A stretch of 64,000 nt of DNA from Actinomycetota bacterium (GTDB lineage Bacteria > Actinomycetota > Thermoleophilia > BMS3ABIN01): NCBI GenBank assembly GCA_023382335.1, contig JAMCPM010000011.1, forward strand, positions 1 through 64,000. The letters run 5' to 3'. The position numbers and the translations under genes are program-made. A model generated the notes under the pieces. That model worked only from the letters and a program-made list of their open reading frames with translations, did no database searches and was not told the DNA's origin. This document shows, piece by piece, positions 1-64,000 of this stretch. The number at the start of each line of letters is the position of its first letter. Within the stretch, counting starts at the first letter, position 1.

Positions 1-77
1 TACTCCTCCGCGTGATCGAGCACCATCCGTACTGCTCGTTCCTTCAACTCTTTGGGATACCGCTTTCGTGTGTTCAT
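1..77 (-). CDS. IS3-family transposase OrfA, N-terminal fragment (cut by window edge)
   Basis: Only about 25 codons are visible, reading MNTRKRYPKELKERAVR and then MVLDHAEE. This is the usual start of the IS3-family OrfA helix-turn-helix protein, which binds the element's ends and is normally joined to the OrfB DDE transposase by a programmed frameshift. The ATG lies about 50 bases inside the terminal repeat, as expected for this family. Everything after residue 25 is outside the window. Confidence 0.75.
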   Translation of the reverse strand, partial: MNTRKRYPKELKERAVRMVLDHAEE

Positions 78-127
78 GACTCCATCCTCTCAAAAGATGG
101 AGCCTCCAGGAAACCCGGGGCGATTCA
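1..127 (-). mobile_element. IS3-family insertion sequence, left end only
   Basis: On the minus strand the element begins at 127 with TGAATCGCCCCGGG, an IS3-family style terminal inverted repeat (TGAA start, GC-rich core). It continues for about 50 bases into an OrfA-type transposase start at 77 and leaves the window at position 1. The other end, the rest of OrfA/OrfB and the target duplication lie outside the window, so completeness cannot be judged. The element abuts the 3' end of the radical SAM gene, whose frame runs on into it. Confidence 0.75.
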
Positions 128-1491
128 ACTTCTTGGCCGAAATCGTACAGGTCGGGTGTTTCTGATAAAAAATCGAATATCCTAATAAGACCTTGCTTCC
201 AGGACTTACATCTAACGTAAGGGTCTGTTAATGCTGCGCCACTCTCAATAGTTTCACCACGACAATATGCTCCACAAAAATATCTAAAAGCACATCCTGA
301 ACATTTATTATTCATACTATTAACGTCCAAAGCACGTAACTGAGACAGTTTCGGAGAGGATTCCCAGATGTTCGTTATGGCATCGAGGCTTGAGGTGATT
401 GAGCCAGCGCAATAATTCTCGCGCATCATATTGATGCATGGGAAAATACTCCCATCTGAATCTATACAGCAGGTGCAACAACCTGTGCCGCAATATGAGA
501 ATTTTATTCCTGAACGTATCGCGTTTACAGTTTCAGCCAACAGAGTGGAACGAGTCAGTTGTTGTTTCTGGCTACTTAAACGAACCGCATTATAAAGAGC
601 CGTAAATTCTTCTCGATGATCAATTGTCTCCAATGTGCTGGATCGTGCTTTTCCAATGTCAACCAAACTAGAAGTAATCAGTTGTTCTGCTCCTAAATTC
701 TCCGCAAGTTCGATCATTGAGGGTACATGAGAAAGATTTCTTTTATGAATGGTGCATGAAATTCTTACGCGACAACCATTTTCTACCAATATGCCAACGG
801 CTCTAATTGCCGAATAATATGATTCTGTACTGCCGCGCAGCACTGCATGTGTCTCTGGATCTGCCCCATCAATGCTGACCTGAACTAATACATCATGATC
901 GGAAAGAAATTTTGCTAACTCTTCATCTATAAGGATGCCATTTGTATTGAGCCGGGGTGTTAGGCCGCCTTCACGAGCTGCAAGTACTGCCGTTTTCAAT
1001 TTGTTTGGTACTAGTGTTGGTTCGCCGCCGGATATTATTAGTAATCGAGGAGGCTGGGTAATTAAATGACTTATCTTTATAATTGCCGAGTGTATCTCGC
1101 TTTCTGATAACTCCTCCTTTTCATTGTTACTGCCGTTTGCGTAGCAGTGAACGCATCTAAGATTACACTTACGAGTTATGTTGAACGTCGCCATTGATAA
1201 GCACTTTGATGATTCAAAGGATTGTTCTTCTGGGGAGTTGCTTTCTTTTCCATTTCCATTCATGACTGACGCATTCAAGGTTTCATAAATATCCTCAACA
1301 TATTTACTAGCTTCAGAAAAACCAACTTTGAATTGTTGTGTAATTTTTTGAGCTGCCATATCTTTGGGGAATTTGTTCTCCAGGCAATCAATGGCTGTTC
1401 TTAAAGGACCGCCGCCGGCAAGAACAATAGGAAAATCGGGCCATAAGTAAGTGACCCTTCCATCTTTCCAATTGAATCTAAGATTTTTCAT
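1..1491 (-). CDS. radical SAM/SPASM peptide maturase with N-terminal PqqD-like domain; 3' end displaced by an IS
   Basis: Residues 1-75 look like a PqqD-type peptide-recognition (RRE) domain. Residues 109-116 carry the radical SAM CxxxCxxC motif (CNLRCVHC), followed by the GGEP segment (ISGGEPT, near 154). The SPASM-type C-terminus has Cys clusters at about 334-352 and 397-428 (CSGC, then FCGAYC, then a last Cys at 428) for auxiliary 4Fe-4S clusters. Enzymes of this build modify ribosomal peptides by radical chemistry. The ATG at 1491 follows a GAAAGG ribosome site and lies just downstream of a tiny peptide gene (1553-1633) on the same strand, its likely substrate. About 454 native codons end at the IS terminus at 127; from there the frame stays open through the IS to the window edge, so the true stop is lost. 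All recognisable Cys ligands are upstream of the junction, so activity may survive. Codon use is AT-richer than that of the chromosome core. Confidence 0.85.
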   Translation of the reverse strand, partial: MKNLRFNWKDGRVTYLWPDFPIVLAGGGPLRTAIDCLENKFPKDMAAQKITQQFKVGFSEASKYVEDIYETLNASVMNGNGKESNSPEEQSFESSKCLSMATFNITRKCNLRCVHCYANGSNNEKEELSESEIHSAIIKISHLITQPPRLLIISGGEPTLVPNKLKTAVLAAREGGLTPRLNTNGILIDEELAKFLSDHDVLVQVSIDGADPETHAVLRGSTESYYSAIRAVGILVENGCRVRISCTIHKRNLSHVPSMIELAENLGAEQLITSSLVDIGKARSSTLETIDHREEFTALYNAVRLSSQKQQLTRSTLLAETVNAIRSGIKFSYCGTGCCTCCIDSDGSIFPCINMMRENYCAGSITSSLDAITNIWESSPKLSQLRALDVNSMNNKCSGCAFRYFCGAYCRGETIESGAALTDPYVRCKSWKQGLIRIFDFLSETPDLYDFGQEVESPRVSWRLHLLRGWSHEHTKAVSQRVEGTSSTDGARSRGGV

Positions 1492-1507
1492 ATTGAATAC
1501 CTTTCAA

Positions 1508-1536
1508 GAGGTGGGGGCGGGAGCCGCCCCCACCTC
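1508..1536 (-). promoter_or_regulatory. stable intercistronic hairpin between precursor peptide and maturase
   Basis: Perfect 13-bp arms (GAGGTGGGGGCGG at 1508-1520 and its complement at 1524-1536) with a GAG loop. It sits between the stop of the small peptide (1553) and the maturase start (1491). No U-run follows on the minus strand, so it is better read as an RNA-stabilising or partial read-through element than as a full terminator. Such an arrangement commonly keeps precursor mRNA in excess of maturase mRNA. Confidence 0.6.
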
Positions 1537-1552
1537 GGGTCCGGCGTCGTAG

Positions 1553-1633
1553 TTACTTACCACTGTAGCGCGGAGCTGCAGCTTCAACCGTGGACTTACG
1601 AACGGTTACGCTAGACTTGAATACTTTAAGCAC
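1553..1633 (-). CDS. candidate RiPP precursor peptide, 26 residues
   Basis: A GTG start at 1633 is placed 8 bases after a strong AAGGAGG ribosome site, and the frame reads 26 codons to TAA. The peptide begins MLKVFKSSVTVRK and ends TVEAAAPRYSGK. It has no Cys, is rich in Lys/Ser/Val, and has one Tyr close to the C-terminus. An in-frame ATG at 1654 would add seven residues (MVKEVEK) but overlaps the ribosome site, so GTG is preferred. It lies directly upstream of the radical SAM/SPASM gene, has a good promoter of its own (1676-1704), and is followed by a hairpin. This is the standard gene order of RiPP loci (precursor, hairpin, maturase). The sequence matches no precursor family I know: it lacks the C-rich core of sactipeptides and the E...Y spacing of PqqA. 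Function is inferred from context only. Confidence 0.65.
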   Translation of the reverse strand: MLKVFKSSVTVRKSTVEAAAPRYSGK

Positions 1634-1675
1634 CTTTTCCACCTCCTTCACCATAATGGTTAATAAAGCAGATAA

Positions 1676-1704
1676 ATCCTAATTTTCTCAAGCGCATTTG
1701 TCAA
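1676..1704 (-). promoter_or_regulatory. promoter of the precursor peptide/maturase operon
   Basis: Minus-strand TTGACA (1699-1704), 17-bp spacer, TAGGAT (1676-1681). The consensus -35 and exact spacing predict a start near 1669, giving a leader of about 35 bases with the ribosome site at about 1641-1648. It is one of the best sigma-70-type promoters in the window. Confidence 0.65.
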
Positions 1705-1713
1705 GAGATAAAT

Positions 1714-1743
1714 ACTATTTTTAAGTTGTAAAAACTATTCTTA
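1714..1743. promoter_or_regulatory. two 10-bp direct repeats exactly 20 bp apart, likely activator sites
   Basis: ACTATTTTTA (1714-1723) and ACTATTCTTA (1734-1743) differ at one base and have a 20-bp period, about two helical turns. They lie immediately upstream of the minus-strand -35 box, where an activator would sit, and between the peptide operon and the divergent regulator gene starting at 1858. Binding by that regulator is an inference. Confidence 0.4.
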
Positions 1744-1857
1744 TCATTAATTTATTAAAAATAAACGAAGGATTTGCTTGTTTAACGCCGTATAAAAGGA
1801 TATTCTTTTCTTCCGGAGGGATATTTTGATCCGGGTAACTTTAAGGAGTGAGATATT

Positions 1858-2544
1858 TTGGTTGAACGAATTATGACGGTGGATGTTGAGGACTTGGACT
1901 GGCGTAACAGGGATGTCTACTTGGACTATATGTATGACTTGGACAGGAAAATGTTCGATCTGCCGGAAGGGGGGTCTTTGTTTCTAAATTTAGCGCGGGT
2001 GAAGCATATGGATAACGAGTATGCTTACAAATCAGTTGCTGCTTTGCAGTGTATTCAGGGCGAGGGTCCATTGAAATCAAAACATTTGGTCATTGTTCAG
2101 CCTTATGAAAATATATTGAAAAAAATCGAATATGCAGTTGATATTAATGATGAAGCGTTCATGTATATTAAGTCAGAAAATACTGAAGATCATGGGGAAT
2201 GTAACGTTTTGCGGTTTAAGGGCAAAGTAATCAATGCGACATATAAGAAAGTTTTAACCAAGCTTCTGGAGGAAGAAAAGCTGTTCGCAGCCAGTGACCT
2301 CATTAAAGTATTTAATAAGGGAAGTCTTCAGTTATATGCAGACGCGCTCAAAGAATTGTATGGCTGGGGGATTATTTGTAAGTTTGAGGAAAGTGGAAAA
2401 CCCGGTCGCCCTGTTTCAAAGTACTCTGCCTATTGGCCGGAGACCAAGAGTTTTTGGCCTCTGCCAAGTAAACCAATCATTTGGGATGTAGATGGTAGAA
2501 GATTTGCTCGTCCCACAAAGGCGAAGAAACTCAGCGCTGCTTAG
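1858..2544 (+). CDS. putative regulator with C-terminal winged-helix-like region, divergent from the RiPP operon
   Basis: 228 residues from a TTG start 8 bases after AAGGAG. I do not recognise a named family. The first ~110 residues (GGSLFLNLARVKHMDN, later KSKHLVIVQPYENI) alternate strands and helices in a way that resembles a STAS-like fold. Residues ~130-205 (KVLTKLLEEEKLFAASDLI, then ELYGWGII and GKPGRPVSKYS) look like a winged helix with a wing containing GRPVSKY. The gene is divergent from the precursor/maturase operon, with the paired direct repeats between them, so it is a plausible local regulator. An enzymatic or adaptor role in peptide processing is not excluded. The gene shares the lower GC content of the peptide operon. 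Confidence 0.6.
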   Translation: MVERIMTVDVEDLDWRNRDVYLDYMYDLDRKMFDLPEGGSLFLNLARVKHMDNEYAYKSVAALQCIQGEGPLKSKHLVIVQPYENILKKIEYAVDINDEAFMYIKSENTEDHGECNVLRFKGKVINATYKKVLTKLLEEEKLFAASDLIKVFNKGSLQLYADALKELYGWGIICKFEESGKPGRPVSKYSAYWPETKSFWPLPSKPIIWDVDGRRFARPTKAKKLSAA

Positions 2545-2588
2545 TCATTATTTGCAAAATAGTTCACAAACAGTTCGAGCTCTAATCA

Positions 2589-2690
2589 TCAGGAAATCTT
2601 CTTCGCAAGTCCCGTCAGCTGCTGTATCATAAAGCTGTTGCTGTTCAAATAACGACCGAACAGCTCGACCAGACTTGACTTATCGCTCTT
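2589..2690 (-). pseudogene. C-terminal remnant of an unidentified protein (copy 1 of a dispersed repeat)
   Basis: In the frame ending at the TGA at 2589 the minus strand reads SLVELFGRYLNSNSF and then MIQQLTGLAKKIS. No start or upstream domain is attached; the stretch begins where the PIN gene stops. A second copy at 8725-8816 matches 65 of 80 bases without gaps (2594-2673 against 8730-8809) and keeps the same frame and near-identical stop position. Protein-level conservation shows that both derive from a real gene, which I cannot name. Confidence 0.55.
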
Positions 2691-3096
2691 TTCCGAGCAA
2701 GGCGAAGAACTGGGCGGGAGTTATGCTGCTAATTCTTTTGTATTCCTTCAGGCCAAGAAGGTGCTTATCGCCGGACACAATGTAATCGGCTTTGGCTTTT
2801 ACAGCGCATTCAAGGATGCGGTTATCGGCCACATGCTTGATAATGTTCAGCCTGCTTGTCGGGCTCACGACATCCGCTGCATCATCAATGACAGAGATAG
2901 CGTCAGCGATTTCCTCTTTTGCAAAATTAAATTTGTCGGAGCCCAGGACTTTCATTATCTCTTTCAGGATATCGTGCGAGGTATAGAGCCGAAACTGCCT
3001 TCCTGGTCCGGTAGCCAGCTCCAAAAGTTGCTCCGGGATGCCTCCGAAACCAAGAGCCGAGATGTACACATTGGTATCAAAGACGGCCTTATTCAC
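2680..3096 (-). CDS. PIN-domain toxin ribonuclease (VapC/COG1569-like)
   Basis: 138 residues. The N-terminus KAVFDTNVYISALGFGG holds the first PIN acidic residue (Asp7), and EILKEI holds a middle Glu near residue 46. ADYIVSGDKHLLGL near residue 105 holds the Asp pair typical of PIN nucleases. These residues bind Mg2+/Mn2+ for RNA cleavage. The gene overlaps the 3' end of the upstream RHH gene by 8 bases, the usual arrangement of a type II toxin-antitoxin operon with the antitoxin first. The RNA target cannot be read from the sequence. Full length for the family. Confidence 0.85.
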   Translation of the reverse strand: MNKAVFDTNVYISALGFGGIPEQLLELATGPGRQFRLYTSHDILKEIMKVLGSDKFNFAKEEIADAISVIDDAADVVSPTSRLNIIKHVADNRILECAVKAKADYIVSGDKHLLGLKEYKRISSITPAQFFALLGKER

Positions 3097-3343
3097 CCCT
3101 TACCTCATGTATAATCCGGTCGAGTTCTTCTTCTGATGTAATATTCAGCCGCTTAAATGCCCGTTTGCCAGCGGCCCTTGCGTTCTGCCAGCGCCTTTCC
3201 CGCTGTATCTCTTCATACGCGGCAAACATGTCCCTGAATAGTTGGCTTTTGCTCTTTCTTTCGATCCTGGCCCGCCTTTCCATCTCTTTCATGATTTCCG
3301 GGGGCAGAGAGACGGTCATTGTTTTAGTCGTTCTTCCCAACAT
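3089..3343 (-). CDS. ribbon-helix-helix antitoxin/autorepressor of the PIN toxin
   Basis: 84 residues from ATG 3343, five bases after AGGAGG; a longer start would overlap that ribosome site. The N-terminal segment TKTMTVSLPPEIMKEMERRA is a CopG/Arc-type RHH fold (beta strand then two helices) that dimerises to bind DNA. The charged C-terminal half (NARAAGKRAFKRL, then EELDRIIHEVRGE) is the likely toxin-binding tail. It is translationally coupled to the toxin gene by an 8-base overlap. The upstream inverted repeats at 3368-3405 overlap its promoter and suggest autorepression. Confidence 0.85.
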   Translation of the reverse strand: MLGRTTKTMTVSLPPEIMKEMERRARIERKSKSQLFRDMFAAYEEIQRERRWQNARAAGKRAFKRLNITSEEELDRIIHEVRGE

Positions 3344-3363
3344 AATCACCTCCTGATGTTAAT

Positions 3364-3405
3364 ATATTACTCGGTCTTACTGAGTATGTCTCCAATTTAG
3401 ACCGA
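3364..3405 (-). promoter_or_regulatory. toxin-antitoxin promoter with nested operator inverted repeats
   Basis: Minus-strand -35 GAGACA (3387-3392), 17-bp spacer, -10 TAATAT (3364-3369). Two inverted repeats cover it: TCGGTCT (3371-3377) with AGACCGA (3399-3405), perfect over 7 bp, and TACTC (3368-3372) with GAGTA (3382-3386). Overlap with both promoter boxes fits repression by the RHH protein. Confidence 0.55.
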
Positions 3406-3419
3406 TATTGAACATCTGT

Positions 3420-3981
3420 CAATGGTTATCTTTCCGATCCTCGGCAGGGCTGTGGAAAACCTGCGCATCGCCAGCCTCTTAAATCGCCTATTAATTGCGT
3501 ATTAAGATGCTGGCCTCTTAACGCCAAGGTATTGATTTGCATATTGATCTCGGATCAAGACCCGAAATCAACACCCGAAATTTGGAAGCCAGGGTGTTGT
3601 ATTGCCTGTCGTAATCTGTTGCAACACCCGGTTGCAACAGGCAAATTCTAGATCGCTAGGGGCTTATAATGCCTATTACAATCAGCTGTAAGACCATATC
3701 GTAAGAGGCAAATCCCTTAAAAACAAAGCAAAAACAAAAGGGGGATTAACTGGATTTCCGGGGCATTTAGCCCAATCCAACCCAGCGTCGTCGGGGCTCA
3801 TTTTGTAGGACAAAATGAGCCCCGACGATGGCTCCCTTCGCTCGCCTTAATTCCCCTTTTTTCATAAAACTGGCGATCGTCGTCAATCCTGCTAAAAGAA
3901 ACAAGCAACCATTGTGAGCAAAATGAAGGGTTTGCTCATTAAAATTTTATTTGCTCCTGATCTTAAGCCTCCCTGGCGGTC
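3420..3981. other. gene-free, repeat-rich intergenic stretch (about 560 bp)
   Basis: No convincing coding frame on either strand. It holds a perfect hairpin at 3616-3640 (CTGTTGCAAC, 5-base loop, complement) with a competing longer pairing of TTGCCTGT (3602-3609) and ACAGGCAA (3637-3644). CCTCTTAA recurs near 3475 and 3513, and GCCTATTA also recurs. The 125-bp structured element is at 3736-3860. It separates the toxin-antitoxin pair from the end of the iron-transport operon. Confidence 0.6.
3736..3860. repeat. 125-bp element with terminal inverted repeats enclosing two hairpins (MITE-like or structured RNA)
   Basis: Terminal repeats AAAAGGGGGATTAA (3736-3749) and TTAATTCCCCTTTT (3847-3860) pair over 13 of 14 positions. 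Inside are hairpin A (GGATT/AATCC plus GGGC/GCCC, 3752-3778) and hairpin B with perfect 18-bp arms (3789-3806 and 3810-3827, loop AGG) that extend to about 21 bp. A T-run follows on the plus strand and a T-rich run flanks the other side on the minus strand, so it could terminate transcription both ways. No coding capacity. Confidence 0.5.
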
Positions 3982-4686
3982 CTAACCAGCATCGACGGAG
4001 ACGCTGCTTCTGGGACCGTGGTTTTCCTCGTGGATGCGGCCGTGCTCGAGGCGGATGATGCGGTCGCCGGCCTCGCCGACGCTGGGGTCATGGGTGACAA
4101 CGGCTAGGGTCATCCCCTGCTCGTACAGCTCTTTCAACAACTGCATCACCGCTATCTCGTTTTTCTCGTCCAGATTCCCCGTGGGCTCGTCGGCCAGTAA
4201 TATTTTGGGTTCGTTGATCAGCGCGCGGGCAATACAGACCCGCTGCTGTTCGCCGCCGGAAAGCTGCGACGGCAGGTGATCCAGGCGGTGGGCCATCCCT
4301 ACCAGCTCTAGGGCTTCGCGGGCCTCATCGGCGTCGGGCATGCTGTGGAAGTACTGGGACAGCATCACATTTTCAAAGGCGCTCAAGTAAGGGATGAGGT
4401 GAAACTGCTGAAATACCAAACCCACCATTTCCCGGCGGTACCGCGCCAACTGCGCTTCCGAGAGGCCGGCCAGCTCCATTCCGTCCACGGTCACTGATCC
4501 AGATGTGGGCGAGTCCAGTCCGCAGATAATATTTAGTAGCGTAGACTTGCCGGAGCCGGAAGGCCCCATGATCGACACCCATTCCCCCGCCGCTATCGAC
4601 AGCTCGATTCCGTCCAGGGCGCTTACCTGGCCGTATTTTTTGCTAAGGTTGCTTGCTTTTAATATCGATTGCATCTCTTTACTCAC
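3982..4686 (-). CDS. ABC transporter ATPase (MacB/LolD type) of an FTR1 iron-uptake operon
   Basis: 234 residues. Walker A GPSGSGKST (~41-49), Q-loop in VFQQFHL, signature LSGGEQQR (~141), Walker B ILLADEPTGNLD, and the switch His in VVTHD. The DEPTGNLD form and size are those of MacB/LolD/FtsE-type ATPases that drive FtsX-like permeases rather than substrate channels. It is the last gene of a four-gene minus-strand operon and overlaps the preceding permease by 8 bases. In FTR1 systems such as the Campylobacter p19/Ftr1 locus, ATPases of this kind accompany two MacB-like permeases, probably powering periplasmic steps of iron delivery. Confidence 0.9.
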   Translation of the reverse strand: MSKEMQSILKASNLSKKYGQVSALDGIELSIAAGEWVSIMGPSGSGKSTLLNIICGLDSPTSGSVTVDGMELAGLSEAQLARYRREMVGLVFQQFHLIPYLSAFENVMLSQYFHSMPDADEAREALELVGMAHRLDHLPSQLSGGEQQRVCIARALINEPKILLADEPTGNLDEKNEIAVMQLLKELYEQGMTLAVVTHDPSVGEAGDRIIRLEHGRIHEENHGPRSSVSVDAG

Positions 4687-5824
4687 CTTTCAAAATTATT
4701 GCCGGCTCCACAGCCAGAGCGCGCCGCACCGGCATCAAGGCTGACAGCAGGGCCAGGGCCAGTGCGCTTACGAGCACCACCGGGATTACTATTAAGTGCG
4801 GCAAGACGGCAGTGTCAAAAACAGACATTCCGATAACTTGCGCCATGGCCAGGCCAATCAGGTAGGCAATGGGGCCAGCGGCAGCTCCCAGGATCACGAC
4901 CTCGCTGAGAATGATGGCGGTAATGCTCCGACCTTCGGCGCCCAGGGATTTCATCAAGCCGATATCCCGCCGTCGCTCGGAAACGGAGTTAGCCAGCGAG
5001 GCGCTAACTGTAAGCCCGGAAATAATAAAAACCAGGGCCGTCACCAGGCTCATGAGTAGCTTCACCTTGAACAGCAGGCTATCCTCGCCCTGCGTTACCT
5101 GGCTCACGGTTTTGGCTCGGGCAGATGGCACTAGGCTTTCCAGGGCCGCAGACTCCTGGTCCAACCCGCCGCTCCCGGGAAGAACACTGGCTTCGACGAC
5201 GCTGACGCCGCCTGCCATGCCGGCAAGGGACTGGCCAAGGTCAAGGTCAACAAGCACCTGGTTGTCCTCAGACCCGCCAGTTGACAACGTGCCGGCCAGC
5301 TTCAGGACTTTCTGGGTTTGGCCGGCCTGAAGTGTGAACTGGTCGCCGGGAGCGAGACCCAGCCGCGCGGCCATCTCCGTGCCTATCAGCGCGCTTGCCT
5401 GGTCGTTTGCCATAGGAACGGTGCCGCTGATCTTCCACCAGGGATTAATCTTCATGGCTTGATCAAATACCGTCCCAGACATCACCGTTTGATGCCCGTT
5501 CACTGTCGCCAGGCTGTAAATAAAAGGAGCGTAGCCCTGCAGATTTGAGTCAGCGCCGCCATCCAGCGCCGCCAGCTGCGCCTGCGGGATTTGCCCCTGG
5601 CTTTGCAACGGCAGCCCCGCCGCATTCGGCCCGGCCCCGTTTCGGGGCAATAACAGGACGTTGCCGCCAAAGGCGGTCAGCTGCTCTTCGCTCTTTTGGC
5701 CGATATCCAGCGACAGATTCAGGAGCGCCGTTTCCAGAGCCAATCCCATCACGATGGTGATGATAACCAGCAGTGTGCGCCCGGGGCGGTGACGAAGCGA
5801 TCTTTGCAGCAAGCGTGGCAGCAT
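4679..5824 (-). CDS. MacB/FtsX-type ABC permease (second of pair)
   Basis: 381 residues: one N-terminal membrane helix (TLLVIITIVMGLALETALL, ~16-35), a large extracytoplasmic MacB-like core domain (~45-245) and three C-terminal helices (~255-370) carrying the ERRRDIGLMKSLGAEGRSI coupling segment that contacts the ATPase. It starts 2 bases after the stop of the upstream permease and overlaps the ATPase by 8 bases. A paralogue of its neighbour, so the two probably form a heterodimer. The substrate is not evident from the protein itself; the link to iron comes from the FTR1 gene at the head of the operon. Confidence 0.88.
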   Translation of the reverse strand: MLPRLLQRSLRHRPGRTLLVIITIVMGLALETALLNLSLDIGQKSEEQLTAFGGNVLLLPRNGAGPNAAGLPLQSQGQIPQAQLAALDGGADSNLQGYAPFIYSLATVNGHQTVMSGTVFDQAMKINPWWKISGTVPMANDQASALIGTEMAARLGLAPGDQFTLQAGQTQKVLKLAGTLSTGGSEDNQVLVDLDLGQSLAGMAGGVSVVEASVLPGSGGLDQESAALESLVPSARAKTVSQVTQGEDSLLFKVKLLMSLVTALVFIISGLTVSASLANSVSERRRDIGLMKSLGAEGRSITAIILSEVVILGAAAGPIAYLIGLAMAQVIGMSVFDTAVLPHLIVIPVVLVSALALALLSALMPVRRALAVEPAIILKGE

Positions 5825-5826
5825 GG

Positions 5827-7101
5827 CTATCCTGTCAATGCCTCGCTCGGATGGATGCGGATTGCCCGCCGGACCGGCAAGGCGCTTCCAATCAGGGCGA
5901 TTGCCAGGGCAAGAATTAACGAAAGCGGGAAAACAAGCAGGTTTATCGAGGCAGGCGTATCAAATACTTCCCTGCTGATCAATGCTGCGATCGCCAGGCC
6001 CAAGCCATAACCGGAAATGCCTCCAATAAGGCCGCTGAAACCCGCTTCCAGCAGGAGTTGGCCGGCGATATGGAAGTTCTCAGCCCCCAATGCTTTCATC
6101 AGGCCAATCTCGGTGCGGCGCTCCATCACAGTGGTGCTCATGGTCGCGGTCACTCCCAACGCCGAGGTGGCCACGGTTACACCGGCAATGAGGGCAAAAA
6201 GCAACTTCAGCTTGCCCAGGAATGCGCCTTCGGCGTCGGCAACCTGCCGCACCACCTTGGCCTGGCCATCCGGAAAAGCCTCGTTAATCTGGTAAGTGAT
6301 CGAGCCAACGTAGGGTGAGCAGTACCATTTTTCATAATCATCTTTTGGCAAGTCGTGAGGGTCACCCAGCAGCTCGGCGCGGTGCGCCAGGTTGTCGGGC
6401 GGCTTGGTAAGGGCGCTAATCTGAACTTTCGACACGGCCCCCGGCAGGCTCAGAAGGGATTGCGCCTCGGGCAGGTTCACGAAGAGCTGCCAATCTTCAA
6501 AACCGCCGGTGGAGACGATGCCGGAGACAGCTAATGTCTGGCGCAATTGCCTGTTGACTACGTTTAAGGTATCTCCCTTGGAGACGCCCAGGCGCTGGGC
6601 CAGCTCCCTGCCGACCAGGGCCTGTCCATCGCCGCCGGGCCAGTCTCCCTCTACCTGCCACCATGGCGATGTTTTTTCGACGCCGGTTCTGAAGGAGCTG
6701 CCCTTGCTCACCGGCAACTCCTGGTCAAACCAGGTGCCTGCCAGCGTCGCCTGTTCCCCGTTTATGCTCACGTTGCCATAAAGGAAAGGAGCAAAAGCCT
6801 GAACGTTGTTTTTCCAAAAGATGCCCTTCAGTTTGGGGAGATCCGTGTCCTTGAGGTAGGCCTGGTTTCCCACCTGGCCCACCGGGATGCCTGAAATCTC
6901 CACCGGCACCGCGTCCGATGTTGGCTCCAGGATAATGTTGGCGCCAAAGGAGCTCATCTCACGGCCAACTTTGTCTTCGATATCCATGGATACTGATAAC
7001 AGAGCAGACACCAGTGCCGTTCCCAGAAGCAGAGATACGGTGGCGACGGCAACGCGCCGGCGCCGCCTCATAAGCGAGTCTTTTACCAAGTGCAGAAGCA
7101 A
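5827..7101 (-). CDS. MacB/FtsX-type ABC permease (first of pair)
   Basis: 424 residues from a TTG start at 7101 (MLLHLVKDSLMRRRRR), five bases after AGGAG. A longer frame to 7227 would overlap the FTR1 gene and lacks homologous character. Topology as in its paralogue: helix 1 (VAVATVSLLLGTALVSALL), a large extracytoplasmic domain with TISTGG-like and TSPWWQVEG segments, then three helices with ERRTEIGLMKALGAENFHI, the ATPase-coupling region. The gene lies 17 bases downstream of FTR1. Compared with its partner it carries about 40 extra residues in the outer domain (PHDLPKDDYEKWYCSPYVG), including a lone Cys. Confidence 0.88.
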   Translation of the reverse strand: MLLHLVKDSLMRRRRRVAVATVSLLLGTALVSALLSVSMDIEDKVGREMSSFGANIILEPTSDAVPVEISGIPVGQVGNQAYLKDTDLPKLKGIFWKNNVQAFAPFLYGNVSINGEQATLAGTWFDQELPVSKGSSFRTGVEKTSPWWQVEGDWPGGDGQALVGRELAQRLGVSKGDTLNVVNRQLRQTLAVSGIVSTGGFEDWQLFVNLPEAQSLLSLPGAVSKVQISALTKPPDNLAHRAELLGDPHDLPKDDYEKWYCSPYVGSITYQINEAFPDGQAKVVRQVADAEGAFLGKLKLLFALIAGVTVATSALGVTATMSTTVMERRTEIGLMKALGAENFHIAGQLLLEAGFSGLIGGISGYGLGLAIAALISREVFDTPASINLLVFPLSLILALAIALIGSALPVRRAIRIHPSEALTG

Positions 7102-7118
7102 GCAGTCTCCTCTTCGGC

Positions 7119-8435
7119 CTAGCTGTTCATGAATTTTGACATCGCGTCGGGCTCGCTGAGCATGTCGTCCAGGCTTATCGTCAGGGTTTGGCCGGTGAGC
7201 GCGAGCGGCAGCGGGATCGGGTTGCATCCACCGCCGTAAGGTAGGGTGGACATATCAACAGGCGCATTGCAATTCTTGCAGATGAGCTGGTTGCCCTGCT
7301 GCATAAAGCCCATCGAAGGGCAGACCTGGCAGGCGTCGTATGCGGCCATGTAATTATCGCCGGCATAAACAACGAGGATGCGGACATCGCCGTTGCCATC
7401 GGGCAGCGTATATGAGTATTTGTGGATCATGTTATCGGCCAGGTCAGCAATAGGGATTTCCAGATTATTTTGGACTTCGCTTTTTGGCTGAGGGTCGGGG
7501 TCGTAACGGCTGGCGGCCACCACCACCGTGGCCGTGGCTAGGGCTACCACGATTGCCAAACCGACGCCGCCAGCCCCAATGCCCCACCTGCGGGCGCTGT
7601 TTGCCTTGGCGATGCGTTTACGGTGCTCAGCCTTCGAGTCATCCCTAGTCAAAACAGGCTTCACCTTGACGGCCTCTTTTAGAACCATCAGGGCAGGCAG
7701 ACCGATAAGCAACATCAGGATGAAAGCGGAGGTGCTGTCCTTTACTACCCAACCAATGATGCTCATCAAGGTGCCATTGAGGGTAAACAGCCCTGCCTCA
7801 GAAAACCCGTGTACGGCGCCGATCAGGAGCTTAACTACCAATATAAGCAGCACTATGCTAGTGACCCTGAAAAAGGTGGATAGGTTGATGCGGAGGCAGC
7901 CCTTGAACAGCAACACGCCGAATACTATTGCCAGTCCGATTCCCAAAATGCCGCCAATCAAGTTATAGGCCGGATTGGAAACAACGGTTCCACCCAACGC
8001 TAGTAGGAACAAGACTGTCTCAATCCCTTCTCTGCCAACCATGAAGAAGACAAATAGCAGCATGCCGATGGCAGATCCCAGCGTGACCGATTTACCAGAG
8101 GTCAGCCGGTCCAGCTTGTCTTCGATTTCCCTTTTTGGGCTCTTACCCTGGCGGAACATCCAGACGACCAGGGTGCCAACCATGAGGCCGGCAGTAAGCA
8201 TGGTAATGCCTTCGGTAAGGTCATTATCAGCATCAACGCCGATGATCTGAAAAGAGAAGGCCGCAGCTACACTGGCCATGACTGCAATGCAAACACCGAG
8301 CCAAACAAAGCGCCTCAGCTCGGGGCGCCCTGCTTGCTGTAGATATGCCAGAACGATGCCGACCACAAGGGTCGCTTCAATTCCTTCCCTGATGGCAATT
8401 ACAGTTGCTTCCAAAATGTTTGATAAAGAACCCAA
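7119..8435 (-). CDS. FTR1-family high-affinity iron permease fused to a DUF2318 iron-binding domain
   Basis: 438 residues from TTG 8435, six bases after GGAGG. Residues ~1-265 are an FTR1/EfeU permease with seven helices and two REGIE motifs (near residues 17 and 135) whose Glu residues carry Fe3+. After a further membrane helix (~287-310) the C-terminal 120 residues are a DUF2318 domain, with CQVCPSMGF, CKNCNAPVD and GGGCNPIPL, the Cys set of FtrD-like iron-sulfur membrane proteins. In other bacteria these are often separate genes (Ftr1, FtrD), so the fusion ties permeation to a redox or metal-handling domain. The operon continues with two MacB-like permeases and an ATPase. A DtxR-type box overlaps the promoter. 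Confidence 0.9.
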   Translation of the reverse strand: MGSLSNILEATVIAIREGIEATLVVGIVLAYLQQAGRPELRRFVWLGVCIAVMASVAAAFSFQIIGVDADNDLTEGITMLTAGLMVGTLVVWMFRQGKSPKREIEDKLDRLTSGKSVTLGSAIGMLLFVFFMVGREGIETVLFLLALGGTVVSNPAYNLIGGILGIGLAIVFGVLLFKGCLRINLSTFFRVTSIVLLILVVKLLIGAVHGFSEAGLFTLNGTLMSIIGWVVKDSTSAFILMLLIGLPALMVLKEAVKVKPVLTRDDSKAEHRKRIAKANSARRWGIGAGGVGLAIVVALATATVVVAASRYDPDPQPKSEVQNNLEIPIADLADNMIHKYSYTLPDGNGDVRILVVYAGDNYMAAYDACQVCPSMGFMQQGNQLICKNCNAPVDMSTLPYGGGCNPIPLPLALTGQTLTISLDDMLSEPDAMSKFMNS

Positions 8436-8556
8436 AAAAACCTCCAGTGTTGCCTGTCGCCGGTTGGAAATAGAGACATTTACAATAAGCAGATGAGTAC
8501 AACAATATTATTACATAGCACTCAATATACGGGTAAGAAGCTACGAAATATAAATA

Positions 8557-8575
8557 TAAGGTTAGTCTAACAAAG
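8557..8575 (-). promoter_or_regulatory. DtxR/IdeR-type iron box overlapping the FTR1 operon promoter
   Basis: TAAGGTTAGTCTAACAAAG matches the IdeR/DtxR consensus TWAGGTTAGSCTAACCTWA at most positions, with an intact GTTAGnCTAAC core. It covers the -10 region (TAACCT, 8559-8564) of a promoter with a perfect TTGACA (8582-8587) and 17-bp spacing. Fe2+-loaded repressor bound here would shut the operon in iron-replete cells. No dtxR gene is in the window. Confidence 0.75.
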
Positions 8576-8587
8576 TGCATATGTCAA

Positions 8588-8886
8588 TACTAAATATGAG
8601 GAGGAGAAACTGCGGTTAATTCGTTCAGATAAGCAATTAGGGTTTTTTCAGCTAGAGATCTGGATTTACCCGATTCCGACTGCAAAGAAGCTGCGATTGG
8701 CAAAGCCAAATTATTGCATTGGTGTTATATAATCTTCTTCGCAAGCCCCTCAAGCTGATGTACCATATAGCTGTCGCTGTTCGCGTCGCGTCCGAACAGC
8801 TCGACCAGAAGTGGGGATCAACTGCTAGGCGGATACGAAAGACGCTAACTAACCGGCAGCAGCCGTTATTTCTAAAGCTTTAGTGC
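8588..8886. other. intergenic region between the iron and heat-shock operons
   Basis: Both flanking genes read leftwards. Apart from the coding remnant at 8725-8816 I see no gene, no clear terminator and no promoter of note here. Confidence 0.5.
8725..8816 (-). pseudogene. C-terminal remnant of an unidentified protein (copy 2 of a dispersed repeat)
   Basis: The minus strand reads PLLVELFGRDANSDSY and then MVHQLEGLAKKII before TAA at 8725. An in-frame TGA immediately upstream (near 8817) shows that nothing longer is left. It is the same remnant as at 2589-2690 (65 of 80 bases identical, same frame). The better preserved GRDANSDSYM sequence suggests this copy is nearer the ancestral protein. 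Confidence 0.55.
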
Positions 8887-9297
8887 CTAGCGCTTCTTTC
8901 TGGTGGCGACGATCTCGCTTCGCGGAAGCAGGATCAGTTCACGTTTGTAGCTCTTGTGCACCGCTTCGACTTCCGCATGGAGCTGGAGGGTGACCTGCTC
9001 CATCTCGCGGCGCAGGCCGGCGATTCGGGAATGGAGGCTCTCGATCTGCTCCTCGAGCTCGATGACTTTCTCGACGCCTGCCAGGTTCATTCCCAACTCG
9101 GTTGTGAGGCGCTGGATGTAGCGCAGCCGGACGATATCTTCCTCGGAGTAAAGGCGGGTGTTTTTCGGCGTGCGCGCTGGGTTGATCAGGCCTTTTTGCT
9201 CATAAATGCGCAGCGTCTGCGGATGCATGCCGGCCAGCTCGGCCGCAACCGAGATCATGAACAGCGCCCTTTCTGAATTTTTTTCCGAATCAGTCAT
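8887..9297 (-). CDS. hspR: HspR-like MerR-family heat-shock repressor
   Basis: 136 residues. The N-terminal MerR winged helix ([25 protein letters not shown], then [17 protein letters not shown]) is followed by a coiled-coil dimerisation segment ([24 protein letters not shown]). HspR binds HAIR operators ahead of dnaK and clpB, using DnaK as corepressor, in actinobacteria. It is the last gene of dnaK-grpE-dnaJ-hspR, 31 bases after dnaJ, which is the classical actinobacterial order and the main reason for the name. I see no good HAIR palindrome at the dnaK promoter, so regulation here may differ. Confidence 0.88.
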
Positions 9298-9328
9298 ATG
9301 TGACTTTTCTGGGGATCGCTCATTTCAG

Positions 9329-10450
9329 TCAGACCAGATCTTTTCTGGGATCCTCGGCGGCAAGCTTGGAATAATTCTCGAGAGCTTCCTTCTGCGCCTT
9401 GTTAAGCTTCGTTGGAACCACTATCTTGACCTTCACGATAAGGTCGCCGTTGCCGCCGCCTTTCATGTGAGGAGCGCCTTGTCCCTTGACCCGGAGCATT
9501 CTGCCATTCTGTGTGCCCTTGGGCACCTTTAGGGAGATGTTGCCGTCGGTTGTCGGCACCTCGACCCGGGCGCCAAGGGCTGCCTCGGGAAAGGTGACCG
9601 GCACCGTGAGTATGAGATCATCGCCCTTGCGATGAAACCTGGGGCTGGGAGCCACCTCGACTTTCACGAAGAGGTCGCCCGGCGAGCCGCCGGATGGAGA
9701 AGGCTGGCCTTTTCCCTTGAGCCTGATCTTGTTGCCTGATTTTATTCCAGCCGGGATCTTTACCGTATATTTTTTCGTGGCCCTGACAGTGCCGGCGCCG
9801 CTGCAGCGATGGCAGGGGCTTTCGATGATGGTGCCGGCGCCGCCGCAACGGGGGCAGACGCTACTCATGGCAAAGAAGCCCTGATTCTGGGCGATGACAC
9901 CGCGGCCGCCGCACTCGGGACAGGTGATGGGAGAAGTCCCCGGCTCGGCTCCACTGCCGCGGCAAACAGGGCACTGGATGTTTTTGTCCACCGCGATTTT
10001 TGTGGTTACGCCCTTGAGGGAATCCTCAAAGGAAAGTGTAAGGATGTAGGTGAGGTCAGCGCCCCTTTCGGGAGCGCCACGGGCGCCGTAACCGCCGCCT
10101 CCTCCTCCGAACATATCAAAGATATTGAAGCCGCCGCTGCCAGCTCCGGCGCGCCCGCCGCCGAAGCCGCCTGCGCCGAACATGTCCCGGTACATATCCG
10201 AATCGAATCCCTGGCCGCCTCCGGGACCGCCCGGTCCAAAGGCGGCGGGGCCGGCGTCATACCGCTTGCGCTTCTCGGGATCGGAAAGTACGTCGTAGGC
10301 TGCCGAGATCTCCTTGAATCTGGATTCGGCCTCTTTGTCGTCGGGATTGGTATCGGGGTGGTATTTGCGGGCGAGCTTGCGGTAGGCCTTTTTTAATTCG
10401 GCCTGGCTGGCGTTTTTTTCAACGCCCAGTATTTTGTAAAGATCCGCCAC
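9329..10450 (-). CDS. dnaJ: chaperone protein DnaJ
   Basis: 373 residues from a GTG start. J domain with the HPD tripeptide ([11 protein letters not shown], ~30-40) that stimulates DnaK's ATPase, and a Gly/Phe-rich linker (~75-125). Four CxxCxGxG zinc motifs follow ([32 protein letters not shown], ~157-222), then the C-terminal peptide-binding domains. It delivers unfolded clients to DnaK in the cytosol. It begins 6 bases after grpE, so it is surely cotranscribed. The linker is unusually Gly-rich ([21 protein letters not shown]). Confidence 0.97.
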
Positions 10451-10456
10451 AGCTCA

Positions 10457-11059
10457 TCACGAAGACTTTGGCCCGCCGCCTTTGCCAGGGGTATCGTTCT
10501 CATCAGGTGTGGTGGAAACGATCACCTTGGCGGGGCGCACGACCTTATCCTCCAGTTGATAGCCTTTCTCGAGGACCTGCATCACGGTGCCTTCCTCGTG
10601 TTTGCCGGAGGGCTGGCAGAGCACGGCTTCATGCTGGTTGGGGTCGAAGGTCTCGCCTTCGGCCTCGATCTCACAAAGGCCGCGCCGGGTGAGGATGCCG
10701 CGCAACTGGTTGTACACCAGCTCAACGCCGTCGGTAAGCAGTTTCTCGTCATGCTGGGCCGCTGCCTGCATGGCGCGTTCGAAATTGTCGAGCACCGGCA
10801 GGAGCTCTTCGATCACCTCAGAGGACGCTCTTTTCGTCTGCTGCTCACTGTCCCTCAGGACACGCTTGCGGAAGTTGGCGAACTCTGCCTGCAGCCGCTG
10901 CAGGGATTCGAGATACTCGTCACGCTCACGCAGCACTTCCTCGTGAAGATCGGTAGATATCTCAGCCAGCTTGCGGCCCGAAGGGTCCCCTTTCTGCCGG
11001 GGTTTCTCCGGGCCGTGCTGATTTTCCTGACCGGCCGGCGATTCTTTTTCTGGCGTCAT
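10457..11059 (-). CDS. grpE: nucleotide exchange factor GrpE
   Basis: 200 residues. Charged, disordered N-terminus, then a long coiled coil (ERDEYLESLQRLQAEFANFRKR, ~45-67) and the conserved LPVLDNFERAM segment, followed by the beta domain containing TFDPNQHEAV. GrpE releases ADP from DnaK. It lies 15 bases downstream of dnaK and 6 bases upstream of dnaJ. Length and motifs are standard. Confidence 0.96.
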   Translation of the reverse strand: MTPEKESPAGQENQHGPEKPRQKGDPSGRKLAEISTDLHEEVLRERDEYLESLQRLQAEFANFRKRVLRDSEQQTKRASSEVIEELLPVLDNFERAMQAAAQHDEKLLTDGVELVYNQLRGILTRRGLCEIEAEGETFDPNQHEAVLCQPSGKHEEGTVMQVLEKGYQLEDKVVRPAKVIVSTTPDENDTPGKGGGPKSS

Positions 11060-11074
11060 CGTTATCCGGCCCGC

Positions 11075-12988
11075 TTATTTCTTTTTCTTTTCATCTTCAT
11101 CGATGATCTCGTAATCAGCGTCTTCGACGACTTCATCCTCGGCGGTTTCGGCCGAGCCTGAGGTTTCGCCGCCGCTTTGAGATGACGACTGCGCCTGCTG
11201 GTATACAGCTTCAGCCAGTTTGTGCGAGGCGTTCAGCAGGGCCTCGGTCTTGGCCTTGATCTCATCGGTATCATCGCCCTCCATCGCCTTCCTGAGGTCG
11301 GCGGTGGCGCTGTCGATACCCGCCTTGGTGTCAGCATCAACCTTGTCGCCCATCTCCTTGATTGACTTCTCAGTCGAATAGATGAGGTTCTCGCCGTTGT
11401 TTTTCGCCTCGACCAGCTCCCGCTGACGGTGGTCTTCATCAGCATGCGCCTCGGCGTCCTTGATCATCTGGCTGATCTCGTCATCCTTGAGACCGGTGGA
11501 ACCGGTGATCTGTATCTTCTGTTCCTGTCCGGTGCCAAGATCCTTGGCTGAGACGTGAACGATACCGTTGGCGTCGATGTCGAAAGTCACCTCGACCTGC
11601 GGTATGCCGCGTGGTGCCGGCGGTATTCCCATAAGCTGGAACTTGCCCAGCGTCTTGTTATGGGCCGCCATCTCGCGCTCGCCCTGCAACACGTGGATCT
11701 CGACGCTGGTCTGGTTGTCATCCGCAGTGGAGAAGATCTCACTCTTCTTGGTGGGGATGGTGGTGTTGCGTTCGATGAGCTTGGTCATGACGCCGCCCTT
11801 GGTCTCGATGCCGAGGGAGAGTGGAGTCACGTCGAGCAGGAGCACGTCCTTTACCTCGCCGGCCAGCACACCGCCCTGTATCGCAGCGCCCACGGCAACG
11901 ACCTCATCCGGATTTACGCCCTTGTGGGGCTCCTTGCCGGTTACTTTCTGCACCTGTTCCTGGACCGCGGGCATACGCGTCATGCCGCCGACGAGGATCA
12001 CCTGGTCGATGGCGTCAGCGCTGATGCCTGCGTCCTTGATGGCCTGCTTCATCGGCCCGACTGTCTTCTCGATAAGATCGGAGGTCAATTCGTTGAGCTT
12101 GGCGCGATTAAGCGTGATGGTCATATGCTTGGGGCCGCTGGCGTCGGCGGTGATGAACGGCAGATTGAGATCGGTGCTCATGGCGCTGGAGAGCTCGATC
12201 TTGGCCTTCTCAGCCGCTTCAACCAGACGCTGCACGGCCATCTTGTCCTGGCGCAGGTCGATTCCCTGCTCCTTCTTGAATTCGTCCGCCATCCAGTCGA
12301 CGATGCGCTTGTCGAAGTCGTCGCCGCCGAGATGGTTGTTTCCGCTGGTGGCCTTGACCTCAAAGACGCCGTCTCCGAGTTCCAGGACCGATACGTCGAA
12401 GGTGCCGCCGCCAAGGTCGAAGACAAGGATGGTCTGGTCGTGTTCCTTGTCGAGGCCGTAGGCCAGCGAGGCGGCCGTCGGCTCGTTGATGATACGTTTG
12501 ACTTCCAGGCCGGCGATCTTGCCGGCGTCCTTGGTGGCCTGACGCTGCGAGTCTTCAAAATATGCAGGAACGGTGATAACCGCCTCGGTGACCTCCTCGC
12601 CGAGGTAATCCTCAGCGTCACGCTTAAGCTTCTGCAGGATCATGGCCGAGATCTCCTGGGGCTTCCAGGTCTTGCCGCCGGCGTCAATGATCACGTCGCC
12701 GCTCGAGTCCTTTTCTACCTTGTATGAAACGGTTTTCTCCTCATCGCGGACGTTTGATTCCTTGCGTCCCATGAACCGCTTGATCGACGTGACGGTGTTT
12801 TCCGGATTGGTCACTGCCTGGCGTTTGGCGATGGTGCCAACCAGCCGCTCGCCGTCCTTGGTGAATGCCACAACCGACGGAGTGGTGCGCCCGCCCTCGG
12901 AATTAGGGATAACGGTCGGCTCGCCGCCTTCCAGCACTGCGACACACGAATTTGTCGTTCCCAGGTCGATTCCTATTACTTTACCCAT
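11075..12988 (-). CDS. dnaK: chaperone protein DnaK (Hsp70)
   Basis: 637 residues from ATG 12988 after AGAGGAGG. The frame extends further upstream but the Hsp70 start [14 protein letters not shown] fixes the site. Nucleotide-binding domain motifs: IDLGTTNS, the phosphate-2 loop [12 protein letters not shown] (~195) and the adenosine motif LVGGMTRMP (~330). The substrate-binding domain and helical lid end in an acidic tail. First gene of the heat-shock operon, preceded by a near-consensus promoter. Confidence 0.98.
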
Positions 12989-13030
12989 GATTGGTTCCTC
13001 CTCTTGGAAAAAAACATTTAGCGCGTTGTC

Positions 13031-13059
13031 AGTATAAAATCTAAGTCTTATATTGTCAA
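13031..13059 (-). promoter_or_regulatory. promoter of the dnaK operon
   Basis: Minus-strand TTGACA (13054-13059), 17-bp spacer, TATACT (13031-13036). The predicted start is about 35-40 bases upstream of the dnaK ATG. The spacer contains AAGACTTAG but not the CTTGAGT-N7-ACTCAAG HAIR palindrome expected for HspR control. Confidence 0.65.
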
Positions 13060-13275
13060 TGTTTTGACGTATCTGCGCCAGCAAGGATTCGTGCGGCCAG
13101 CGATAAGGCACGTTTCCTCGCCGGTTGCCGGTGATCTTCCCTTAAACCAGGTATCTATCGCTTATATCGCTTATGCCCGCAGAAGAGGTTTTATAACAGG
13201 GATCTCCGGGTTGCACGATTTGCTGTGAACCGATAGAGTCCGCCTTGTATCTACCCGATACGACAGGAGTCCCGC

Positions 13276-13899
13276 ATGTCAGAAGAAAAGTTAGCCCCCG
13301 GAGTCGCCGCCAGGCTGTCGCGCTATCTTCAAGTCCTCACGCAGACGCAAAAAGCCGGACACGGCTCCATCTCCTCGAAATCGCTGAGCGAGTTTTCCCA
13401 TATCAACCCAACCCAGATCAGGCGCGATCTCAGCGCTTTCGGAAAATTCGGCAAAAGGGGTGTGGGATACGACGTCTCCGAGCTGAACGCCCGGATCAGG
13501 AAGATACTTCTGGCTCCGGGCGATTACGGCGTCGCCCTGCTTGGATGGGGGAATCTGGGGGCGGCCATAGCCGGCGCCGACGTCATACTCGATCACGGTT
13601 TCAGGATTGCCGCGGTATTTGACATCGATCCCGCCAAAGTCGGATCGAGGGCGGGGGAGATGGCGGTCCAGCACGTCTCGGAGATCAGGGAAACCGTCCT
13701 CGAAAGGAATATTGTCAGCGGCCTGCTAGCGGTTCCGGCCAAGAATGCGGCCGCCGCGGCCAAATCGCTCATCGACGCCGACATCCGTGTCATCTTCAAT
13801 TACAGTGATGCCCTGCTATCGGCGCCTCCGGGATTCACGATCCATTCCCTTAACCCGGCTGGCGAGATGATGCTGGCCATGTATAATCACCAGAGTTAG
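13276..13899 (+). CDS. rex: redox-sensing transcriptional repressor Rex
   Basis: 207 residues. N-terminal winged helix (LSEFSHINPTQIRRDLSAFG, then GKRGVGYDV) with the Rex signature, then a Rossmann domain with GWGNLG (~92) for NAD(H) and the domain-swapped C-terminal helix. Rex senses the NADH/NAD+ ratio and releases DNA when NADH is high, typically controlling fermentation and respiration genes. It is preceded by a ribosome site near 13265 (ACAGGAG). No TTGTGAA-type palindrome is visible upstream, so autoregulation is not supported. Its targets are elsewhere. Confidence 0.95.
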   Translation: MSEEKLAPGVAARLSRYLQVLTQTQKAGHGSISSKSLSEFSHINPTQIRRDLSAFGKFGKRGVGYDVSELNARIRKILLAPGDYGVALLGWGNLGAAIAGADVILDHGFRIAAVFDIDPAKVGSRAGEMAVQHVSEIRETVLERNIVSGLLAVPAKNAAAAAKSLIDADIRVIFNYSDALLSAPPGFTIHSLNPAGEMMLAMYNHQS

Positions 13900-13938
13900 G
13901 CCAGGATATTAATCGCCGGATGATTTCTCCAAAAAAAA

Positions 13939-13961
13939 GAAGCGCCCCGGAAGGGCGCTTC
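13939..13961 (-). terminator. intrinsic terminator of the small Cys-protein gene
   Basis: Perfect 9-bp arms GAAGCGCCC/GGGCGCTTC with a 5-base loop. On the minus strand the stem is followed by eight consecutive T residues (A-run at 13931-13938), as expected after the gene ending at 13994. On the plus strand there is no T-run, so it would serve rex only weakly. Confidence 0.85.
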
Positions 13962-13993
13962 GAATAATCGGAGTCATTGACCTGGATACTAAA

Positions 13994-14230
13994 TCAGTTA
14001 AAGAGTTCTTCCACGTTGCGATGTTGCAGGAGCCAGGCGAAAAACTCGACGGCGCGGTCGTCGTCGGCCACCTGTTCGGGGGTTTTGTCAACGTAGAGGG
14101 CGCTGATCGGATCGATCCTGTACTGGTGTTCGGAACAGAAACCCGAGTCGTTTTCGCCCAGAACCCACTTGCTGCAACCCGGGGCCTTGCACTTCTCCAT
14201 CTTTTTACCCATCTTGTCCATCTTTTCCAT
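13994..14230 (-). CDS. small hypothetical protein with a probable zinc-binding Cys/His cluster
   Basis: 78 residues. After a Lys/Met-rich start (MEKMDKMGKKMEK) come CKAPGCSKW (C14, C19) and GFCSEHQYR (C32, H35), spaced like a small treble-clef or zinc-ribbon knuckle. The acidic C-terminal half (VDKTPEQVADDDRAVEFFAWLLQHR) is helical. I do not recognise a family. It is a single-gene unit with its own terminator, divergent from pyruvate kinase. An internal start at MGKKMEK is possible. The coding assignment rests on its clean frame, terminator and Cys spacing. Confidence 0.65.
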   Translation of the reverse strand: MEKMDKMGKKMEKCKAPGCSKWVLGENDSGFCSEHQYRIDPISALYVDKTPEQVADDDRAVEFFAWLLQHRNVEELFN

Positions 14231-14366
14231 CCTGACCCTCGCTTCCGGCAGCGTGTGGGTGCCGCACCGTTAGCTAGACTGAATTAAATGTATTATAGGC
14301 TATTTCATAGTATTTGAAAAGTCTCAAGTTTATCAGGGCATAAGACCTGAGTAAAGAAAGGAAAAA

Positions 14367-15788
14367 ATGAGCCTGCGGAGGACAAAGATAGTCGCCACTC
14401 TCGGTCCGTCATCCGAGGGTGAGCAGCAGATACGGTCGCTTGTAGAAGCCGGCGTCGACGCCATCCGTCTCAATTTCTCGCATGGCAGCCATGGTGAACA
14501 TTCGCAAGCGATAGCCACAGTGCGGGCGGCGGCTTCCGAGCTTGGAAGGTTCATCGCCATCATCGCCGACCTCCAGGGGCCCAAGATCAGGATCGGCGAG
14601 ATGCCCGATGGCGGGGTGGATCTGATCCGCGGGCGCCAGGTAACTCTGACTACACAGAGGATCACCGGAACACGGGACCTGGTCCCTGTCAATTACGCCG
14701 AATTACCCAAGGTCGTAGCAGCCGGGGGCAGAATTCTCCTCGACGACGGCCGCATAGCCCTGAAGGTGCTCGAGATCACCGACGGCGACGTGATCTGCCG
14801 GGTGACGGCCGGCGGCAGCCTTGTTTCCCGCAAGGGGGTAAATATGCCCGGGGCACAGATCACCGCTCCCAGCCTGACCGCCAAGGATCGGCAGGACCTC
14901 GATTTCGCCCTGCAGGCCGGCGTCGATTATGTGGCGCTGTCGTTCGTCCGCTCGGCGGAGGACATCACCGAGCTGCGCGGCATGATCAAAAGCAGGACGG
15001 AGCGCAACGTCAGGATCATCGCCAAGATAGAAAAACACGAGGCGATCAGGAACATAACCTCGATCATCAACGTGGCCGATGCGGTCATGATCGCGCGCGG
15101 CGACCTCGGAGTCGAGATCGCCCCCGAGAGGGTCCCTTACTGGCAGAAGGAGATCATCCGCAGGGCGGTCAAGAGGGCCAAGACCGTCATCACCGCGACC
15201 GAGATGCTCGAATCGATGATCGAGCGGCCGATTCCCACCCGGGCCGAAGCCAGCGATGTCGCCAATGCCGTATACGATGGCACCGATGCGGTGATGCTCT
15301 CGGGGGAGACTGCGATCGGCAAATATCCGGTGAAGGCCGTCAGCACCATGCACCGGATCGCCAAGACGGTTGAATCCACGATCAGGCATCGCGGTGACGG
15401 GCACATGAGGTCGGGCAAATCCGTCACCGACGCCATCAGCGCCGCCGCGTGCGAGATATCCCAGAATCTCGATGTCAGGGCGCTGGTTACGCCCACCAGC
15501 TCCGGCACGACCGCCATGGAAGTCGCCAAACACCGGCCGCCGGCCCCCGTCCTGGCCGTGAGCTCCAACCGGGACGTCGTCAATCAGCTGGCGCTGGTCT
15601 GGGGAGTGGAGCCATGCCTCGTATCCCCGGCGCGTGACACTGACGACATGTTCGCCAAAGCGATCGAGTCGGCCCGAGAGGCAGGATTGGCCGGCCCCGG
15701 GGACGATATCGTCATTACCGCCGGGGTCATGGTCAACGTCCCGGGCACCACCAACCTCATCAAGGTCCACAGGATGGAGGAAGGATAG
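14367..15788 (+). CDS. pyk: pyruvate kinase
   Basis: 473 residues. Begins RRTKIVATLGPSS; substrate loop RLNFSHGSH (~33-42); catalytic segment RIIAKIEKHEAI with the active-site Lys; MIARGDLGVEI (~236); and the signature KTVITATEMLESMI. It converts phosphoenolpyruvate and ADP to pyruvate and ATP. The C-terminal allosteric domain is complete, ending near VMVNVPGTTNLIKV, with no phosphotransferase-like extension. RBS AAAGGAAAAA lies before the ATG. The septum protein gene follows 52 bases later. Confidence 0.97.
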   Translation: MSLRRTKIVATLGPSSEGEQQIRSLVEAGVDAIRLNFSHGSHGEHSQAIATVRAAASELGRFIAIIADLQGPKIRIGEMPDGGVDLIRGRQVTLTTQRITGTRDLVPVNYAELPKVVAAGGRILLDDGRIALKVLEITDGDVICRVTAGGSLVSRKGVNMPGAQITAPSLTAKDRQDLDFALQAGVDYVALSFVRSAEDITELRGMIKSRTERNVRIIAKIEKHEAIRNITSIINVADAVMIARGDLGVEIAPERVPYWQKEIIRRAVKRAKTVITATEMLESMIERPIPTRAEASDVANAVYDGTDAVMLSGETAIGKYPVKAVSTMHRIAKTVESTIRHRGDGHMRSGKSVTDAISAAACEISQNLDVRALVTPTSSGTTAMEVAKHRPPAPVLAVSSNRDVVNQLALVWGVEPCLVSPARDTDDMFAKAIESAREAGLAGPGDDIVITAGVMVNVPGTTNLIKVHRMEEG

Positions 15789-15840
15789 CCCCGGCGGCGA
15801 AACCATACACGGTAACTATTAAAGCGGCAGGGAGTCCTGT

Positions 15841-16248
15841 TTGTCCTCGAGAGCTACGGCATCACCCGGCATGATCGGCTTTCTTTCCAGGAGGCGCGGT
15901 TGGTGGCGTCTTGTTGTCCTGGGAATCATCCTGCTGATCATGGGAAGCTACGTATCGCCGGTGAAGGCCTATCTGGAAAAAAGCAGCGCCATCCAGCGGG
16001 AGCAGGCGGTCACGGACGACCTTCGCCTGCAGCACGACGAGCTCGAGCAGGAAAAAATCAATCTGCAGAATACGGGCTACGTCGAGCAGGTGGCACGCAA
16101 AGACCTCGGCATGGTCAAGCCGGGCGAGCAGCCGTATGTGGTCAAGGACCTGAATGACGGCGCGCCGCCCGCAGCCGATGTTCCCCAGCCGCAGGACCCT
16201 TCGCTTTTCGAGCGCGTTGTAAACTCAGTCAGCTCGCTCCTTCCCTAA
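15841..16248 (+). CDS. septum formation initiator (FtsB/DivIC family)
   Basis: 135 residues from a TTG start behind GGGAG; ATG at 15871 is an alternative. A short basic N-terminus (FLSRRRGWWR) is followed by one membrane helix (LVVLGIILLIMGSYV, ~23-40), a coiled coil (SSAIQREQAVTDDLRLQHDELEQEK, ~48-72) and the conserved ARKDLGMVKPGEQPYVV tail. This is FtsB/DivIC architecture: a single-pass protein whose extracytoplasmic coiled coil joins FtsL and FtsQ at the division site. The order septum protein, DUF501, ppx/gppA is typical of actinobacteria, where enolase often stands upstream; here pyruvate kinase does. Confidence 0.85.
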   Translation: MSSRATASPGMIGFLSRRRGWWRLVVLGIILLIMGSYVSPVKAYLEKSSAIQREQAVTDDLRLQHDELEQEKINLQNTGYVEQVARKDLGMVKPGEQPYVVKDLNDGAPPAADVPQPQDPSLFERVVNSVSSLLP

Positions 16249-16251
16249 AAG

Positions 16252-16884
16252 TTGTTTTCCCGGGAGCTTTCCCTGTCGGAATTGCGACTGCTGGTCGCCA
16301 GGCAGCTAGGCCGCATGCCCGACATCGGCTTCGAAGTGGCGGTTACTTGCAGTTATGGCTGGCCCGCGGTCCTCAGGAACCTGACCCGGACCGCTTTGGG
16401 CCGACCCAATCCAAACCTTTATTATCTTTCATGCCCCTGGTTGCGGCGTGGGCTTGCCCGTCTGGAGGATTCCGGATTGATAGATGAATTGCAGCAAAAA
16501 CTGACTTCAAATAGAGATCTGTACCTGGGCCTTATGCGTGCGCAGAAGCTTTATTCTGACGAATACCGGCGCGCAGTGGCGGCTGCGGCGGCAAAATCAA
16601 CCGGTGAAAGTACAGCGGATGAAGACGGCGTGCTCATAGCCGCTTCACGCAGGCCGGAGCTTCTGAAATGCCTGCATGCGCACGCTGCTTTTTATCTCAT
16701 ACACGATGACTATCTTCTGGGCCGCAAGATCATGTCCGCCCTGACGGCGACCGAATGTTCCGACGAAAGATGCGCCGGCTGGGCAATGAAGATCATGGAA
16801 GAAGACCAGCCGGATGATGGGAAAAAGCCATCATCCAGTGAGAAGCGGAAGCGTTCATCAGATAAAGGTGATGAGCCGTCATGA
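16252..16884 (+). CDS. DUF501-family protein
   Basis: 210 residues from TTG 16252, three bases after the septum gene. The conserved core includes LLVARQLGRMP, VAVTCSYGWPAVLRN and PNPNLYYLSCPWLRRGLARLE, then RDLYLGLMRAQ and paired His/Cys residues (LKCLHAHAAFYLIHD). DUF501 is an actinobacterial family of unknown biochemical function, almost always found between a FtsB/DivIC gene and ppx. The Cys/His pattern could hold a metal. The C-terminal 30 residues are Lys/Ser-rich and low complexity. It overlaps ppx by 4 bases, so it is translationally coupled. Confidence 0.85.
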   Translation: MFSRELSLSELRLLVARQLGRMPDIGFEVAVTCSYGWPAVLRNLTRTALGRPNPNLYYLSCPWLRRGLARLEDSGLIDELQQKLTSNRDLYLGLMRAQKLYSDEYRRAVAAAAAKSTGESTADEDGVLIAASRRPELLKCLHAHAAFYLIHDDYLLGRKIMSALTATECSDERCAGWAMKIMEEDQPDDGKKPSSSEKRKRSSDKGDEPS

Positions 16885-17801
16885 AGGTTGGCGTTATCGA
16901 TACCGGGACAAACTCAACCCGCTTGTTTGTGGCGGATGCAGGTGCGGAGCAGGTTGAAGAACTCGATCGCATTACTACCGTGACCCGTCTGGGAGAAGGG
17001 GTTGATTCGGGGGGGAGGCTGCATCCCCAGGCGCGGGAGCGCGTGCATGCCTGCGTCGAGCGCTACGCCTCAGTTATCGGTAGACTTGGCGCCTCGCGAG
17101 TGCTGCTGATCGCCACGAGCTCCGTCAGGGAGTCGCGTGACGGTGAAGAGTTCATCACTTCCCTGGCCGCAGATTTCGGTTTTGAAGCAAGGATACTCTC
17201 CGGAGACGAAGAGGCGCGCCTCAGTTTTGCCGGAGCCACAATTGGTGTCGATCCCGATGAACGCGTGGCCCTCTTTGATATCGGCGGCGGGAGTACCGAA
17301 ATGGTGTCCGGCAGGGATGGCGGCGTCGAGTTTGCCCGCAGCCTCGCGCTTGGATGCGTACGGCTGACCGAGCGTTTCTTTAATACGGATCCCGTGGAAA
17401 CAGCCGAGCTGGAAAGCGCATCCGCCTACATCGAGGACATGCTGGAGCGTGAGATAGACCTCGGCTCTCTCATCAAGCCGGACCGGACGATCGCGGTCGC
17501 CGGAACGGCGACGGCGCTGGCTGCGATGGATCTTGGCATGCCGGAATATGATCGCAAGCTGGTACACGGGCATGTGATCAAGTATGGGAGGATTGCCGAA
17601 CTGCTCGGACAGCTGGCCGCGATGACGGTAGCGCAGAAGCTTGATATACCGACCATGGAAACCGGCCGGGCCGATGTGATCGTCGCGGGCGCGCTGATCA
17701 TGGAGCACCTGATGCGCTACACCGGGGCCGGCGATGTCTTCATCAGCGAGCTCGACATCCTTGACGGGACAGCGCTGTTCATGGCGCGGGGATTGATATA
17801 A
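16881..17801 (+). CDS. ppx: exopolyphosphatase / pppGpp phosphohydrolase family (Ppx/GppA)
   Basis: 306 residues, the short two-domain form. The ASKHA actin-like fold is shown by GVIDTGTNSTRLFVAD (phosphate-1), the catalytic Glu in ATSSVRESRDGEEF (~115), DIGGGSTEM (~135) and AVAGTATALAAMDL (~205). Family members cleave polyphosphate from its ends or hydrolyse pppGpp; sequence alone does not separate these. The catalytic residues are present and the C-terminal HD extension of long Ppx is absent. It overlaps DUF501 by 4 bases and is followed by a tRNA gene. Confidence 0.93.
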   Translation: MKVGVIDTGTNSTRLFVADAGAEQVEELDRITTVTRLGEGVDSGGRLHPQARERVHACVERYASVIGRLGASRVLLIATSSVRESRDGEEFITSLAADFGFEARILSGDEEARLSFAGATIGVDPDERVALFDIGGGSTEMVSGRDGGVEFARSLALGCVRLTERFFNTDPVETAELESASAYIEDMLEREIDLGSLIKPDRTIAVAGTATALAAMDLGMPEYDRKLVHGHVIKYGRIAELLGQLAAMTVAQKLDIPTMETGRADVIVAGALIMEHLMRYTGAGDVFISELDILDGTALFMARGLI

Positions 17802-17822
17802 TCAGGCATTGTTTCTGTGATG

Positions 17823-17909
17823 GCCCGAGTGGTGGAACTGGTAGACACAAGGGACTTAAAATCCCTCGCCTTTACGGGTGTGTGGGTTCGATTCCCACCT
17901 CGGGCACCA
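17823..17909 (+). tRNA. tRNA-Leu (anticodon UAA)
   Basis: 87 nt with acceptor stem GCCCGAG/CTCGGGC, discriminator A and an encoded CCA. Anticodon stem AGGGA/TCCCT encloses loop CTTAAAA (17855-17861), giving anticodon TAA. The long class II variable arm (CGCCTTTACGGGTG) and TTCGATT T-loop mark tRNA-Leu. It begins 21 bases after the ppx stop. As a tRNA 3' end it is a potential integration site, but no integrase is nearby. Confidence 0.97.
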
Positions 17910-17966
17910 ATCCGGCAGGAACAGGAAGATCAGGCGGAGTCAGCAGGGCGGGCGAAGCGAAGCTTG

Positions 17967-18401
17967 TCAGGCGGGCGATGAATGCCGGTCGGTCGAAGGA
18001 CTTTTGACCAGCAGCACCGATGTCCCGGATGAGCCGGTTTCGACGTCGACCCGGTCCATGAGGCCGCCCATGATGCCCAGGCCCAGGCCCTCGGTGGCCG
18101 GCGGCGGCAGAGGAAGCCCCTTGCCGTAGTCGGTGACTTCAATAGTCAGCTGGCCCGGCTCCTCGTAGCAGTTCACTTCGATGATCCTGTCGTCCTCATC
18201 ATGGTTTAGCTGGTAAGCGTGGCGGACGACGTTTGTCGAGGCTTCAGAAAGAGCGACCTTGATGTCGGCGATGTTCTCCTCAGTAAAACCCGCGTCAGAC
18301 GCAACCGATGCGACCACGAGCCGCACCAGTGAGAGGTACTCGGCTTTAGCCGGCACCACCAGGTGCAGCAATCTTTCCCCGGTTCTGGCTGAAGTGTTCA
18401 A
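17967..18401 (-). CDS. anti-sigma factor serine/threonine kinase (RsbW-like)
   Basis: 144 residues with an HATPase fold: N-box SEASTNVVRHAY (~51-62), G1 DYGKGLPL (~93), G2 EGLGLGIMGGLMDRV (~105-118). RsbW-type proteins sequester a SigB/SigF-type sigma factor and phosphorylate an anti-anti-sigma factor. The gene overlaps the sigma gene by 4 bases, so the two are made together. No RsbV-like anti-anti-sigma gene is visible in the window. It is the last gene of a three-gene operon. Confidence 0.9.
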   Translation of the reverse strand: MNTSARTGERLLHLVVPAKAEYLSLVRLVVASVASDAGFTEENIADIKVALSEASTNVVRHAYQLNHDEDDRIIEVNCYEEPGQLTIEVTDYGKGLPLPPPATEGLGLGIMGGLMDRVDVETGSSGTSVLLVKSPSTDRHSSPA

Positions 18402-19174
18402 GATGTATATGGCTCCCTGGAGCTGGATGTAAGGTTCTGCCGTAAAGACTGCAGCGTGCGTCGCAACAGGCGCGACACGTGCATCTGGGAGATGTTCAGC
18501 CGGTCGGCAATCTCGGTCTGGCTGAGCCCTTCGATAAAACGCAGGTAGAGCAAATTCTGTTCCCTTGAGTCTAATTCAGACATGGCACCCGCAAGGCTTA
18601 GACGTTCATCCAACAGCCTGAGAGTTTGGTCCTCACCGCCGATAATGTCAAGCAGTGACAGGTCGCCTTCCTCGGTAGTCGTGTCCAGCGAGGCGATCGT
18701 GGTAGCCTCAGATCCTTCAAGCCCCTCGATAACCTCTTCTTCACTTATACCCGTTGCGACGGCAATCTCACTCACATTCGGAGATCTTCCGTTTTCCTGG
18801 GAGAATCGCTGAATGGCGTTATTGAGCATGTAGCTGCGCTCGCGTAACCCCCGAGGAAGGCGTATCGCTGAGGAGCGGTCGCGAAAGTATCTCCTCAACT
18901 CGCCGACGATCGTCGGCACAGCATAAGTAGTAAATTGCACGTTTCGATCAGGGTCAAACCTGTCGATCGCCTTGAGCAGGCCCATGGAGGCCACCTGCAC
19001 CAGGTCGTCGAGCGGCTCGCCGCGGTTGGCGAACCGCCTGGCGAGCGAATGGACCAGGTCCATGTAGGCTCCCACAAGGACGTTCTTGACCGCCGGATCC
19101 TTATTGTCCTTGTAGGTGCGGAACAGGGAGGCGATCTCTTCCCTGCTTAAAGAATTTTGTGTCCGTTTAGGCAA
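18398..19174 (-). CDS. SigB/SigF/SigG-type RNA polymerase sigma factor
   Basis: 258 residues with regions 2 (VHSLARRFANRGEPLDDLVQVASMGLLKAIDRFD), 3 (LPRGLRERSYMLNNAI and PNVSEIAVATGISEEEV) and 4 (LDSREQNLLYLRFIEGLSQTEIADRLNISQMHVSRLLRR). This is the group 3 sigma architecture used for general stress or sporulation-like responses. It lies between a degenerate RsbW-like gene (14 bases upstream) and RsbW (4-base overlap), so its activity is set by partner switching. Its targets cannot be read from this window. Confidence 0.93.
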   Translation of the reverse strand: MPKRTQNSLSREEIASLFRTYKDNKDPAVKNVLVGAYMDLVHSLARRFANRGEPLDDLVQVASMGLLKAIDRFDPDRNVQFTTYAVPTIVGELRRYFRDRSSAIRLPRGLRERSYMLNNAIQRFSQENGRSPNVSEIAVATGISEEEVIEGLEGSEATTIASLDTTTEEGDLSLLDIIGGEDQTLRLLDERLSLAGAMSELDSREQNLLYLRFIEGLSQTEIADRLNISQMHVSRLLRRTLQSLRQNLTSSSREPYTS

Positions 19175-19188
19175 GAAGGTGGAGTGGG

Positions 19189-19575
19189 CTAGCCGTTGAG
19201 GAATTTGACGAGCAGAACATCGAGGCTTCCGGCCCGGTTTGTCTTCTCTTCAAAGCGGTCCGCGATCTTTTCCAGGATGAAGCGCCGGTACCGGCTGACT
19301 TTGCTGGTCTCGTCGGTGAAGCTGGCATTGATGTCTTCGGCAAGGACCTCCAGGCGGTCAGGATGGATATTGTAACGGACGCAGAAAGGCTTACGGCCGG
19401 CCTCAGATGCTGACACCCGTAGTAACTCGTCCAGGCCTGTGTTCAGATCGTCCGCCTGATCGATGTTGAGGCCGATGCGGCTGGCGACCGCAGTCGTCGC
19501 CATATGCACGATCCTCGACATTTTTTCCTCGGGCGGTACCTCTATGCAAACTGTATCTTTACTTGCTTCAGGAAT
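19189..19575 (-). CDS. degenerate RsbW-like protein upstream of the sigma factor
   Basis: The frame aligns with the RsbW at 17967-18401 from its very start: EVPPEEKMSRIVHMATTAVAS against VVPAKAEYLSLVRLVVASVAS. The ATP-binding N-box is replaced (LNTGLDELLRV instead of SEASTNVVRHAY), and the G1 and G2 glycine motifs are gone, so it is unlikely to be a kinase. The ATG at 19521 would remove the first conserved strand. Eighteen codons further up, ATT at 19575 follows GGGGAG with 7-base spacing and restores full homology, a possible non-canonical start (from ATG the protein has 110 residues, from ATT 128). It may bind the sigma factor or RsbW as a non-catalytic partner. Confidence 0.6.
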   Translation of the reverse strand: MPEASKDTVCIEVPPEEKMSRIVHMATTAVASRIGLNIDQADDLNTGLDELLRVSASEAGRKPFCVRYNIHPDRLEVLAEDINASFTDETSKVSRYRRFILEKIADRFEEKTNRAGSLDVLLVKFLNG

Positions 19576-19751
19576 CTTTTTTCTCCCCGAAAGGGTCAGT
19601 ATTCATATATTGCTATCTTTGGCTAGAAAGACTGCTGTACCTGGCAGATACAGATTTGAGACAACAATGAAACTTATCGTCAATTCTTCGGGAAAGCAAA
19701 CATCGGCCTGATCGGGAACAATCAGGTCAGTTAAGTAATACCCGAGGTTGG

Positions 19752-19757
19752 TATAAT
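19752..19757 (+). promoter_or_regulatory. extended -10 promoter (TTGGTATAAT)
   Basis: A perfect TATAAT preceded by TGg forms an extended -10 element about 45 bases ahead of the ATG at 19803. No recognisable -35 lies 17 bases upstream, as is common for extended -10 promoters. It probably drives the small Cys protein and perhaps the DJ-1 gene. Confidence 0.55.
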
Positions 19758-19802
19758 CTAACTACCGGATAATTCTTGTTCAGGGACTACAGAGGAGATG
19801 GG

Positions 19803-20087
19803 ATGTCGGAAGCAGCCGAAAAAAACCTTGAACGTTGCCATCTGCATGCCGCACAGGGCATCGACGCATGGTGCACCCGCGAGCACTGCATTTACTGGCG
19901 CCTGCTGGAAGCGCAGGATATTGACGCCAGCAACGTCAAGGGCTGTGGCCTGCAGCATTATCAGGTCATCGAAAACATCACTCCCGAGATGGCGGAATGG
20001 TTGCTGTCGATGAAGAAGAAGCTTGAGAACACGACTCCAGAAGCAGGAAAATCGAGGATAACGTTCATCCGCAGAGAAGAAGAATAG
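19803..20087 (+). CDS. small Cys/His-containing hypothetical protein
   Basis: 94 residues from ATG 19803, preceded by GGAG five bases away; an in-frame start at 19776 is poorer. The N-terminal half carries CHLHAAQGIDAWCTREHCIYW (Cys21, His24 and two further Cys), a compact cluster that may bind zinc or a cofactor. The rest is helical (ITPEMAEWLLSMKKKLE). I do not recognise a family. It sits between the divergent sigma operon and the DJ-1-like gene. Its clean frame, good promoter and ribosome site support it as a real gene. Confidence 0.65.
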   Translation: MSEAAEKNLERCHLHAAQGIDAWCTREHCIYWRLLEAQDIDASNVKGCGLQHYQVIENITPEMAEWLLSMKKKLENTTPEAGKSRITFIRREEE

Positions 20088-20148
20088 CGGAACGGCTTGA
20101 GTTTACCTCTCGATGAATGGGGTAAGTATCAGTTAGATAAGCCGTGGA

Positions 20149-20703
20149 ATGGTGAGCGACATGGATCTAAGCGGTCGGACAATTGGCATTATCGCAGGTC
20201 AGGGCTTCGGAGATTCCCAGATCGTCGAAGCCGCACAGATCTTGCGGCAAAGAGGCGCCAAAGTCCTCGTAATCGGCATCGGCGAAGTGGAGGCGGTGGC
20301 GATCGCCGGGAGGCAGGGCTCTCTGCTTAAACCCGACGTCGTGGTCGGCAAGGTTTCCGCCGGCGATCTGGATGCAGTTTATATCACAGGAGGCGACGCG
20401 GTCGCGAGACTTAGTTCCGACGAGCGTGTGCTCACGCTCCTGTTAGAAATGAATTCCCTGAATAAGCCTATCAGCGCATCCTGCAGCGGGGCAGCGGTTG
20501 TGGCTGCGTCCGGGTTGATATCCGGAAAACGCGTGACTGGAACCCCGGGCGTCAAGGATACGCTGGAAAAAGCCGGAGCCATCTACCTGAGCCAAGGCGT
20601 TGTGGTAGACCACAACATCGTCACGGCCCAGTCGGAGGACGACATCCCGCACTTCATCGATGCTGTTTCATTCTTCCTGGAACCAGCGACCACCTTGAGC
20701 TGA
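20149..20703 (+). CDS. DJ-1/PfpI (class I glutamine amidotransferase-like) family protein
   Basis: 184 residues of one flavodoxin-like alpha/beta domain: GIIAGQGFGDSQIVEAAQIL, DAVYITGGDAVARL, then the nucleophile elbow SASCSGAAVVAA with Cys near residue 108. Family members include proteases, glyoxalases/deglycases and stress proteins; the sequence does not decide between them. The usual AGGW/GHG elbow is altered to SCSGAA. ATG 20161 is an alternative start. The two-component genes follow 34 bases later, so cotranscription is possible. Confidence 0.85.
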   Translation: MVSDMDLSGRTIGIIAGQGFGDSQIVEAAQILRQRGAKVLVIGIGEVEAVAIAGRQGSLLKPDVVVGKVSAGDLDAVYITGGDAVARLSSDERVLTLLLEMNSLNKPISASCSGAAVVAASGLISGKRVTGTPGVKDTLEKAGAIYLSQGVVVDHNIVTAQSEDDIPHFIDAVSFFLEPATTLS

Positions 20704-20737
20704 AATCCGGTCTGAACTCAAGTTCTTACATTCCCGG

Positions 20738-21439
20738 ATGAACTCTGGAAAAAAAATCCTGGTTGTCGACGACGAGGCCAGCGTCAGGAAGCTGGTAAGT
20801 TCCTATCTCAGCCGTGAAGGTTACGAGGTCAGCGAAGCAGAAGACGGCGCGCAGGCGCTGAAGCTGGCCCGGACCCAGCATCCCGATCTTGTCGTCCTCG
20901 ACGTAATGATCCCCGAAGTCGACGGACTGGAAGTATGCCGCATCCTTCGTTCGGAATCAAACGTTTTCGTGCTGATGCTGACTGCGCGCGCTGAGGAGGC
21001 CGACAAGCTCCTGGGTCTGGGGCTGGGAGCGGATGACTACCTGACAAAACCATTCAGCCCCAGAGAGCTGGTGGCGCGTGTGAAGGCAATCATGCGCCGT
21101 GGACAGGAGCAGGGAGCCGCAGCCGGTAAGGACGTTCTGCACGCAGGCGATTTTGAGATCGATCCCAACCGCTACGAAGCAACGCTGGCGGGCCGCAAGC
21201 TCGAGTTGACTGCTAGAGAATTTGAGATACTCAGGCAGCTGGCATCTCGACCGGGCATGGTATTCACGCGTGAAAAGTTGCTTGAGCTGGTGTGGGGCTA
21301 TGATTTTTATGGAGATCCTCGCGTGGTCGACGTGCATGTGGCAAAATTAAGAAAGAAGGTCGAGGACGACCCCGGCGATCCCAAGCATATAAGGACGGTC
21401 CGCGGCGTCGGTTATAAACTCGAAATCGATAACAAGTGA
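20738..21439 (+). CDS. OmpR/PhoB-family response regulator
   Basis: 233 residues. Receiver domain with acidic pocket DDE (12-14), phospho-acceptor Asp55 in LVVLDVMIPEVDG, and Lys in YLTKPFSPREL. The C-terminal winged helix shows EFEILRQLASRPGMVFTRE and DVHVAKLRKKV, ending VRGVGYKLE. It binds direct repeats as tandem dimers. The sensor kinase gene follows after 16 bases, and four TTCAYW repeats with 11-bp phasing lie downstream of the pair, a fitting target for this family. Confidence 0.95.
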   Translation: MNSGKKILVVDDEASVRKLVSSYLSREGYEVSEAEDGAQALKLARTQHPDLVVLDVMIPEVDGLEVCRILRSESNVFVLMLTARAEEADKLLGLGLGADDYLTKPFSPRELVARVKAIMRRGQEQGAAAGKDVLHAGDFEIDPNRYEATLAGRKLELTAREFEILRQLASRPGMVFTREKLLELVWGYDFYGDPRVVDVHVAKLRKKVEDDPGDPKHIRTVRGVGYKLEIDNK

Positions 21440-21455
21440 ACGTACTTGGAACCAG

Positions 21456-22568
21456 ATGAACACTTTTTCGCAAATGAAATGGAAGCTGCTGGTAACGTAT
21501 CTGGCCGTGGCGGCGGTCTGTCTGAGTGTTGTCATCGCAGTTACCCGAGAGCTGACTGTCAACGCCTACAGCAGACATGTCAGCAGCATGGCGGTGGGTG
21601 GCATGGGCTCAATGATGTCGACAGCCATGGCCGCGGACCTCGACCAGGTGTTCCGGGACATCCTCAATGCTTCACTTGTTTGGGGCGGACTGTCGGCGGT
21701 AGTCATCGCGGTGATTCTGAGTCTGATAATCTCCCGGCGCATCACCAAGCCAATTCACGAGATGGCCGCGGTCACCGGGCGCATTGCCGAGGGAGACTAC
21801 AGTCGCCGTGTCACGATCGAATCACGTGATGAGATAGGCAGCCTCGCCCGGAGCCTCAACCTGATGGCGGAGAACTTGCAGGAATCGCAGAAGCTTAGGC
21901 GTGAACTGATGGCCAATATCGCTCACGAACTCAGGACGCCGCTCACAAGCATTTCCGGCTACATGGAAGGGCTGATCGACGGTGTTGTGCCGGCGACCGA
22001 AGAGACTTACGAGCTTGTGCACAGGGAGGCCGGCAGGCTTAGCCGGCTGGTCAACGATCTGCAGAGGCTGTCGCGGGCGGAATCGGGCAAGGAAAAGCTC
22101 GATATCATCCCGCTGCAGGCACAGACCGTTCTTGACCGCCTCTCACGGCGACTGGAGCCGCAATTCCGCGACAAGGGTGTCGATCTGTCGGTTGATATCG
22201 ATCCCGGCGCGCCGCCGGTACTGGCCGATGAAGACAAGCTCGATCAGGTGCTGACGAATCTTATCGACAACGCTCTGAGATACACCGATGCCGGCGGCAA
22301 GGTCACAGTGGAAGTCCACGGGCAGGACGGCAAGGTGGCGGTTACGGTTGCGGACACGGGCATCGGCATCGGCGCCGAAGACCTGCCTCACATATTCGAG
22401 CGCTTCTACCGGGCCGACAAGTCCCGGTCCCGGGAGCGGGGAGGCACTGGCATCGGCTTGACGATTGCCAAGCGCTACGTGGAGGCTCTCGGTGGGACCA
22501 TCAGCGTTTCCAGCGCGCCGGCCAAGGGAACACGATTCAGCGTTCTGTTGCCTTCATCGGCTTCGTAG
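21456..22568 (+). CDS. sensor histidine kinase with a short Met/Gly-rich extracytoplasmic sensor loop
   Basis: 370 residues. Membrane helices at ~10-28 and ~72-92 flank a loop of only ~45 residues, which contains HVSSMAVGGMGSMMSTAM. HAMP follows (ITKPIHEMAAVTGRIAEGDY, ~95-145), then HisKA with H-box ANIAHELRTPLTSISGY, and HATPase motifs DKLDQVLTNLIDNALRY (N), VADTGIGIG (G1) and GGTGIGLTIAK (G2). Methionines spaced as MxxGGMGSMM resemble thioether ligands for Cu(I) or Ag(I), and the next gene encodes an exported Met-rich protein. Metal sensing is an inference. Paired with the regulator upstream. Confidence 0.93.
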   Translation: MNTFSQMKWKLLVTYLAVAAVCLSVVIAVTRELTVNAYSRHVSSMAVGGMGSMMSTAMAADLDQVFRDILNASLVWGGLSAVVIAVILSLIISRRITKPIHEMAAVTGRIAEGDYSRRVTIESRDEIGSLARSLNLMAENLQESQKLRRELMANIAHELRTPLTSISGYMEGLIDGVVPATEETYELVHREAGRLSRLVNDLQRLSRAESGKEKLDIIPLQAQTVLDRLSRRLEPQFRDKGVDLSVDIDPGAPPVLADEDKLDQVLTNLIDNALRYTDAGGKVTVEVHGQDGKVAVTVADTGIGIGAEDLPHIFERFYRADKSRSRERGGTGIGLTIAKRYVEALGGTISVSSAPAKGTRFSVLLPSSAS

Positions 22569-22621
22569 GCCTCATCCGCGCCACAAACAGCGAATCGCCA
22601 TCGCGGTAACCTGGCGGATTC

Positions 22622-22675
22622 TTCACAAATTCTTCACAGACGTTTCATTCTTCCTTCATTTTCGCCGGGCATAAT
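22622..22675 (+). promoter_or_regulatory. four 11-bp-phased TTCAYW repeats and -10 box ahead of the Met-rich protein gene
   Basis: TTCACA at 22622 and 22633, and TTCATT at 22644 and 22655: four sites exactly 11 bp apart, ending ten bases before CATAAT (22670-22675). No -35 consensus is present, so the array takes its place. Tandem TT(A/C)ACA repeats with 11-bp phase are the classic PhoB/PhoP-type binding site of OmpR-family regulators. The regulator encoded just upstream is the obvious candidate. Confidence 0.7.
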
Positions 22676-22718
22676 GGTTGCAGTGAACAAGAAATCGAAG
22701 ACGAAGGAGGTGTTATTT

Positions 22719-23141
22719 ATGTCCAGATTTACACTTATAGCAGTTATAGCGCTCGGTCTTCTGCTCGTCGGCGCAACAGCGGTTTTCGCGCAGAATCAGC
22801 CTTATGGATCCGGCCGAGGCATGATGCAGTTTCCCGCAGCCACCACTCCGGCCCCGCCGGCGAATGGCTCCGGTGGTACAGGCACCACGCCGATCGGTCC
22901 GGGAATGATGGGTTACGGTAACGGCGCCCAGGGATACGGAATGATGAACGGCGCCAATTACGACGCCATGAGGCAGGCAATGCAGAGTGGCGACTGGCAG
23001 CAGATGTACGACGCCTGTCAGAATGCCTGGCAGAACAGCCAGAGCCAGCCGCAAACCCAGAGCCAGCCACAGACCCAGAGCAACCAGACGCAGCAGTCAT
23101 CCACCAGGACCACAAGAACCAGGTCCGGCATGATGACCTGA
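22719..23141 (+). CDS. exported Met/Gln-rich protein of the two-component locus
   Basis: 140 residues from ATG 22719, behind GGAGG. A clear signal peptide (FTLIAVIALGLLLVGATAVFA, cleavage after AVFA) leaves a mature protein of low complexity: GRGMMQF, GPGMMGYG, GYGMMNG and a final SGMMT, with a helical YDAMRQAMQSGDWQQMYDACQ containing one Cys and a SQPQTQ repeat. Paired Met residues recall periplasmic copper-binding proteins. No enzyme domain is recognised. Its promoter carries the 11-bp repeat array, and the hairpin at 23170-23209 follows. Confidence 0.8.
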   Translation: MSRFTLIAVIALGLLLVGATAVFAQNQPYGSGRGMMQFPAATTPAPPANGSGGTGTTPIGPGMMGYGNGAQGYGMMNGANYDAMRQAMQSGDWQQMYDACQNAWQNSQSQPQTQSQPQTQSNQTQQSSTRTTRTRSGMMT

Positions 23142-23169
23142 TAAACCTGTGAGACATTAGACAATGTGT

Positions 23170-23209
23170 GCCGCGGGAGAAAGGGCCTTCAGGCCCTTTC
23201 TCCCGCGGC
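23170..23209. terminator. 18-bp perfect hairpin after the Met-rich protein gene
   Basis: Arms GCCGCGGGAGAAAGGGCC and its complement with loop TTCA, 29 bases after the stop codon. There is no T-run on either side, so termination may be weak or factor-assisted. The position and stability still suggest a 3'-end function. Confidence 0.6.
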
Positions 23210-23310
23210 ATCAAACTATCTAACCCACCCCCGGGGCCCTCTCATAACTCTCAGCGCCTGTCAAGGCGTCCGGTATATCCATAGAGGTATATTCCCCTTT
23301 TTGTCGAATT

Positions 23311-23364
23311 TTGATTCTGTTTCAGATTAAGCTAGAATTTACTCAAGAGCCGCCATATGGCGGC
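23311..23364 (+). promoter_or_regulatory. promoter and leader hairpin of the chain-length regulator/tyrosine kinase pair
   Basis: TTGATT (23311-23316), 16-bp spacer, TAGAAT (23333-23338). Just after the predicted start lies a perfect 16-base palindrome GCCGCCATATGGCGGC (23349-23364), which could be an operator or a 5' mRNA hairpin. The gene starts at 23413. Confidence 0.5.
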
Positions 23365-23412
23365 CTATAGTATGTTAATGAACATTTTTAAGATTTCCGA
23401 CTTCAACAAGCC

Positions 23413-24099
23413 ATGACTTTCTCCGAAGCCTTCAAAATAATGCGCCGGTACGTCTGGCTGATAATCGCAGCGGCTGTCATTGCCGGCGTCTTCGGCTACT
23501 ACTTCAGCGCCCGGCAGACAAAAGTATACCAGTCGTCAATCACCATACTCGTAGGTCAGAACCAGGGTCTGGCCGAAAATCTCAATCTGACTACCGCGCT
23601 TCAGGAAGTCGCCAACAGCATGAGCAAGATGATCGTCTCGCGCACTGTTGCGGAAAAGGTCGTGGGAGACCTGGGACTACAGACTTCGCCTGACGCTGTT
23701 ATGGGTGCGATCTCAGCGCAACCGGTTCAGCAGACACAGCTGATCGATGTCACGGTGACGGATACCGATCCCGTTGAGGCTGCCGCGATCGCCAATGGAG
23801 TCGGCAATGCTTTCTCGGAACTGATCCAGACCACGGAATCATCACGCAGCGGCCTGACGGCACAGGTCTGGCAGGGCGCCGGAATCCCCGGAGCTCCAGT
23901 CCGTCCCACGCCGACGCGTAACGCGATTCTTGCAGTCCTGATGGGACTGGGGTTGGGAATCGGTATAGCTTTCCTGCTCGACCGGTTTGATACGCGCTGG
24001 CGTTCTAATGATGAAGTCGAAGAAACCCTGGGTCTGCCGATACTCGGAGTCATACCCCAGATGACCAATGAAACCCTTAGCGAAACATCAAGGTACTGA
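23413..24099 (+). CDS. polysaccharide chain-length regulator (Wzz/YveK-type kinase activator)
   Basis: 228 residues: N-terminal helix (YVWLIIAAAVIAGVFGYYFS, ~13-32), an extracytoplasmic Wzz domain (YQSSITILVG to SGLTAQVWQGAGIPGAPVRPT) with the proline-rich segment before helix 2 (NAILAVLMGLGLGIGIAFLL), and a cytoplasmic tail (RWRSNDEVEETLGLPILGVIP). Such proteins set polymer length and activate a partner BY-kinase. The kinase gene begins 3 bases later, so this is the split, Gram-positive-style pair. A fused version of the same pair is at 39628-41199. Confidence 0.9.
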   Translation: MTFSEAFKIMRRYVWLIIAAAVIAGVFGYYFSARQTKVYQSSITILVGQNQGLAENLNLTTALQEVANSMSKMIVSRTVAEKVVGDLGLQTSPDAVMGAISAQPVQQTQLIDVTVTDTDPVEAAAIANGVGNAFSELIQTTESSRSGLTAQVWQGAGIPGAPVRPTPTRNAILAVLMGLGLGIGIAFLLDRFDTRWRSNDEVEETLGLPILGVIPQMTNETLSETSRY

Positions 24100-24102
24100 T
24101 CT

Positions 24103-24819
24103 ATGTCGAATAACGACGATTATCATCTTTACGTGAAGTTCTATCCCAATTCGGTTATTGCCGAAGCCTTTCGTTCCCTGAGAACGAACCTGGTCCTTAC
24201 GAACATCGACAAGGGCCTGCATTCAATCGTTATTACCAGCGCCGAGCGTGGTGAAGGAAAATCAACAGTATGCGCCAATCTCGCCGTGATCATGGCCCAG
24301 GCGGAAAAAAGGGTCCTGCTGATCGATTGCGACCTGAGGCTGCCCAGCCAGGACAAGCTGTTCAATCTGCCTCGAAATGGCGGATTGACAAGTATCATCG
24401 GGCACCTCAAGGAGGAGGGCGAGCTGATTTTTGAGGAGAGTTTGCCAGGGCTTACGGTGATCGGCAGCGGACCGCCGCCACCCAATCCATCGGAGTTTCT
24501 GGGGTCGGCTCGTTTCCGGAGCTTTCTGCGCAGGGCCGAGAAGCATTACGACATGGTCATCATCGATGCGCCTCCGATCGGCCTTGTGACCGACGCTGCC
24601 ATCCTGTCTTCTCTGGTTGATGGCACGGTCCTGGTACTGGACGCGCAGTACGGGCATCGTAATGTCGCCATACGCGCCAAAGCCGCGCTGGACCAGGTGA
24701 ACGCGAACGTGATCGGAGTCGTGCTAAACAATGTCAGGCCGGAAAAAAGTGCCTACTATGCGTATAAGCAGGGTGGGGGAGATTACAGGGCGATTTCAGA
24801 AGACGGTAACGCCGCCTAG
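24103..24819 (+). CDS. CpsD/CapB-type bacterial tyrosine kinase
   Basis: 238 residues. P-loop SAERGEGKSTVCANLA (~46), second Walker motif VLLIDCDLRLPSQ (~76) and Walker B YDMVIIDAPPIG (~150), as in BY-kinases. The C-terminus KSAYYAYKQGGGDYRAIS contains the autophosphorylated tyrosine cluster. It works with the upstream membrane activator to control polysaccharide polymerisation; the CpsB-type phosphatase at 45392 is its likely counterpart. The palindromic terminator at 24843 ends the operon. Confidence 0.92.
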   Translation: MSNNDDYHLYVKFYPNSVIAEAFRSLRTNLVLTNIDKGLHSIVITSAERGEGKSTVCANLAVIMAQAEKRVLLIDCDLRLPSQDKLFNLPRNGGLTSIIGHLKEEGELIFEESLPGLTVIGSGPPPPNPSEFLGSARFRSFLRRAEKHYDMVIIDAPPIGLVTDAAILSSLVDGTVLVLDAQYGHRNVAIRAKAALDQVNANVIGVVLNNVRPEKSAYYAYKQGGGDYRAISEDGNAA

Positions 24820-24842
24820 CCCTGAATCAGATCGAAGAAACA

Positions 24843-24872
24843 AAGAGGCCCGGTAGATCTACCGGGCCTCTT
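24843..24872. terminator. palindromic terminator between convergent transcription units
   Basis: A 30-base perfect palindrome (AAGAGGCCCGGTAGA and its complement) beginning 23 bases after the kinase stop and 40 bases before the end of the minus-strand LPXTG gene. T-rich sequence (TTACTTATT) follows on the plus side. It probably serves both genes. Confidence 0.7.
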
Positions 24873-24912
24873 ACTTATTCAAGCACAAATCGACGCGCCG
24901 ATTAACGAATTT

Positions 24913-25362
24913 CTAGCTGTGGCTGCGCTTTAACAATTGCGAAGCAGCTCCGATTCCAACGACTCCGGAACCGATCAACAGGGCTATGGCAATACCAGTG
25001 CTGGGCAGAGCCCCTCGAGTCGGACCTGCCGGATCCAGCGTGGTGCCGCAACCAAGATTGTTGTAAACCGTATTGTAATCGGCTAGCACATCCTGGTAAC
25101 CACTCAACTGCGAAAGAGCCTGACAAGCAGCGCTGAGCTGAGTCGAAGTGAATCCGGTAGTGTCGCCACCTGTGGCTGCGGTGTTGTAAATAGAAACGAA
25201 CGTATCAGGTGAAATGCCGGCGCCTGCCACTACGCCCGCCATGGCATTGTTAACCGGAACGTACTGATCGCCCTGGGCGCCTGAAGGCCATGCAGCGAAA
25301 GCGGTGCTGGCAAAACACAATGTCAACACCAGACATAAAACAATAAGTGTAGCAATTCTCAC
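24913..25362 (-). CDS. exported protein with C-terminal LPSTG sortase signal
   Basis: 149 residues from GTG 25362, seven bases after AGGAGG. The signal peptide (IATLIVLCLVLTLCFASTAFA, cut after AFA) leads to a ~90-residue Ala/Thr-rich domain with two Cys (SAACQALSQL, NNLGCGTTL) that could form a disulfide. The C-terminus is a textbook sorting signal: LPSTG, a hydrophobic helix (IAIALLIGSGVVGIGAAS) and a basic tail (LLKRSHS). It should be anchored to the cell wall by a sortase, or remain in the membrane if none acts. It lies within the polysaccharide region. No known adhesin domain is recognised. Confidence 0.85.
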   Translation of the reverse strand: MRIATLIVLCLVLTLCFASTAFAAWPSGAQGDQYVPVNNAMAGVVAGAGISPDTFVSIYNTAATGGDTTGFTSTQLSAACQALSQLSGYQDVLADYNTVYNNLGCGTTLDPAGPTRGALPSTGIAIALLIGSGVVGIGAASQLLKRSHS

Positions 25363-25677
25363 AAAATCACCTCCTTACTGTTATGCGGAGCACTTATTTG
25401 GGTGAACCCAAAATGAATCCTATGTGACCTTACGGACAAACATCTGAAAACTTTAATCGATTGTCAAAATATCCGGGCAAAAACCTCCCAAAGGCAACAC
25501 GAATAACTTTAACGATTTCGACACAAATAAGGCTTTTCCTCTTATGCCAATGGAAAACCTAACGGTTATGTGAATATATTGCAACCAGACTATTATGGTT
25601 GTTAATGTAGTTAAAGACGGCATTGAAATCGGGAGGCGTCGAGTTTAAGGTTCAGGAACGTCATCGAGAGAGGAATC
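25363..25677. other. intergenic region between divergent genes (about 315 bp)
   Basis: AT-rich spacer upstream of both the LPSTG gene (minus) and the TPR gene (plus). On the minus strand TTGACA (25462-25467) has only a weak -10 (GATGTT) at 17 bp. A small GGGT/ACCC hairpin lies near 25398-25412. No gene is seen. Confidence 0.5.
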
Positions 25678-26124
25678 GTGATTTTGAAAACTGGAAGTAT
25701 GTCAAGAAGTATTGTCCGCACAGGCATGATCGTGCTGGCTATGGGCGCTATTATCCTGGCGGTGATCCCATGGTACGCGGATCACCTGCGGAACACGTCC
25801 CTGAAACAGGCTGAGATGGGTTACAGAGTCGACTCTCTGCAAACTGCCGAAGCGGCGGTCTTTTACAATCCGCTCTCGGTGCAATCGCTTTTTGTGCTGG
25901 CGGGCGCCCAGCAGCGTATCGGCAGGTTGCTGGAGGCAGAGACGACGCTGACACGGGCCACGCAGCTACAACCGCAGAACTATGCGACCTGGGAGCAGCT
26001 CGCCCTGTACGAGCGTGACCGTCTGAATGAGCCGGATAAGGCGGCGGAATATTTCCGGAAGGCGGTCGATCTCAATCCGGTCGACCAGCATCTGAAAGCG
26101 GAAGCAGGAATGGCGGCTGACTAG
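25678..26124 (+). CDS. membrane-anchored TPR protein
   Basis: 148 residues from GTG 25678 behind GAGAGG. One N-terminal membrane helix (IVRTGMIVLAMGAIILAVIPW, ~12-33) is followed by about three TPR-like repeats: AEAAVFYNPLSVQSLFVLAGAQ, AETTLTRATQLQPQNYATWEQL and AAEYFRKAVDLNPVDQHLK. TPR segments of this type are often found fused to O-antigen ligases; here it stands alone among polysaccharide genes, so it may assist assembly or export. It converges with the large minus-strand operon. Confidence 0.75.
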   Translation: MILKTGSMSRSIVRTGMIVLAMGAIILAVIPWYADHLRNTSLKQAEMGYRVDSLQTAEAAVFYNPLSVQSLFVLAGAQQRIGRLLEAETTLTRATQLQPQNYATWEQLALYERDRLNEPDKAAEYFRKAVDLNPVDQHLKAEAGMAAD

Positions 26125-26181
26125 AACCGGGGTAGGCCCGATTAGACGCTTCGGGGAGCAAGCAGCCACAGGTTTTGAAGA

Positions 26182-28092
26182 TTAATCCAGCTCAGCCCTT
26201 CCACCTGCCCAGGGGTAGGCCAGCTCGTCGGCAGTGGCGGCGGGCTCGGACTCAAGTTCGCCTGCCGCAGTTTCGCCTTTGATGTTAATTGCGCCAACGA
26301 GGCGCATGTCAAATGGCGAGTAGGATGGGATCCAGCTTTGCAAAAGATCCCGGATGGCATCATGATCGTGGATCCTCGCCACATGGATGAGTGACGGCAG
26401 GCTAGGCAGGACCGGAGACTGTGAATCCGGGTTCTTGACCAGATAGATCATGGGGTGGCTTGTCTCCAGCCGGACCTCGTACTTGCTGATCAATTGCTCG
26501 TGGAGCTTTTCCCCCGGCCGAAGTCCGGTGAAGGTAACCTCGACGTCACTTCCCGGACGCATGATGCCGACCATCTGTTCCGCCAGGTCGACGATCCTAA
26601 CCGGTTTGCCCATCTCAAGCACATAAACCTTGTTCCGGTCCGGATAGGCAGCCGCCTGCAGAACCAGATCGACGGCTTCGGAGATGAGCATGAAATATCT
26701 CGTCATCTCAGGATGGGTGACGGTGATCGGTCCGCCCGCCAGAATCTGTTCCCGGAAAATGGGGATAACGCTGCCACGGCTCCCGAGCACGTTTCCGAAC
26801 CGCACCGAGCAGTACCTTGTCTCCGGATAGACTTCTCCCAGGTCGCAGACGACCCGCTCTCCTAAAAGTTTGGTGGCGCCGAGCATGTTGACCGGCTCGA
26901 CGGCCTTGTCAGTGGAAATATTGACGAATGATTCCACCTTGTTATCTCCCGCGATGCGAGCCACATTCCAGGTCCCCAGGACGTTGTTGAGAACAGCCTC
27001 GTCCGGTTGCAGTTCCATCAGCGGCACGTGCTTGTAGGCGGCGGCATGGAAAACCAGGTCGGGCTGATATTTGCGGAAGATATAATCGAGTTTGCTTTCC
27101 GACCGGATGTCGCTGACGCAAAGCTCGTGATTATGGAAATATTGATGATTGAGTTTTTCGTGTATCTGGTAGAGGGCGGTCTCGTCCTGGTCGACGAGGA
27201 TGACCCGTCCGGGATTGTGGTGTGAGATCTGCATCACCAGCTCCGAGCCGATGGAGCCGCCGGCGCCGGTGACCAGCACGACCTTGCCGTCGATAAAGGC
27301 GCTGATTTGGGCGTAATCCGTCTTTACGGGCTGACGCCCCAGTACATCCTCGATCTGGATCTCGGTTATGTGATCGAGGCCCACCTTGCCGTAATGTATG
27401 CTCTGCAGGGGCCTGAGCGTTTTGGTCGCTTTGCCTGACCGGGAACATATCCGCCAGAGGCGCCTGAAGTCCTTGAGCGAGGCGCTGGGGATCGCGATCA
27501 GTATCTCATCGACAGCCTTTTCCTTGATGATGTCTGGAATCCGCTCAGTAGGACTATAGATCGGCACTCCATGAATCTCGAGGCCCTTCAGCCTGGGATT
27601 GTCATCAACCAGGGCGACGACTTTCATGGCCAGGTCGGGTTCCTTCTGGATGCTGCGGATGATCATCTCGCCGGCGGAGCCGGCGCCGACGATCAGAAGT
27701 CTGACCGGGGCGGAAACCTCTCTAAGCGAACGTTCGTAGAAGATTCGCGGGTAGAAACGGACCACGGTGAGAAAGATAAAGGCGATGATGCCGCCGATCG
27801 GCACCATGACTGCGACGTGCAGTGGTGACGAACGCATCGTCAGGAATCCCGCGGCCAAGAGAAAGATCGTCGTCACCGCGACCGCCTGGCTGGTTCGCAG
27901 GGCCTGCCTCAGTCCCGCATAGCGTCCGACAAACCGGTACAGGCCGAACCGGATATTGACTACACAATGAACGAGCACCGCGATTGGTAAAAATATAAGC
28001 AGTTCGTCGTAATATCGAAGAGGCGCCCAGCGAGAAAAGAGAACAAGCGATGCCATGGTGTAAGCGTTGATGACGATGCAGGCATCGACCAA
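26182..28092 (-). CDS. membrane UDP-sugar dehydratase/epimerase (FlaA1/PglF/CapD type)
   Basis: 636 residues. Four N-terminal membrane helices, a CoA-binding-like Rossmann domain (LLIVGAGSAGEMIIRSI, ~150) and an SDR dehydratase domain with VTGAGGSIGSELVMQI (~290), VFHAAAYKHVPLME and the catalytic region ISTDKAVEPVNMLGATK. PglF-type enzymes make the 4-keto-6-deoxy intermediate of UDP-GlcNAc. With the DegT aminotransferase three genes upstream, this suggests an amino-dideoxy sugar in the polymer. The TTG at 28092 is the only usual start, but the codons before it (KQFKRQSLAILVDA) also look like the family N-terminus, so a rarer upstream start is possible. Last gene of the operon. Confidence 0.9.
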   Translation of the reverse strand: MVDACIVINAYTMASLVLFSRWAPLRYYDELLIFLPIAVLVHCVVNIRFGLYRFVGRYAGLRQALRTSQAVAVTTIFLLAAGFLTMRSSPLHVAVMVPIGGIIAFIFLTVVRFYPRIFYERSLREVSAPVRLLIVGAGSAGEMIIRSIQKEPDLAMKVVALVDDNPRLKGLEIHGVPIYSPTERIPDIIKEKAVDEILIAIPSASLKDFRRLWRICSRSGKATKTLRPLQSIHYGKVGLDHITEIQIEDVLGRQPVKTDYAQISAFIDGKVVLVTGAGGSIGSELVMQISHHNPGRVILVDQDETALYQIHEKLNHQYFHNHELCVSDIRSESKLDYIFRKYQPDLVFHAAAYKHVPLMELQPDEAVLNNVLGTWNVARIAGDNKVESFVNISTDKAVEPVNMLGATKLLGERVVCDLGEVYPETRYCSVRFGNVLGSRGSVIPIFREQILAGGPITVTHPEMTRYFMLISEAVDLVLQAAAYPDRNKVYVLEMGKPVRIVDLAEQMVGIMRPGSDVEVTFTGLRPGEKLHEQLISKYEVRLETSHPMIYLVKNPDSQSPVLPSLPSLIHVARIHDHDAIRDLLQSWIPSYSPFDMRLVGAINIKGETAAGELESEPAATADELAYPWAGGRAELD

Positions 28093-28212
28093 TATCGCCA
28101 GTGATTGTCTCTTGAATTGTTTGTACGCTCCGCTGATAGCGCAGGTCCTTGGTCGATTTACATCACGAGTCTATTTAAAAGGATGCTTGTTTGTAAACGC
28201 TCTTTTGACAGG

Positions 28213-30078
28213 TCAAGTTGGCTCTGTGGTGGCCGTAATCTTGGTCTTATCTTCAAGAAGTCCTCTGAGTAATCCTGCAGAGACCCAAAATATGATCAGA
28301 TTCGACCAGACGAACATCGCTTCATAAGTAATCGCATTGAGCGTTAGTCCCAGAACGCTGAGAACCAGGGCAAACAGCAGGGAAGTAGACTCACCTCTTC
28401 GGCTGGCCGCAGCCTTGAACCCTCGCTTGATGATTGCGGCGATGAACAGCATCCACAAGGAAAAACCGACAATCCCTTCTTCGGCAAGCAAAGTAAGGTA
28501 ATAGTTGTCGATTGGCATGTGCAGGCTTTGCGACTGCATGGCTTCAGACAGATACGAAAAACTCTCCGGCTGTCCATTCCACAAGCCCACGCCAAGCAGG
28601 GGATGTTTTTCAATCGTCGTAACTGCGGCATCCCAGCCGAACTGTCGGCCCTCGATGCTGAGACCGGTACGGACCGAGACCTCCGATGAAATCTGATTCC
28701 AGAAGACGAGCGTGAACACGGATGCGACCAAGGCCAGCAGCGAGACAAAGTAGATATCCCTGCTTCGGGACCTGAATAACATAAAGGTAAAACATATGAG
28801 GCTCAATAACAGCGCTGCAAGCCAACTGCCTTTTGAATAATTCAGGAAGAGCGCCAAAAGGACCATGACGCTGGCAGCGCCGCCAAACAGCCGTATGAAC
28901 TTATCTTTCGATCTCAGAACCAGAAAGACACAAAACGGCGCTACTTGAACCAGAAAGGCCCCGTAGGCAACGGGGTGAGCCAGAGTCGAGCCTATTCGAT
29001 GAAGGCCCTGCGGAGGTTCTTTGACCACTTCTGAGATCAGCGGAAAGAAGAGCACATTCCTCTGGAGGACATATTCGACAAAGACGCCATAAAAGGCAGT
29101 GATGAACGCCAGAAAAACGATTGTGTAAATGACGGCCCTCAGGTAAGAAGCGCGCCGGCTTAAATAAGCGCAGAGATAAAAGATCACCAAGCCGTATAAA
29201 GAATATTTAAGGGACCCGATGGCCGATGTGCCCGCCAGGTTTCGAGCAACAAAAAAAGCCATGAAGACAATAAGGGAGGCATCGACTGCATTTGCCTTTA
29301 GGCGCTTGCGCCAGGTAATCAAATAAACGAGGCCGAAGAGGAGCACAAACGGCGACAGTAATGAAAGCGGAGTCATTCGCATCGATCCAAAACCGGGTCC
29401 GCCGGGGATAAATGAGTCCGGATATAGCACGGCCGCGGCGATTACCAGAAGCACGATTACCAGGAGCGCGGCATCCAGCAAAACGGATTCCTGCGCGATC
29501 CGGGTGATTGTGCGAAAGATTATCCGCGCATCGAAAAGGAGGGAGGATCTGCTCCGGTATTCATGAGCCAGGCGAATTTTTTCCGGCATGATCTTGTCGA
29601 TGTAATAAGCCTCCGGATCGCCGGCTTCATCAAGCTCTTCACTCTCGCGGCGATACTGGAGCGATGCCAGATCGGTGATGCCTGGGCGGATCTCGAGAAG
29701 CTCTTCATACTCGTCGGCGAACATATCGACATAGCGGCGAACCTCCGGCCGCGGCCCGACCAGGCTCATGTCACCTTTGATCACGTTGAGAAGCTGTGGT
29801 AGCTCGTCGAGCTTCGATCTGCGAAGGACGGCGCCGACTCTGGTGATCCTTTGGTCGCTCGACACGGTCAGCTCGGGGCCGATGGCGCCGGCATTTGCGA
29901 CCATGCTGCGGAACTTGAAGATGAGAAAGGGTTTTCCCGCTCTGCCGACCCGCTCCCCCCGGAAGAACACAGGACCTCGGGATTCCAGCTTGGTGCAGAT
30001 GGCGATCATGGCGAACAGGGGGGAGAGGGCGATCAATCCCAGAAAGGAAACAGCCAGGTCAAAAAATCTCTTGGGCAT
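28213..30078 (-). CDS. fusion of a monotopic phosphoglycosyltransferase and an O-antigen polymerase/ligase domain
   Basis: 621 residues. Residues 1-195 are a complete bacterial sugar transferase (PglC/WcaJ C-domain type): membrane hairpin FFDLAVSFLGLIALSPLF, FRGERVGRAGKPFLIFKFRSM, catalytic Asp-Glu in SKLDELPQLLN, and GDMSLVGPRPEVRRYV. After ~205 come about ten membrane helices with a WaaL/Wzy-type periplasmic loop (EGRQFGWDAAVTTIEKHPLLGVGLWNG, then DNYYLTLLAEEGIVGF). One polypeptide would therefore attach the first sugar-phosphate to undecaprenyl phosphate in the cytoplasm and polymerise or ligate glycans outside. The frame is continuous with no internal start needed. I know of no standard example of this pairing. 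Eight bases separate it from the aminotransferase. Confidence 0.88.
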   Translation of the reverse strand: MPKRFFDLAVSFLGLIALSPLFAMIAICTKLESRGPVFFRGERVGRAGKPFLIFKFRSMVANAGAIGPELTVSSDQRITRVGAVLRRSKLDELPQLLNVIKGDMSLVGPRPEVRRYVDMFADEYEELLEIRPGITDLASLQYRRESEELDEAGDPEAYYIDKIMPEKIRLAHEYRSRSSLLFDARIIFRTITRIAQESVLLDAALLVIVLLVIAAAVLYPDSFIPGGPGFGSMRMTPLSLLSPFVLLFGLVYLITWRKRLKANAVDASLIVFMAFFVARNLAGTSAIGSLKYSLYGLVIFYLCAYLSRRASYLRAVIYTIVFLAFITAFYGVFVEYVLQRNVLFFPLISEVVKEPPQGLHRIGSTLAHPVAYGAFLVQVAPFCVFLVLRSKDKFIRLFGGAASVMVLLALFLNYSKGSWLAALLLSLICFTFMLFRSRSRDIYFVSLLALVASVFTLVFWNQISSEVSVRTGLSIEGRQFGWDAAVTTIEKHPLLGVGLWNGQPESFSYLSEAMQSQSLHMPIDNYYLTLLAEEGIVGFSLWMLFIAAIIKRGFKAAASRRGESTSLLFALVLSVLGLTLNAITYEAMFVWSNLIIFWVSAGLLRGLLEDKTKITATTEPT

Positions 30079-30086
30079 CCGGTTAC

Positions 30087-31244
30087 CTAGCGCCGGTATT
30101 TTTTGACGATATCACTGACCGCTTCGATAACATCAAAAGCGTCAGTATCCGACATGCGGAGATTCAGCGGCAAGGTAACAAGGCGAAGATAGTTCTCGTA
30201 CGCGACCGGGAAGGCATCGGCTTTATAGGAATACTTGTCACGATAATATGGATGGATATGAATGGGGATGAAGTGGACGCTGGTTCCAATATTCCTCGTT
30301 CTCATCTCTTCGATGAAACGGTCGCGATCTATCATCAGCATGTCCAGATTCAGCCTGATTGGATAGATATGCCAGGAAGATTCGACTTCAGGCAGCTCGA
30401 CCAGAGTCTGGATCTCATCGATTCCGGAAAGTCCCCGGTCATAGATGCTCACGATGTTTTTGCGTTTCTCGTGAAAAAGGTCAAGCTTCCTGAGTTGGTG
30501 CAATCCGATTGAAGCCTGGATGTCGGTCATGTTGCATTTGAATCCCGGGAGGACGACCTCATAACGCCAGGAACCCTCGGCGCTGTGGCGTTTATAGGCA
30601 TCACGGGTCATGCCGTGCAGACTCCAGACCCTCGCCTGATCGATGAGCTCGGTCTCGCCGGTGAGCATGCCGCCCTCTCCCGTGGTGAGATTCTTGGTGG
30701 CATAGAAGCTGAACGCGGTCAGATCGCCGATGCTGCCTATCGCCTTATTCTTATAGGTAGCTGGCAGCGAGTGAGCGGCATCCTCCAGCACAAAAAGATC
30801 CCATTGTCTGGCGATGCCGGCGATCTCGTCCATGGCGCAGGGGTGGCCGTAAATATGCACCGGCAGAATACCCCGGGTTTTCGGGCCAACGGCATCCATG
30901 ATCAGCTCAGGGTCGATCGTCAGATTGTCCGGCTCGACGTCGACCATGACCGGGATCGCCCCCAGGTGCTCTATCACATGGACGGTCGAGCAGAAGGTCA
31001 TGGGCGTGGTTATTACCTCATCGCCCCTCTGGACGCCGAGGGCGGCAAGCCCAACCAGAAGCGCATCGGTGGCCGAGCTGACCGCCAGTGCCGACGGCGA
31101 CCCGATCCGGTCTGCGAATTCCGCTTCAAACCTTTTGACCTTGGGACCGGTTGTGATCCAGTCGGAGCGTAGCGTATCGATGACTTCTTCGATCTCTTCT
31201 TCTCCGATCAGAGGTGGCGAGAATGGCAGAAAGGTCTCTCTCAT
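30087..31244 (-). CDS. DegT/DnrJ/EryC1/StrS-family sugar aminotransferase
   Basis: 385 residues, PLP fold type I. VSSATDALLVGL binds the cofactor phosphate, LEDAAHSLPATYKNK carries the ring-contacting Asp, and SFYATKNLTTGEGGML holds the Schiff-base Lys (~183). These enzymes aminate 3- or 4-keto nucleotide sugars; PglE-like 4-amination would follow the PglF-type dehydratase in this operon. The exact position aminated cannot be read. It overlaps the methyltransferase by 4 bases. Confidence 0.92.
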   Translation of the reverse strand: MRETFLPFSPPLIGEEEIEEVIDTLRSDWITTGPKVKRFEAEFADRIGSPSALAVSSATDALLVGLAALGVQRGDEVITTPMTFCSTVHVIEHLGAIPVMVDVEPDNLTIDPELIMDAVGPKTRGILPVHIYGHPCAMDEIAGIARQWDLFVLEDAAHSLPATYKNKAIGSIGDLTAFSFYATKNLTTGEGGMLTGETELIDQARVWSLHGMTRDAYKRHSAEGSWRYEVVLPGFKCNMTDIQASIGLHQLRKLDLFHEKRKNIVSIYDRGLSGIDEIQTLVELPEVESSWHIYPIRLNLDMLMIDRDRFIEEMRTRNIGTSVHFIPIHIHPYYRDKYSYKADAFPVAYENYLRLVTLPLNLRMSDTDAFDVIEAVSDIVKKYRR

Positions 31245-32047
31245 TTGTCTTGCATGCCTGCCTTTCTCAGACTGATAACGCTTATCCAGCAGTAATCTCG
31301 CAATCTCCTGAACCTCCGAATCGTAATCTCGTCAATCCTATATGTGGATCTCAAGGCAGCGCAAAAAACAGATGCGTTTCCAAGCCGTCCGGCAAATGGG
31401 GCGAGGGCTACAGAAAACAGGTAAAACTGCCTGTGCTCCACCTCGGCAAAATATCTGGAAAACAAATCAATGTCCTTCAACGAAAGCCGGTCTGCGATCG
31501 ACTCGCGGTCGCGTATGCCCGGAAGCAGTCGACGCGCGAGCAGCAGTGGATGCTTTTTCATGGATTCATTCGGAAACAGCGCCCGTCCACCCGGTTTCAG
31601 CACCCTGAAGCACTCTTTAGCGAACTTGCCGCGGTCCAGGAACAAAAGGACCGAATTCCCGACAACAAGATCGAAATGCTCATCGGGAAAATCAAGCACA
31701 TGGACATCCATGACACTGGGAAACACGCGGTCGGAAAGGCCGGCTCGTTCAACATTGTCCCTGGCGAGATCGATGCGCGACCCGGCGACATCGATGGCCC
31801 ATACCTTATTAGTGGTTGCGGCAAGGGAAATACTGTCGACGGCGTCGCCACAACCTATGTCGAGAATGTTCCAGCTCCGGTCCCAATCCCCAAGCAATCG
31901 GCGGGCGTAATCCTCGGAGGGCAGCAGAAAATTTGTCGGCTTACGATCGTTCAACAGGAAACTCGGATGCTTACGGACTTCCTGGTTAAAGAAATCCTCC
32001 ACTGCGCGATCCTGATTTTTCAAATTCGATGAAGGCATCATGCTCAA
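31241..32047 (-). CDS. class I SAM-dependent methyltransferase
   Basis: 268 residues. SAM motif I NILDIGCGDAVDSISLA (~75), acidic residue in VWAIDVAGSRID, motif II DFPDEHFDLVVGNSVLLFL and motif III LKPGGRALFPNE. The Methyltransf_11-type core is intact. In this operon it probably methylates a sugar or a glycan intermediate; the acceptor is unknown. 4-base overlaps with both neighbours indicate tight coupling. The C-terminal 80 residues are basic and may touch the membrane (LYLFSVALAPFAGRLG is a related-looking hydrophobic stretch). Confidence 0.85.
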   Translation of the reverse strand: MSMMPSSNLKNQDRAVEDFFNQEVRKHPSFLLNDRKPTNFLLPSEDYARRLLGDWDRSWNILDIGCGDAVDSISLAATTNKVWAIDVAGSRIDLARDNVERAGLSDRVFPSVMDVHVLDFPDEHFDLVVGNSVLLFLDRGKFAKECFRVLKPGGRALFPNESMKKHPLLLARRLLPGIRDRESIADRLSLKDIDLFSRYFAEVEHRQFYLFSVALAPFAGRLGNASVFCAALRSTYRIDEITIRRFRRLRDYCWISVISLRKAGMQDK

Positions 32048-33243
32048 TCGTTCGGGACCGTGTTGTCAATCAATTCCTTGTAGACCATCCACATCTTCTC
32101 CTGCATCATCTTTTCTGAATAGCACGACTGGAATTTGGCAAATGCATTTTCACCGAACTGTTCAGCCCGGCCAGGGTCGTCAATGAGTGAAATTATAGCC
32201 TGCGTGAGCGCCGCCGCGTCTAATGGCGGTATCAGTATTCCTGAGACCATATGTTCCACCAGCTCCTTGTTGCTGGAGATATCCGTGGTGACAATCGGCT
32301 TCGACAGCGCCATCGCCTCCAGTATGGAAACAGAAAGCCCTTCACGTAGAGTCGGAGACACCACCAAATCGCAGGCATTGAGAATATTGCCTATGTCCTG
32401 CCTGAATCCTGTAAAGATGACTTTCCCGGTCAGGCCCAGATTTGCCTGCATCGATTTGAGGCTGTCGGCTTCAGGTCCATCACCGACGATCAGCAGGCGC
32501 GCCTGCGGATGCTTCGCGAGCACGCCGGGGAAGGAATCAAGGATGACTTCCAGCCCTTTTCCGGGCGCCAGCCTGCCGATGACTCCGATAACCGCCTGAT
32601 TGTCGGTGATGCCGAAACCGTTTCTGGTTATCGCGGAGCTGGTATTGACCTTCAGCCTGTCAGGCGCGATTCCGTTATGCACCGTCACTATCTTTTCATT
32701 AGAAGCAATACCCAGGCGCAGAGCCCATTTGCGATGAAAGTCACTGACTGTGGTTATCCGGTCGCACCATCTGGCGGCCCGGCTTTCCAGAAAGGCGTAG
32801 GTCTTTATGACGGCTTTGGAGGAGTCCTCGTGGAAAGCAAAGCCGTGGGCTGTGTGAATGATGACCGGGACCCCGGCCGACCTTGCCGCCGCCCGTCCCA
32901 GGAAACCTCCCTTGGAAGTATGTGTATGCACGATGTCGATATTTCGCCTCTTGCATGCCAGTCTGAGTTTCCGAAAGGCAGCGGCGTCACGGAACGGGTT
33001 GATCTCCCGCCTCATTTCGGGCACGGCTATGATCTCACAGCCGGCCTCGCTATAGACTTTGGCGACGCCTTCATTGGAAGTGACGACAGACACCTCAAAG
33101 CCGCGGGATTTCAACATCTCCACATAGCTGAGGATGATCCAGACCGCGCCGCCGAATTCACTGCCACCGATAACCTGAAGAACATGCAGAGACCTCTTTT
33201 CCCCCTCGGGTGTTTGCGCAGGTGTATCGGCGATGTGGTTCAA
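32044..33243 (-). CDS. GT4-family glycosyltransferase
   Basis: 399 residues if translated from TTG 33243, whose TTGA overlaps the stop of the upstream gene, the pattern seen at most junctions of this operon. A frame to 33294 is possible. GT-B fold: N-terminal LHVLQVIGGSEFGGAVWII, HTHTSKGGFLGRAAARSAG, then the GT4 donor domain with VIGVIGRLAPGKGLEVILDSF and GLSVSILEAMALSKPIVTTD (E-x7-E region). It adds a sugar from a nucleotide donor to the lipid-linked repeat unit on the cytoplasmic side. Donor and linkage are unknown. Confidence 0.88.
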   Translation of the reverse strand: MNHIADTPAQTPEGEKRSLHVLQVIGGSEFGGAVWIILSYVEMLKSRGFEVSVVTSNEGVAKVYSEAGCEIIAVPEMRREINPFRDAAAFRKLRLACKRRNIDIVHTHTSKGGFLGRAAARSAGVPVIIHTAHGFAFHEDSSKAVIKTYAFLESRAARWCDRITTVSDFHRKWALRLGIASNEKIVTVHNGIAPDRLKVNTSSAITRNGFGITDNQAVIGVIGRLAPGKGLEVILDSFPGVLAKHPQARLLIVGDGPEADSLKSMQANLGLTGKVIFTGFRQDIGNILNACDLVVSPTLREGLSVSILEAMALSKPIVTTDISSNKELVEHMVSGILIPPLDAAALTQAIISLIDDPGRAEQFGENAFAKFQSCYSEKMMQEKMWMVYKELIDNTVPND

Positions 33244-34442
33244 GACAGGGCTCTTTCGACTGTTTGCTTTAGAAACACGGACTTTTCTTCCCAAAGGTAA
33301 TTGGCGCGGATGAGCGCACGGCCGCTATCGGAGAGATTCGCCGAGAGACTGGCAGAGTGGACGATCTTCTTGGCGGCCGAGGAAAAATCCTGCAGGGTGT
33401 CGGCTATCAGCACGTCATTGCCCGGAACGGCAGAGCACGCTGCGGCCACGGCTCTTGATGAAAGCACGGGCAGGCCGACGGCAAGCGATTCGAGGACCTT
33501 GTATTGCGAACCTGTTGCCATCGCCAGCGGAGCGATGAGCAGGCTGGCGTCAAGGTAGACGTTGACCAGATCTTCGACGTAGCCTGTGAAATGAATGTTC
33601 TCCGATTCCCTGTAACGGTCGGCGAGCGATTCCCCGCCGGCGCCACAGATAATCAGTTCGAGCCCGGGGATATCCCTGGACGCGAGGGGAAAGAAATCCT
33701 TGACGAGCCATTCAACGGCTTCGCGATTGGGCGGGTATGCCAGGTTCCCGACAAACAGGGCGCGCGGCGTGCGATTTTCATCAAATCTCCACTGATTGCT
33801 CAATAGGGACCCGGGGACACAGTTTGGTAAAACATCCAGCTTCCGTCCGGAACCGTGGATGCGCAACATGTGATCCTTATCTGCCGTAGAGCTGACAAGG
33901 ACACGATCGCTGCGCTCGATCGTAAGTCGCTCGTAACCCCTGATCCGCCAGTTGGCCTTGCTGGCCAATCTGGCTTTGGCGCGTAATTCCTTCGTAGCGC
34001 CGGCAATCCCGGCGAACCGTGAGGGACTGTCGACCAGATCGACTATGCTTCTGATTCCCTCAGCCTGTTTGAGAAAAGGATAAACCGAAATCTGAAATCC
34101 CCAGAAGATATCGGGGCGATAATCATCGAGTTGGCCGGCGAGCATTCTGCGAACATGGCCGATATCGAAACGCATCGCCTGATAAGGTCTGCCGGTCAGC
34201 ATTGCTTTAAACCCGGCCGCAACCACTTGACCTTTTCTGACCTCGCTCTTTGTTATCTCAACACCTCCGAGTTCGCCCGACTTTTTACCGATCTGCTCCC
34301 ATTCGCGGCTTAGACAAACGAGCCTGACTTCAGCGAACTCGTCGAGCAACCTCAGGACGTGAAACAGGCGATTCCTGTCCCCGCGATTTATCGGGAAGGG
34401 AAGCATACTGGAGAATACGAGGACGCGCGGCTTCCTGTTCAT
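33240..34442 (-). CDS. GT4-like glycosyltransferase (stp1/TIGR03087-like)
   Basis: 400 residues from ATG 34442, overlapping the previous gene's stop by 4 bases. The start KPRVLVFSSMLPFPINRGDRNR, then DEFAEVRLVCLSRE, resembles the sugar transferases associated with exosortase-type polysaccharide loci. The donor domain contains RALFVGNLAYPPNREAVEWLVKDFFP and QYKVLESLAVGLPVLSSRAVA. Most likely adds one sugar of the repeat unit. The characteristic C-terminal GT4 Glu is kept (KVLESLA). Confidence 0.85.
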   Translation of the reverse strand: MNRKPRVLVFSSMLPFPINRGDRNRLFHVLRLLDEFAEVRLVCLSREWEQIGKKSGELGGVEITKSEVRKGQVVAAGFKAMLTGRPYQAMRFDIGHVRRMLAGQLDDYRPDIFWGFQISVYPFLKQAEGIRSIVDLVDSPSRFAGIAGATKELRAKARLASKANWRIRGYERLTIERSDRVLVSSTADKDHMLRIHGSGRKLDVLPNCVPGSLLSNQWRFDENRTPRALFVGNLAYPPNREAVEWLVKDFFPLASRDIPGLELIICGAGGESLADRYRESENIHFTGYVEDLVNVYLDASLLIAPLAMATGSQYKVLESLAVGLPVLSSRAVAAACSAVPGNDVLIADTLQDFSSAAKKIVHSASLSANLSDSGRALIRANYLWEEKSVFLKQTVERALS

Positions 34443-35557
34443 GATAATTCCAGCGCATCGCGATAGACCTCGAGATGGCGTTGAGCGCACTTCTCCCATG
34501 TAAATTTGCGGGCGCGCTCTATTCCCCTCTCTGAAAGTTCTGCGGCGGCGGCCCTATCCTCCAGCAGCAGCATGATCGCCTCCGCCATCTCGTTATCACT
34601 TGCGGCGTCGACCAGGATGCCGGCGTCGCCTACCACCTCGGGGATCGATGCCGCGTTTGACGCCACGACGGCAGTGCCGCAGGCCATGGACTCGAGTACT
34701 GGCAGGCCAAAGCCTTCATACAATGAAGGGAAGGCGAATACTGAAGCGCTGCTGTACAGAGCAGGCATGTCACTCTCGCTGACATGACCCAGGAAACGGA
34801 TAGAATTTTCCTGGCCAGCTTCACGAATCACCTTTTCGACCTCGCCCCGGTATCGGTCACGCGCGCCGGCTATCAATAAAGTGATCTCAGGGTGCCTGCC
34901 GCGTATGATCGCCATGGCTCTGATCAGGCAGGGTAAATTCTTATGCCTCATGGTATTGCCAACATAGAGGATGAAGCTCTCGGGAAGGTCATGGCGGCGA
35001 GCGGTTTCTTCGAGCGTGCCGGCGTCGGTCACCGTCATGTAGTGGGCGTCTACGCCGAGAGGAATGACATGGATTCGGCCGGCGTCGACTCCCAGGCATG
35101 CTTGCAGATCTGTCGCCGTATTTGCGGAGATAGCGATGATGGAGGTGGCGGTGCGCAGCCGCTTCATCATCATTCTGTAGTAAACAACGATCTTTCGTGG
35201 GAAGAGATCCGGCCGCCGCAGCGGTTCGATGTCGGGACAGGTGACAACCACTTTTTTCCCGAACGAGTAGGGCGGGTCGAATGAAGGGTAATGATAAAGG
35301 TCGCAACTCGATCTTCTAACGGCGGCTGGAGAGAACAACCGGCCGCAAGGACCCGAGCGGCTCTTTTCCCGTGAAATAATGCCGGACAGGTCGTCCGGCG
35401 GCTGATCCCCCTTCTGGCAAAGCATCTCGATATCGAGGGTCCGGGCGCCGCAGGCAAGGATCTCTTTGCCCAACTGGGTTATATAGCGCCCGACTCCGGT
35501 GTCCCTGCCCACCAGCAGCCTGCCGTCGATAACGACGTTTTGTCGAGATGCCGTCAC
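34439..35557 (-). CDS. GT4-family glycosyltransferase
   Basis: 372 residues from GTG 35557, whose GTGA overlaps the stop of the GT2 gene. The longer frame to 35749 lies inside the GT2 gene and is not homologous. Begins SRQNVVIDGRLLVGRDTGVGRYI; typical of mannosyltransferase-like GT4 enzymes is FILYVGNTMRHKNLPCLIRA, then SLYEGFGLPVLESMACGTAVVASN with the E-x7-E motif, and EVVGDAGILVDA. It acts on the lipid-linked precursor in the cytoplasm. Donor unknown. Confidence 0.9.
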   Translation of the reverse strand: MTASRQNVVIDGRLLVGRDTGVGRYITQLGKEILACGARTLDIEMLCQKGDQPPDDLSGIISREKSRSGPCGRLFSPAAVRRSSCDLYHYPSFDPPYSFGKKVVVTCPDIEPLRRPDLFPRKIVVYYRMMMKRLRTATSIIAISANTATDLQACLGVDAGRIHVIPLGVDAHYMTVTDAGTLEETARRHDLPESFILYVGNTMRHKNLPCLIRAMAIIRGRHPEITLLIAGARDRYRGEVEKVIREAGQENSIRFLGHVSESDMPALYSSASVFAFPSLYEGFGLPVLESMACGTAVVASNAASIPEVVGDAGILVDAASDNEMAEAIMLLLEDRAAAAELSERGIERARKFTWEKCAQRHLEVYRDALELS

Positions 35558-36564
35558 CGCTGTAATGATCGTGCGTTTAAATGAAAATGAATAAGACCGG
35601 AAAGAATCACCCTGGAGGAATTCTCGAACTGGTGTGACTGACGATCTCCTTTCTCGCCACGCAAAATTGTTTTTGCCGCCACGAATCTCACTAACGCCAG
35701 TGATATCAAAAAAATTCGAATCAGCCTGGCCGCGTGGATGCCGTGCCATTTATGAATGTAAAGAAGCAGGCTGCGTTGCTGCTCGAGACGCATTTTTTCG
35801 TAATCAGACTTGGTCGACTGACCGCCATAATGGATGACGCTTTCAGTTGGCAGGAAGTACGTGAAGTGCCCCATGTTGTAGAGCCTTTTGAATAAATCGA
35901 TCTCCTCATAATGCATGAAGAAGCGCTCATCGAACCCGCCGGCATTGACAAAAGTATCCAGGGGCAGGATGAAAAATGCTCCCAGGACTGTTTCAACCTG
36001 GCGGATCCGCTGGTCCTCTTCAAGCGTGGATGGCTGGCTTAGATCGGGCCGGGAATAGTAGAGCTGCATTTGACCGGCAGGCATGAATTTGTTGAGGCGG
36101 GTAAAAAGGAGAAAGATACGCAGCGGAGTGGGGAATCGGGCGCATGAAAGCTGGTATGTTCCTTCCGGGCTTTTTAACCTGCAACTTATGACCATTTCCC
36201 TGGGACTGGACTCCAGGAGATCAAGCAAGCGGCGAAGGGACTTCGGATGCACAATCGTATCCGGGTTTAGAACAAGGAGGTATTTTCCGCTTGCCTTGCT
36301 CGAGCCGATGTTCATGGCCGAGCCGAAGCCGATATTCTCGCCGGTCTGGATCACAATCGTCTGAGGGAACGATTGGCGCACGGCATTCTCGGAACCATCA
36401 CTGGAAGCGTTGTCGCAAACGATCACTTCAAAAGAATAATCGTGAGGGCCATGATAAAGGGCAGCCAGGCAATCAAGCAGCAAATCGCAGGTGTTGTAAC
36501 TGACTATGACAATCGACAAGTCGATATCAGGCCCGGTTCGGGTTTCCATGGCATTGCCGATCAA
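35554..36564 (-). CDS. GT2-family glycosyltransferase (rhamnosyltransferase-like)
   Basis: 336 residues. GT-A fold: DLSIVIVSYNTCDLLLDCLAAL, EVIVCDNASSDGSENAV, nucleotide-binding LLVLNPDTIVHP (DxD-like), LGAFFILPLDTFVNAGGFDERFFMHYEEIDLFKRL (catalytic acidic region) and a C-terminal amphipathic helix (IRIFLISLALVRFVAAKT). Closest in style to WbbL-like rhamnosyltransferases. A TTG at 36564 forms a 4-base overlap with the polymerase gene; ATG 36549 (METRTG) is an alternative. Confidence 0.9.
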   Translation of the reverse strand: MIGNAMETRTGPDIDLSIVIVSYNTCDLLLDCLAALYHGPHDYSFEVIVCDNASSDGSENAVRQSFPQTIVIQTGENIGFGSAMNIGSSKASGKYLLVLNPDTIVHPKSLRRLLDLLESSPREMVISCRLKSPEGTYQLSCARFPTPLRIFLLFTRLNKFMPAGQMQLYYSRPDLSQPSTLEEDQRIRQVETVLGAFFILPLDTFVNAGGFDERFFMHYEEIDLFKRLYNMGHFTYFLPTESVIHYGGQSTKSDYEKMRLEQQRSLLLYIHKWHGIHAARLIRIFLISLALVRFVAAKTILRGEKGDRQSHQFENSSRVILSGLIHFHLNARSLQR

Positions 36565-37997
36565 GCTTTTTCCCCGTTCCAGCTGTCTTCCCTGACGGAA
36601 AGCGCATAGCAGGTACCCATCAGCGTCGCTATCAAGGGAGCCGTTGTCGGGTTCGTGAATTCAGGCGAAGACATCGACGTGACAGCGTAACCGCAAATCA
36701 TCGCAAATGTTGTCAGGTAGACGACCTGTCTCAAATCGGAGTTCGTGGATCGGACGAACCCCCTGATGGCGACCAAGGCGCTGAGGGAAAAGAAACCTAA
36801 GAAGAATGCGAAGCCGACGATTCCAGTCGTTTCGAGGATCCAGATATATTGGTTATGGGCAAAACCCAAGGTGTTATCCAGACTGAAATAAACCGGCGAC
36901 CCGTAGCCATGACCTATCAGCGGCGACTTTAGAAAAGAATCGTAGTAAGCCTTGATCTCATCGGTGCGGTAATCCACGTTCGGGTCGCCGATCAGGCCGG
37001 TCTGCAATCGCTCCCTGAGGCCCCCTAAAAGACTGACGCCGCGCAACCTCATCGAGAGCATATCGATTACCAGGGTCATGGCCACCGCACCGGCGGTCAC
37101 GGTTGCGATATTCTTGATGCCGAAGCTCTTTTTCCGAAAAAGCACGGCAAGCATTAGAAGAAAAGCGGCCACAATGCCGAGCCAAAATCCACGCGTGGCA
37201 GAAAGCATCAAAAGGGCGATGTCCAGAATAATGCCGACAATTATCAGCGCCTTGCCGGTTGCAGTGCGCGGCGGTGAGAATTTCAGTAAAAGCACCAGAA
37301 AGATGATGCAGGGTATGGTCAGGGCGGGCTCGGCGAAAAAGTTTGGGCGCGTATATACATTGCTGATGATGCCGACGGGCAGATTGGGAAAATAGGGAGT
37401 CAGATACCCCAGTGAGCCTGCAATTCCCACAACCCCCAATGAGATTGATGAAATAATGACCACCATTCTCAGCTCGCGGAGCCTCTTGGCCGAGTCCATC
37501 TCGATCACTGCCACGAAGAAGAGAGCATAAAGCAACGGTCCCCTGGCAGAGCGAAGCGCTGCTTCGTACCCCAGTTGCCTGCCGTATAGAAGGGACACAA
37601 TAGAGATCAGGAGCCAACCGAGGCCCAGGATTAAAACAGAGGATCTGCTGGCCGTTTTGGCCCTGTTGTTCAGATAATGAAAAAACGAACCAAGGACCGC
37701 CGCGGCCGTGAGTATGTCGATGGGGGACAGGCTGGTCCTGAGTCCCGCCAACATTCCGGAAGTGGATAGATCATTAAAAATGAAATAGAAAGGGCTGCAC
37801 AGCACCACTGCATATAAGGCGAAACGCGGCTTTTTGAGGAATGACCAGACGAGAGCCAGCGCGACCAGGTAAACCAACGATTTCGTTGGGGTTACCCTTG
37901 AAATAAGCAGTCCGAAGAAGATGCTGGCCACGGTCACAGCCGCAAGCGCATGCCACTTTATTTCCGCAGGCTTTCGCAGGATGAATAGAGAATTCAT
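36561..37997 (-). CDS. O-antigen polymerase/ligase (Wzy/WaaL family) membrane protein
   Basis: 478 residues with about eleven membrane helices and the family's large periplasmic loop near residue 340-390 (EIKAYYDSFLKSPLIGHGYGSP, FAHNQYIWILETTGIVGF), including the conserved His. RGFWLGIVAAFLLML precedes it. In this operon, next to the flippase, it is the best candidate for the Wzy polymerase. 4-base overlaps at both ends. It is one of three WaaL/Wzy-type domains in the region (also 28213-30078 and 41298-42878). Confidence 0.88.
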   Translation of the reverse strand: MNSLFILRKPAEIKWHALAAVTVASIFFGLLISRVTPTKSLVYLVALALVWSFLKKPRFALYAVVLCSPFYFIFNDLSTSGMLAGLRTSLSPIDILTAAAVLGSFFHYLNNRAKTASRSSVLILGLGWLLISIVSLLYGRQLGYEAALRSARGPLLYALFFVAVIEMDSAKRLRELRMVVIISSISLGVVGIAGSLGYLTPYFPNLPVGIISNVYTRPNFFAEPALTIPCIIFLVLLLKFSPPRTATGKALIIVGIILDIALLMLSATRGFWLGIVAAFLLMLAVLFRKKSFGIKNIATVTAGAVAMTLVIDMLSMRLRGVSLLGGLRERLQTGLIGDPNVDYRTDEIKAYYDSFLKSPLIGHGYGSPVYFSLDNTLGFAHNQYIWILETTGIVGFAFFLGFFSLSALVAIRGFVRSTNSDLRQVVYLTTFAMICGYAVTSMSSPEFTNPTTAPLIATLMGTCYALSVREDSWNGEKA

Positions 37998-39541
37998 TCT
38001 TCTCCAAGTCTCATTACTGCCCTTGCTGAAGATATAAGTCTAAAAAAGGATTGTCTTTCCGACCTTGATATGACAGCAAAGGTAGTCAATAAATAAGTCA
38101 GCGAAAAGATCAGGGTCATAACAGCAAGCAGATAAACATTCGCGATTCGTGTTCCCAACACCGGCATGGCCAGGACGGTTGTGATCAAGGATGCGCTAAC
38201 GGCGGCCAAAGGTGTCTTGTAAACCGATATCATGAAAGATCTTAGGGAGATATCCATGGCTTTCGCAAAAAGCCAGAGGAAATACAGGGCTCCGGTAGCG
38301 CTTGCGCATGCCACTCCGAGAGGTATGCCCTCGAAACCAAGAGAATGCATCAGCGAATAACCGAGAACGATATATAGAAAGAGCGTCAGAACCTGGTAGC
38401 GGGCCTCAAAACCAGGAAGGGCGATGCCGCGGCCGATCGATGTACCGACACCGGTGGTCAGATGAAGGACGTTTCCCAGCGAGAGGCATAGAAGAACGAA
38501 AGCGGCGCTCTCATAGCCTGGGCCTAACCAGAGGTCGAAGATCCGGTAAGAAAACAGGGCGAGCGCCGCACCAAGCGGCAGCGCCAGCGTGACCAGCCAG
38601 CGGGTCCCTTTCACGTACAGGTTCCGGATCTGCCTCGCATCACCGCGGCTGTGCGCTTCTGACGCGGTTGGAACTACTGCGGGCAACAAGGCGGCGGGCA
38701 ATGTCCATCCAGCGTTGGCTATCCGGTTTCCGAGGTCGTACATGCCCGCGGCCGCTGGCCCGAAAAACGCACCGGCCATCAGCTTTGGAACCTGGGTTTT
38801 GAAAATATCGGTCAGATAGCTTACCTGTATTCGTGAGCCAAATCTGAATAGATAGCTCCAGACAGACCGTGAAAAAGCGCCGCGAATGCTGACTGATAGA
38901 GACGGGCATATCTTTCGGGCAAGTATGGCGCCGCCAATGAATTGAAGCGCAAACATGATGACCATGGAGCCAACCAGACCGAAGAGCCCGTAGCCCAGAA
39001 AAAGCGAGGCGACGCTGGAAAGGGCAAAGACGATAAAAGTTGACACTGAAAGCAATGCGGCCATATCGAAGCGGTTAAGTCCCTGAAGCATAGCGCGGGA
39101 AATGTTGGCCATGCTTGAAATTGAGAGAATCACCGCCGCGGCGATGATCATTTTCCACACGACGTCCCGTTGAACATCTCCAAAATTTATGATATCCAGA
39201 ATCAGGGGGGCAAAAATGAAGGCCGCCAAAAGTGTTACTAACGAGAATGCAGCATAGAAAATGATAACGGCGCCCGTTATCGATGCAAGGTGAAAATAAT
39301 CTTCACTGGCGACGTGCTCGGGCACAGCTCTAAGCAGACCGACGCTGATGCCCATATCCATCCCTCCGGCTGTGCCGCTCATCGCAAGTACCAGTGCCCA
39401 TAAACCATAGCCGTCGGCACCCAGATATCTTAGAAAAACGGGGGTAACAAGAAGGTTTCCAGCCAGAAGGATGACCTGATTGATTACGTTGAAGGATGTA
39501 CTGCGGAGGAATCTTCGCCGGGTGTTGATTTCCTGGATCAT
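37994..39541 (-). CDS. polysaccharide flippase (Wzx/MATE-like, MOP superfamily)
   Basis: 515 residues with 12-14 membrane helices. The start RRRFLRSTSFNVINQVILLAGNLLVTPVFLRYLGADGYGLWAL is typical of Wzx/polysaccharide biosynthesis proteins (membrane-lumen facing pore, glycine-rich helix 1-2 loop). The central LMAGAFFGPAAAGMYDLGNRIANAG matches the family's helix 7-8 region. It would flip undecaprenyl-linked repeat units outward. It overlaps the polymerase by 4 bases and stands 86 bases after the Wzz-kinase gene. Confidence 0.9.
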   Translation of the reverse strand: MIQEINTRRRFLRSTSFNVINQVILLAGNLLVTPVFLRYLGADGYGLWALVLAMSGTAGGMDMGISVGLLRAVPEHVASEDYFHLASITGAVIIFYAAFSLVTLLAAFIFAPLILDIINFGDVQRDVVWKMIIAAAVILSISSMANISRAMLQGLNRFDMAALLSVSTFIVFALSSVASLFLGYGLFGLVGSMVIMFALQFIGGAILARKICPSLSVSIRGAFSRSVWSYLFRFGSRIQVSYLTDIFKTQVPKLMAGAFFGPAAAGMYDLGNRIANAGWTLPAALLPAVVPTASEAHSRGDARQIRNLYVKGTRWLVTLALPLGAALALFSYRIFDLWLGPGYESAAFVLLCLSLGNVLHLTTGVGTSIGRGIALPGFEARYQVLTLFLYIVLGYSLMHSLGFEGIPLGVACASATGALYFLWLFAKAMDISLRSFMISVYKTPLAAVSASLITTVLAMPVLGTRIANVYLLAVMTLIFSLTYLLTTFAVISRSERQSFFRLISSARAVMRLGEE

Positions 39542-39627
39542 CGAGAATTAGCAGAAATGGAAATTGTGAGATCCCTTACATAGAGCCATATTTCTTTTTT
39601 TAAAAAGGGCCGAATTGGCCGTCTACT

Positions 39628-41199
39628 TCATTGGTAGTAATAACCGCTTTCGTACGCGTGTGAGGAGCCGGAATTTGTGATAACGAAGCCGAGGATGTTG
39701 CACGGGACGGATTCAATGAACCTTTCCATCGACTCAATCGATTTTTTAGACGTCTGATCAAGCCGGATGATAAGTACAACACCGTCTACCTTTGACGCCA
39801 TGCTGGCCGCGTCTCCGACCACACCTAGAGGAGGCGCGTCCAGAAGGACGATGTCGGCGTAATCGCGCGCCTCGGCGATGAGAGCTCCCATCCTGTCGGA
39901 TGCGGCCAATTCACCCGGGTTCGGCGGTATTGGGCCGGAGGTAGCGCAGTAAATCGGTTTGACGCCGTTCATACTGGCAAAGAATGTGTCGTTTTCGTTC
40001 GGAGCCGATCTGGCGGCGCCGGTTATGGCGATCTGCTGCGCTTCGATCATCTGAAGCGTCTCCCTCAGGGAGTTTGCACCGGAAATTACATTTGTCAGAC
40101 CCATGGCGTTATCGAGACCGAGATATTGGGAAAGCATCGGCCTTCTCAGATCTCCTTCGAGGATGATCACTCTCTGGCCGGCTCTCGCCAGGGTTATGGC
40201 AAGATTTGAAATCGTTGTTGATTTGCCTTCGCCCGGTTCGGGGCTGGTGACCATTATCGTCTTGATTTCACGATCTGGTTCGATATAGCTCAGATTCGTC
40301 TTTAGTAACCTGTATGCTTCGGAACTTGCGCCGGACGGGTTGTCAAGAGTGACGAGATTGCCATTGCCCGACGTGATCTTAGGTACCGACGCCAGTATAG
40401 GTCTTTCGATCCGGCGGGTGATCTCAGCCGAATCACGGACTTTGGTGTCGAACTTCTCAACAGTGAATACCAGTCCAATGCCTACGATAAGGCTGCTTAA
40501 CAGGGCGGCGAAGCCGGTCATAAAAGGATTCCTGGCAATGGGCGTGCCTGACAGGGTCGCGGGTTTTACAATCTCAAGGTTGCCTGTCTGCATCGCCTGG
40601 ATAAGCTTTAAAGTCTCCGCTTTGTCGGCCAGCAACTTATAAGTCGTCGATTCTTGTTCCTCGGGAGGAATGCTTCTGAGCTGCTCTTCGATGGGGATGC
40701 GAGCGTTCTCGAGGACCTGCTGGTCCGATTTCTGCCGCCAGGAAATATATTCAGTAGAAAAGGCTCCGGCGACATCTGCAGCGATTTGAGGGTCAGTGGA
40801 GGTTGCAGTAATCCGCATGATATCGGTCTTGTCTACCAATGACACATTGATCATCGAAAGCACATCCTGCCCGCCGACCTCGTCTCCCAGCTTTTTATAT
40901 ACGGCGTCAACAACTTCGGGCGATTTGACCAGTTCGGCTGCATTCTGCATGTCTCTGTCGGGCTGATAGCTCGACTGCTGCAAAATATCTGTGCCGACTA
41001 GCGCCCTGTCTATGCCTGAGTGAGTCTGGAGCAGTTCGGCGTAGGACTGATACTTGGGTGTGTTAAAAAAAATGGTTGCTGCCAGGGCAATAGATGTTAT
41101 AACCGCCGCGGAAACGAAAACAATCCATTTATGACGCCAGACGACCGCCAGATTTTCGCGAATGCCGCTGGATCCAATCAAGGAAGAAGGTGTTTCCAT
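39628..41199 (-). CDS. Wzz-BY-kinase fusion (polysaccharide co-polymerase with tyrosine kinase domain)
   Basis: 523 residues. Helix 1 (IVFVSAAVITSIALAATIFF, ~26-45), a large Wzz domain with coiled coil (~50-215), helix 2 (FMTGFAALLSSLIVGIGLVF), then a BY-kinase domain with Walker A TSPEPGEGKSTTISNLA (~315), Walker A' VIILEGDLRRPMLSQ, and Walker B IVLLDAPPLGVVG (~450). The C-terminus ends HAYESGYYYQ, a tyrosine cluster. This is the single-chain (Wzc-like) format, in contrast to the split pair at 23413-24819. First gene of the eleven-gene operon, divergent from 41298. Confidence 0.93.
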   Translation of the reverse strand: METPSSLIGSSGIRENLAVVWRHKWIVFVSAAVITSIALAATIFFNTPKYQSYAELLQTHSGIDRALVGTDILQQSSYQPDRDMQNAAELVKSPEVVDAVYKKLGDEVGGQDVLSMINVSLVDKTDIMRITATSTDPQIAADVAGAFSTEYISWRQKSDQQVLENARIPIEEQLRSIPPEEQESTTYKLLADKAETLKLIQAMQTGNLEIVKPATLSGTPIARNPFMTGFAALLSSLIVGIGLVFTVEKFDTKVRDSAEITRRIERPILASVPKITSGNGNLVTLDNPSGASSEAYRLLKTNLSYIEPDREIKTIMVTSPEPGEGKSTTISNLAITLARAGQRVIILEGDLRRPMLSQYLGLDNAMGLTNVISGANSLRETLQMIEAQQIAITGAARSAPNENDTFFASMNGVKPIYCATSGPIPPNPGELAASDRMGALIAEARDYADIVLLDAPPLGVVGDAASMASKVDGVVLIIRLDQTSKKSIESMERFIESVPCNILGFVITNSGSSHAYESGYYYQ

Positions 41200-41260
41200 T
41201 TAGAGCGGTTCAGCCCCTGTTTCATTTGAAGTTTTGGGGAATTTCATCGGCAATCTTATA

Positions 41261-41266
41261 TATAAT
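41261..41266. promoter_or_regulatory. TATAAT in the divergent promoter region of the polysaccharide operons
   Basis: TATAAT (41261-41266) lies inside TCTTATATATAATC between the divergent Wzz-kinase and O-antigen ligase genes, 32 bases before ATG 41298. On the minus strand the same AT-rich block gives near-consensus -10 sequence, so both operons may share it. No convincing -35 is seen at 16-18 bp. Confidence 0.45.
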
Positions 41267-41297
41267 CATGCGATGATGCAAAGCAACTGGAACGTAT

Positions 41298-42878
41298 ATG
41301 CATTCCTCCGCTGACGGGCACGATACATTCAGGCCACCAACGACGCGCATTTCCGCTGTCAGAAATCCCTTTTTCCCGGGTTTGCGCCAGGCGGGGCCGT
41401 ACTGGGCCGTGCTCGTCGTTGCCGCGCTGGTAGCTTTCGCCGTGTTCAACAACGGCGCATATTTCCTGAGCGCCATGACGCTATGCATCGTCGGATCCTG
41501 GGCGGTGGTAATAGGCCTCTTATTCGCCAACAAACACGAAACTCTTTCAGGCTGGTCACCGGGTCAACTCGGATTATTGGGGATAGCGGTCTGCCTCTGG
41601 ATGTGGATGGGACTATCCCTTGTCTGGTCGATTTCCGCGGATCAGACCTGGATTGACTTCAACCGCATGGGAGGTTATGCCGCCGTGCTTTTGATCGGCA
41701 TGGTAGTCGGTAGAAAAAGATATCCGCCGCGTTTGGCTGTCATGCTACTGCTGGCCGTGGTAACTTCGGCAGCCTTGTACGGCCTGGCTTCCAAAGCGCT
41801 GCCATCCCTGGTGGATAACATGGATGAGATGGGTCGCCTCGCGGTTCCTATCGGCTATATCAACGCCATGGGGCTGCTGATGGCGATTGGTTTCCCGCTA
41901 TCCGTCTATCTTGTTTCAGCGAGGGATTTCCACTGGCTGGTACGCTTGCTCTCGGCAATGGCTGCGCCATTAATTCTGGTCAGCCTGTTTTTTACATTTT
42001 CTCGCGGATCGATCCTGGCCTTACTTTTCGGGTTGCTTCTTTATTTCATCATTGCTCCGATTCGGCTGAGGAGCTTTGGTGCTCTGGTGCTGCCCATGCT
42101 TCCAGCCGCCTTGATCGCGAACTGGAGCAACGGCCAGGATGCGCTGTTGAAGGACCATGTCGCCATGAGTGAACGTTTGACGGCCGCATCTTCTCTCAGA
42201 TGGTATCTCCTGTTTACGGTGCTGGCCGTCGGGATTGTGTTTTTAATATTTCTGGTCGCTGGCAAGCATGTTCGGGTGCCGGCGGCCGCGGGGAAAGTGA
42301 CCGGAGCGGCCATAATTCTGGTTCTGTTCGCAGCGGTCGTCGGAGGCTCTGCGATCCTGGTGACATCTAAACCCTCATTCGGTGACTGGTCGGTTCAGGC
42401 TTATCGGGATTTCAGATACGGTGTGCCGAGCAGTGAAGGCACGGCAAGACTGCTTCAACTCGGGTCCTCCGGCCGCTGGGTGTTGTGGCAGGAAGCCCTT
42501 GCCAACTGGGAAGCTCATCCGGTCGCGGGCACCGGCGCTCAGACTTTTCCTTTGGTCCATCTGGCCCGCAGAGGATCAGAGGCCATATTCGTAAAACAGG
42601 CCCACGGTCTCGGCTTCAGCCTGCTCACAGAACTGGGCATGGTCGGCTTCGCCCTTGGCGGCGCCTTTATCGCGGCTGCCATGACACTGGGTATGCTCGC
42701 TTGGCGCCGGACCCGGGACCGCTGGGAAAGGGGTCTGGCGGCGTCGATTGTCTCCGTGATGGTCATCTATCTGATCCACACGTCCTTTGACTGGGACTGG
42801 AATATGTTCGGTCTGACTATGATCTTTTTCTTCTTCGCAGGCATCATGGCGGGATGGCCCCGTCTTTCTAAAGCTTGA
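41298..42878 (+). CDS. O-antigen ligase/polymerase-like membrane protein
   Basis: 526 residues and about twelve membrane helices. A family-typical SRGSILALLFGLLLYFI helix leads to a periplasmic loop with RLLQLGSSGRWVLWQEALANWEAHPVAGTGAQTF, then QAHGLGFSLLTELGMVGF with the conserved His. WaaL-type proteins of this form, with LGSSGRW and NPVAGTGAG-like motifs, are common in actinobacterial and Gram-positive polysaccharide clusters. It is divergent from the main operon and followed by the WbaP gene. Whether it ligates, polymerises or glycosylates proteins is not decided by sequence. Confidence 0.88.
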   Translation: MHSSADGHDTFRPPTTRISAVRNPFFPGLRQAGPYWAVLVVAALVAFAVFNNGAYFLSAMTLCIVGSWAVVIGLLFANKHETLSGWSPGQLGLLGIAVCLWMWMGLSLVWSISADQTWIDFNRMGGYAAVLLIGMVVGRKRYPPRLAVMLLLAVVTSAALYGLASKALPSLVDNMDEMGRLAVPIGYINAMGLLMAIGFPLSVYLVSARDFHWLVRLLSAMAAPLILVSLFFTFSRGSILALLFGLLLYFIIAPIRLRSFGALVLPMLPAALIANWSNGQDALLKDHVAMSERLTAASSLRWYLLFTVLAVGIVFLIFLVAGKHVRVPAAAGKVTGAAIILVLFAAVVGGSAILVTSKPSFGDWSVQAYRDFRYGVPSSEGTARLLQLGSSGRWVLWQEALANWEAHPVAGTGAQTFPLVHLARRGSEAIFVKQAHGLGFSLLTELGMVGFALGGAFIAAAMTLGMLAWRRTRDRWERGLAASIVSVMVIYLIHTSFDWDWNMFGLTMIFFFFAGIMAGWPRLSKA

Positions 42879-42950
42879 TAGCCGCTTTTCCGAATGCTCT
42901 TTCGTCCCTCTGATCATTTTTCGCTCTGTCCGGACGTGTTAAAATATAAA

Positions 42951-43013
42951 GGCTGGCCTTGCTGTAAGACACGGTTGTGAGCAAGTGCGCCGTGTCGGCG
43001 GGCCTGTTTTTTT
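42951..43013 (+). ncRNA. structured leader RNA with terminator-like U-run ahead of the initiating transferase
   Basis: Outer stem GGCTGGCC (42951-42958) with GGCGGGCC (42997-43004), 7 of 8 pairs counting G-U; inner stem GACACGG (42968-42974) with CCGTGTC (42990-42996), perfect; then seven T residues (43007-43013). A TGTTAAAAT extended -10 (42937-42945) lies just upstream. A second small hairpin, GGCGCT/AGCGCC (43016-43030), precedes the ribosome site. It fits an attenuator or a riboswitch expression platform. It has none of the conserved sequence of the cyclic-di-GMP riboswitches I know. Confidence 0.4.
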
Positions 43014-43052
43014 GAGGCGCTGTCAGCGCCGTGGGTTTAAGGGAGAATTTTG

Positions 43053-44480
43053 ATGTCAGGAAAAAGCAGACTGCCGCGCCTGGTGCTGCTGGCTGATGTC
43101 CTTGCGGGTATTTTTGCCACCTTATTGACCTGGTTTATCGTTAGTGGTTTTCCGGCTTTCGCGGTACATAGCCGCAACGATCTCTCTGTTTTCGACTTCA
43201 TGTTCTATATCTCGTTCGTGCTGCTGACTCTTACCGGCATCTTCTTGGGCGGCGATTACGTATCCCAGAAAAGATATTCACGGCTGGCGGACATCTCGCT
43301 CGTATTGAAGAGCGGCCTGGTCGCCTTTGCCCTGCTGGTATGTTCTGCTTTCGTACTCGAGGATTTTGTCTTCGCCGAGCATGATGATTTTTCGCGTCCC
43401 GGCATCATCATCATGATCACAACTTTCATGGCCTCCATTCTGGCGATAAGGGTGGTCGCGCACAAAAGCCAGATCAAGCTTTTTGGTAGAGGGGGCTGGC
43501 TGAAGAAGATGGTAATCGTCGGCGCCGGACCCGAGGCGGTCGATCTTTATCAGCATCTTCAGACCAAGGATTGGCTTGGAGTCAAGTGCGTCGGCTTCGT
43601 CGATGAGAAAGCGACAGTGTCTCCGGTAGCTGACATTCCCTTGCTGGGGAAGGTGGCGGACCTGCCGCGGCTGGTACAGGAACGTGAAGTCGGGGAAATA
43701 GTTATCGCCCTGCCGCCCGAGGACCATTCGCTGATGGAGAAGATTGTCAACAACGGCGTCAGGCGAAATGTGAAAGTCAGGATAATCCCGGACTCGTTCG
43801 CCTACCCGTACAGCAATCTCAACATCCAGGAATATGACGGGCTGGCAATGATTGATGTCCGGCAACCAAGCCTCGACGCCATGCACCGCGGGCTGAAGAG
43901 GTTCATCGACATCAGCTTTGCGATGGTGCTGATAATAATCGACCTGCCTCTGATGATTCCGATTATCATCATGATACGCATGACCTCCAAGGGTCCGGCC
44001 ATCTTCAGGCAAACTCGCCTCGGCAAGGACGGCGAACCCTTCGAGATGATGAAATTCCGCTCGATGTATGCCGATGCACCCGAATTGCGGGAAAAGCTAA
44101 AAAGGCGCAACGAGGCGACCGGCGCCATGTTCAAGATGAAGGAAGATCCCCGTATCACCGGTTTTGGCAGGTTCATCAGGCGCACAAGCCTGGATGAGTT
44201 GCCACAGCTGTTCAATATTCTCAGGGGAGACATGAGCCTGGTCGGTCCCCGTCCGCCGCTGCCGGACGAGGTCGGGCGTTATCATGCACATCATCTAAAG
44301 CGTCTGGCTGTACGCCCGGGAGTGACAGGGTTATGGCAGGTCAGCGGACGTGACCGAAGGGATTTTGAGGAAATGTCGAGGCTCGACCTGTACTACATCG
44401 AGAACTGGTCGATCGTGCTTGATCTGAAGATAATACTCAAAACGGTGCCGGTTGTTTTATCCCGGCGCGGAGCGTACTGA
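43053..44480 (+). CDS. undecaprenyl-phosphate sugar phosphotransferase (WbaP/WcaJ type)
   Basis: 475 residues from ATG 43053, seven bases after GGGAG (a TTG just before it is less likely). Four N-terminal membrane helices, a Rossmann-like CoA-binding-type domain (MVIVGAGPEAVDLYQHL, ~150-270), then the catalytic domain: membrane hairpin DISFAMVLIIIDLPLMIPII, QTRLGKDGEPFEMMKFRSMYADA, catalytic RRTSLDELPQLFN, GDMSLVGPRPPLPDEV and PGVTGLWQVSGR. It transfers a hexose-1-phosphate to undecaprenyl phosphate, starting the repeat unit. It is the second initiating transferase in the region. Confidence 0.93.
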   Translation: MSGKSRLPRLVLLADVLAGIFATLLTWFIVSGFPAFAVHSRNDLSVFDFMFYISFVLLTLTGIFLGGDYVSQKRYSRLADISLVLKSGLVAFALLVCSAFVLEDFVFAEHDDFSRPGIIIMITTFMASILAIRVVAHKSQIKLFGRGGWLKKMVIVGAGPEAVDLYQHLQTKDWLGVKCVGFVDEKATVSPVADIPLLGKVADLPRLVQEREVGEIVIALPPEDHSLMEKIVNNGVRRNVKVRIIPDSFAYPYSNLNIQEYDGLAMIDVRQPSLDAMHRGLKRFIDISFAMVLIIIDLPLMIPIIIMIRMTSKGPAIFRQTRLGKDGEPFEMMKFRSMYADAPELREKLKRRNEATGAMFKMKEDPRITGFGRFIRRTSLDELPQLFNILRGDMSLVGPRPPLPDEVGRYHAHHLKRLAVRPGVTGLWQVSGRDRRDFEEMSRLDLYYIENWSIVLDLKIILKTVPVVLSRRGAY

Positions 44481-44543
44481 TGTCTTCAGGCAGTGATTGA
44501 GTGGACCGCTACCGGTCCCTGCGGGCGGCGTTTGAGCAGACCG

Positions 44544-45224
44544 CTAGCTTGTTCCGGAGTTGAGCAGCGAAGCCGAGGTCAACTTTCCCTGGACGACCAG
44601 GCGGTGCGATGTGTCCCAGGGTGGATCGCAGGTGATGAGGGTGACCGCTTCAAAGCCCGGCGAATTTAGGATCGCCGTATCATCCGGCGTCGTTATCCTC
44701 TTACTCACCACGGTGTAATTGAACTCGGCGTAAGTGGTCTTTACGTGGATGTCGTCGCCCTCAGAGAGATCGTCGATGTTGAGAAACGGCGCCCCATAGA
44801 GCACCCGGTCGCCGGCCAGGCTGAAATTCTCCCCCATCCCCGGCAGTGGCGTGTCTTCCATGTGGCCGACACCTTTTCTGAGGGAACTGTCGGTGGTGCC
44901 TTCAACGACGATGGCATTGATGCCGATCCTGGGGATCTCCAGCCTGGCGATCGTCTGCTCGCTGTGAAGCTGTTTCTGGAAAGCCTTGGCGAGCTCGCGG
45001 ATCTTTTCCGTCTCGGCAGCACCTTGCATCTTGCCCAACACCGACTGGTTGAGGGACAAGGCCGAAGCCGATTCCTGATCGAATTCAGCCGGCAGGCCCC
45101 GCTGGGCAAAATATCCCATCACCCAGGTAGCGGGAATGTAAAGCAGCACCCCGAGGCCAGCGATGATCAGCACGATGCCGAACACCTTCAGGGGTTTGCC
45201 ATATCTTTTCCGGGGTTGTTTCAT
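44544..45224 (-). CDS. sortase-fold transpeptidase (class D/E-like) with the catalytic His replaced by Asp
   Basis: 226 residues from ATG 45224, behind GAGGAA; a longer frame to 45293 lacks a ribosome site. Cytoplasmic KQPRKRYGK, one membrane helix (VFGIVLIIAGLGVLLYIP, ~15-33), a linker and a sortase barrel: RLEIPRIGINAIVVEG, GHMEDTPLPGMGENFSLAGDR, GDDIHVKTTYAEFNYTVVS, VTLITCDPPWDTSHRLVVQG. Cys199 (TLITC) and Arg208 (HRL) are present. The position that reads AGHR in active sortases is AGDR (codon GAC at 44808-44810), so the general base His is missing. It may be inactive or use another residue. A substrate-like LPSTG protein is encoded at 24913. Confidence 0.85.
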   Translation of the reverse strand: MKQPRKRYGKPLKVFGIVLIIAGLGVLLYIPATWVMGYFAQRGLPAEFDQESASALSLNQSVLGKMQGAAETEKIRELAKAFQKQLHSEQTIARLEIPRIGINAIVVEGTTDSSLRKGVGHMEDTPLPGMGENFSLAGDRVLYGAPFLNIDDLSEGDDIHVKTTYAEFNYTVVSKRITTPDDTAILNSPGFEAVTLITCDPPWDTSHRLVVQGKLTSASLLNSGTS

Positions 45225-45391
45225 GAATGAGTTCCTCGAGAGAGTATTGATTGTTACCGGCTCTATTTCTAGCATAATCGAGCCTGCCGCCAATCACAAG
45301 AAAGCTGTCTGGACGTAGGCTCCCCGATGATGTAGGGTTCTGGCGGCGGAACGAGAGTGTTCGTCCGTTAGCGATTACCGCGTTTCTATAG

Positions 45392-46186
45392 ATGGATGGC
45401 GTCCTGAAGTTCATAGATACACATTGCCATATCATCCCCGGGGTAGATGATGGTGCGGCAGATATCGAGACCAGCATCGAGATGGGCAGGATTGCCGCTG
45501 CCGATGGTGTCACCACTATCGTGGCCACGCCTCACATTGTCGAGGGTTTTTATGACGGGGCCAATCGCGAGCAAAAGCTTCAGGAGCTGCGGAGCGGTCT
45601 CCTTGCGGCCGGTATAAGCCTGGACCTGGTCGCGGGGGCAGAGGTTCCCATGAGCGCATGTCTCGCCGGCGACGAGGACTTCCTGCGAACGCTGACGATC
45701 GATGGCGGCAACTACCTGTTGATGGAGACCGCAGAAACCACCTTTGAACAGGTAGCCCAGGCTGCCTACAGGGTCCGCCTCTGCGGACTGATCCCTATTC
45801 TTGCTCATCCGGAGCGCACCATCTTTGTCCAGGAGCATCCCTTGCGCCTGGCTGAGATCATCGACCGTGACGACATCTTCTGTCAGGTCACAGCCGGCAG
45901 CATCGAAGGGCTCTTCGGCAAGACCATCCGCAGAACCAGCCTGGCAATGGCCGAAGCGGGCATGATGCATCTGGTTGCCAGTGATGCCCATTCCACGCGC
46001 CGGCGTTCACCGCGTCTAACAGAATGTTACCGGCTTCTGGTTGAAGAGGCCGGGGTCGAATTAGCGCAGATGGTCCTTGTTGAAAACCCATCACGTGTGC
46101 TCAGCGGAGAAAAACTGGAACGCTCCCGGCATGGGATCGCCAGTTCGCGCCGCAGCCTGCGGGCAAGGATTTTCCGCTCCCGGTAG
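45392..46186 (+). CDS. CpsB/YwqE-type tyrosine-protein phosphatase (PHP domain)
   Basis: 264 residues. PHP metal-binding motifs: FIDTHCHIIPGVDDG (~7), VATPHIVEGFY (~43), VAGAEVPMS, ILAHPERTIF (~137) and LVASDAHSTRRRSPRL (~193). The enzyme dephosphorylates BY-kinases, in this window CpsD at 24103 and/or the Wzz-kinase fusion at 39628, so that polymerisation cycles. The ribosome site before ATG 45392 is weak. The last codons lie in a perfect hairpin (46163-46200). Confidence 0.93.
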   Translation: MDGVLKFIDTHCHIIPGVDDGAADIETSIEMGRIAAADGVTTIVATPHIVEGFYDGANREQKLQELRSGLLAAGISLDLVAGAEVPMSACLAGDEDFLRTLTIDGGNYLLMETAETTFEQVAQAAYRVRLCGLIPILAHPERTIFVQEHPLRLAEIIDRDDIFCQVTAGSIEGLFGKTIRRTSLAMAEAGMMHLVASDAHSTRRRSPRLTECYRLLVEEAGVELAQMVLVENPSRVLSGEKLERSRHGIASSRRSLRARIFRSR

Positions 46187-46200
46187 CGGAAAATCCTTGC
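46163..46200 (+). terminator. perfect 16-bp hairpin spanning the phosphatase stop codon
   Basis: GCAAGGATTTTCCGCT (46163-46178), 6-base loop, exact complement (46185-46200). The TAG stop is at 46184-46186, at the loop edge, so the hairpin includes coding sequence. No T-run follows. It probably marks the 3' end of the polysaccharide unit before the chemosensory operon, or protects the mRNA. Confidence 0.5.
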
Positions 46201-46269
46201 AATCAAGCTTGGGCGCCCACCAACCGATACACCTCCCAGCTAAAGCGGACGCGGCTTGCGTCCGAACTA

Positions 46270-46839
46270 ATGCAAACCAGGGCAGTCCCACAGGGCGTGG
46301 ACGAGATGGGTGCACAGACAGGAACCTTTTTTTGGGGGGCAAGTGAGGGAGGCAACCTTCCTGATTCCCCGCAATTCGAGAAGCCGGAGGATACTTTACC
46401 CTTCGTCGTATTCTCGCTTGCGGAAGAAACCTTCGCCGTCGAGATCACAAGGATCCGGGAGATAATCCGGATACCAAAGGTGACATGGGTGCCGGGAGCT
46501 CCAGATCTCATCCGGGGCGTGATCAATCTTCGGGGAAACGTTGTGGCGGTTATTGATTTGGCCGCGATTCTTTCTTTGCCTGCCTCGGTTGAGACTCCCA
46601 AAAGCCGGATCATTGTCGCCGAGACCGGCGATCAGGTAGCGGGAATGCTGGTCGACAGTGTCAGCCGGGTCTCTGACATAGCGCCGTCGCAGGTGGAACC
46701 AGCCCTTCGCACGCTCGATGAAAGTCAGAGATCGTTTGTTATCGCCCAGTCCAGCCAGGATGAAAAGCTGATAGGAATACTTGACCTGGAACAGATCATG
46801 GAACGGGTCCGCGCAATAAAGACAGAAAATCTAACCTAA
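46270..46839 (+). CDS. cheW: chemosensory adaptor CheW
   Basis: 189 residues with a ~40-residue low-complexity extension, then a single CheW SH3-like domain: [74 protein letters not shown]. CheW couples the receptor to CheA. The operon has only this one CheW, whereas the Wsp system of pseudomonads has two. It starts 83 bases after the phosphatase gene, past the hairpin, and is followed 16 bases later by the receptor. Confidence 0.93.
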
Positions 46840-46855
46840 CGGAAGAGGGGAACAG

Positions 46856-48553
46856 ATGGCCGTTGGAGGCGGAACAATAGAATACGGACATGGAAGCACG
46901 CCACTGGAACCATCGAACGTGGAAGTCGACGGAAGTTCGGTTCCCGGAGGCGGGCGGCTGCGTGGTTTCTTAAGTTCCAGCATCGAGGTCAAGATCCTGG
47001 GGCTGGTATCGCTTCTGATAGTGGTCGGCTTCGGCACATTCGCGCTGATCAATATACGGCACGAGCAGAGTGACATGGTCGCCCAGCAGGAAGAGATGAA
47101 CAGGTCCCTGGCGATCTCGGTCCACACCAGCCTCAAGACCAGCATGCTGGCCGGCAAGAGCGATCTGACCAGGCAAGCCCTCGAGAGCCTCAGGAATATC
47201 GATGAGGTCCGGCAGGTGAAAGTATTTACCACCGATGGAACCGAGGCTTTCAGCGGCGGCGGCGCCGCGGTTGGAACGGAAAAAGACGAATTGACAAAGG
47301 TGGTCAGCTCGGGAGAGGTGGCGTCCTTTTACGAAGGCGAGGGGCCGAATCGCATGTTGACTGAGATCCATCCGCTTCCCAATGAATCTGCCTGTCAGGC
47401 CTGCCATGGCATGGCCTCACCGATGCGGGGCGCGGTGCTGGTCTCAACATCTACGGAACGCGTTGACAGCACCCTGCAATCCAACAAGGTATTTTCAATC
47501 GTCGCCCTGGTGCTCACCCTGGCGTTTGTCATCATCGCCATGAAGGTGCTGCTGAAGATAGCGATTATCAAACCGCTTGTCCGAGTGGTCGAGGCAATCA
47601 AGCGGATCGCCGCGGGGGACCTCACGCTCAGAGTGCCGGCAAAGTCTACTGACGAGCTCGGCGTGCTGGCAAGCAGCTTCAATAACATGACCGGCTCTCT
47701 CAGGGATCTGAGCACAAAGATCATGGAAACCGGCGAACAGACCAGCGCCGCCTCAGCTGAGATATCCGCCATTGTCGAACAGCAGGCGAGCACGTCAGCC
47801 GAGCAGTCCTCCGCCGTGGCGGAGACGACTGCGACGATCGAGGAGCTGGCGGGGACCGCGAGGCAGATCGCGGACACGGCTGAATCGGTCGCCCGGGTCG
47901 CCGAAGAGACTTTCAATCACGCGCGGCAGGGGCATGATGCCGTCGCCGCCACTCTTGAAGGCATGGAATCCATAAACGAGAAAGTAAACAAGGTTGCTGC
48001 CAAAACCCTTTCCCTCGGTGAGAAGTCGCAACGTATCGGCACGATCCTCGAGATCATCAATGACATCGCCGATCAGACCAACCTGCTGGCCCTGAACGCC
48101 GCCGTCGAAGCTGCGCGCGCGGGAGACCAGGGCCGCGGATTTGCCGTGGTCGCGGGTGAGGTGCGCCGTCTGGCTGAGGAGAGCGTAGAGGCAACCGGAA
48201 AGATAAAATCGCTGATAGACGAGATCCAGTCCGAAACCAACAGCACTATCCTGGCAACGGAAGAAAGCGCCAAGGAAGTCGGACACGGAATGGATCTTGC
48301 GACTAACGCGGGCAAGTCCCTGGAGAGCATCCTCGAAGTGGTCGCTGAAAACACGACGGCGGCCAACGAGATATCGATCGCTACCCAGCAACAGAAGAGC
48401 GCCAGCGAGCAGGTCGTGGTCGCAATGACCAATATCTCCGAAGCCAGCAAGCAGCAGGCTAATGGCGCCCGTCAGACAGCTGCGGCAACAGAACAGCTCA
48501 ATCGGGCGGCGATCGAGCTACGTGAAGCGATCGCCCGCTTCAGGGTAAAGTAA
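46856..48553 (+). CDS. methyl-accepting chemoreceptor with an extracytoplasmic c-type heme (CxxCH) sensor
   Basis: 565 residues: helix 1 ([23 protein letters not shown], ~41-63), a periplasmic or extracellular sensor (~64-210), helix 2 ([21 protein letters not shown]), HAMP ([21 protein letters not shown]) and a cytoplasmic signalling domain with the hairpin tip [41 protein letters not shown]. The sensor contains CQACHGM at residues 180-184, a covalent heme-c site as in the heme sensors of Geobacter receptors, with the nearby Met (CHGMASPM) a possible axial ligand. It may respond to redox state, O2, NO or CO. Only one such motif is present. Confidence 0.93.
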
Positions 48554-48574
48554 GCGGCGGACCGGGGAAAAGCT

Positions 48575-50938
48575 ATGGATAACTGGTCCGCAGACAAGGA
48601 ATTCCTGCAAACTTTCCGGGCGGAAGCAGAAGAGCGTCTGCGTAATCTCGGCGAGGGCTTGATGGCGCTCGAGGGCAATCCCGGCGACGAAGAACTTGTG
48701 AAGAAGCTGTTCCGGGAAGCCCATACACTCAAGGGCGCCTCGGGCATGATGGGGTTCGATTCGATCCGGGAGCTGTCGCATCGGGTTGAAGACATCCTTT
48801 CGGCGGTGCAAAAGCAGCAGTTGGCCCTGGACAAGTCACTGACCGATCTCATGCTGGAAACCCTCGATTCTATCGAGGCGATGTTGCCCGAACAGTCCAC
48901 AGGCGAGATCCCCGAGCTCGACGCCAGCGAACTGCTTGCCCGGCTGGTTAGGGCGAGCAGCGGCGGGATGCCCGGTGGATCAGGGGCAGCTGCGGCAGAA
49001 ATCGAGATCGCACCAATGCCGAAGCCAGATGAATCGGCAGGAGCTGCTATTCCTCTGAAGAGGCCGATCCAGCCTGTAAATCCCGCTCCTGCGCAGGAAC
49101 CCGCCGCCAAAATTTCCGATGTGCCTGAAAAGGATGTAAAAACCGTCCCCAAGAAAGCCGCGACCCCGGTTGCCGCGAAGGCTCGAACGCGTGAGGCGGA
49201 TCCTACCATCCGAGTGAATATCGAGCGGCTGGACCGGCTCATGAACCTCATGGGCGAGATTCTGGTGAACCAGATCGACAGTGAGGGACAGGTCAGGGAT
49301 ATGGCCGGCCTGCAGCAGGAGATGCACGATCTTCGAGATATTTTCTCTTCCCTTATGAATCAGGTCGAGCGGATGAAGGAACAGAGCGGTCCGGACGAGC
49401 TTGCATCTCTCAACCAGAGCCTGTCCGAGGCGGAGTCGCGCGCCGAGAAAGTCGCCAGCGAGATCGATACGGCGGCCTCACGCTTCAAGGAAAACACCGC
49501 CGTTCGCAGGCTGGCGCTGGATGAGCTCCAGGACCGGACGATGCATGTCCGCATGCTGCCTTTAAGTAATATTTTCGGTATTTACCCCAGAGTAGTGCGC
49601 GAAGCCTCAAACGCCTGCGGCAAAAAGGTCCGCCTGGAGACCAGCGGCGAGGACACCGAGCTCGACAAGCGGATACTGGAACAGGTTGCCGATCCTCTCA
49701 TCCACATCATCAGGAACTGCGTCGATCACGGCATCGAGAGCCCGGAAACACGGCGGGCTGCCGGCAAGGACGAACAGGGGATCATTCGACTGGCGGCTTT
49801 CCAGCGTGGAGACCGGGTCGAGATAGAGATCGAGGATGACGGCGCCGGCATCGATCCGGGCAAGGTCCGTCAGAAGGCTCTGGAGAAAGGGCTTGTCAGC
49901 GAAGACGAGGATTTTGGCATCGAGGATTGTACCGGCCTGATCTTTCTGCCCGGCTTCTCTACCGCGACTTCCGTAACGGAGATATCCGGCCGGGGCGTCG
50001 GCCTTGATGTGGTCAAGAGCAACATCGAGAAGCTCGAAGGTTCTGTCAGTGTCGTTTCGACAGGTGGAGCCGGGACCCGTTTCACGGTATCCCTGCCGGT
50101 CACTCTGGCGGTGATCAAGGGCCTGCTGGTCGAGTCCAACGACATCAGGCTGATCATCCCCCTGGTCTCGGTCAAGGAGATGGTGGCGGTTCCAGAGGAG
50201 GAGATCCAGACTCTTGGCTCCAGGCGCGGCTTTCTCATGAGAGACAGCGCCGTGCCATTGATCGATCTGCTGGAACATCTCGGCGGCGGCGTGACGGTAA
50301 ACAGAGGCGACAAGTCGAACGTTGTCATCGTCGGCGCCGACAAGTTCAGGCTCGGCTTCGCAGTCGGGAGTCTGCTTGGCGAACAGGAAGTCGTCATCAA
50401 GTCACTGGGAACATTCCTGGGAAGACTCGATTATGTCGCCGGGGTCTCAATCCTCGGCAGCGGCGAGGCGGTAGTGGTTTTAAACGTCAATCACATCCTG
50501 CGAAAGATCAAGGAGGGCGTGCGCGCCCAGGTGAGAGAGATCCAGCAGGATAGTCCGCAGAAAGACGAACGCCGCAAGAGCGTACTCATAGTCGAAGATT
50601 CACTGGTCGTGCGCGAGCTGCAGAGAAACATCCTTGAAGCCGCAGGCTACGACGTGGATACAGCCGTCGACGGCGAGGACGCTCTGGCCCGCCTCGCTCA
50701 AAAGGCGGTAGATTGCGTGGTCACGGATATAGAGATGCCGCGGATGAACGGTTTCGATTTGACATCGGCTATCAGAAAAAAGGACGACCTCAAGGATACC
50801 CCCATCATCATGGTCACTTCATGCAGCTCTGACAGTGATAAAAAACGGGGGATCGAAGTCGGCGCCAACGCTTATGTGATCAAGGGCAGCTTCGACCAGC
50901 AGAAACTTCTGACGACCATTGAACGGCTGGTAGCCTGA
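48575..50938 (+). CDS. cheA: hybrid chemotaxis-type histidine kinase CheA with C-terminal receiver domain
   Basis: 787 residues. HPt domain with LFREAHTLKGASGMMGF (phospho-His near 49), a variable Pro/Ala linker (~125-210), the dimerisation/P3 helices (RVNIERLDRLMNLMGEILVNQ), HATPase with HIIRNCVDHGIESPETR (N-box), EDDGAGIDPGKV (G1) and GRGVGLDVVKSNIEKLEGS (G2), a CheW-like domain (~510-645), and a receiver (KSVLIVEDSLVVREL, VVTDIEMPRMNG with phospho-Asp, final Lys in AYVIKGS). The CheA-REC form is that of WspE and FrzE. 12 bases separate it from cheB. Confidence 0.95.
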   Translation: MDNWSADKEFLQTFRAEAEERLRNLGEGLMALEGNPGDEELVKKLFREAHTLKGASGMMGFDSIRELSHRVEDILSAVQKQQLALDKSLTDLMLETLDSIEAMLPEQSTGEIPELDASELLARLVRASSGGMPGGSGAAAAEIEIAPMPKPDESAGAAIPLKRPIQPVNPAPAQEPAAKISDVPEKDVKTVPKKAATPVAAKARTREADPTIRVNIERLDRLMNLMGEILVNQIDSEGQVRDMAGLQQEMHDLRDIFSSLMNQVERMKEQSGPDELASLNQSLSEAESRAEKVASEIDTAASRFKENTAVRRLALDELQDRTMHVRMLPLSNIFGIYPRVVREASNACGKKVRLETSGEDTELDKRILEQVADPLIHIIRNCVDHGIESPETRRAAGKDEQGIIRLAAFQRGDRVEIEIEDDGAGIDPGKVRQKALEKGLVSEDEDFGIEDCTGLIFLPGFSTATSVTEISGRGVGLDVVKSNIEKLEGSVSVVSTGGAGTRFTVSLPVTLAVIKGLLVESNDIRLIIPLVSVKEMVAVPEEEIQTLGSRRGFLMRDSAVPLIDLLEHLGGGVTVNRGDKSNVVIVGADKFRLGFAVGSLLGEQEVVIKSLGTFLGRLDYVAGVSILGSGEAVVVLNVNHILRKIKEGVRAQVREIQQDSPQKDERRKSVLIVEDSLVVRELQRNILEAAGYDVDTAVDGEDALARLAQKAVDCVVTDIEMPRMNGFDLTSAIRKKDDLKDTPIIMVTSCSSDSDKKRGIEVGANAYVIKGSFDQQKLLTTIERLVA

Positions 50939-50949
50939 AGGGCTGCGGC

Positions 50950-52020
50950 ATGGAAGCTCACTTGAATCTAAATGAAACCAAGAAGGTCCGCGTGCTGATC
51001 GCGGATGATTCTCCTACGGTGCGTTTGATGCTTTGCCGGATGCTGGAGATGGACTCCGGCATCAAGGTCGTAGGCACCGCCAGCGACGGCCGCGAAGCCG
51101 TGGAGCAGGTTGCCGCCCTGGAGCCGGATCTGGTCACCATGGATGTCAACATGCCGATCATGGACGGGCTGGCGGCCATAGAGCACATCATGGCTTACAA
51201 TCCGGTGCCGGTGCTGGTGGTCAGCTCCGTCGTCGGAAGAGACAACACCGCCAATGCCGCCCGGGCGCTCGGAGCCGGAGCCGTCGACGTCATCTGCAAG
51301 CCGGCGCCCAAGACATTGGACGAGTTCAACAATGTCGCCGCCGATCTGAGGGCCAAGATCAAGCTGCTCTCTCGAGTCAGGGTCATAACACATCCGCGCG
51401 CCAGACTTCTGAACAAGATCATCAAGCCAGTAGAGATCCGCACGACCTCCGGAGCGGTCGAAGAACACAAGATAGTCGCCATCGGCTCTTCGACAGGCGG
51501 CCCTCAGGCTCTGCAGCGGATCCTGTGCAGCCTTCCCGCGGATTTCACGGCCAGAGTCGTCATCGTCCAGCATATCGCCCGTGGATTCACCGACGGTCTG
51601 ATCGAATGGCTTTCTTCCAGTTGCAAGATGGATATCATCAAGGGCAGCGATGGACATCTGCTGGAGCCGGGCGAGGTCGTCATCGCTCCGGATGGAATCC
51701 ACATGATCGTCACCACTTCCGGGCGGATACAACTGGTGGAGCGTCAGATCCCAGGTCCGCACAAGCCGTCCATAGATGTGTTGCTCGAGTCTGTTGCCGA
51801 TGTATATGGAAAGAAAGCAGTTGGCGTCATCCTCACCGGCATGGGCCGTGATGGCGCCCAGGGGATCAAGGCTATCCACGACCGTGGCGGCCACACGATC
51901 GCACAGGACAAGAACACTTCGGTGATCTTCAGCATGGCCAAGGAGGCCATTAAACTGGGCGGCGTCGACAGGGTCGTGCCGTTATCCGCAGTCGGCAGAC
52001 TGCTACTGGAGTTTTCATAA
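50950..52020 (+). CDS. cheB: protein-glutamate methylesterase CheB
   Basis: 356 residues. Receiver domain (RVLIADDSPTVRLMLCRML, VTMDVNMPIMDG) joined by a linker to the esterase domain with the catalytic Ser in GSSTGGPQALQ (~178), His in VVIVQHIARGFT (~205) and Asp in ILTGMGRDGAQG (~300). It removes methyl groups from the receptor when phosphorylated by CheA, opposing CheR. Comparable to WspF. Only 3 bases precede the next gene. Confidence 0.95.
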   Translation: MEAHLNLNETKKVRVLIADDSPTVRLMLCRMLEMDSGIKVVGTASDGREAVEQVAALEPDLVTMDVNMPIMDGLAAIEHIMAYNPVPVLVVSSVVGRDNTANAARALGAGAVDVICKPAPKTLDEFNNVAADLRAKIKLLSRVRVITHPRARLLNKIIKPVEIRTTSGAVEEHKIVAIGSSTGGPQALQRILCSLPADFTARVVIVQHIARGFTDGLIEWLSSSCKMDIIKGSDGHLLEPGEVVIAPDGIHMIVTTSGRIQLVERQIPGPHKPSIDVLLESVADVYGKKAVGVILTGMGRDGAQGIKAIHDRGGHTIAQDKNTSVIFSMAKEAIKLGGVDRVVPLSAVGRLLLEFS

Positions 52021-52023
52021 GCC

Positions 52024-53520
52024 ATGGAAGCCATTCAGGAACAGGAAAATTTTTACAGGGTGCTGGTTGCTGAAGACAGCCCGACCCAGCGCCAGATAAT
52101 CATGTCCGTCTTACATGGCGAGGGCTACGAGGTGATCCTGGCCTGCGACGGAATAGAGGCAGTGACCCAGGCGTTCTGCGAAGGACCCGACTTGATCGTG
52201 CTGGATATCGAGATGCCCAGGATGAACGGCTATCAGGTCTGCCGCCTGCTCAAGGATGACCGGCGCACGGCCCACATACCGGTTGTCATGCTGACCAGCC
52301 GGTCGCAGGAGACTGACAAGTTCTGGGGGCTGAAGACCGGCGCCGACCGTTATGTGACCAAGGATTTTAAGCTGACCGGCCTTGCCAGCAGCATCGGTGA
52401 GCTCCTGGCACAGCAGGACAGCAGCGTTCAGGACCGTCCCGGCAAGGGTGACGCGCTCGGAATAAAACAGGAAGACACCGACGTTCTGACGAGGGTCAAC
52501 GAGCTTCTGGACCGCAAGCTCTACGAGGCCACTATCATCAACGAGATCAGCAAGCTCAATACCTTGAGCGAGGACTGCGCCGTTACCGTCAGCTCGGTGT
52601 TGACTGTGATATCAAAGGTCACTGATTGTCATGTGGCTTCGGTCCTGCTGGTTGGAGAGCGCGAGCTGATAATGCATATCCAGAATCCGGTGGGCAATGA
52701 ATACTTTGAGTCATCGAGAGCCCGGGCATTTGCCGCTGCGCAAGAATATCTGCATCCGGGAACGACGTTGAACCAGGTGCGGGTGATCATGGATGCAGAT
52801 CCTGAATTTCTTGAAGAAGGCAACGGTGAGTTCAATACATACAGGTCCTCCCTGTCGATCCAGCTTAAGGCGAGGGGAGAAACCATCGCCGTGCTGACGC
52901 TCGACAGCCCCAAGCAGGATGCCTTTAATGAGGACATAAGGCAGGTGCTGCACATAGTGGAATATCCGGTCAGCGTCGTGGTCGACAACGCCAGGCTTCA
53001 TGAAGGCACCAAGAGGCTGGCGATCACCGACGGCCTGACCAGGCTGTACAATCACAGGCATTTTTACGAACTGCTCGAACAGGAATTCCAGCGCACCAGG
53101 CGCTTCAAGACGCAGCTGTCCATGGTGATGATCGACATAGATTTCTTCAAACAAATCAATGACACCTACGGCCATCAGGTCGGGGATGATATCCTCATGG
53201 AGATGTCGGTGGTGATTCAGAAACAGGTGCGCGACGTCGATATCCTGGCGCGTTACGGCGGCGAGGAGTTTGCGATTTTGCTGCCGCAGACCGGCCTGCA
53301 GCAGGCGCGCGCTGTGGCTGAAAGGATCAGGGAGGCCGTTGAGACCAACGAGTTCAAGATTCCTGACGGCATGATCAGGATGACTATAAGTCTCGGTATA
53401 ACCTCCTATCCGGAGTGCGGGATCGACAACCAGACAGAACTTGTCCAGACAGCGGACGCAGCAATGTATGAGGCCAAGAAGGCCGGCAAGAACAGAGTCG
53501 AAGTAGGTGGAATCAAATGA
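52024..53520 (+). CDS. REC-GAF-like-GGDEF diguanylate cyclase, output of the chemosensory operon
   Basis: 498 residues. Receiver (RVLVAEDSPTQRQIIMSVL, LIVLDIEMPRMNG), a GAF-like middle domain (~165-320), and a GGDEF domain with ITDGLTRLYNHRHFYELLEQEF, MVMIDIDFFKQINDTYGHQVGDD and the active site RYGGEEFAILLP. An RxxD (RDVD) five residues before GGEEF is a product-inhibition I-site. It should make cyclic-di-GMP when phosphorylated by CheA, as WspR does. The extra GAF-like domain is not present in WspR and could bind a ligand. It overlaps cheR by 4 bases. Confidence 0.94.
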   Translation: MEAIQEQENFYRVLVAEDSPTQRQIIMSVLHGEGYEVILACDGIEAVTQAFCEGPDLIVLDIEMPRMNGYQVCRLLKDDRRTAHIPVVMLTSRSQETDKFWGLKTGADRYVTKDFKLTGLASSIGELLAQQDSSVQDRPGKGDALGIKQEDTDVLTRVNELLDRKLYEATIINEISKLNTLSEDCAVTVSSVLTVISKVTDCHVASVLLVGERELIMHIQNPVGNEYFESSRARAFAAAQEYLHPGTTLNQVRVIMDADPEFLEEGNGEFNTYRSSLSIQLKARGETIAVLTLDSPKQDAFNEDIRQVLHIVEYPVSVVVDNARLHEGTKRLAITDGLTRLYNHRHFYELLEQEFQRTRRFKTQLSMVMIDIDFFKQINDTYGHQVGDDILMEMSVVIQKQVRDVDILARYGGEEFAILLPQTGLQQARAVAERIREAVETNEFKIPDGMIRMTISLGITSYPECGIDNQTELVQTADAAMYEAKKAGKNRVEVGGIK

Positions 53521-54947
53521 CAACGGCAAAACAGTATGAGCTAACCGAAGAAGATTTTGAGCGCTTCAGGAAGCTGATCAACCAGAGCAGCGGCATCTTT
53601 TTCGATCGCAGCAAAAGGGACCTGCTGCGCCTGGGGCTGACCGACCGCGCCGAGGCGACCGGGGCCGGCACCCTGTCGCAATATTACGAGATGCTTACGA
53701 GTGTTCCCGATCGCGAGATCGAGCTGAGAAGGCTCCTCGATCATCTGTCGGTTCAGGAAACGCAGTTTTTCCGCAACCTGCCTCAGTTCGATGCCTTGAG
53801 GAAGTACGTCATTCCGGAGATAATCAGGCGCAAGGTGGATAACTTCCGCAGCCTCAGACTTTGGAGCGCCGGCTGCTCCACGGGGCAGGAGCCTTATACG
53901 CTGGCCATGAGCATACTCGACGTCTTGCCTGATCCTGATACCTGGAATGTGCAGATCCTGGGGACGGATCTGAGCGATACGGCGCTGGCCACAGCGGAGA
54001 GGGGCTGGTATCCGGAGGCGAAGCTGACCGGTCTGGATCGCGAGCACCGGCAACGATATTTCCGTGAGCAGGATGGCGGCTATATGGTCGCTGAGCCGGT
54101 GCGCCGGCTGGTTCACTTCGCCCGTCACAACATGGTCACGGACGGTCTGCCGATCAGCATCTTCGGAACCTGCGACGTCATCTTCTGCCGCAACGTCATC
54201 ATTTATTACACACACGAGACCGCCAAGTATGTGATCGAGCAGTTCTTCGACATCATGAACCCCGGCGGATACCTTTTCCTTGGCCATTCAGAAACGCTCT
54301 GGAAGATGTCAGCTAAGTACAGCCTGGTGGAGATGGGCGACGCTTTCATCTACAAGAAGTCGCTGCCGCGATCGATGGAAGGGCGCCGTTTTATTCCCGA
54401 CAGGCGTCTGCGCGATGGCTCGCTGCCGCCGCATGTCGATGTCGACCGAAGGAAGAAGATGAACCGGCGCAATGCCGAGCAGCCTCAGGACCTGATCGAG
54501 GGCTCGGCCGTGAAGGAGCCTGAGGCCGAAGCCGATGCCGGCGAGGCCCTGGTGAGCAAGGCCCGGACCAGCCTCGAGCTGGGCGATTATGAGAAAGCCA
54601 TCGAGTGTCTGAACGAAGCCAACAGCCGCGACGGTGACGGCGCCGAGGCGCATTTCCTCCAGGGGCTGGCATATGAATGCAAGAATGACCTTGAAGCGGC
54701 GATCGAATCTTTCCGCAAAGCGATCTATTGTGACGGCACCCACAGCCTGGCATATTTCCACGTTGCCAACTGCCTCGAGCGGCTTGGCCGATTCAAATCG
54801 GCTATCAGGGAATATCGCAGCGCTGTCAATGCCCTCAAAAAAGACGATCCTTCCCGCTGGGAGATCGAGCTCGACGCCTTCGATCACGAATCGCTGGTAA
54901 ACCTCTGCCAGTGGAAAGTGGAAAACCTCGGCAGCATGGAAAACTAG
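53517..54947 (+). CDS. cheR: CheR methyltransferase with C-terminal TPR repeats (WspC-like)
   Basis: 476 residues. The N-terminal helical CheR domain is followed by the SAM-binding domain with LRLWSAGCSTGQEPYTLAM (~120), ILGTDLSDTALATAERG, DVIFCRNVIIYY (~222) and GGYLFLGHSETL. A linker leads to about three TPRs (LVSKARTSLELGDYEKAIECLNEA, AEAHFLQGLAYECKNDLEAAIESFRKA, AYFHVANCLERLGRFKSAIREY). CheR-TPR fusions such as WspC and FrzF methylate their dedicated receptor. Last gene of the operon. Confidence 0.95.
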   Translation: MTTAKQYELTEEDFERFRKLINQSSGIFFDRSKRDLLRLGLTDRAEATGAGTLSQYYEMLTSVPDREIELRRLLDHLSVQETQFFRNLPQFDALRKYVIPEIIRRKVDNFRSLRLWSAGCSTGQEPYTLAMSILDVLPDPDTWNVQILGTDLSDTALATAERGWYPEAKLTGLDREHRQRYFREQDGGYMVAEPVRRLVHFARHNMVTDGLPISIFGTCDVIFCRNVIIYYTHETAKYVIEQFFDIMNPGGYLFLGHSETLWKMSAKYSLVEMGDAFIYKKSLPRSMEGRRFIPDRRLRDGSLPPHVDVDRRKKMNRRNAEQPQDLIEGSAVKEPEAEADAGEALVSKARTSLELGDYEKAIECLNEANSRDGDGAEAHFLQGLAYECKNDLEAAIESFRKAIYCDGTHSLAYFHVANCLERLGRFKSAIREYRSAVNALKKDDPSRWEIELDAFDHESLVNLCQWKVENLGSMEN

Positions 54948-55042
54948 GCCGTCCTTCCCCGGCAACCCGCACCCTGTGGTAATATTTCCTGTCGGACGCC
55001 TTGCGCGCCCGCAATGGGAAATTTAACGAACAGGGGAACGGT

Positions 55043-55330
55043 TTGGTCTCTCACGACGACGTCAATCATGTCGCTAAACTAGCACGGCTCAAGGTCGATC
55101 CCGCCGAACTGGACCGCTTTGCCGATCAGTTATCGTCGATCCTCGGCCACGTCGACAAGATGTCCGCTCTGGACCTTGCCGACGTGACGCCGACCTCCCA
55201 CGTCATCAGACTCTCGAATGTGTTCCGTGAGGACGAGCCGCGGCCGTCGGTGGGGCGCGATGAGGCCCTGGCCAACGGTCCCGATGTGGAGCGGGGAGCA
55301 TTTAAGGTCCCGCCGATCCTGGAGGCCTAA
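55043..55330 (+). CDS. gatC: Asp-tRNA(Asn)/Glu-tRNA(Gln) amidotransferase subunit C
   Basis: 95 residues from TTG 55043 behind AGGGGAAC. Begins VSHDDVNHVAKLARLKV and contains LSSILGHVDKMSALDLADVTPTSHV, the standard GatC helical segments that wrap GatA and GatB; it ends EDEPRPS, then FKVPPILEA. The complex amidates misacylated Glu-tRNA(Gln) or Asp-tRNA(Asn). Three bases precede gatA, then a 4-base overlap joins gatB. Confidence 0.93.
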   Translation: MVSHDDVNHVAKLARLKVDPAELDRFADQLSSILGHVDKMSALDLADVTPTSHVIRLSNVFREDEPRPSVGRDEALANGPDVERGAFKVPPILEA

Positions 55331-55333
55331 GCC

Positions 55334-56794
55334 TTGAACCTCCTTCGGCTCACGGCAACCGATGCTCTGGCCCTGATGGAAAGTGGCGAGCTGTCGTCAG
55401 CGGAACTGACTGACGCCTGCCTTTCCCAGATAGAACGCCATGACGCCGGCGTCTCCGCGTTTCTGAAAGTAACAGCTGACCAGGCGCGTGAGCGTGCCGC
55501 GGCAGCTGATGCCGTTGTCGGCGAGCGTCTTCCTCTTCTGGGCCTGCCGACTGCCATCAAGGACGTGCTCTGTACCCGCGGGGTCACCACTACCTGCGCT
55601 TCCAGAATGCTCGAGAACTACAATCCCATTTACACGGCCACCTGCGTCGAGCAGATGACCACGGCCGGGATAGTCTCACTTGGCAAGACCAACATGGATG
55701 AGTTCGCCATGGGCTCCTCGACTGAGAACTCTGCCTTTGGCCCCACGCGGAACCCCTGGGACCTCGAGCGCGTGCCGGGAGGGTCCAGCGGCGGCTCGGC
55801 CGCGGCTGTAGCGGCCGGTGAAGCTGTCTGGGCGCTGGGGTCCGACACGGGAGGCTCCATCCGCCAGCCGGCGGCTCTTTGCGGCGTGGTCGGCCTCAAA
55901 CCGACCTACGGCAGCGTGTCGAGATATGGGCTGGTGGCTTTCGCCTCTTCCTTCGATCAGGTAGGGCCGCTGACGAAATCCGTGAAAGACGCGGCGTTGA
56001 TGCTGAAATATCTCGTCGGCAAGGATCCTCTCGATTCCACCTCGGTGAAGTATCCCGAAACGGTGAAGATTCCCGAAGATAAGGACCTGACGGGGGTGAG
56101 GATCGGCGTCATCAAAGAGCTGCTGGTGGAAGGCATCGATCCGATCGTCCGGGAAGTCTTCGATCGCGCGGTAAAGACGCTGGAAAAGGCCGGGGCTGTC
56201 ATCACTGAGGCCAGCCTGCCTCATTCGCAGTATGCGCTGCCGGCGTACTACATCCTGGCGCCGGCGGAGGCAAGCGCCAACCTGGCGCGCTTCGATGGCG
56301 TTCGTTACGGATTCCGCGCCGGGGGCGGCGACGACGTCACCGCCATGTACGAGGAGACCCGCAGCCAGGGCTTCGGCGAGGAGGTCAAGCGCCGCATCAT
56401 GCTCGGTACTTATGCGCTTTCCTCAGGGTATTACGAAGCATATTACGGCCAGGCCCAGAAGGTCCGCACCCTGGTCGTGCAGGACTTCGAGGAAGCTTTC
56501 AGGCAGGTCGATCTGCTGATCTCGCCGACGTCTCCGACGACGGCATTCAAGCTGGGCGAGCGCACCGCTGACCCGCTGAACATGTATCTTTCCGACATCT
56601 GCACCATCCCCGTGAACCTGGCGGGGCTGCCGGGCATCTCCATTCCCGCCGGCCTGGCGGAGGGGCTGCCGGTGGGCCTGCAGATAATCGGCAAGGCTTT
56701 CGCCGAGAACGAGCTGCTGCAGGCGGCACGCGGTGCCGAGATGGCGATCGGCTTTGACGGTGTCTCGCCGCTGGTCGAAGGACAGGATAAATGA
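55334..56794 (+). CDS. gatA: Asp-tRNA(Asn)/Glu-tRNA(Gln) amidotransferase subunit A
   Basis: 486 residues from TTG 55334. Amidase-signature enzyme: catalytic Lys in [13 protein letters not shown] (~76), cis-Ser and nucleophile Ser in [16 protein letters not shown] (~151-166), and [24 protein letters not shown]. It hydrolyses glutamine and sends ammonia to GatB. Full length with no oddities. Confidence 0.97.
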
Positions 56795-58239
56795 ATTACG
56801 AACCGGTGATCGGCCTCGAGATACACGTCGAGCTCTCGACGAAAAGCAAGATGTTCTGTGGCTGCCGGGTCGAGTTCGGCGGGGAGCCCAACACCCGCAC
56901 CTGCCCGGTCTGCCTGGCGCATCCCGGCGCCCTGCCGGTGATGAACCGGCAGGCGATTCGTTATCTGACCAGGATCTCCCTGGCGCTTGATTGTGAGATC
57001 CCCGGGAAGAGCATCTTCCACCGCAAGAATTATTTTTATCCCGATCTTCCCAAGGGTTATCAGATATCACAGTACGACCAGCCTTTCGCCGTCGAGGGCG
57101 AGCTGCATGTGGCCGTCGAGGGAGAGATCTTCCGCGTCGGCATAGAGCGCGTCCACCAGGAGGAGGACACCGCCAAGAACATCCACGCCGGCGAGACCGG
57201 CCGCATCGCCGGGTCTCTCTATTCCCTGATCGATTTCAACCGCTCCGGGACGCCGTTGGTAGAGATTGTCACCAAACCGGAGATCCACTCCCCGCAGGCG
57301 GCGCGGGCATTCCTCAACAAGCTCAAGAACACCCTGCTTTACCTGGATGTGTCTGACTGCAACATGGAGGAAGGGTCGCTTCGCTGCGACGCCAACGTTT
57401 CCCTGAGGCCGGTGGGCGCCACCGGGCTGGGGGTCAAGACCGAGCTCAAGAACATGAACAGCTTCAAGCACCTGGAAAAGGGGTTGGCCCAGGAGATCGC
57501 CCGCCAGCTGGCGCTGCTGGAAGACGGCCGCAAGGTCGTCCAGCAGACAGTGCATTTCGATGTCGCCAGCGGCGAGATCAGCCCCCTGAGATCCAAGGAA
57601 TTTGCCCACGACTACCGTTATTTTCCCGAGCCGGACCTGGTGCCGCTGGTCGCTACCGCCGATTTCGTCGATGAGGTGCGGGCGGAGATGCCGGAGCTGC
57701 CCGAGGCGCGCAGCAGGCGCTTCATGGAGACACTGGGCCTTCCCGGATACGATGCCGAAGTGCTGACATCGAGCCGGGAGCTTGCTGACTATTATGAGGA
57801 ATGCCTGGCGCACTACGGTTACGCGAAGGTATTGAGCAACTGGGTCATGGGAGAGCTGCTGGGCTACCTCAACGCCACCGGCCAGGAGCTGGGCGATCTC
57901 AAGGTCAGCCCTGAGCAGCTGGCGGCGCTCATAAAGCTGGTCGACGGTGGCTCTATCAACGCCAAGACCGGCAAGGAAGTCTTCGCCGAGATGTGCGATA
58001 CAGGCAAGGACCCCGCGGAGATCGTCGAGGCCAGGGGGCTATCACAGATCTCCGACCAGTCAGAGCTGGCGGCGCTGATCGACAAGGCCATCGCCGACAA
58101 CCCCAAACAGGTGGAACAATATCGCGCCGGCAAGCAACAGGTCGTTGGCTTTTTTGTCGGCCAGGTGATGAAGGCGACCCGGGGGCGCGCCAACCCGCAG
58201 GCCGTAAACGAGATGCTCCGAAAAAAACTCGCCGGCTAG
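56791..58239 (+). CDS. gatB: Asp-tRNA(Asn)/Glu-tRNA(Gln) amidotransferase subunit B
   Basis: 482 residues. [22 protein letters not shown] carries one Cys-pair half of the zinc site and [16 protein letters not shown] the other; [28 protein letters not shown] and [13 protein letters not shown] form the kinase-like active site. The C-terminal YqeY-like helical tail ([16 protein letters not shown]) binds tRNA. It overlaps gatA by 4 bases. A short terminator-like hairpin follows its stop. Confidence 0.97.
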
Positions 58240-58262
58240 GGCCGGCCTTCAGGGCCCTTTTT
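58238..58262 (+). terminator. short hairpin plus T-run between gatB and the PEP carboxylase gene
   Basis: AGGGCC (58238-58243) pairs with GGCCCT (58253-58258) across a 9-base loop, followed by TTTTT. It begins on the gatB stop codon and ends 4 bases before ATG 58266, so it covers the place of the ribosome site. It could be a leaky terminator or limit ppcA translation. Confidence 0.45.
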
Positions 58263-58265
58263 ATT

Positions 58266-59876
58266 ATGGAACCTCTTTTCATTCCCGCAACCATGATGAC
58301 TCAGCACCCCGACAGCGCCTCGCGCTATGTCTCGGTGCGCGACGAACCCCTCGAGGCGATCGACGCCCTGACGGCGATGCCTATCGGACTGGGCCTGGAA
58401 GAAGTCATGGTCGACTACGAGGGCAAGCTGACTCCCTATCATCAGACCGCGGAGATAGCCCTGGGGCTGCGCGAGCGGGGGCTGGTGCCGGGACGGGACG
58501 TGCTGGTGACGCCGCGGATCCCCAGCGCCACCAAGGAGACGGTCTTCCATCAGCTGATGGCGCTCATGAGCGTGATCGAATCGAATTATCAACTGGGCTC
58601 CTCCAAGGGTGACGGCCGCATCCGCGAGGTCATCGTCCCCATGGTGGAGACGGCGTCGGAGCTGGTGGACGTGCGCCGGCGGGTGCAGGACGTGGTCGAG
58701 CTGGGGCACAAGGAGTTCGGCATCTCGCGCGATCCCAATTCCATCCAGGTCGTCCCTTTGATCGAGGAAGTGCCGGAGCTGCTCTCGGCGGGACGGTTCC
58801 TTGCGGAATACATCAGGCAGGTAGCCGCCGCAGGTTATGAGATTCCCTATCTGAGGGTGATGCTCGGGCGCAGCGACTCGGCCATGGTATACGGCATGGT
58901 GCCTTCAGTGCTGGCGGTCAAGACCGCGATCTCTGACCTTTTTGCCATGGGGAAGGATTTTGGCATTGAGGCCTATCCGATCCTCGGTGGTGGCGTGCTG
59001 CCCTTCCGGGGACACGTCAGCCTCGAAAATTTCACACAGCTGACCACCGATTTCGCCGGCATCAGGACGGTGACGGTGCAGTCAGGCCTTCGTTACGATT
59101 CGGGCAGCGAGGCGGCACGGCAGGTGGCGATCAAGGCGGCCGAGGAGCTGCCGGGAGTGCCGCCGCTGGCATTCAGCGCCGCCGAGCGCGACGAATTGAC
59201 CGGGCTGATCGGCATCTTCACACGCCCGTATCTGGAGAGCTTCAATGAGCTGCTGCCGAGCGTCATCGCCCTGTCGGAGCTGATGCCGCGCCAGCGGGAC
59301 CGTCTGGCGCGCAAGAGCGCCGTAGGCTACGCCCGGGCGGCCGCCCAGCCGCAGAAGCTGGCGGCGGAGATCCTTTCCGGGGAGATCTCGGACGCGGTGG
59401 CGGCGATAGTCCCGGCTACCGCCCGCAACCTGCCGCGGGCGATAAGTTTCACCGGAGCGCTCTATTCAATCGGCTTGCCGCCGGAATTCATCGGCACCGG
59501 GCGCGGCCTGGCCGAGCTGGCCCGGCGCCGTGGTGACGAAGGCCTCAAGCGGCTGCTGCAGCTGTATCCGGGGCTCAGGGCCGATATGGCACAGGCTGCC
59601 CGCTATGCCAACCTGGACGCAGCGGCGGCTTACCTGCCCGGACATCTGGCGGCGCAGCTGGCCGTCGATTTCGAGGAAGTCTCCTCGCGCCTGGGAATCG
59701 AGATCGGGCCCGCCTCAGCCGATGACCGCCGTTATCACGTGCTGCTGGAGACCGTGCAGCCGATGCTCAAGGAGCTGGTTGCAAATGAAGAGGAATGGGG
59801 CGGCGAGTCAGCCGACCGCGATCTGGTGACGGAATGGATTTGCCGGCTGGGCCGGCTCAGGGGCAGCCTGGGCTAG
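58266..59876 (+). CDS. ppcA: archaeal-type phosphoenolpyruvate carboxylase
   Basis: 536 residues. ATG 58266 is set by the family start (FIPATMMTQHPDSA, compare archaeal TQHPDN). Also seen are GLEEVMVDYEGKLTPYHQ, IREVIVPMVETASEL, YLRVMLGRSDSAMVYGMVPSVLA and GGGVLPFRGHV. This is the short PEPcase_2 family, unrelated in length (about 500 residues) to the ~900-residue bacterial enzyme. It carboxylates PEP to oxaloacetate and is found mainly in archaea and scattered anaerobes. The next genes use oxaloacetate, so the context is anaplerotic. A longer upstream frame inside gatB is spurious. Codon use matches the neighbours. Confidence 0.93.
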   Translation: MEPLFIPATMMTQHPDSASRYVSVRDEPLEAIDALTAMPIGLGLEEVMVDYEGKLTPYHQTAEIALGLRERGLVPGRDVLVTPRIPSATKETVFHQLMALMSVIESNYQLGSSKGDGRIREVIVPMVETASELVDVRRRVQDVVELGHKEFGISRDPNSIQVVPLIEEVPELLSAGRFLAEYIRQVAAAGYEIPYLRVMLGRSDSAMVYGMVPSVLAVKTAISDLFAMGKDFGIEAYPILGGGVLPFRGHVSLENFTQLTTDFAGIRTVTVQSGLRYDSGSEAARQVAIKAAEELPGVPPLAFSAAERDELTGLIGIFTRPYLESFNELLPSVIALSELMPRQRDRLARKSAVGYARAAAQPQKLAAEILSGEISDAVAAIVPATARNLPRAISFTGALYSIGLPPEFIGTGRGLAELARRRGDEGLKRLLQLYPGLRADMAQAARYANLDAAAAYLPGHLAAQLAVDFEEVSSRLGIEIGPASADDRRYHVLLETVQPMLKELVANEEEWGGESADRDLVTEWICRLGRLRGSLG

Positions 59877-59957
59877 TCGGGGCCCGGCAGGCGTCGTTGG
59901 GTTCACGGCGGCAGCTTCAGTTTCAGCCGGTTGGTACAACCGCCCATCTTAAGCTAG

Positions 59958-59963
59958 TATAAT
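59958..59963 (+). promoter_or_regulatory. TATAAT promoter of the synthase/aconitase/dehydrogenase operon
   Basis: TATAAT in AGCTAGTATAATTATC, between ppcA and the synthase gene. A start near 59970 excludes an upstream TTG (59968) and supports ATG 60025. The -35 is poor (GTACAA at 18 bp). Confidence 0.5.
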
Positions 59964-60024
59964 TATCTTGTTGGTTCCGGCAGGATCTCTCCCTGCTTTC
60001 CTTTTGAGAAACCCAGGTGTGTGT

Positions 60025-61233
60025 ATGAGTAACCCCGAAGAACATTTACAGAGCTTTATCCTCCAGGGCAAAGACAGCCATCTGGAGAAGAAGATCAAGA
60101 TCGACGACACCACCCTGCGTGACGGAGAGCAGACCGCGGGCGTGGTCTTCGCCAACCAGGAGAAGGTGCGCATCGCCAGGCTTCTGGACGAAGTCGGCGT
60201 CCACCAGATCGAGGTGGGCATCCCGGCGATGCTCGGCGACGAGAAGAAGACGATCAAGCATATCGCCGGGCTTGGCCTCAACGCCAGCATCCTCGCCTGG
60301 AACCGGGCGGTCAAGGAAGATATCCAGCATTCCCTCGACTGCGGCGTATCCGCGGTCGCCATCTCCATGTCCGCGTCGGACATCCACATCGAGCACAAGC
60401 TGCAGAAATCGCGCAGCTGGGTGCTGGAGAGCATCAAAAAGGCTGTGGACTTCGCCAAAGCCCACGACGTTTATGTCTCCGTCAACGCCGAGGACGCCTC
60501 GCGCGCCAACCTGGAATTCCTGGTACGTTTTGCCCAGGCGGCCAAGGAGCAGGGCGCCGACCGTCTGCGCTTCTGCGACACAGTGGGCATCCTCGATCCC
60601 TTTGATACATACAACGTCATCTCCTTCCTGCGGAAGAATGTGGATATCGAGCTGGAGATGCACACCCATAACGATTTCGGCCTGGCCACCGCCAATGCCA
60701 TCGCCGGCATCAAGGCCGGCGCCTCCTATGTGAACACAACGGTCAACGGGCTGGGGGAGAGGGCCGGTAACGCCGCCCTGGAAGAAGTGGTGATGGCCCT
60801 CAAGTACATCTCCAAGGTCGATCTGGGTCTGAAGACCGAGCTCTTCCGTGACCTGTCCGAGTTTGTCGCCAGCGCCTCGGCGCGCTCGATCCCGGTCTGG
60901 AAGCCGATCGTGGGCGCCAACGTCTTTGCCCATGAGTCGGGGATCCACGCCGACGGCGTCATCAAGAATCCGCTCAATTATGAGGTTTTCACCCCCGAGG
61001 AAGTGGGGCTGGAGCGGCAGCTGGTGATCGGCAAGCATTCGGGCACCAAGGCCATCAAGATAAAGTTCAAGGAATTCGCCATCGACCTCGACGACGATGA
61101 GTGCGTCGAGATCCTCAAGATGGTCCGCAAGCACGCGGTCGAGTCCAAGCGCGGCCTCTTTGGCAAAGAGATCATGTATATCTACAAGGACTACCTGGCC
61201 CGCAAGGAAGCGGGCGGGGAGAAACTTGGCTAG
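60025..61233 (+). CDS. homocitrate synthase-family condensing enzyme, probable Re-citrate synthase
   Basis: 402 residues from ATG 60025. DRE-TIM metallolyase: IDDTTLRDGEQTAGVVFA (~23-40), HQIEVGIPAMLGDEKKTI, EDASRANLEFLVRF, RLRFCDTVGILDPFDTY, and the metal site HTHNDFGLATANAIAGI, with ERAGNAALEEVVMAL. It resembles NifV/AksA homocitrate synthases and the Clostridium kluyveri Re-citrate synthase, which belongs to the same family. It lacks the C-terminal LeuA allosteric domain. The downstream genes are aconitase-like and isocitrate-dehydrogenase-like and a PEP carboxylase lies upstream, so oxaloacetate plus acetyl-CoA is the most economical substrate pair. No nif genes are visible. Homocitrate or citramalate synthesis remains possible. 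Confidence 0.85.
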   Translation: MSNPEEHLQSFILQGKDSHLEKKIKIDDTTLRDGEQTAGVVFANQEKVRIARLLDEVGVHQIEVGIPAMLGDEKKTIKHIAGLGLNASILAWNRAVKEDIQHSLDCGVSAVAISMSASDIHIEHKLQKSRSWVLESIKKAVDFAKAHDVYVSVNAEDASRANLEFLVRFAQAAKEQGADRLRFCDTVGILDPFDTYNVISFLRKNVDIELEMHTHNDFGLATANAIAGIKAGASYVNTTVNGLGERAGNAALEEVVMALKYISKVDLGLKTELFRDLSEFVASASARSIPVWKPIVGANVFAHESGIHADGVIKNPLNYEVFTPEEVGLERQLVIGKHSGTKAIKIKFKEFAIDLDDDECVEILKMVRKHAVESKRGLFGKEIMYIYKDYLARKEAGGEKLG

Positions 61234-62482
61234 CACTCTCGCCGAAAAGATCATAGCTGCGCACGTCGGCCGTGATGTCACGCCGGGCGAGATAGTGGTG
61301 ACGACCGTAGATGTCGCCGCACTGCAGGACGGTACCGGTCCCCTGGCGCTGGCGCAGCTGGAAGAGCTGGGGATGGTGAGGGCCGCGAATCCATCGAAGA
61401 CCGTCCTGTTCATCGATCACGCCGCGCCCAGCCCCCGCAAGGAACTTTCCAATGCCCACATGTCGCTGCGAGAGTTCGCCGCCAGGACCGGCGCCGTACT
61501 CTCCGAGATAAACGAAGGCGTCTGCCACCAACGGCTGGTCGAGAGTTTTGCTTCCCCCGGCGACATCCTCATCGGAGCCGATTCCCATTCCTGCACTTCG
61601 GGCGCCCTGGCGGCATTTGCCACCGGCATGGGCTCGACTGACGTCGGCATCGGCATCGCCACCGGCAAGACCTGGCTGAAGGTGCCGGAGACGCTCAGGG
61701 TCGAGATAACCGGAGAGTTCGGCAAAGGCGTTTATGCCAAGGATCTCATGCTGCATCTGATCGGCGAGATCGGTGCGGACGGAGCCACATATATGGCCCT
61801 CGAATTCACCGGACCCGGAGCGGCGGCGATGAGCATGCCGGAGCGCTTCACGCTGGCAAACATGGCCGTCGAGGCCGGCGCCAAGACGGGTCTTTTTGCC
61901 TCCGACGAGAAGACGCGCGCCTGGCTGGAGGAAAAAGGCCGCGGCGGCGACTACAAGGAGCTAGCAGCCGACGAGGGCGCGTCTTATACCCGCATGGTCG
62001 AGATCGACTGCGGCTCGCTGGAGCCAACTGTCTCGGCTCCGCATACGGTAGACAACACCATGACGGTAGCCGAGGCGGCGGGCACGAAAGTGAACCAGGT
62101 CTACATCGGCACCTGCACCAACGGGCGCATCGAGGACCTTCGCATCGCCGCTGACATTTTGCGCGGGCAGCAGAGGAATCCGGATACGCGGCTGATAGTG
62201 ACGCCGGCATCGAGGACCGTCTATCTGCAGGCTGCTGACGAGGGTCTGCTGTCTGTCTTCGCCGAGGCGGGCGCCCTGGTGACCGGACCAGGCTGCGGCG
62301 CCTGCGTAGGCGTCCACGGCGGTATCCTCGGCGACGGGGAAGTCTGCCTGGCCACCCAGAACCGGAATTTTCAGGGCCGCATGGGCAACGCCGAGGCTTT
62401 CATCTGGCTGGGCTCGCCGGCGACTGCCGCGGCTGCGGCCATCAGGGGCGAGATCATCGATCCCCGGGAGTTCCTCAAATGA
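61226..62482 (+). CDS. aconitase/isopropylmalate-isomerase-family large subunit
   Basis: 418 residues from TTG 61226 (LASTLAEKIIAAHVGRDVTPG), behind GGGGAG and overlapping the synthase stop by 8 bases. The 4Fe-4S ligands are Cys in YIGTCTNGRIEDLRIA and the pair in GPGCGACVGVHGG; HAAPSPRKELSN and GADSHSCTSGALAAFATGMGSTD are substrate-binding. This is the LeuC2/homoaconitase type, about 420 residues, rather than the ~900-residue aconitase. With its small subunit it isomerises a 2-hydroxyacid; citrate to isocitrate is suggested by the dehydrogenase downstream. Confidence 0.9.
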   Translation: MASTLAEKIIAAHVGRDVTPGEIVVTTVDVAALQDGTGPLALAQLEELGMVRAANPSKTVLFIDHAAPSPRKELSNAHMSLREFAARTGAVLSEINEGVCHQRLVESFASPGDILIGADSHSCTSGALAAFATGMGSTDVGIGIATGKTWLKVPETLRVEITGEFGKGVYAKDLMLHLIGEIGADGATYMALEFTGPGAAAMSMPERFTLANMAVEAGAKTGLFASDEKTRAWLEEKGRGGDYKELAADEGASYTRMVEIDCGSLEPTVSAPHTVDNTMTVAEAAGTKVNQVYIGTCTNGRIEDLRIAADILRGQQRNPDTRLIVTPASRTVYLQAADEGLLSVFAEAGALVTGPGCGACVGVHGGILGDGEVCLATQNRNFQGRMGNAEAFIWLGSPATAAAAAIRGEIIDPREFLK

Positions 62483-62979
62483 TACTAAAGGGCAAAGCCT
62501 GGAAATTCGGCGACAGCATCTCGACCGACCATATCGCGCCGGGCCGTTACTTCCACCTGCGCACGAATCTTCCCGAGCTGGCCAAACATGTGCTCGAAGA
62601 CGCCAATGCCGACTTCGCCGCGCAGATGGCCCCAGGCGATTTCGTCGTCGCCGGGCGCAACTTCGGGCTGGGCTCCAGCCGGGAGCATGCGCCCAGAATC
62701 ATCAAGCTGGCCGGCGTCAATGCCGTGCTGGCCAAGTCTTTTGCCAGGATCTTTTTCCGCAACTCCATCAACGTGGGGCTGCCGGTGCTCGAGATCGACA
62801 CTTCCAGGATCGATCAGGGCGACGAGCTCGAGGTCGACCTCGAGGCGGGGACCGTCACCAACGTGACCAAGGGCGAGAAGCTGACCTTCGCGCCGCTGCC
62901 GCCGGTTATGGTGAAGATACTCGGAGATGGCGGCCTGGTCGAGCACTTCAAGAAGTACGGCGACTTCAACCTGGAATAA
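62479..62979 (+). CDS. aconitase/isopropylmalate-isomerase-family small subunit
   Basis: 166 residues (swivel domain), overlapping the large subunit by 4 bases. [25 protein letters not shown] is followed by [22 protein letters not shown] and [18 protein letters not shown]. The specificity loop reads FHLRT; an Arg here is associated with tricarboxylate substrates (homoaconitate, aconitate), whereas isopropylmalate isomerases carry hydrophobic residues. This favours aconitate over isopropylmalate. Confidence 0.9.
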
Positions 62980-63007
62980 ACAACTGAATTCGGGAGGCAG
63001 GAACAGC

Positions 63008-64000
63008 ATGGCGCATGAAGTTACGCTCATACCGGGCGACGGTATCGGACCTGAGATCACAACAGCGGCGCGCCGCGTGGTCGAGGCCGCCGGCGTTGAG
63101 ATAAACTGGCACGTGGCCGATGCCGGCCAGGACATCATGGCTGAATACGGCACCCCTCTTCCGGAGAACGTCCTGGAATCCATCCGCCGGACCGGCGTCG
63201 CTCTCAAAGGCCCGGTAACTACTCCAGTGGGCAGCGGCTTTCGCAGCGTCAATGTCACACTCAGGCAGACCCTCGATCTTTATGTCAACCTGCGGCCGGC
63301 TCTTTCCATCCCGGGGGTCAAATCCCGTTACGATAATATCGATCTGGTGATCGTGCGTGAGAATACCGAGGACCTTTACGCCGGCATCGAGCACATGGTG
63401 GGCGAGGACGCCGCCGAGAGCATCAAGATCATCACCCGCAAGGCCTCCGAGCGGGTGGCGCGCTTTGCTTTTGAGTACGCGACCGCTCACAAGCGCCGCA
63501 AAGTGACGGCGGTGCACAAGGCCAATATCATGAAGATGAGCGACGGGCTGTTCCTGGAATCGGTCAGGCACGTATCCGAAAGCTACAAGGACATCGAATT
63601 CGAGGACCGCATCGTTGACAACATGTGCATGCAGCTGGTGCAGAAGCCGGAGCTTTACGACGTCATGGTGCTGCCCAATCTCTATGGCGACATCGTTTCC
63701 GATCTGTGCGCCGGCCTGGTCGGCGGCCTGGGGGTAGCTCCGGGAGCCAATATCGGTGACTCCATCGCCGTCTTCGAGCCGGTCCACGGCAGCGCCCCTA
63801 AATATGCCGGGCAGAATAAGGCCAACGCCACCGCGACGATACTGTCAGCGGCATTGATGCTGAGTTATCTGGGTGAGGGCGAGGCGGCCGAACGGGTGAG
63901 GACAGCGGTCAAGAAAGTGATCGCCGAAGGGAAGAACGTTACCTACGATCTAGGTGGAACTGCCGGCACCTCGGAGATGGCCGACGCCATCATCGGGGCC
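63008..64000 (+). CDS. NAD-type isocitrate dehydrogenase-like protein (cut by window edge)
   Basis: 331 codons visible from ATG 63008 behind AGGA; the last few dozen residues are beyond the window. [83 protein letters not shown], and metal site [26 protein letters not shown]. The SxNxxLR...R signature ([17 protein letters not shown]) is that of isocitrate dehydrogenases; isopropylmalate dehydrogenases have Leu/Glu-rich sequence in this helix. It decarboxylates isocitrate to 2-oxoglutarate. Homoisocitrate activity cannot be ruled out. Confidence 0.88.

Follow-up and report, generated by a model that had tools for sequence, protein, structure and literature searches.

A candidate radical SAM RiPP cassette with a Cys-free 26-residue peptide, possibly damaged by an insertion sequence, in an Actinomycetota genome

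Introduction

When their substrates are peptides without Cys, radical SAM enzymes have generated several new types of bond, among them Lys-Trp and Arg-Tyr links, a Thr-Gln ether and cyclopropylglycine, and many radical SAM RiPP clusters are still uncharacterised. Among precursors whose Tyr is of interest here, PqqA has an E-x3-Y core and MftA ends in a C-terminal Val-Tyr. The streptococcal RaS-RiPPs of the RRR type, the ryptides, carry an Arg-Tyr crosslink (PMC13361665, PMC8326336). In a different setting, CapK and CapS are regulators of immune operons (PMC13373217; PDB 9z71, 9z72), and CapS S54E is monomeric and de-repressed (PMC13373217).

Here, we analysed a window of 64,000 nucleotides, the whole stretch of DNA under study, from an Actinomycetota bacterium (assembly GCA_023382335.1, contig JAMCPM010000011.1), near whose start a short ORF lies beside a radical SAM/SPASM gene. 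With a probability of roughly 0.7, we consider this locus a minimal, horizontally acquired radical SAM RiPP cassette whose substrate is the 26-residue peptide. It is best read as an uncharacterised radical SAM RiPP system, possibly IS-damaged, of a known type, whose peptide and enzyme appear from their sequences to match no named family.

Results

Organization of the cassette

The features of the locus are as follows.

1-127, minus strand: terminal 127 bp of an IS3-type element (TGAATCGCC...), where the contig ends
77-3, minus strand: start of the IS orfA, MNTRKRYPKELKERAVRMVLDHAEE, inside the IS end
128-1491, minus strand: radical SAM/SPASM peptide maturase, ~455 native residues, with both Pfam domains
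1508-1536, minus strand: perfect 13-bp G+C-rich hairpin between precursor and maturase, assessed by its fold against shuffles
1553-1633, minus strand: candidate precursor ORF, 26 codons, GTG start, MLKVFKSSVTVRKSTVEAAAPRYSGK
1642-1648, minus strand: Shine-Dalgarno (SD) sequence AAGGAGG of the precursor ORF, 8 nt from the GTG start
1676-1704, minus strand: sigma-70-type promoter TTGACA-17-TAGGAT, a consensus match at chance level for the region
1707-1745, no strand: imperfect dyad GATAAATACTATTTTTA/TAAAAACTATTCTTATC, 12/17 pairs, just upstream of the -35 box
1858-2544, plus strand: STAS-like and winged-helix (wHTH) transcription regulator, TTG start, by homology to eight proteins (L095-L102)

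The regulator is thus followed divergently by the precursor ORF, the hairpin and the radical SAM/SPASM gene. The preliminary description had recognized the ORF, the hairpin, the SPASM gene and the divergent regulator, all of which we recover, and the radical SAM/SPASM RiPP locus that it proposed, its precursor free of Cys, is still the best reading. This reading draws on the SD-led ORF, the hairpin, the full set of cluster ligands and a Cys-free peptide of 26-27 aa beside L089, the closest relative elsewhere. The maturase span given in that description was not confirmed, its PqqD-like domain is unproven, and its PQQ- or mycofactocin-like cofactor found no support.

The cassette has a GC content of 41% against 57% for the rest, and was therefore probably acquired horizontally. 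No orthologs were found in the ~900 phylum genomes searched, and the 149 relatives and the 396 phylum, 399 class and 388 second-class genomes yielded only paralogs of ~25-37% identity. No Rfam match was found in positions 1-4000. From the IS to 2.6 kb there is no protease or exporter gene, which counts against our reading.

Maturase clipped by an insertion sequence

The maturase contains Radical_SAM (2.9e-21) and SPASM (1.6e-5) domains, both above the Pfam cut-off, and a C109xxxC113xxC116 radical SAM motif. Its SPASM region follows the seven-Cys pattern CX9-15GX4C - CX2CX5CX3C - C at canonical spacing, with C334-X12-G-X4-C352, C397-X2-C-X5-C-X3-C410 and C428 (334/352/397/400/406/410/428), and the Cys columns are invariant or almost so in 20 homologues, which makes the enzyme a member of the radical SAM/SPASM group with all the cysteines noted earlier. 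A PADLOC match to viperin is at superfamily level only and was set aside, and a single-sequence fold of the maturase (pLDDT 31) was unusable.

The gene had been described as spanning 1-1491, but bases 1-127 belong to the IS: ten other contigs of this genome start or end with an identical 127-128 bp, joined to different flanking DNA each time. The IS end is joined in frame after maturase residue ~455, native coding stopping at ~128, so the maturase is clipped and its natural C-terminus is missing. No matching other IS junction with the expected AGT/AAGT duplication is present in the assembly. Both the IS clipping and the foreign composition of the island had been missed in the preliminary description.

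Since the 3′ end of the maturase is lost, the locus may be dead, which weighs against our reading. The same kind of system might survive as a decayed remnant, in which the IS insertion has inactivated the maturase and the peptide now goes unmodified, a serious though tentative alternative that draws on the replacement of the natural C-terminus by the in-frame IS end, the missing second junction and the want of orthologs in near relatives to maintain the locus. Against it, all cluster ligands are intact, the SPASM region is preserved up to the last conserved helix of L089, the closest maturase outside the genome, which extends only ~15 residues past the cut point, and the frames of precursor and regulator, the SD and the promoter are all undamaged.

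Candidate precursor and hairpin

The candidate precursor is a peptide of 26 aa with a net charge of +5, no Cys and a single Tyr near its C-terminus, predicted to be translated from a strong-SD ORF (1553-1633) adjoining the modifying enzyme, as expected of a RiPP. Initiation at an upstream ATG (1654) in the same frame would lengthen the product to 33 aa, but no SD precedes that codon. The 81-bp ORF with an excellent ribosome site reported previously is confirmed. With SD defined as AAGGAGG at a spacing of 4-12 nt, dinucleotide shuffling of the intergenic sequence produced an SD-led ORF of precursor size in 0.2% of cases, and the fraction ranged over 0.2-5% from stricter to looser SD definitions. 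Its codon usage lies slightly above that of shuffled sequence (p ~0.05). The promoter, described as strong, is present, but promoter-like sites occur at about chance frequency in this AT-rich region (1 observed against 1.2 expected).

The peptide matches no precursor family in NCBIfam, Pfam or PHROG, in agreement with the preliminary description, and has no relatives in 149 genomes, 72,556 plasmids and 50,697 phage records; related genomes gave matches of 12-13 bits only, at noise level. Conserved PRYSGK peptides beside homologous enzymes, suggested as a signature to be sought, did not turn up in the phylum genomes searched or in the collections of plasmids and phages. The precursor has no recognisable relative at any second locus, which speaks against our reading. 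The earlier exclusion of thioether chemistry stands for this Cys-free peptide, provided that it is the substrate.

The 13-bp hairpin noted earlier is much more stable than shuffles (z -4.05) and is the only such hairpin in the window; it lacks a U-tract and likely serves as a 3′-end stabiliser or weak attenuator. The 26-codon ORF could instead be a regulatory leader peptide whose translation controls the hairpin and thereby maturase expression, with the maturase acting on a protein or distant peptide elsewhere. This seems unlikely: a short basic ORF does lead into a very stable hairpin placed immediately ahead of the next gene, and the SD-led ORF and hairpin fold jointly with z -3.6, but the missing U-tract, the location of the scan's only terminator-like site inside the maturase gene and the lack of an evident alternative anti-hairpin argue against it, as does the usual adjacency of radical SAM/SPASM genes of this size to a peptide substrate (PMC9062424).

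Relatives and named families

L089 lies on a contig from human faeces that was deposited as Bacteriophage sp. (MT837634.1), and it can be aligned along its entire length with the window maturase (28% identity, tblastn E 6e-36; 144 bits against 111 bits for the next relative). Directly after its gene comes an SD-led, Cys-free, Tyr-containing ORF of 26-27 aa, and then an MFS exporter gene. In both loci the enzyme thus adjoins an equally long peptide that has Tyr but no Cys and begins with ML, whereas the L089 peptide lies downstream of the enzyme gene and has a net charge of -1 rather than +5. Nor is the L089 peptide alignable to the window precursor (p 0.17), which tells against our reading. 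The L089 regulators are of the RRNPP/RNPP type (HTH_3 and RNPP_C) rather than STAS-wHTH. L089 also aligns nearly full length, N-terminal region included, to the StsB sactipeptide maturase model. Of the farther relatives with a similar size and an extended N-terminus, most likewise have one adjacent small peptide, and the peptides of farther relatives mostly contain Cys. The flanks searched around one relative, L132, held no small ORF led by an SD, another point against our reading. A scan of the genome contig collection returned one unrelated, sulfatase-maturase-like match (L009), and the viral contig collection, scanned with the maturase, L089 and a two-row profile, returned none.

In a phylogenetic tree, the maturase forms a long isolated branch outside the two large groups, one MftC-like in features and one adjoining hemB, and it reaches no NCBIfam equivalog cut-off. 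As the enzyme lies outside the named families, its reaction is not predictable from them. The StsB family (NF045574) likewise comprises radical SAM/SPASM peptide maturases, and its model covers residues 95-431, scoring 98.8 bits where the cut-off is 625; unlike StsB substrates, the window precursor has no Cys and so cannot form a sactionine, and the absence of a core Cys equally excludes a sactipeptide or ranthipeptide. The ryptides resemble our locus in a small Cys-free substrate, an Arg adjoining Tyr and a cassette of peptide and radical SAM enzyme, but the RRR motif and the Rgg/SHP pair are absent here, and by its precursor the locus does not qualify as a ryptide system.

The small ORF might be fortuitous and the enzyme a non-RiPP SPASM protein, for example of the sulfatase- or quinohemoprotein-maturase type. 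The ORF has no conservation support and the shuffles do yield such ORFs at 0.2-5%, but no sulfatase or amine dehydrogenase gene lies nearby, the scores for those maturase families fall far under cut-off and the L089 locus is arranged in parallel, making this explanation improbable. Least credible of all is a Tyr-derived redox cofactor as in PQQ or mycofactocin, favored earlier: the single Tyr lies near the C-terminus and MftC (TIGR03962), which with PqqE (TIGR02109) belongs to the same superfamily, is the best-scoring NCBIfam model, but the maturase reaches only half of the MftC cut-off (133/265 bits) and one fifth of that of PqqE (77/381 bits) and is thus neither, falls outside the MftC-like group, is accompanied in the cassette by nothing like PqqB/C/D/F or MftB/D/E/F and nearby by no other cofactor gene, and faces a peptide core with neither the PqqA nor the MftA motif.

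Proposed mechanism

We propose the following model, drawn from the sequence, for substrate-enzyme pairing, recognition by an RRE, chemistry, regulation and export. The 26-residue peptide, presumably translated strongly, would be the substrate. Residues 1 to ~13, LKVFKSSVTVRK, would form an alternating, strand-prone leader and pair with a divergent RRE made up of the first ~95 maturase residues. The CxxxCxxC cluster would generate a 5′-deoxyadenosyl radical that abstracts hydrogen from the C-terminal core, STVEAAAPRYSGK, where a carbon-centred modification is probably formed; as no Cys is available, the product would carry an altered backbone or a new link, either carbon-carbon or carbon-oxygen, with the Arg-Tyr neighbours, Thr, Val and Lys as plausible sites. 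The hairpin would keep the precursor message above the maturase message, and the promoter would be controlled by the divergent regulator, perhaps via the dyad at 1707-1745, a candidate operator. A later IS insertion removed the last residues of the maturase and parted the cassette from downstream DNA, such that the cassette may by now have lost some or all of its activity.

Residues 1-95 are a possible RRE. The PqqD-like domain proposed earlier was not recovered: a genome-wide search with PF05402 did not match the maturase, Pfam found nothing in the isolated 95 residues, and profile-profile comparison (hhalign) with two PqqD proteins that this genome encodes was null; among eight pairwise comparisons, one was marginal (p 0.048). 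A PqqD-like identity is unproven and agrees only with the position and with the secondary structure predicted by a very low-confidence model, strands and then three helices. Divergent fused RREs are known to escape sequence tools (PMC7470986).

The divergent regulator

The regulator homologues match MarR/HTH_24 above cut-off and STAS_2 weakly, a joint profile aligns with the CapS structures 9z71 and 9z72 over 160 and 148 profile positions (E 0.02), and a low-confidence model (pLDDT 48) matches RsbS, giving weak support; a DUF4325 HMM did not match. Each line is weak alone, and they agree mutually in pointing to the STAS and wHTH architecture of CapS, here encoded divergently beside the cassette and with weak co-linear similarity. 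Unlike CapS, the regulator has in the alignment a Glu (MDNEY) at the position of the conserved phospho-acceptor Ser, and the first 4 kb encode no cognate CapK-like kinase, while the region between the divergent genes contains no TTAA-N1-TTAA or TTAA-N10-TTAA operator.

It is conceivable, if rather doubtful, that the locus represents a separate radical SAM RiPP class, distantly including gut L089, with a Cys-independent Tyr- or Arg-centred change on 26-residue peptides and, in this lineage, a CapS-like regulator made kinase-independent through Ser-to-Glu. The significance is limited to one IS-clipped locus in one genome, where a regulator of the CapS type, familiar from operons of immunity, would adjoin a peptide-modification cassette.

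A radical SAM/SPASM maturase clipped by an insertion sequence

We judged the locus to be of an ordinary kind, with an uncharacterised enzyme and a putative precursor, and it contained the following features:

1-127, contig edge: insertion sequence (IS) end, with identical copies at ten other contig edges
1491 to ~128, − strand: radical SAM/SPASM maturase gene, ATG start
1536-1508, − strand: 13-bp perfect hairpin between the candidate precursor ORF and the maturase gene
1633-1553, − strand: 26-codon candidate precursor ORF, GTG start, peptide MLKVFKSSVTVRKSTVEAAAPRYSGK
1648-1642, − strand: perfect Shine-Dalgarno AAGGAGG ahead of the 26-codon ORF
1704-1676, − strand: promoter TTGACA-17-TAGGAT, consensus match
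1707-1745: imperfect dyad between the regulator and the cassette
1858 onwards, + strand: regulator gene, 228 codons, divergent from the cassette

The preliminary description placed a maturase with radical SAM and SPASM cysteines at 1-1491. The cysteines were confirmed, with the Radical_SAM and SPASM Pfam domains both above cut-off and a complete ligand set (CX12GX4C - CX2CX5CX3C - C) conserved in 20 aligned homologues, but the span was not: bases 1-127 are an IS end, and therefore the maturase is clipped after residue ~455, its reading frame continuing into the IS. These 127 bases, which include the start of an IS3-type orfA, recur at ten further contig termini in the source genome (C2, C6 twice, C7, C8, C14, C19 twice, C20 and C21), joined to different DNA each time. 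The second junction of this insertion, which should carry an AGT or AAGT duplication, is absent from the assembly. The clipped maturase keeps every cluster ligand; its function may have been lost but need not have been, because the homologous enzyme of L089 (MT837634, a human faecal contig filed as phage) extends just ~15 residues beyond the clip point in the alignment. This high-copy element breaks the assembly of the source genome, and a second, degenerate copy, 85% identical, lies inside C8:124127.

The maturase reached none of the curated NCBIfam cut-offs, the best being MftC at 133/265 bits, and the Tyr-derived PQQ- or mycofactocin-like cofactor proposed earlier is an unlikely product. 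In a 90-row core tree, its branch was very long (2.42) and fell outside the two large groups, and its nearest row by path was L089 (4.6), joined without support; owing to the long branches, we are unsure of this placement.

The PqqD-like domain of the preliminary description remains putative. The position and length of the N-terminal domain fit a fused leader-binding domain (RRE), and its predicted secondary structure, strands and then three helices, is RRE-compatible (model pLDDT 31), but neither PF05402 nor any other Pfam family matched it, and profile-profile comparison with two stand-alone PqqD proteins of the source genome was null. Of eight pairwise comparisons, the best one to a PqqD protein gave p 0.048. 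According to the RRE-Finder authors, fused RREs are often missed by PF05402 and pairwise searches (PMC7470986). A leader-binding domain is favoured in the L089 enzyme, because its match to the StsB model covers residues 9 to 438.

A Cys-free candidate precursor

The small ORF with its excellent ribosome site exceeded chance (0.2% of intergenic shuffles with AAGGAGG, 1.5% with GGAGG), but the strong promoter described with it did not, one match being found against 1.2 expected in this AT-rich region. An in-frame ATG upstream of the GTG (33 aa product) has no ribosome site. The first half of the peptide is most likely the leader, and STVEAAAPRYSGK the core. The 13-bp hairpin first described is present and pairs perfectly; it is the sole such hairpin in the window, its folding beats that of shuffled sequences by 4 standard deviations, and it probably sets the precursor message above the maturase message.

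Thioether formation stayed excluded, provided that the Cys-free peptide is the substrate. Among known radical SAM modifications that need no Cys are the Arg-Tyr linkage in ryptides (PMC13361665, PMC8326336), Lys-Trp, the Thr-Gln ether and the cyclopropylglycine formed from Val (PMC9062424); no evidence at the locus picks one over another.

L089 was the closest maturase relative in the collections searched (tblastn, E 6e-36); an AGGAGG-led 26-27 aa ORF, MMLASAQTGQKSESYTEVYGLGNFKEY, directly follows its maturase gene and is itself followed by an MFS transporter, with RNPP-type regulators upstream. Like the window peptide, the L089 peptide is Cys-free and contains Tyr, but the two are not alignable (p 0.17), and the phage collection yielded no relative beyond the L089 peptide itself. 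Small ORFs beside distant radical SAM relatives contain Cys: 38 aa in L126 (MT836680) and L130 (E. coli plasmid), 45 aa in L129, 49 aa in L134, 50 aa in L093 (Anaerococcus) and two ORFs in L128. Candidates flanking the L127 gene were weak, and none was found beside those of L131 and L132. The two mutually closest maturases are thus the pair whose 26-residue neighbours are Cys-free, which is suggestive (n = 2).

In L130 (CP099011, 2479-4107), the ORF MSYSKPTVLAKSSTYMAQCRPNSKPSGRPCNPPGPSGR precedes the radical SAM gene with a recombinase gene near, a possible plasmid-borne RiPP. In L126, a gut contig filed as phage, the Cys-rich, subtilosin-like peptide lies upstream of an AlbA-like maturase (174 bits, below the cut-off of 850). 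The 647-711 aa proteins of L042 and L056 read N-terminally as a SAM methyltransferase fused to the radical SAM domain.

The divergent regulator

The divergent regulator gene was present as first described. Pfam gave no match for the protein alone. Its homologues L095-L102 (same phylum, family f21) are weak, with E values in one genome of 7e-5 to 8e-4; they score above cut-off for MarR/HTH_24 and below threshold for STAS_2. A gene read as STAS plus GHKL-like ATPase lies just upstream of the conserved STAS-wHTH gene in L095 and L098 and beside it in L099, a CapK/CapS-like pair, an arrangement described in PMC13373217. A profile including the window regulator matched 9z71 and 9z72 co-linearly (E 0.02), which we infer from lengths, names and the Ser region to be the CapS structures of that study, and a low-confidence regulator model matched the STAS protein RsbS (Foldseek probability 0.98, E 0.11). 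Individually weak, these items jointly support a putative STAS-wHTH regulator.

At the CapS phospho-serine position, L095 has Ser (MDYSF) whereas the window regulator has Glu (MDNEY); engineered S54E CapS is a monomer that has lost repression (PMC13373217). The first 4 kb of the window contain no kinase gene, so CapK-type phosphorylation is probably not how the regulator works. TTAA half-sites at CapS spacing (1 or 10 bp) were not found between the genes.

Origin and other loci

The cassette (128-2560) has 41% GC versus 57% for 4001-64000, and no maturase or regulator orthologs were found in near relatives, in genome searches confined to one phylum, probably Actinomycetota judging by mycofactocin-type neighbours; the cassette thus fits horizontal acquisition.

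A PIN_3 toxin gene (2680-3349, − strand), with an RHH antitoxin gene just upstream in a VapBC-like arrangement, converges on the regulator gene. The operon at 3982-8435 (− strand) encodes an FTR1 iron permease fused to an FtrD-like domain, two MacB/FtsX permeases and an ABC ATPase, probably an iron-uptake system. Elsewhere in the source genome, the gene for a stand-alone PqqD-like protein of 113 aa lies just ahead of one for a 366-aa radical SAM protein, another possible RiPP-type pair (L124, C6:393949 region), and an HprK-related kinase gene, a PqqD-like lasso-type chaperone gene and a further ORF (L123, C8:61849 region) resemble a lasso peptide cluster.
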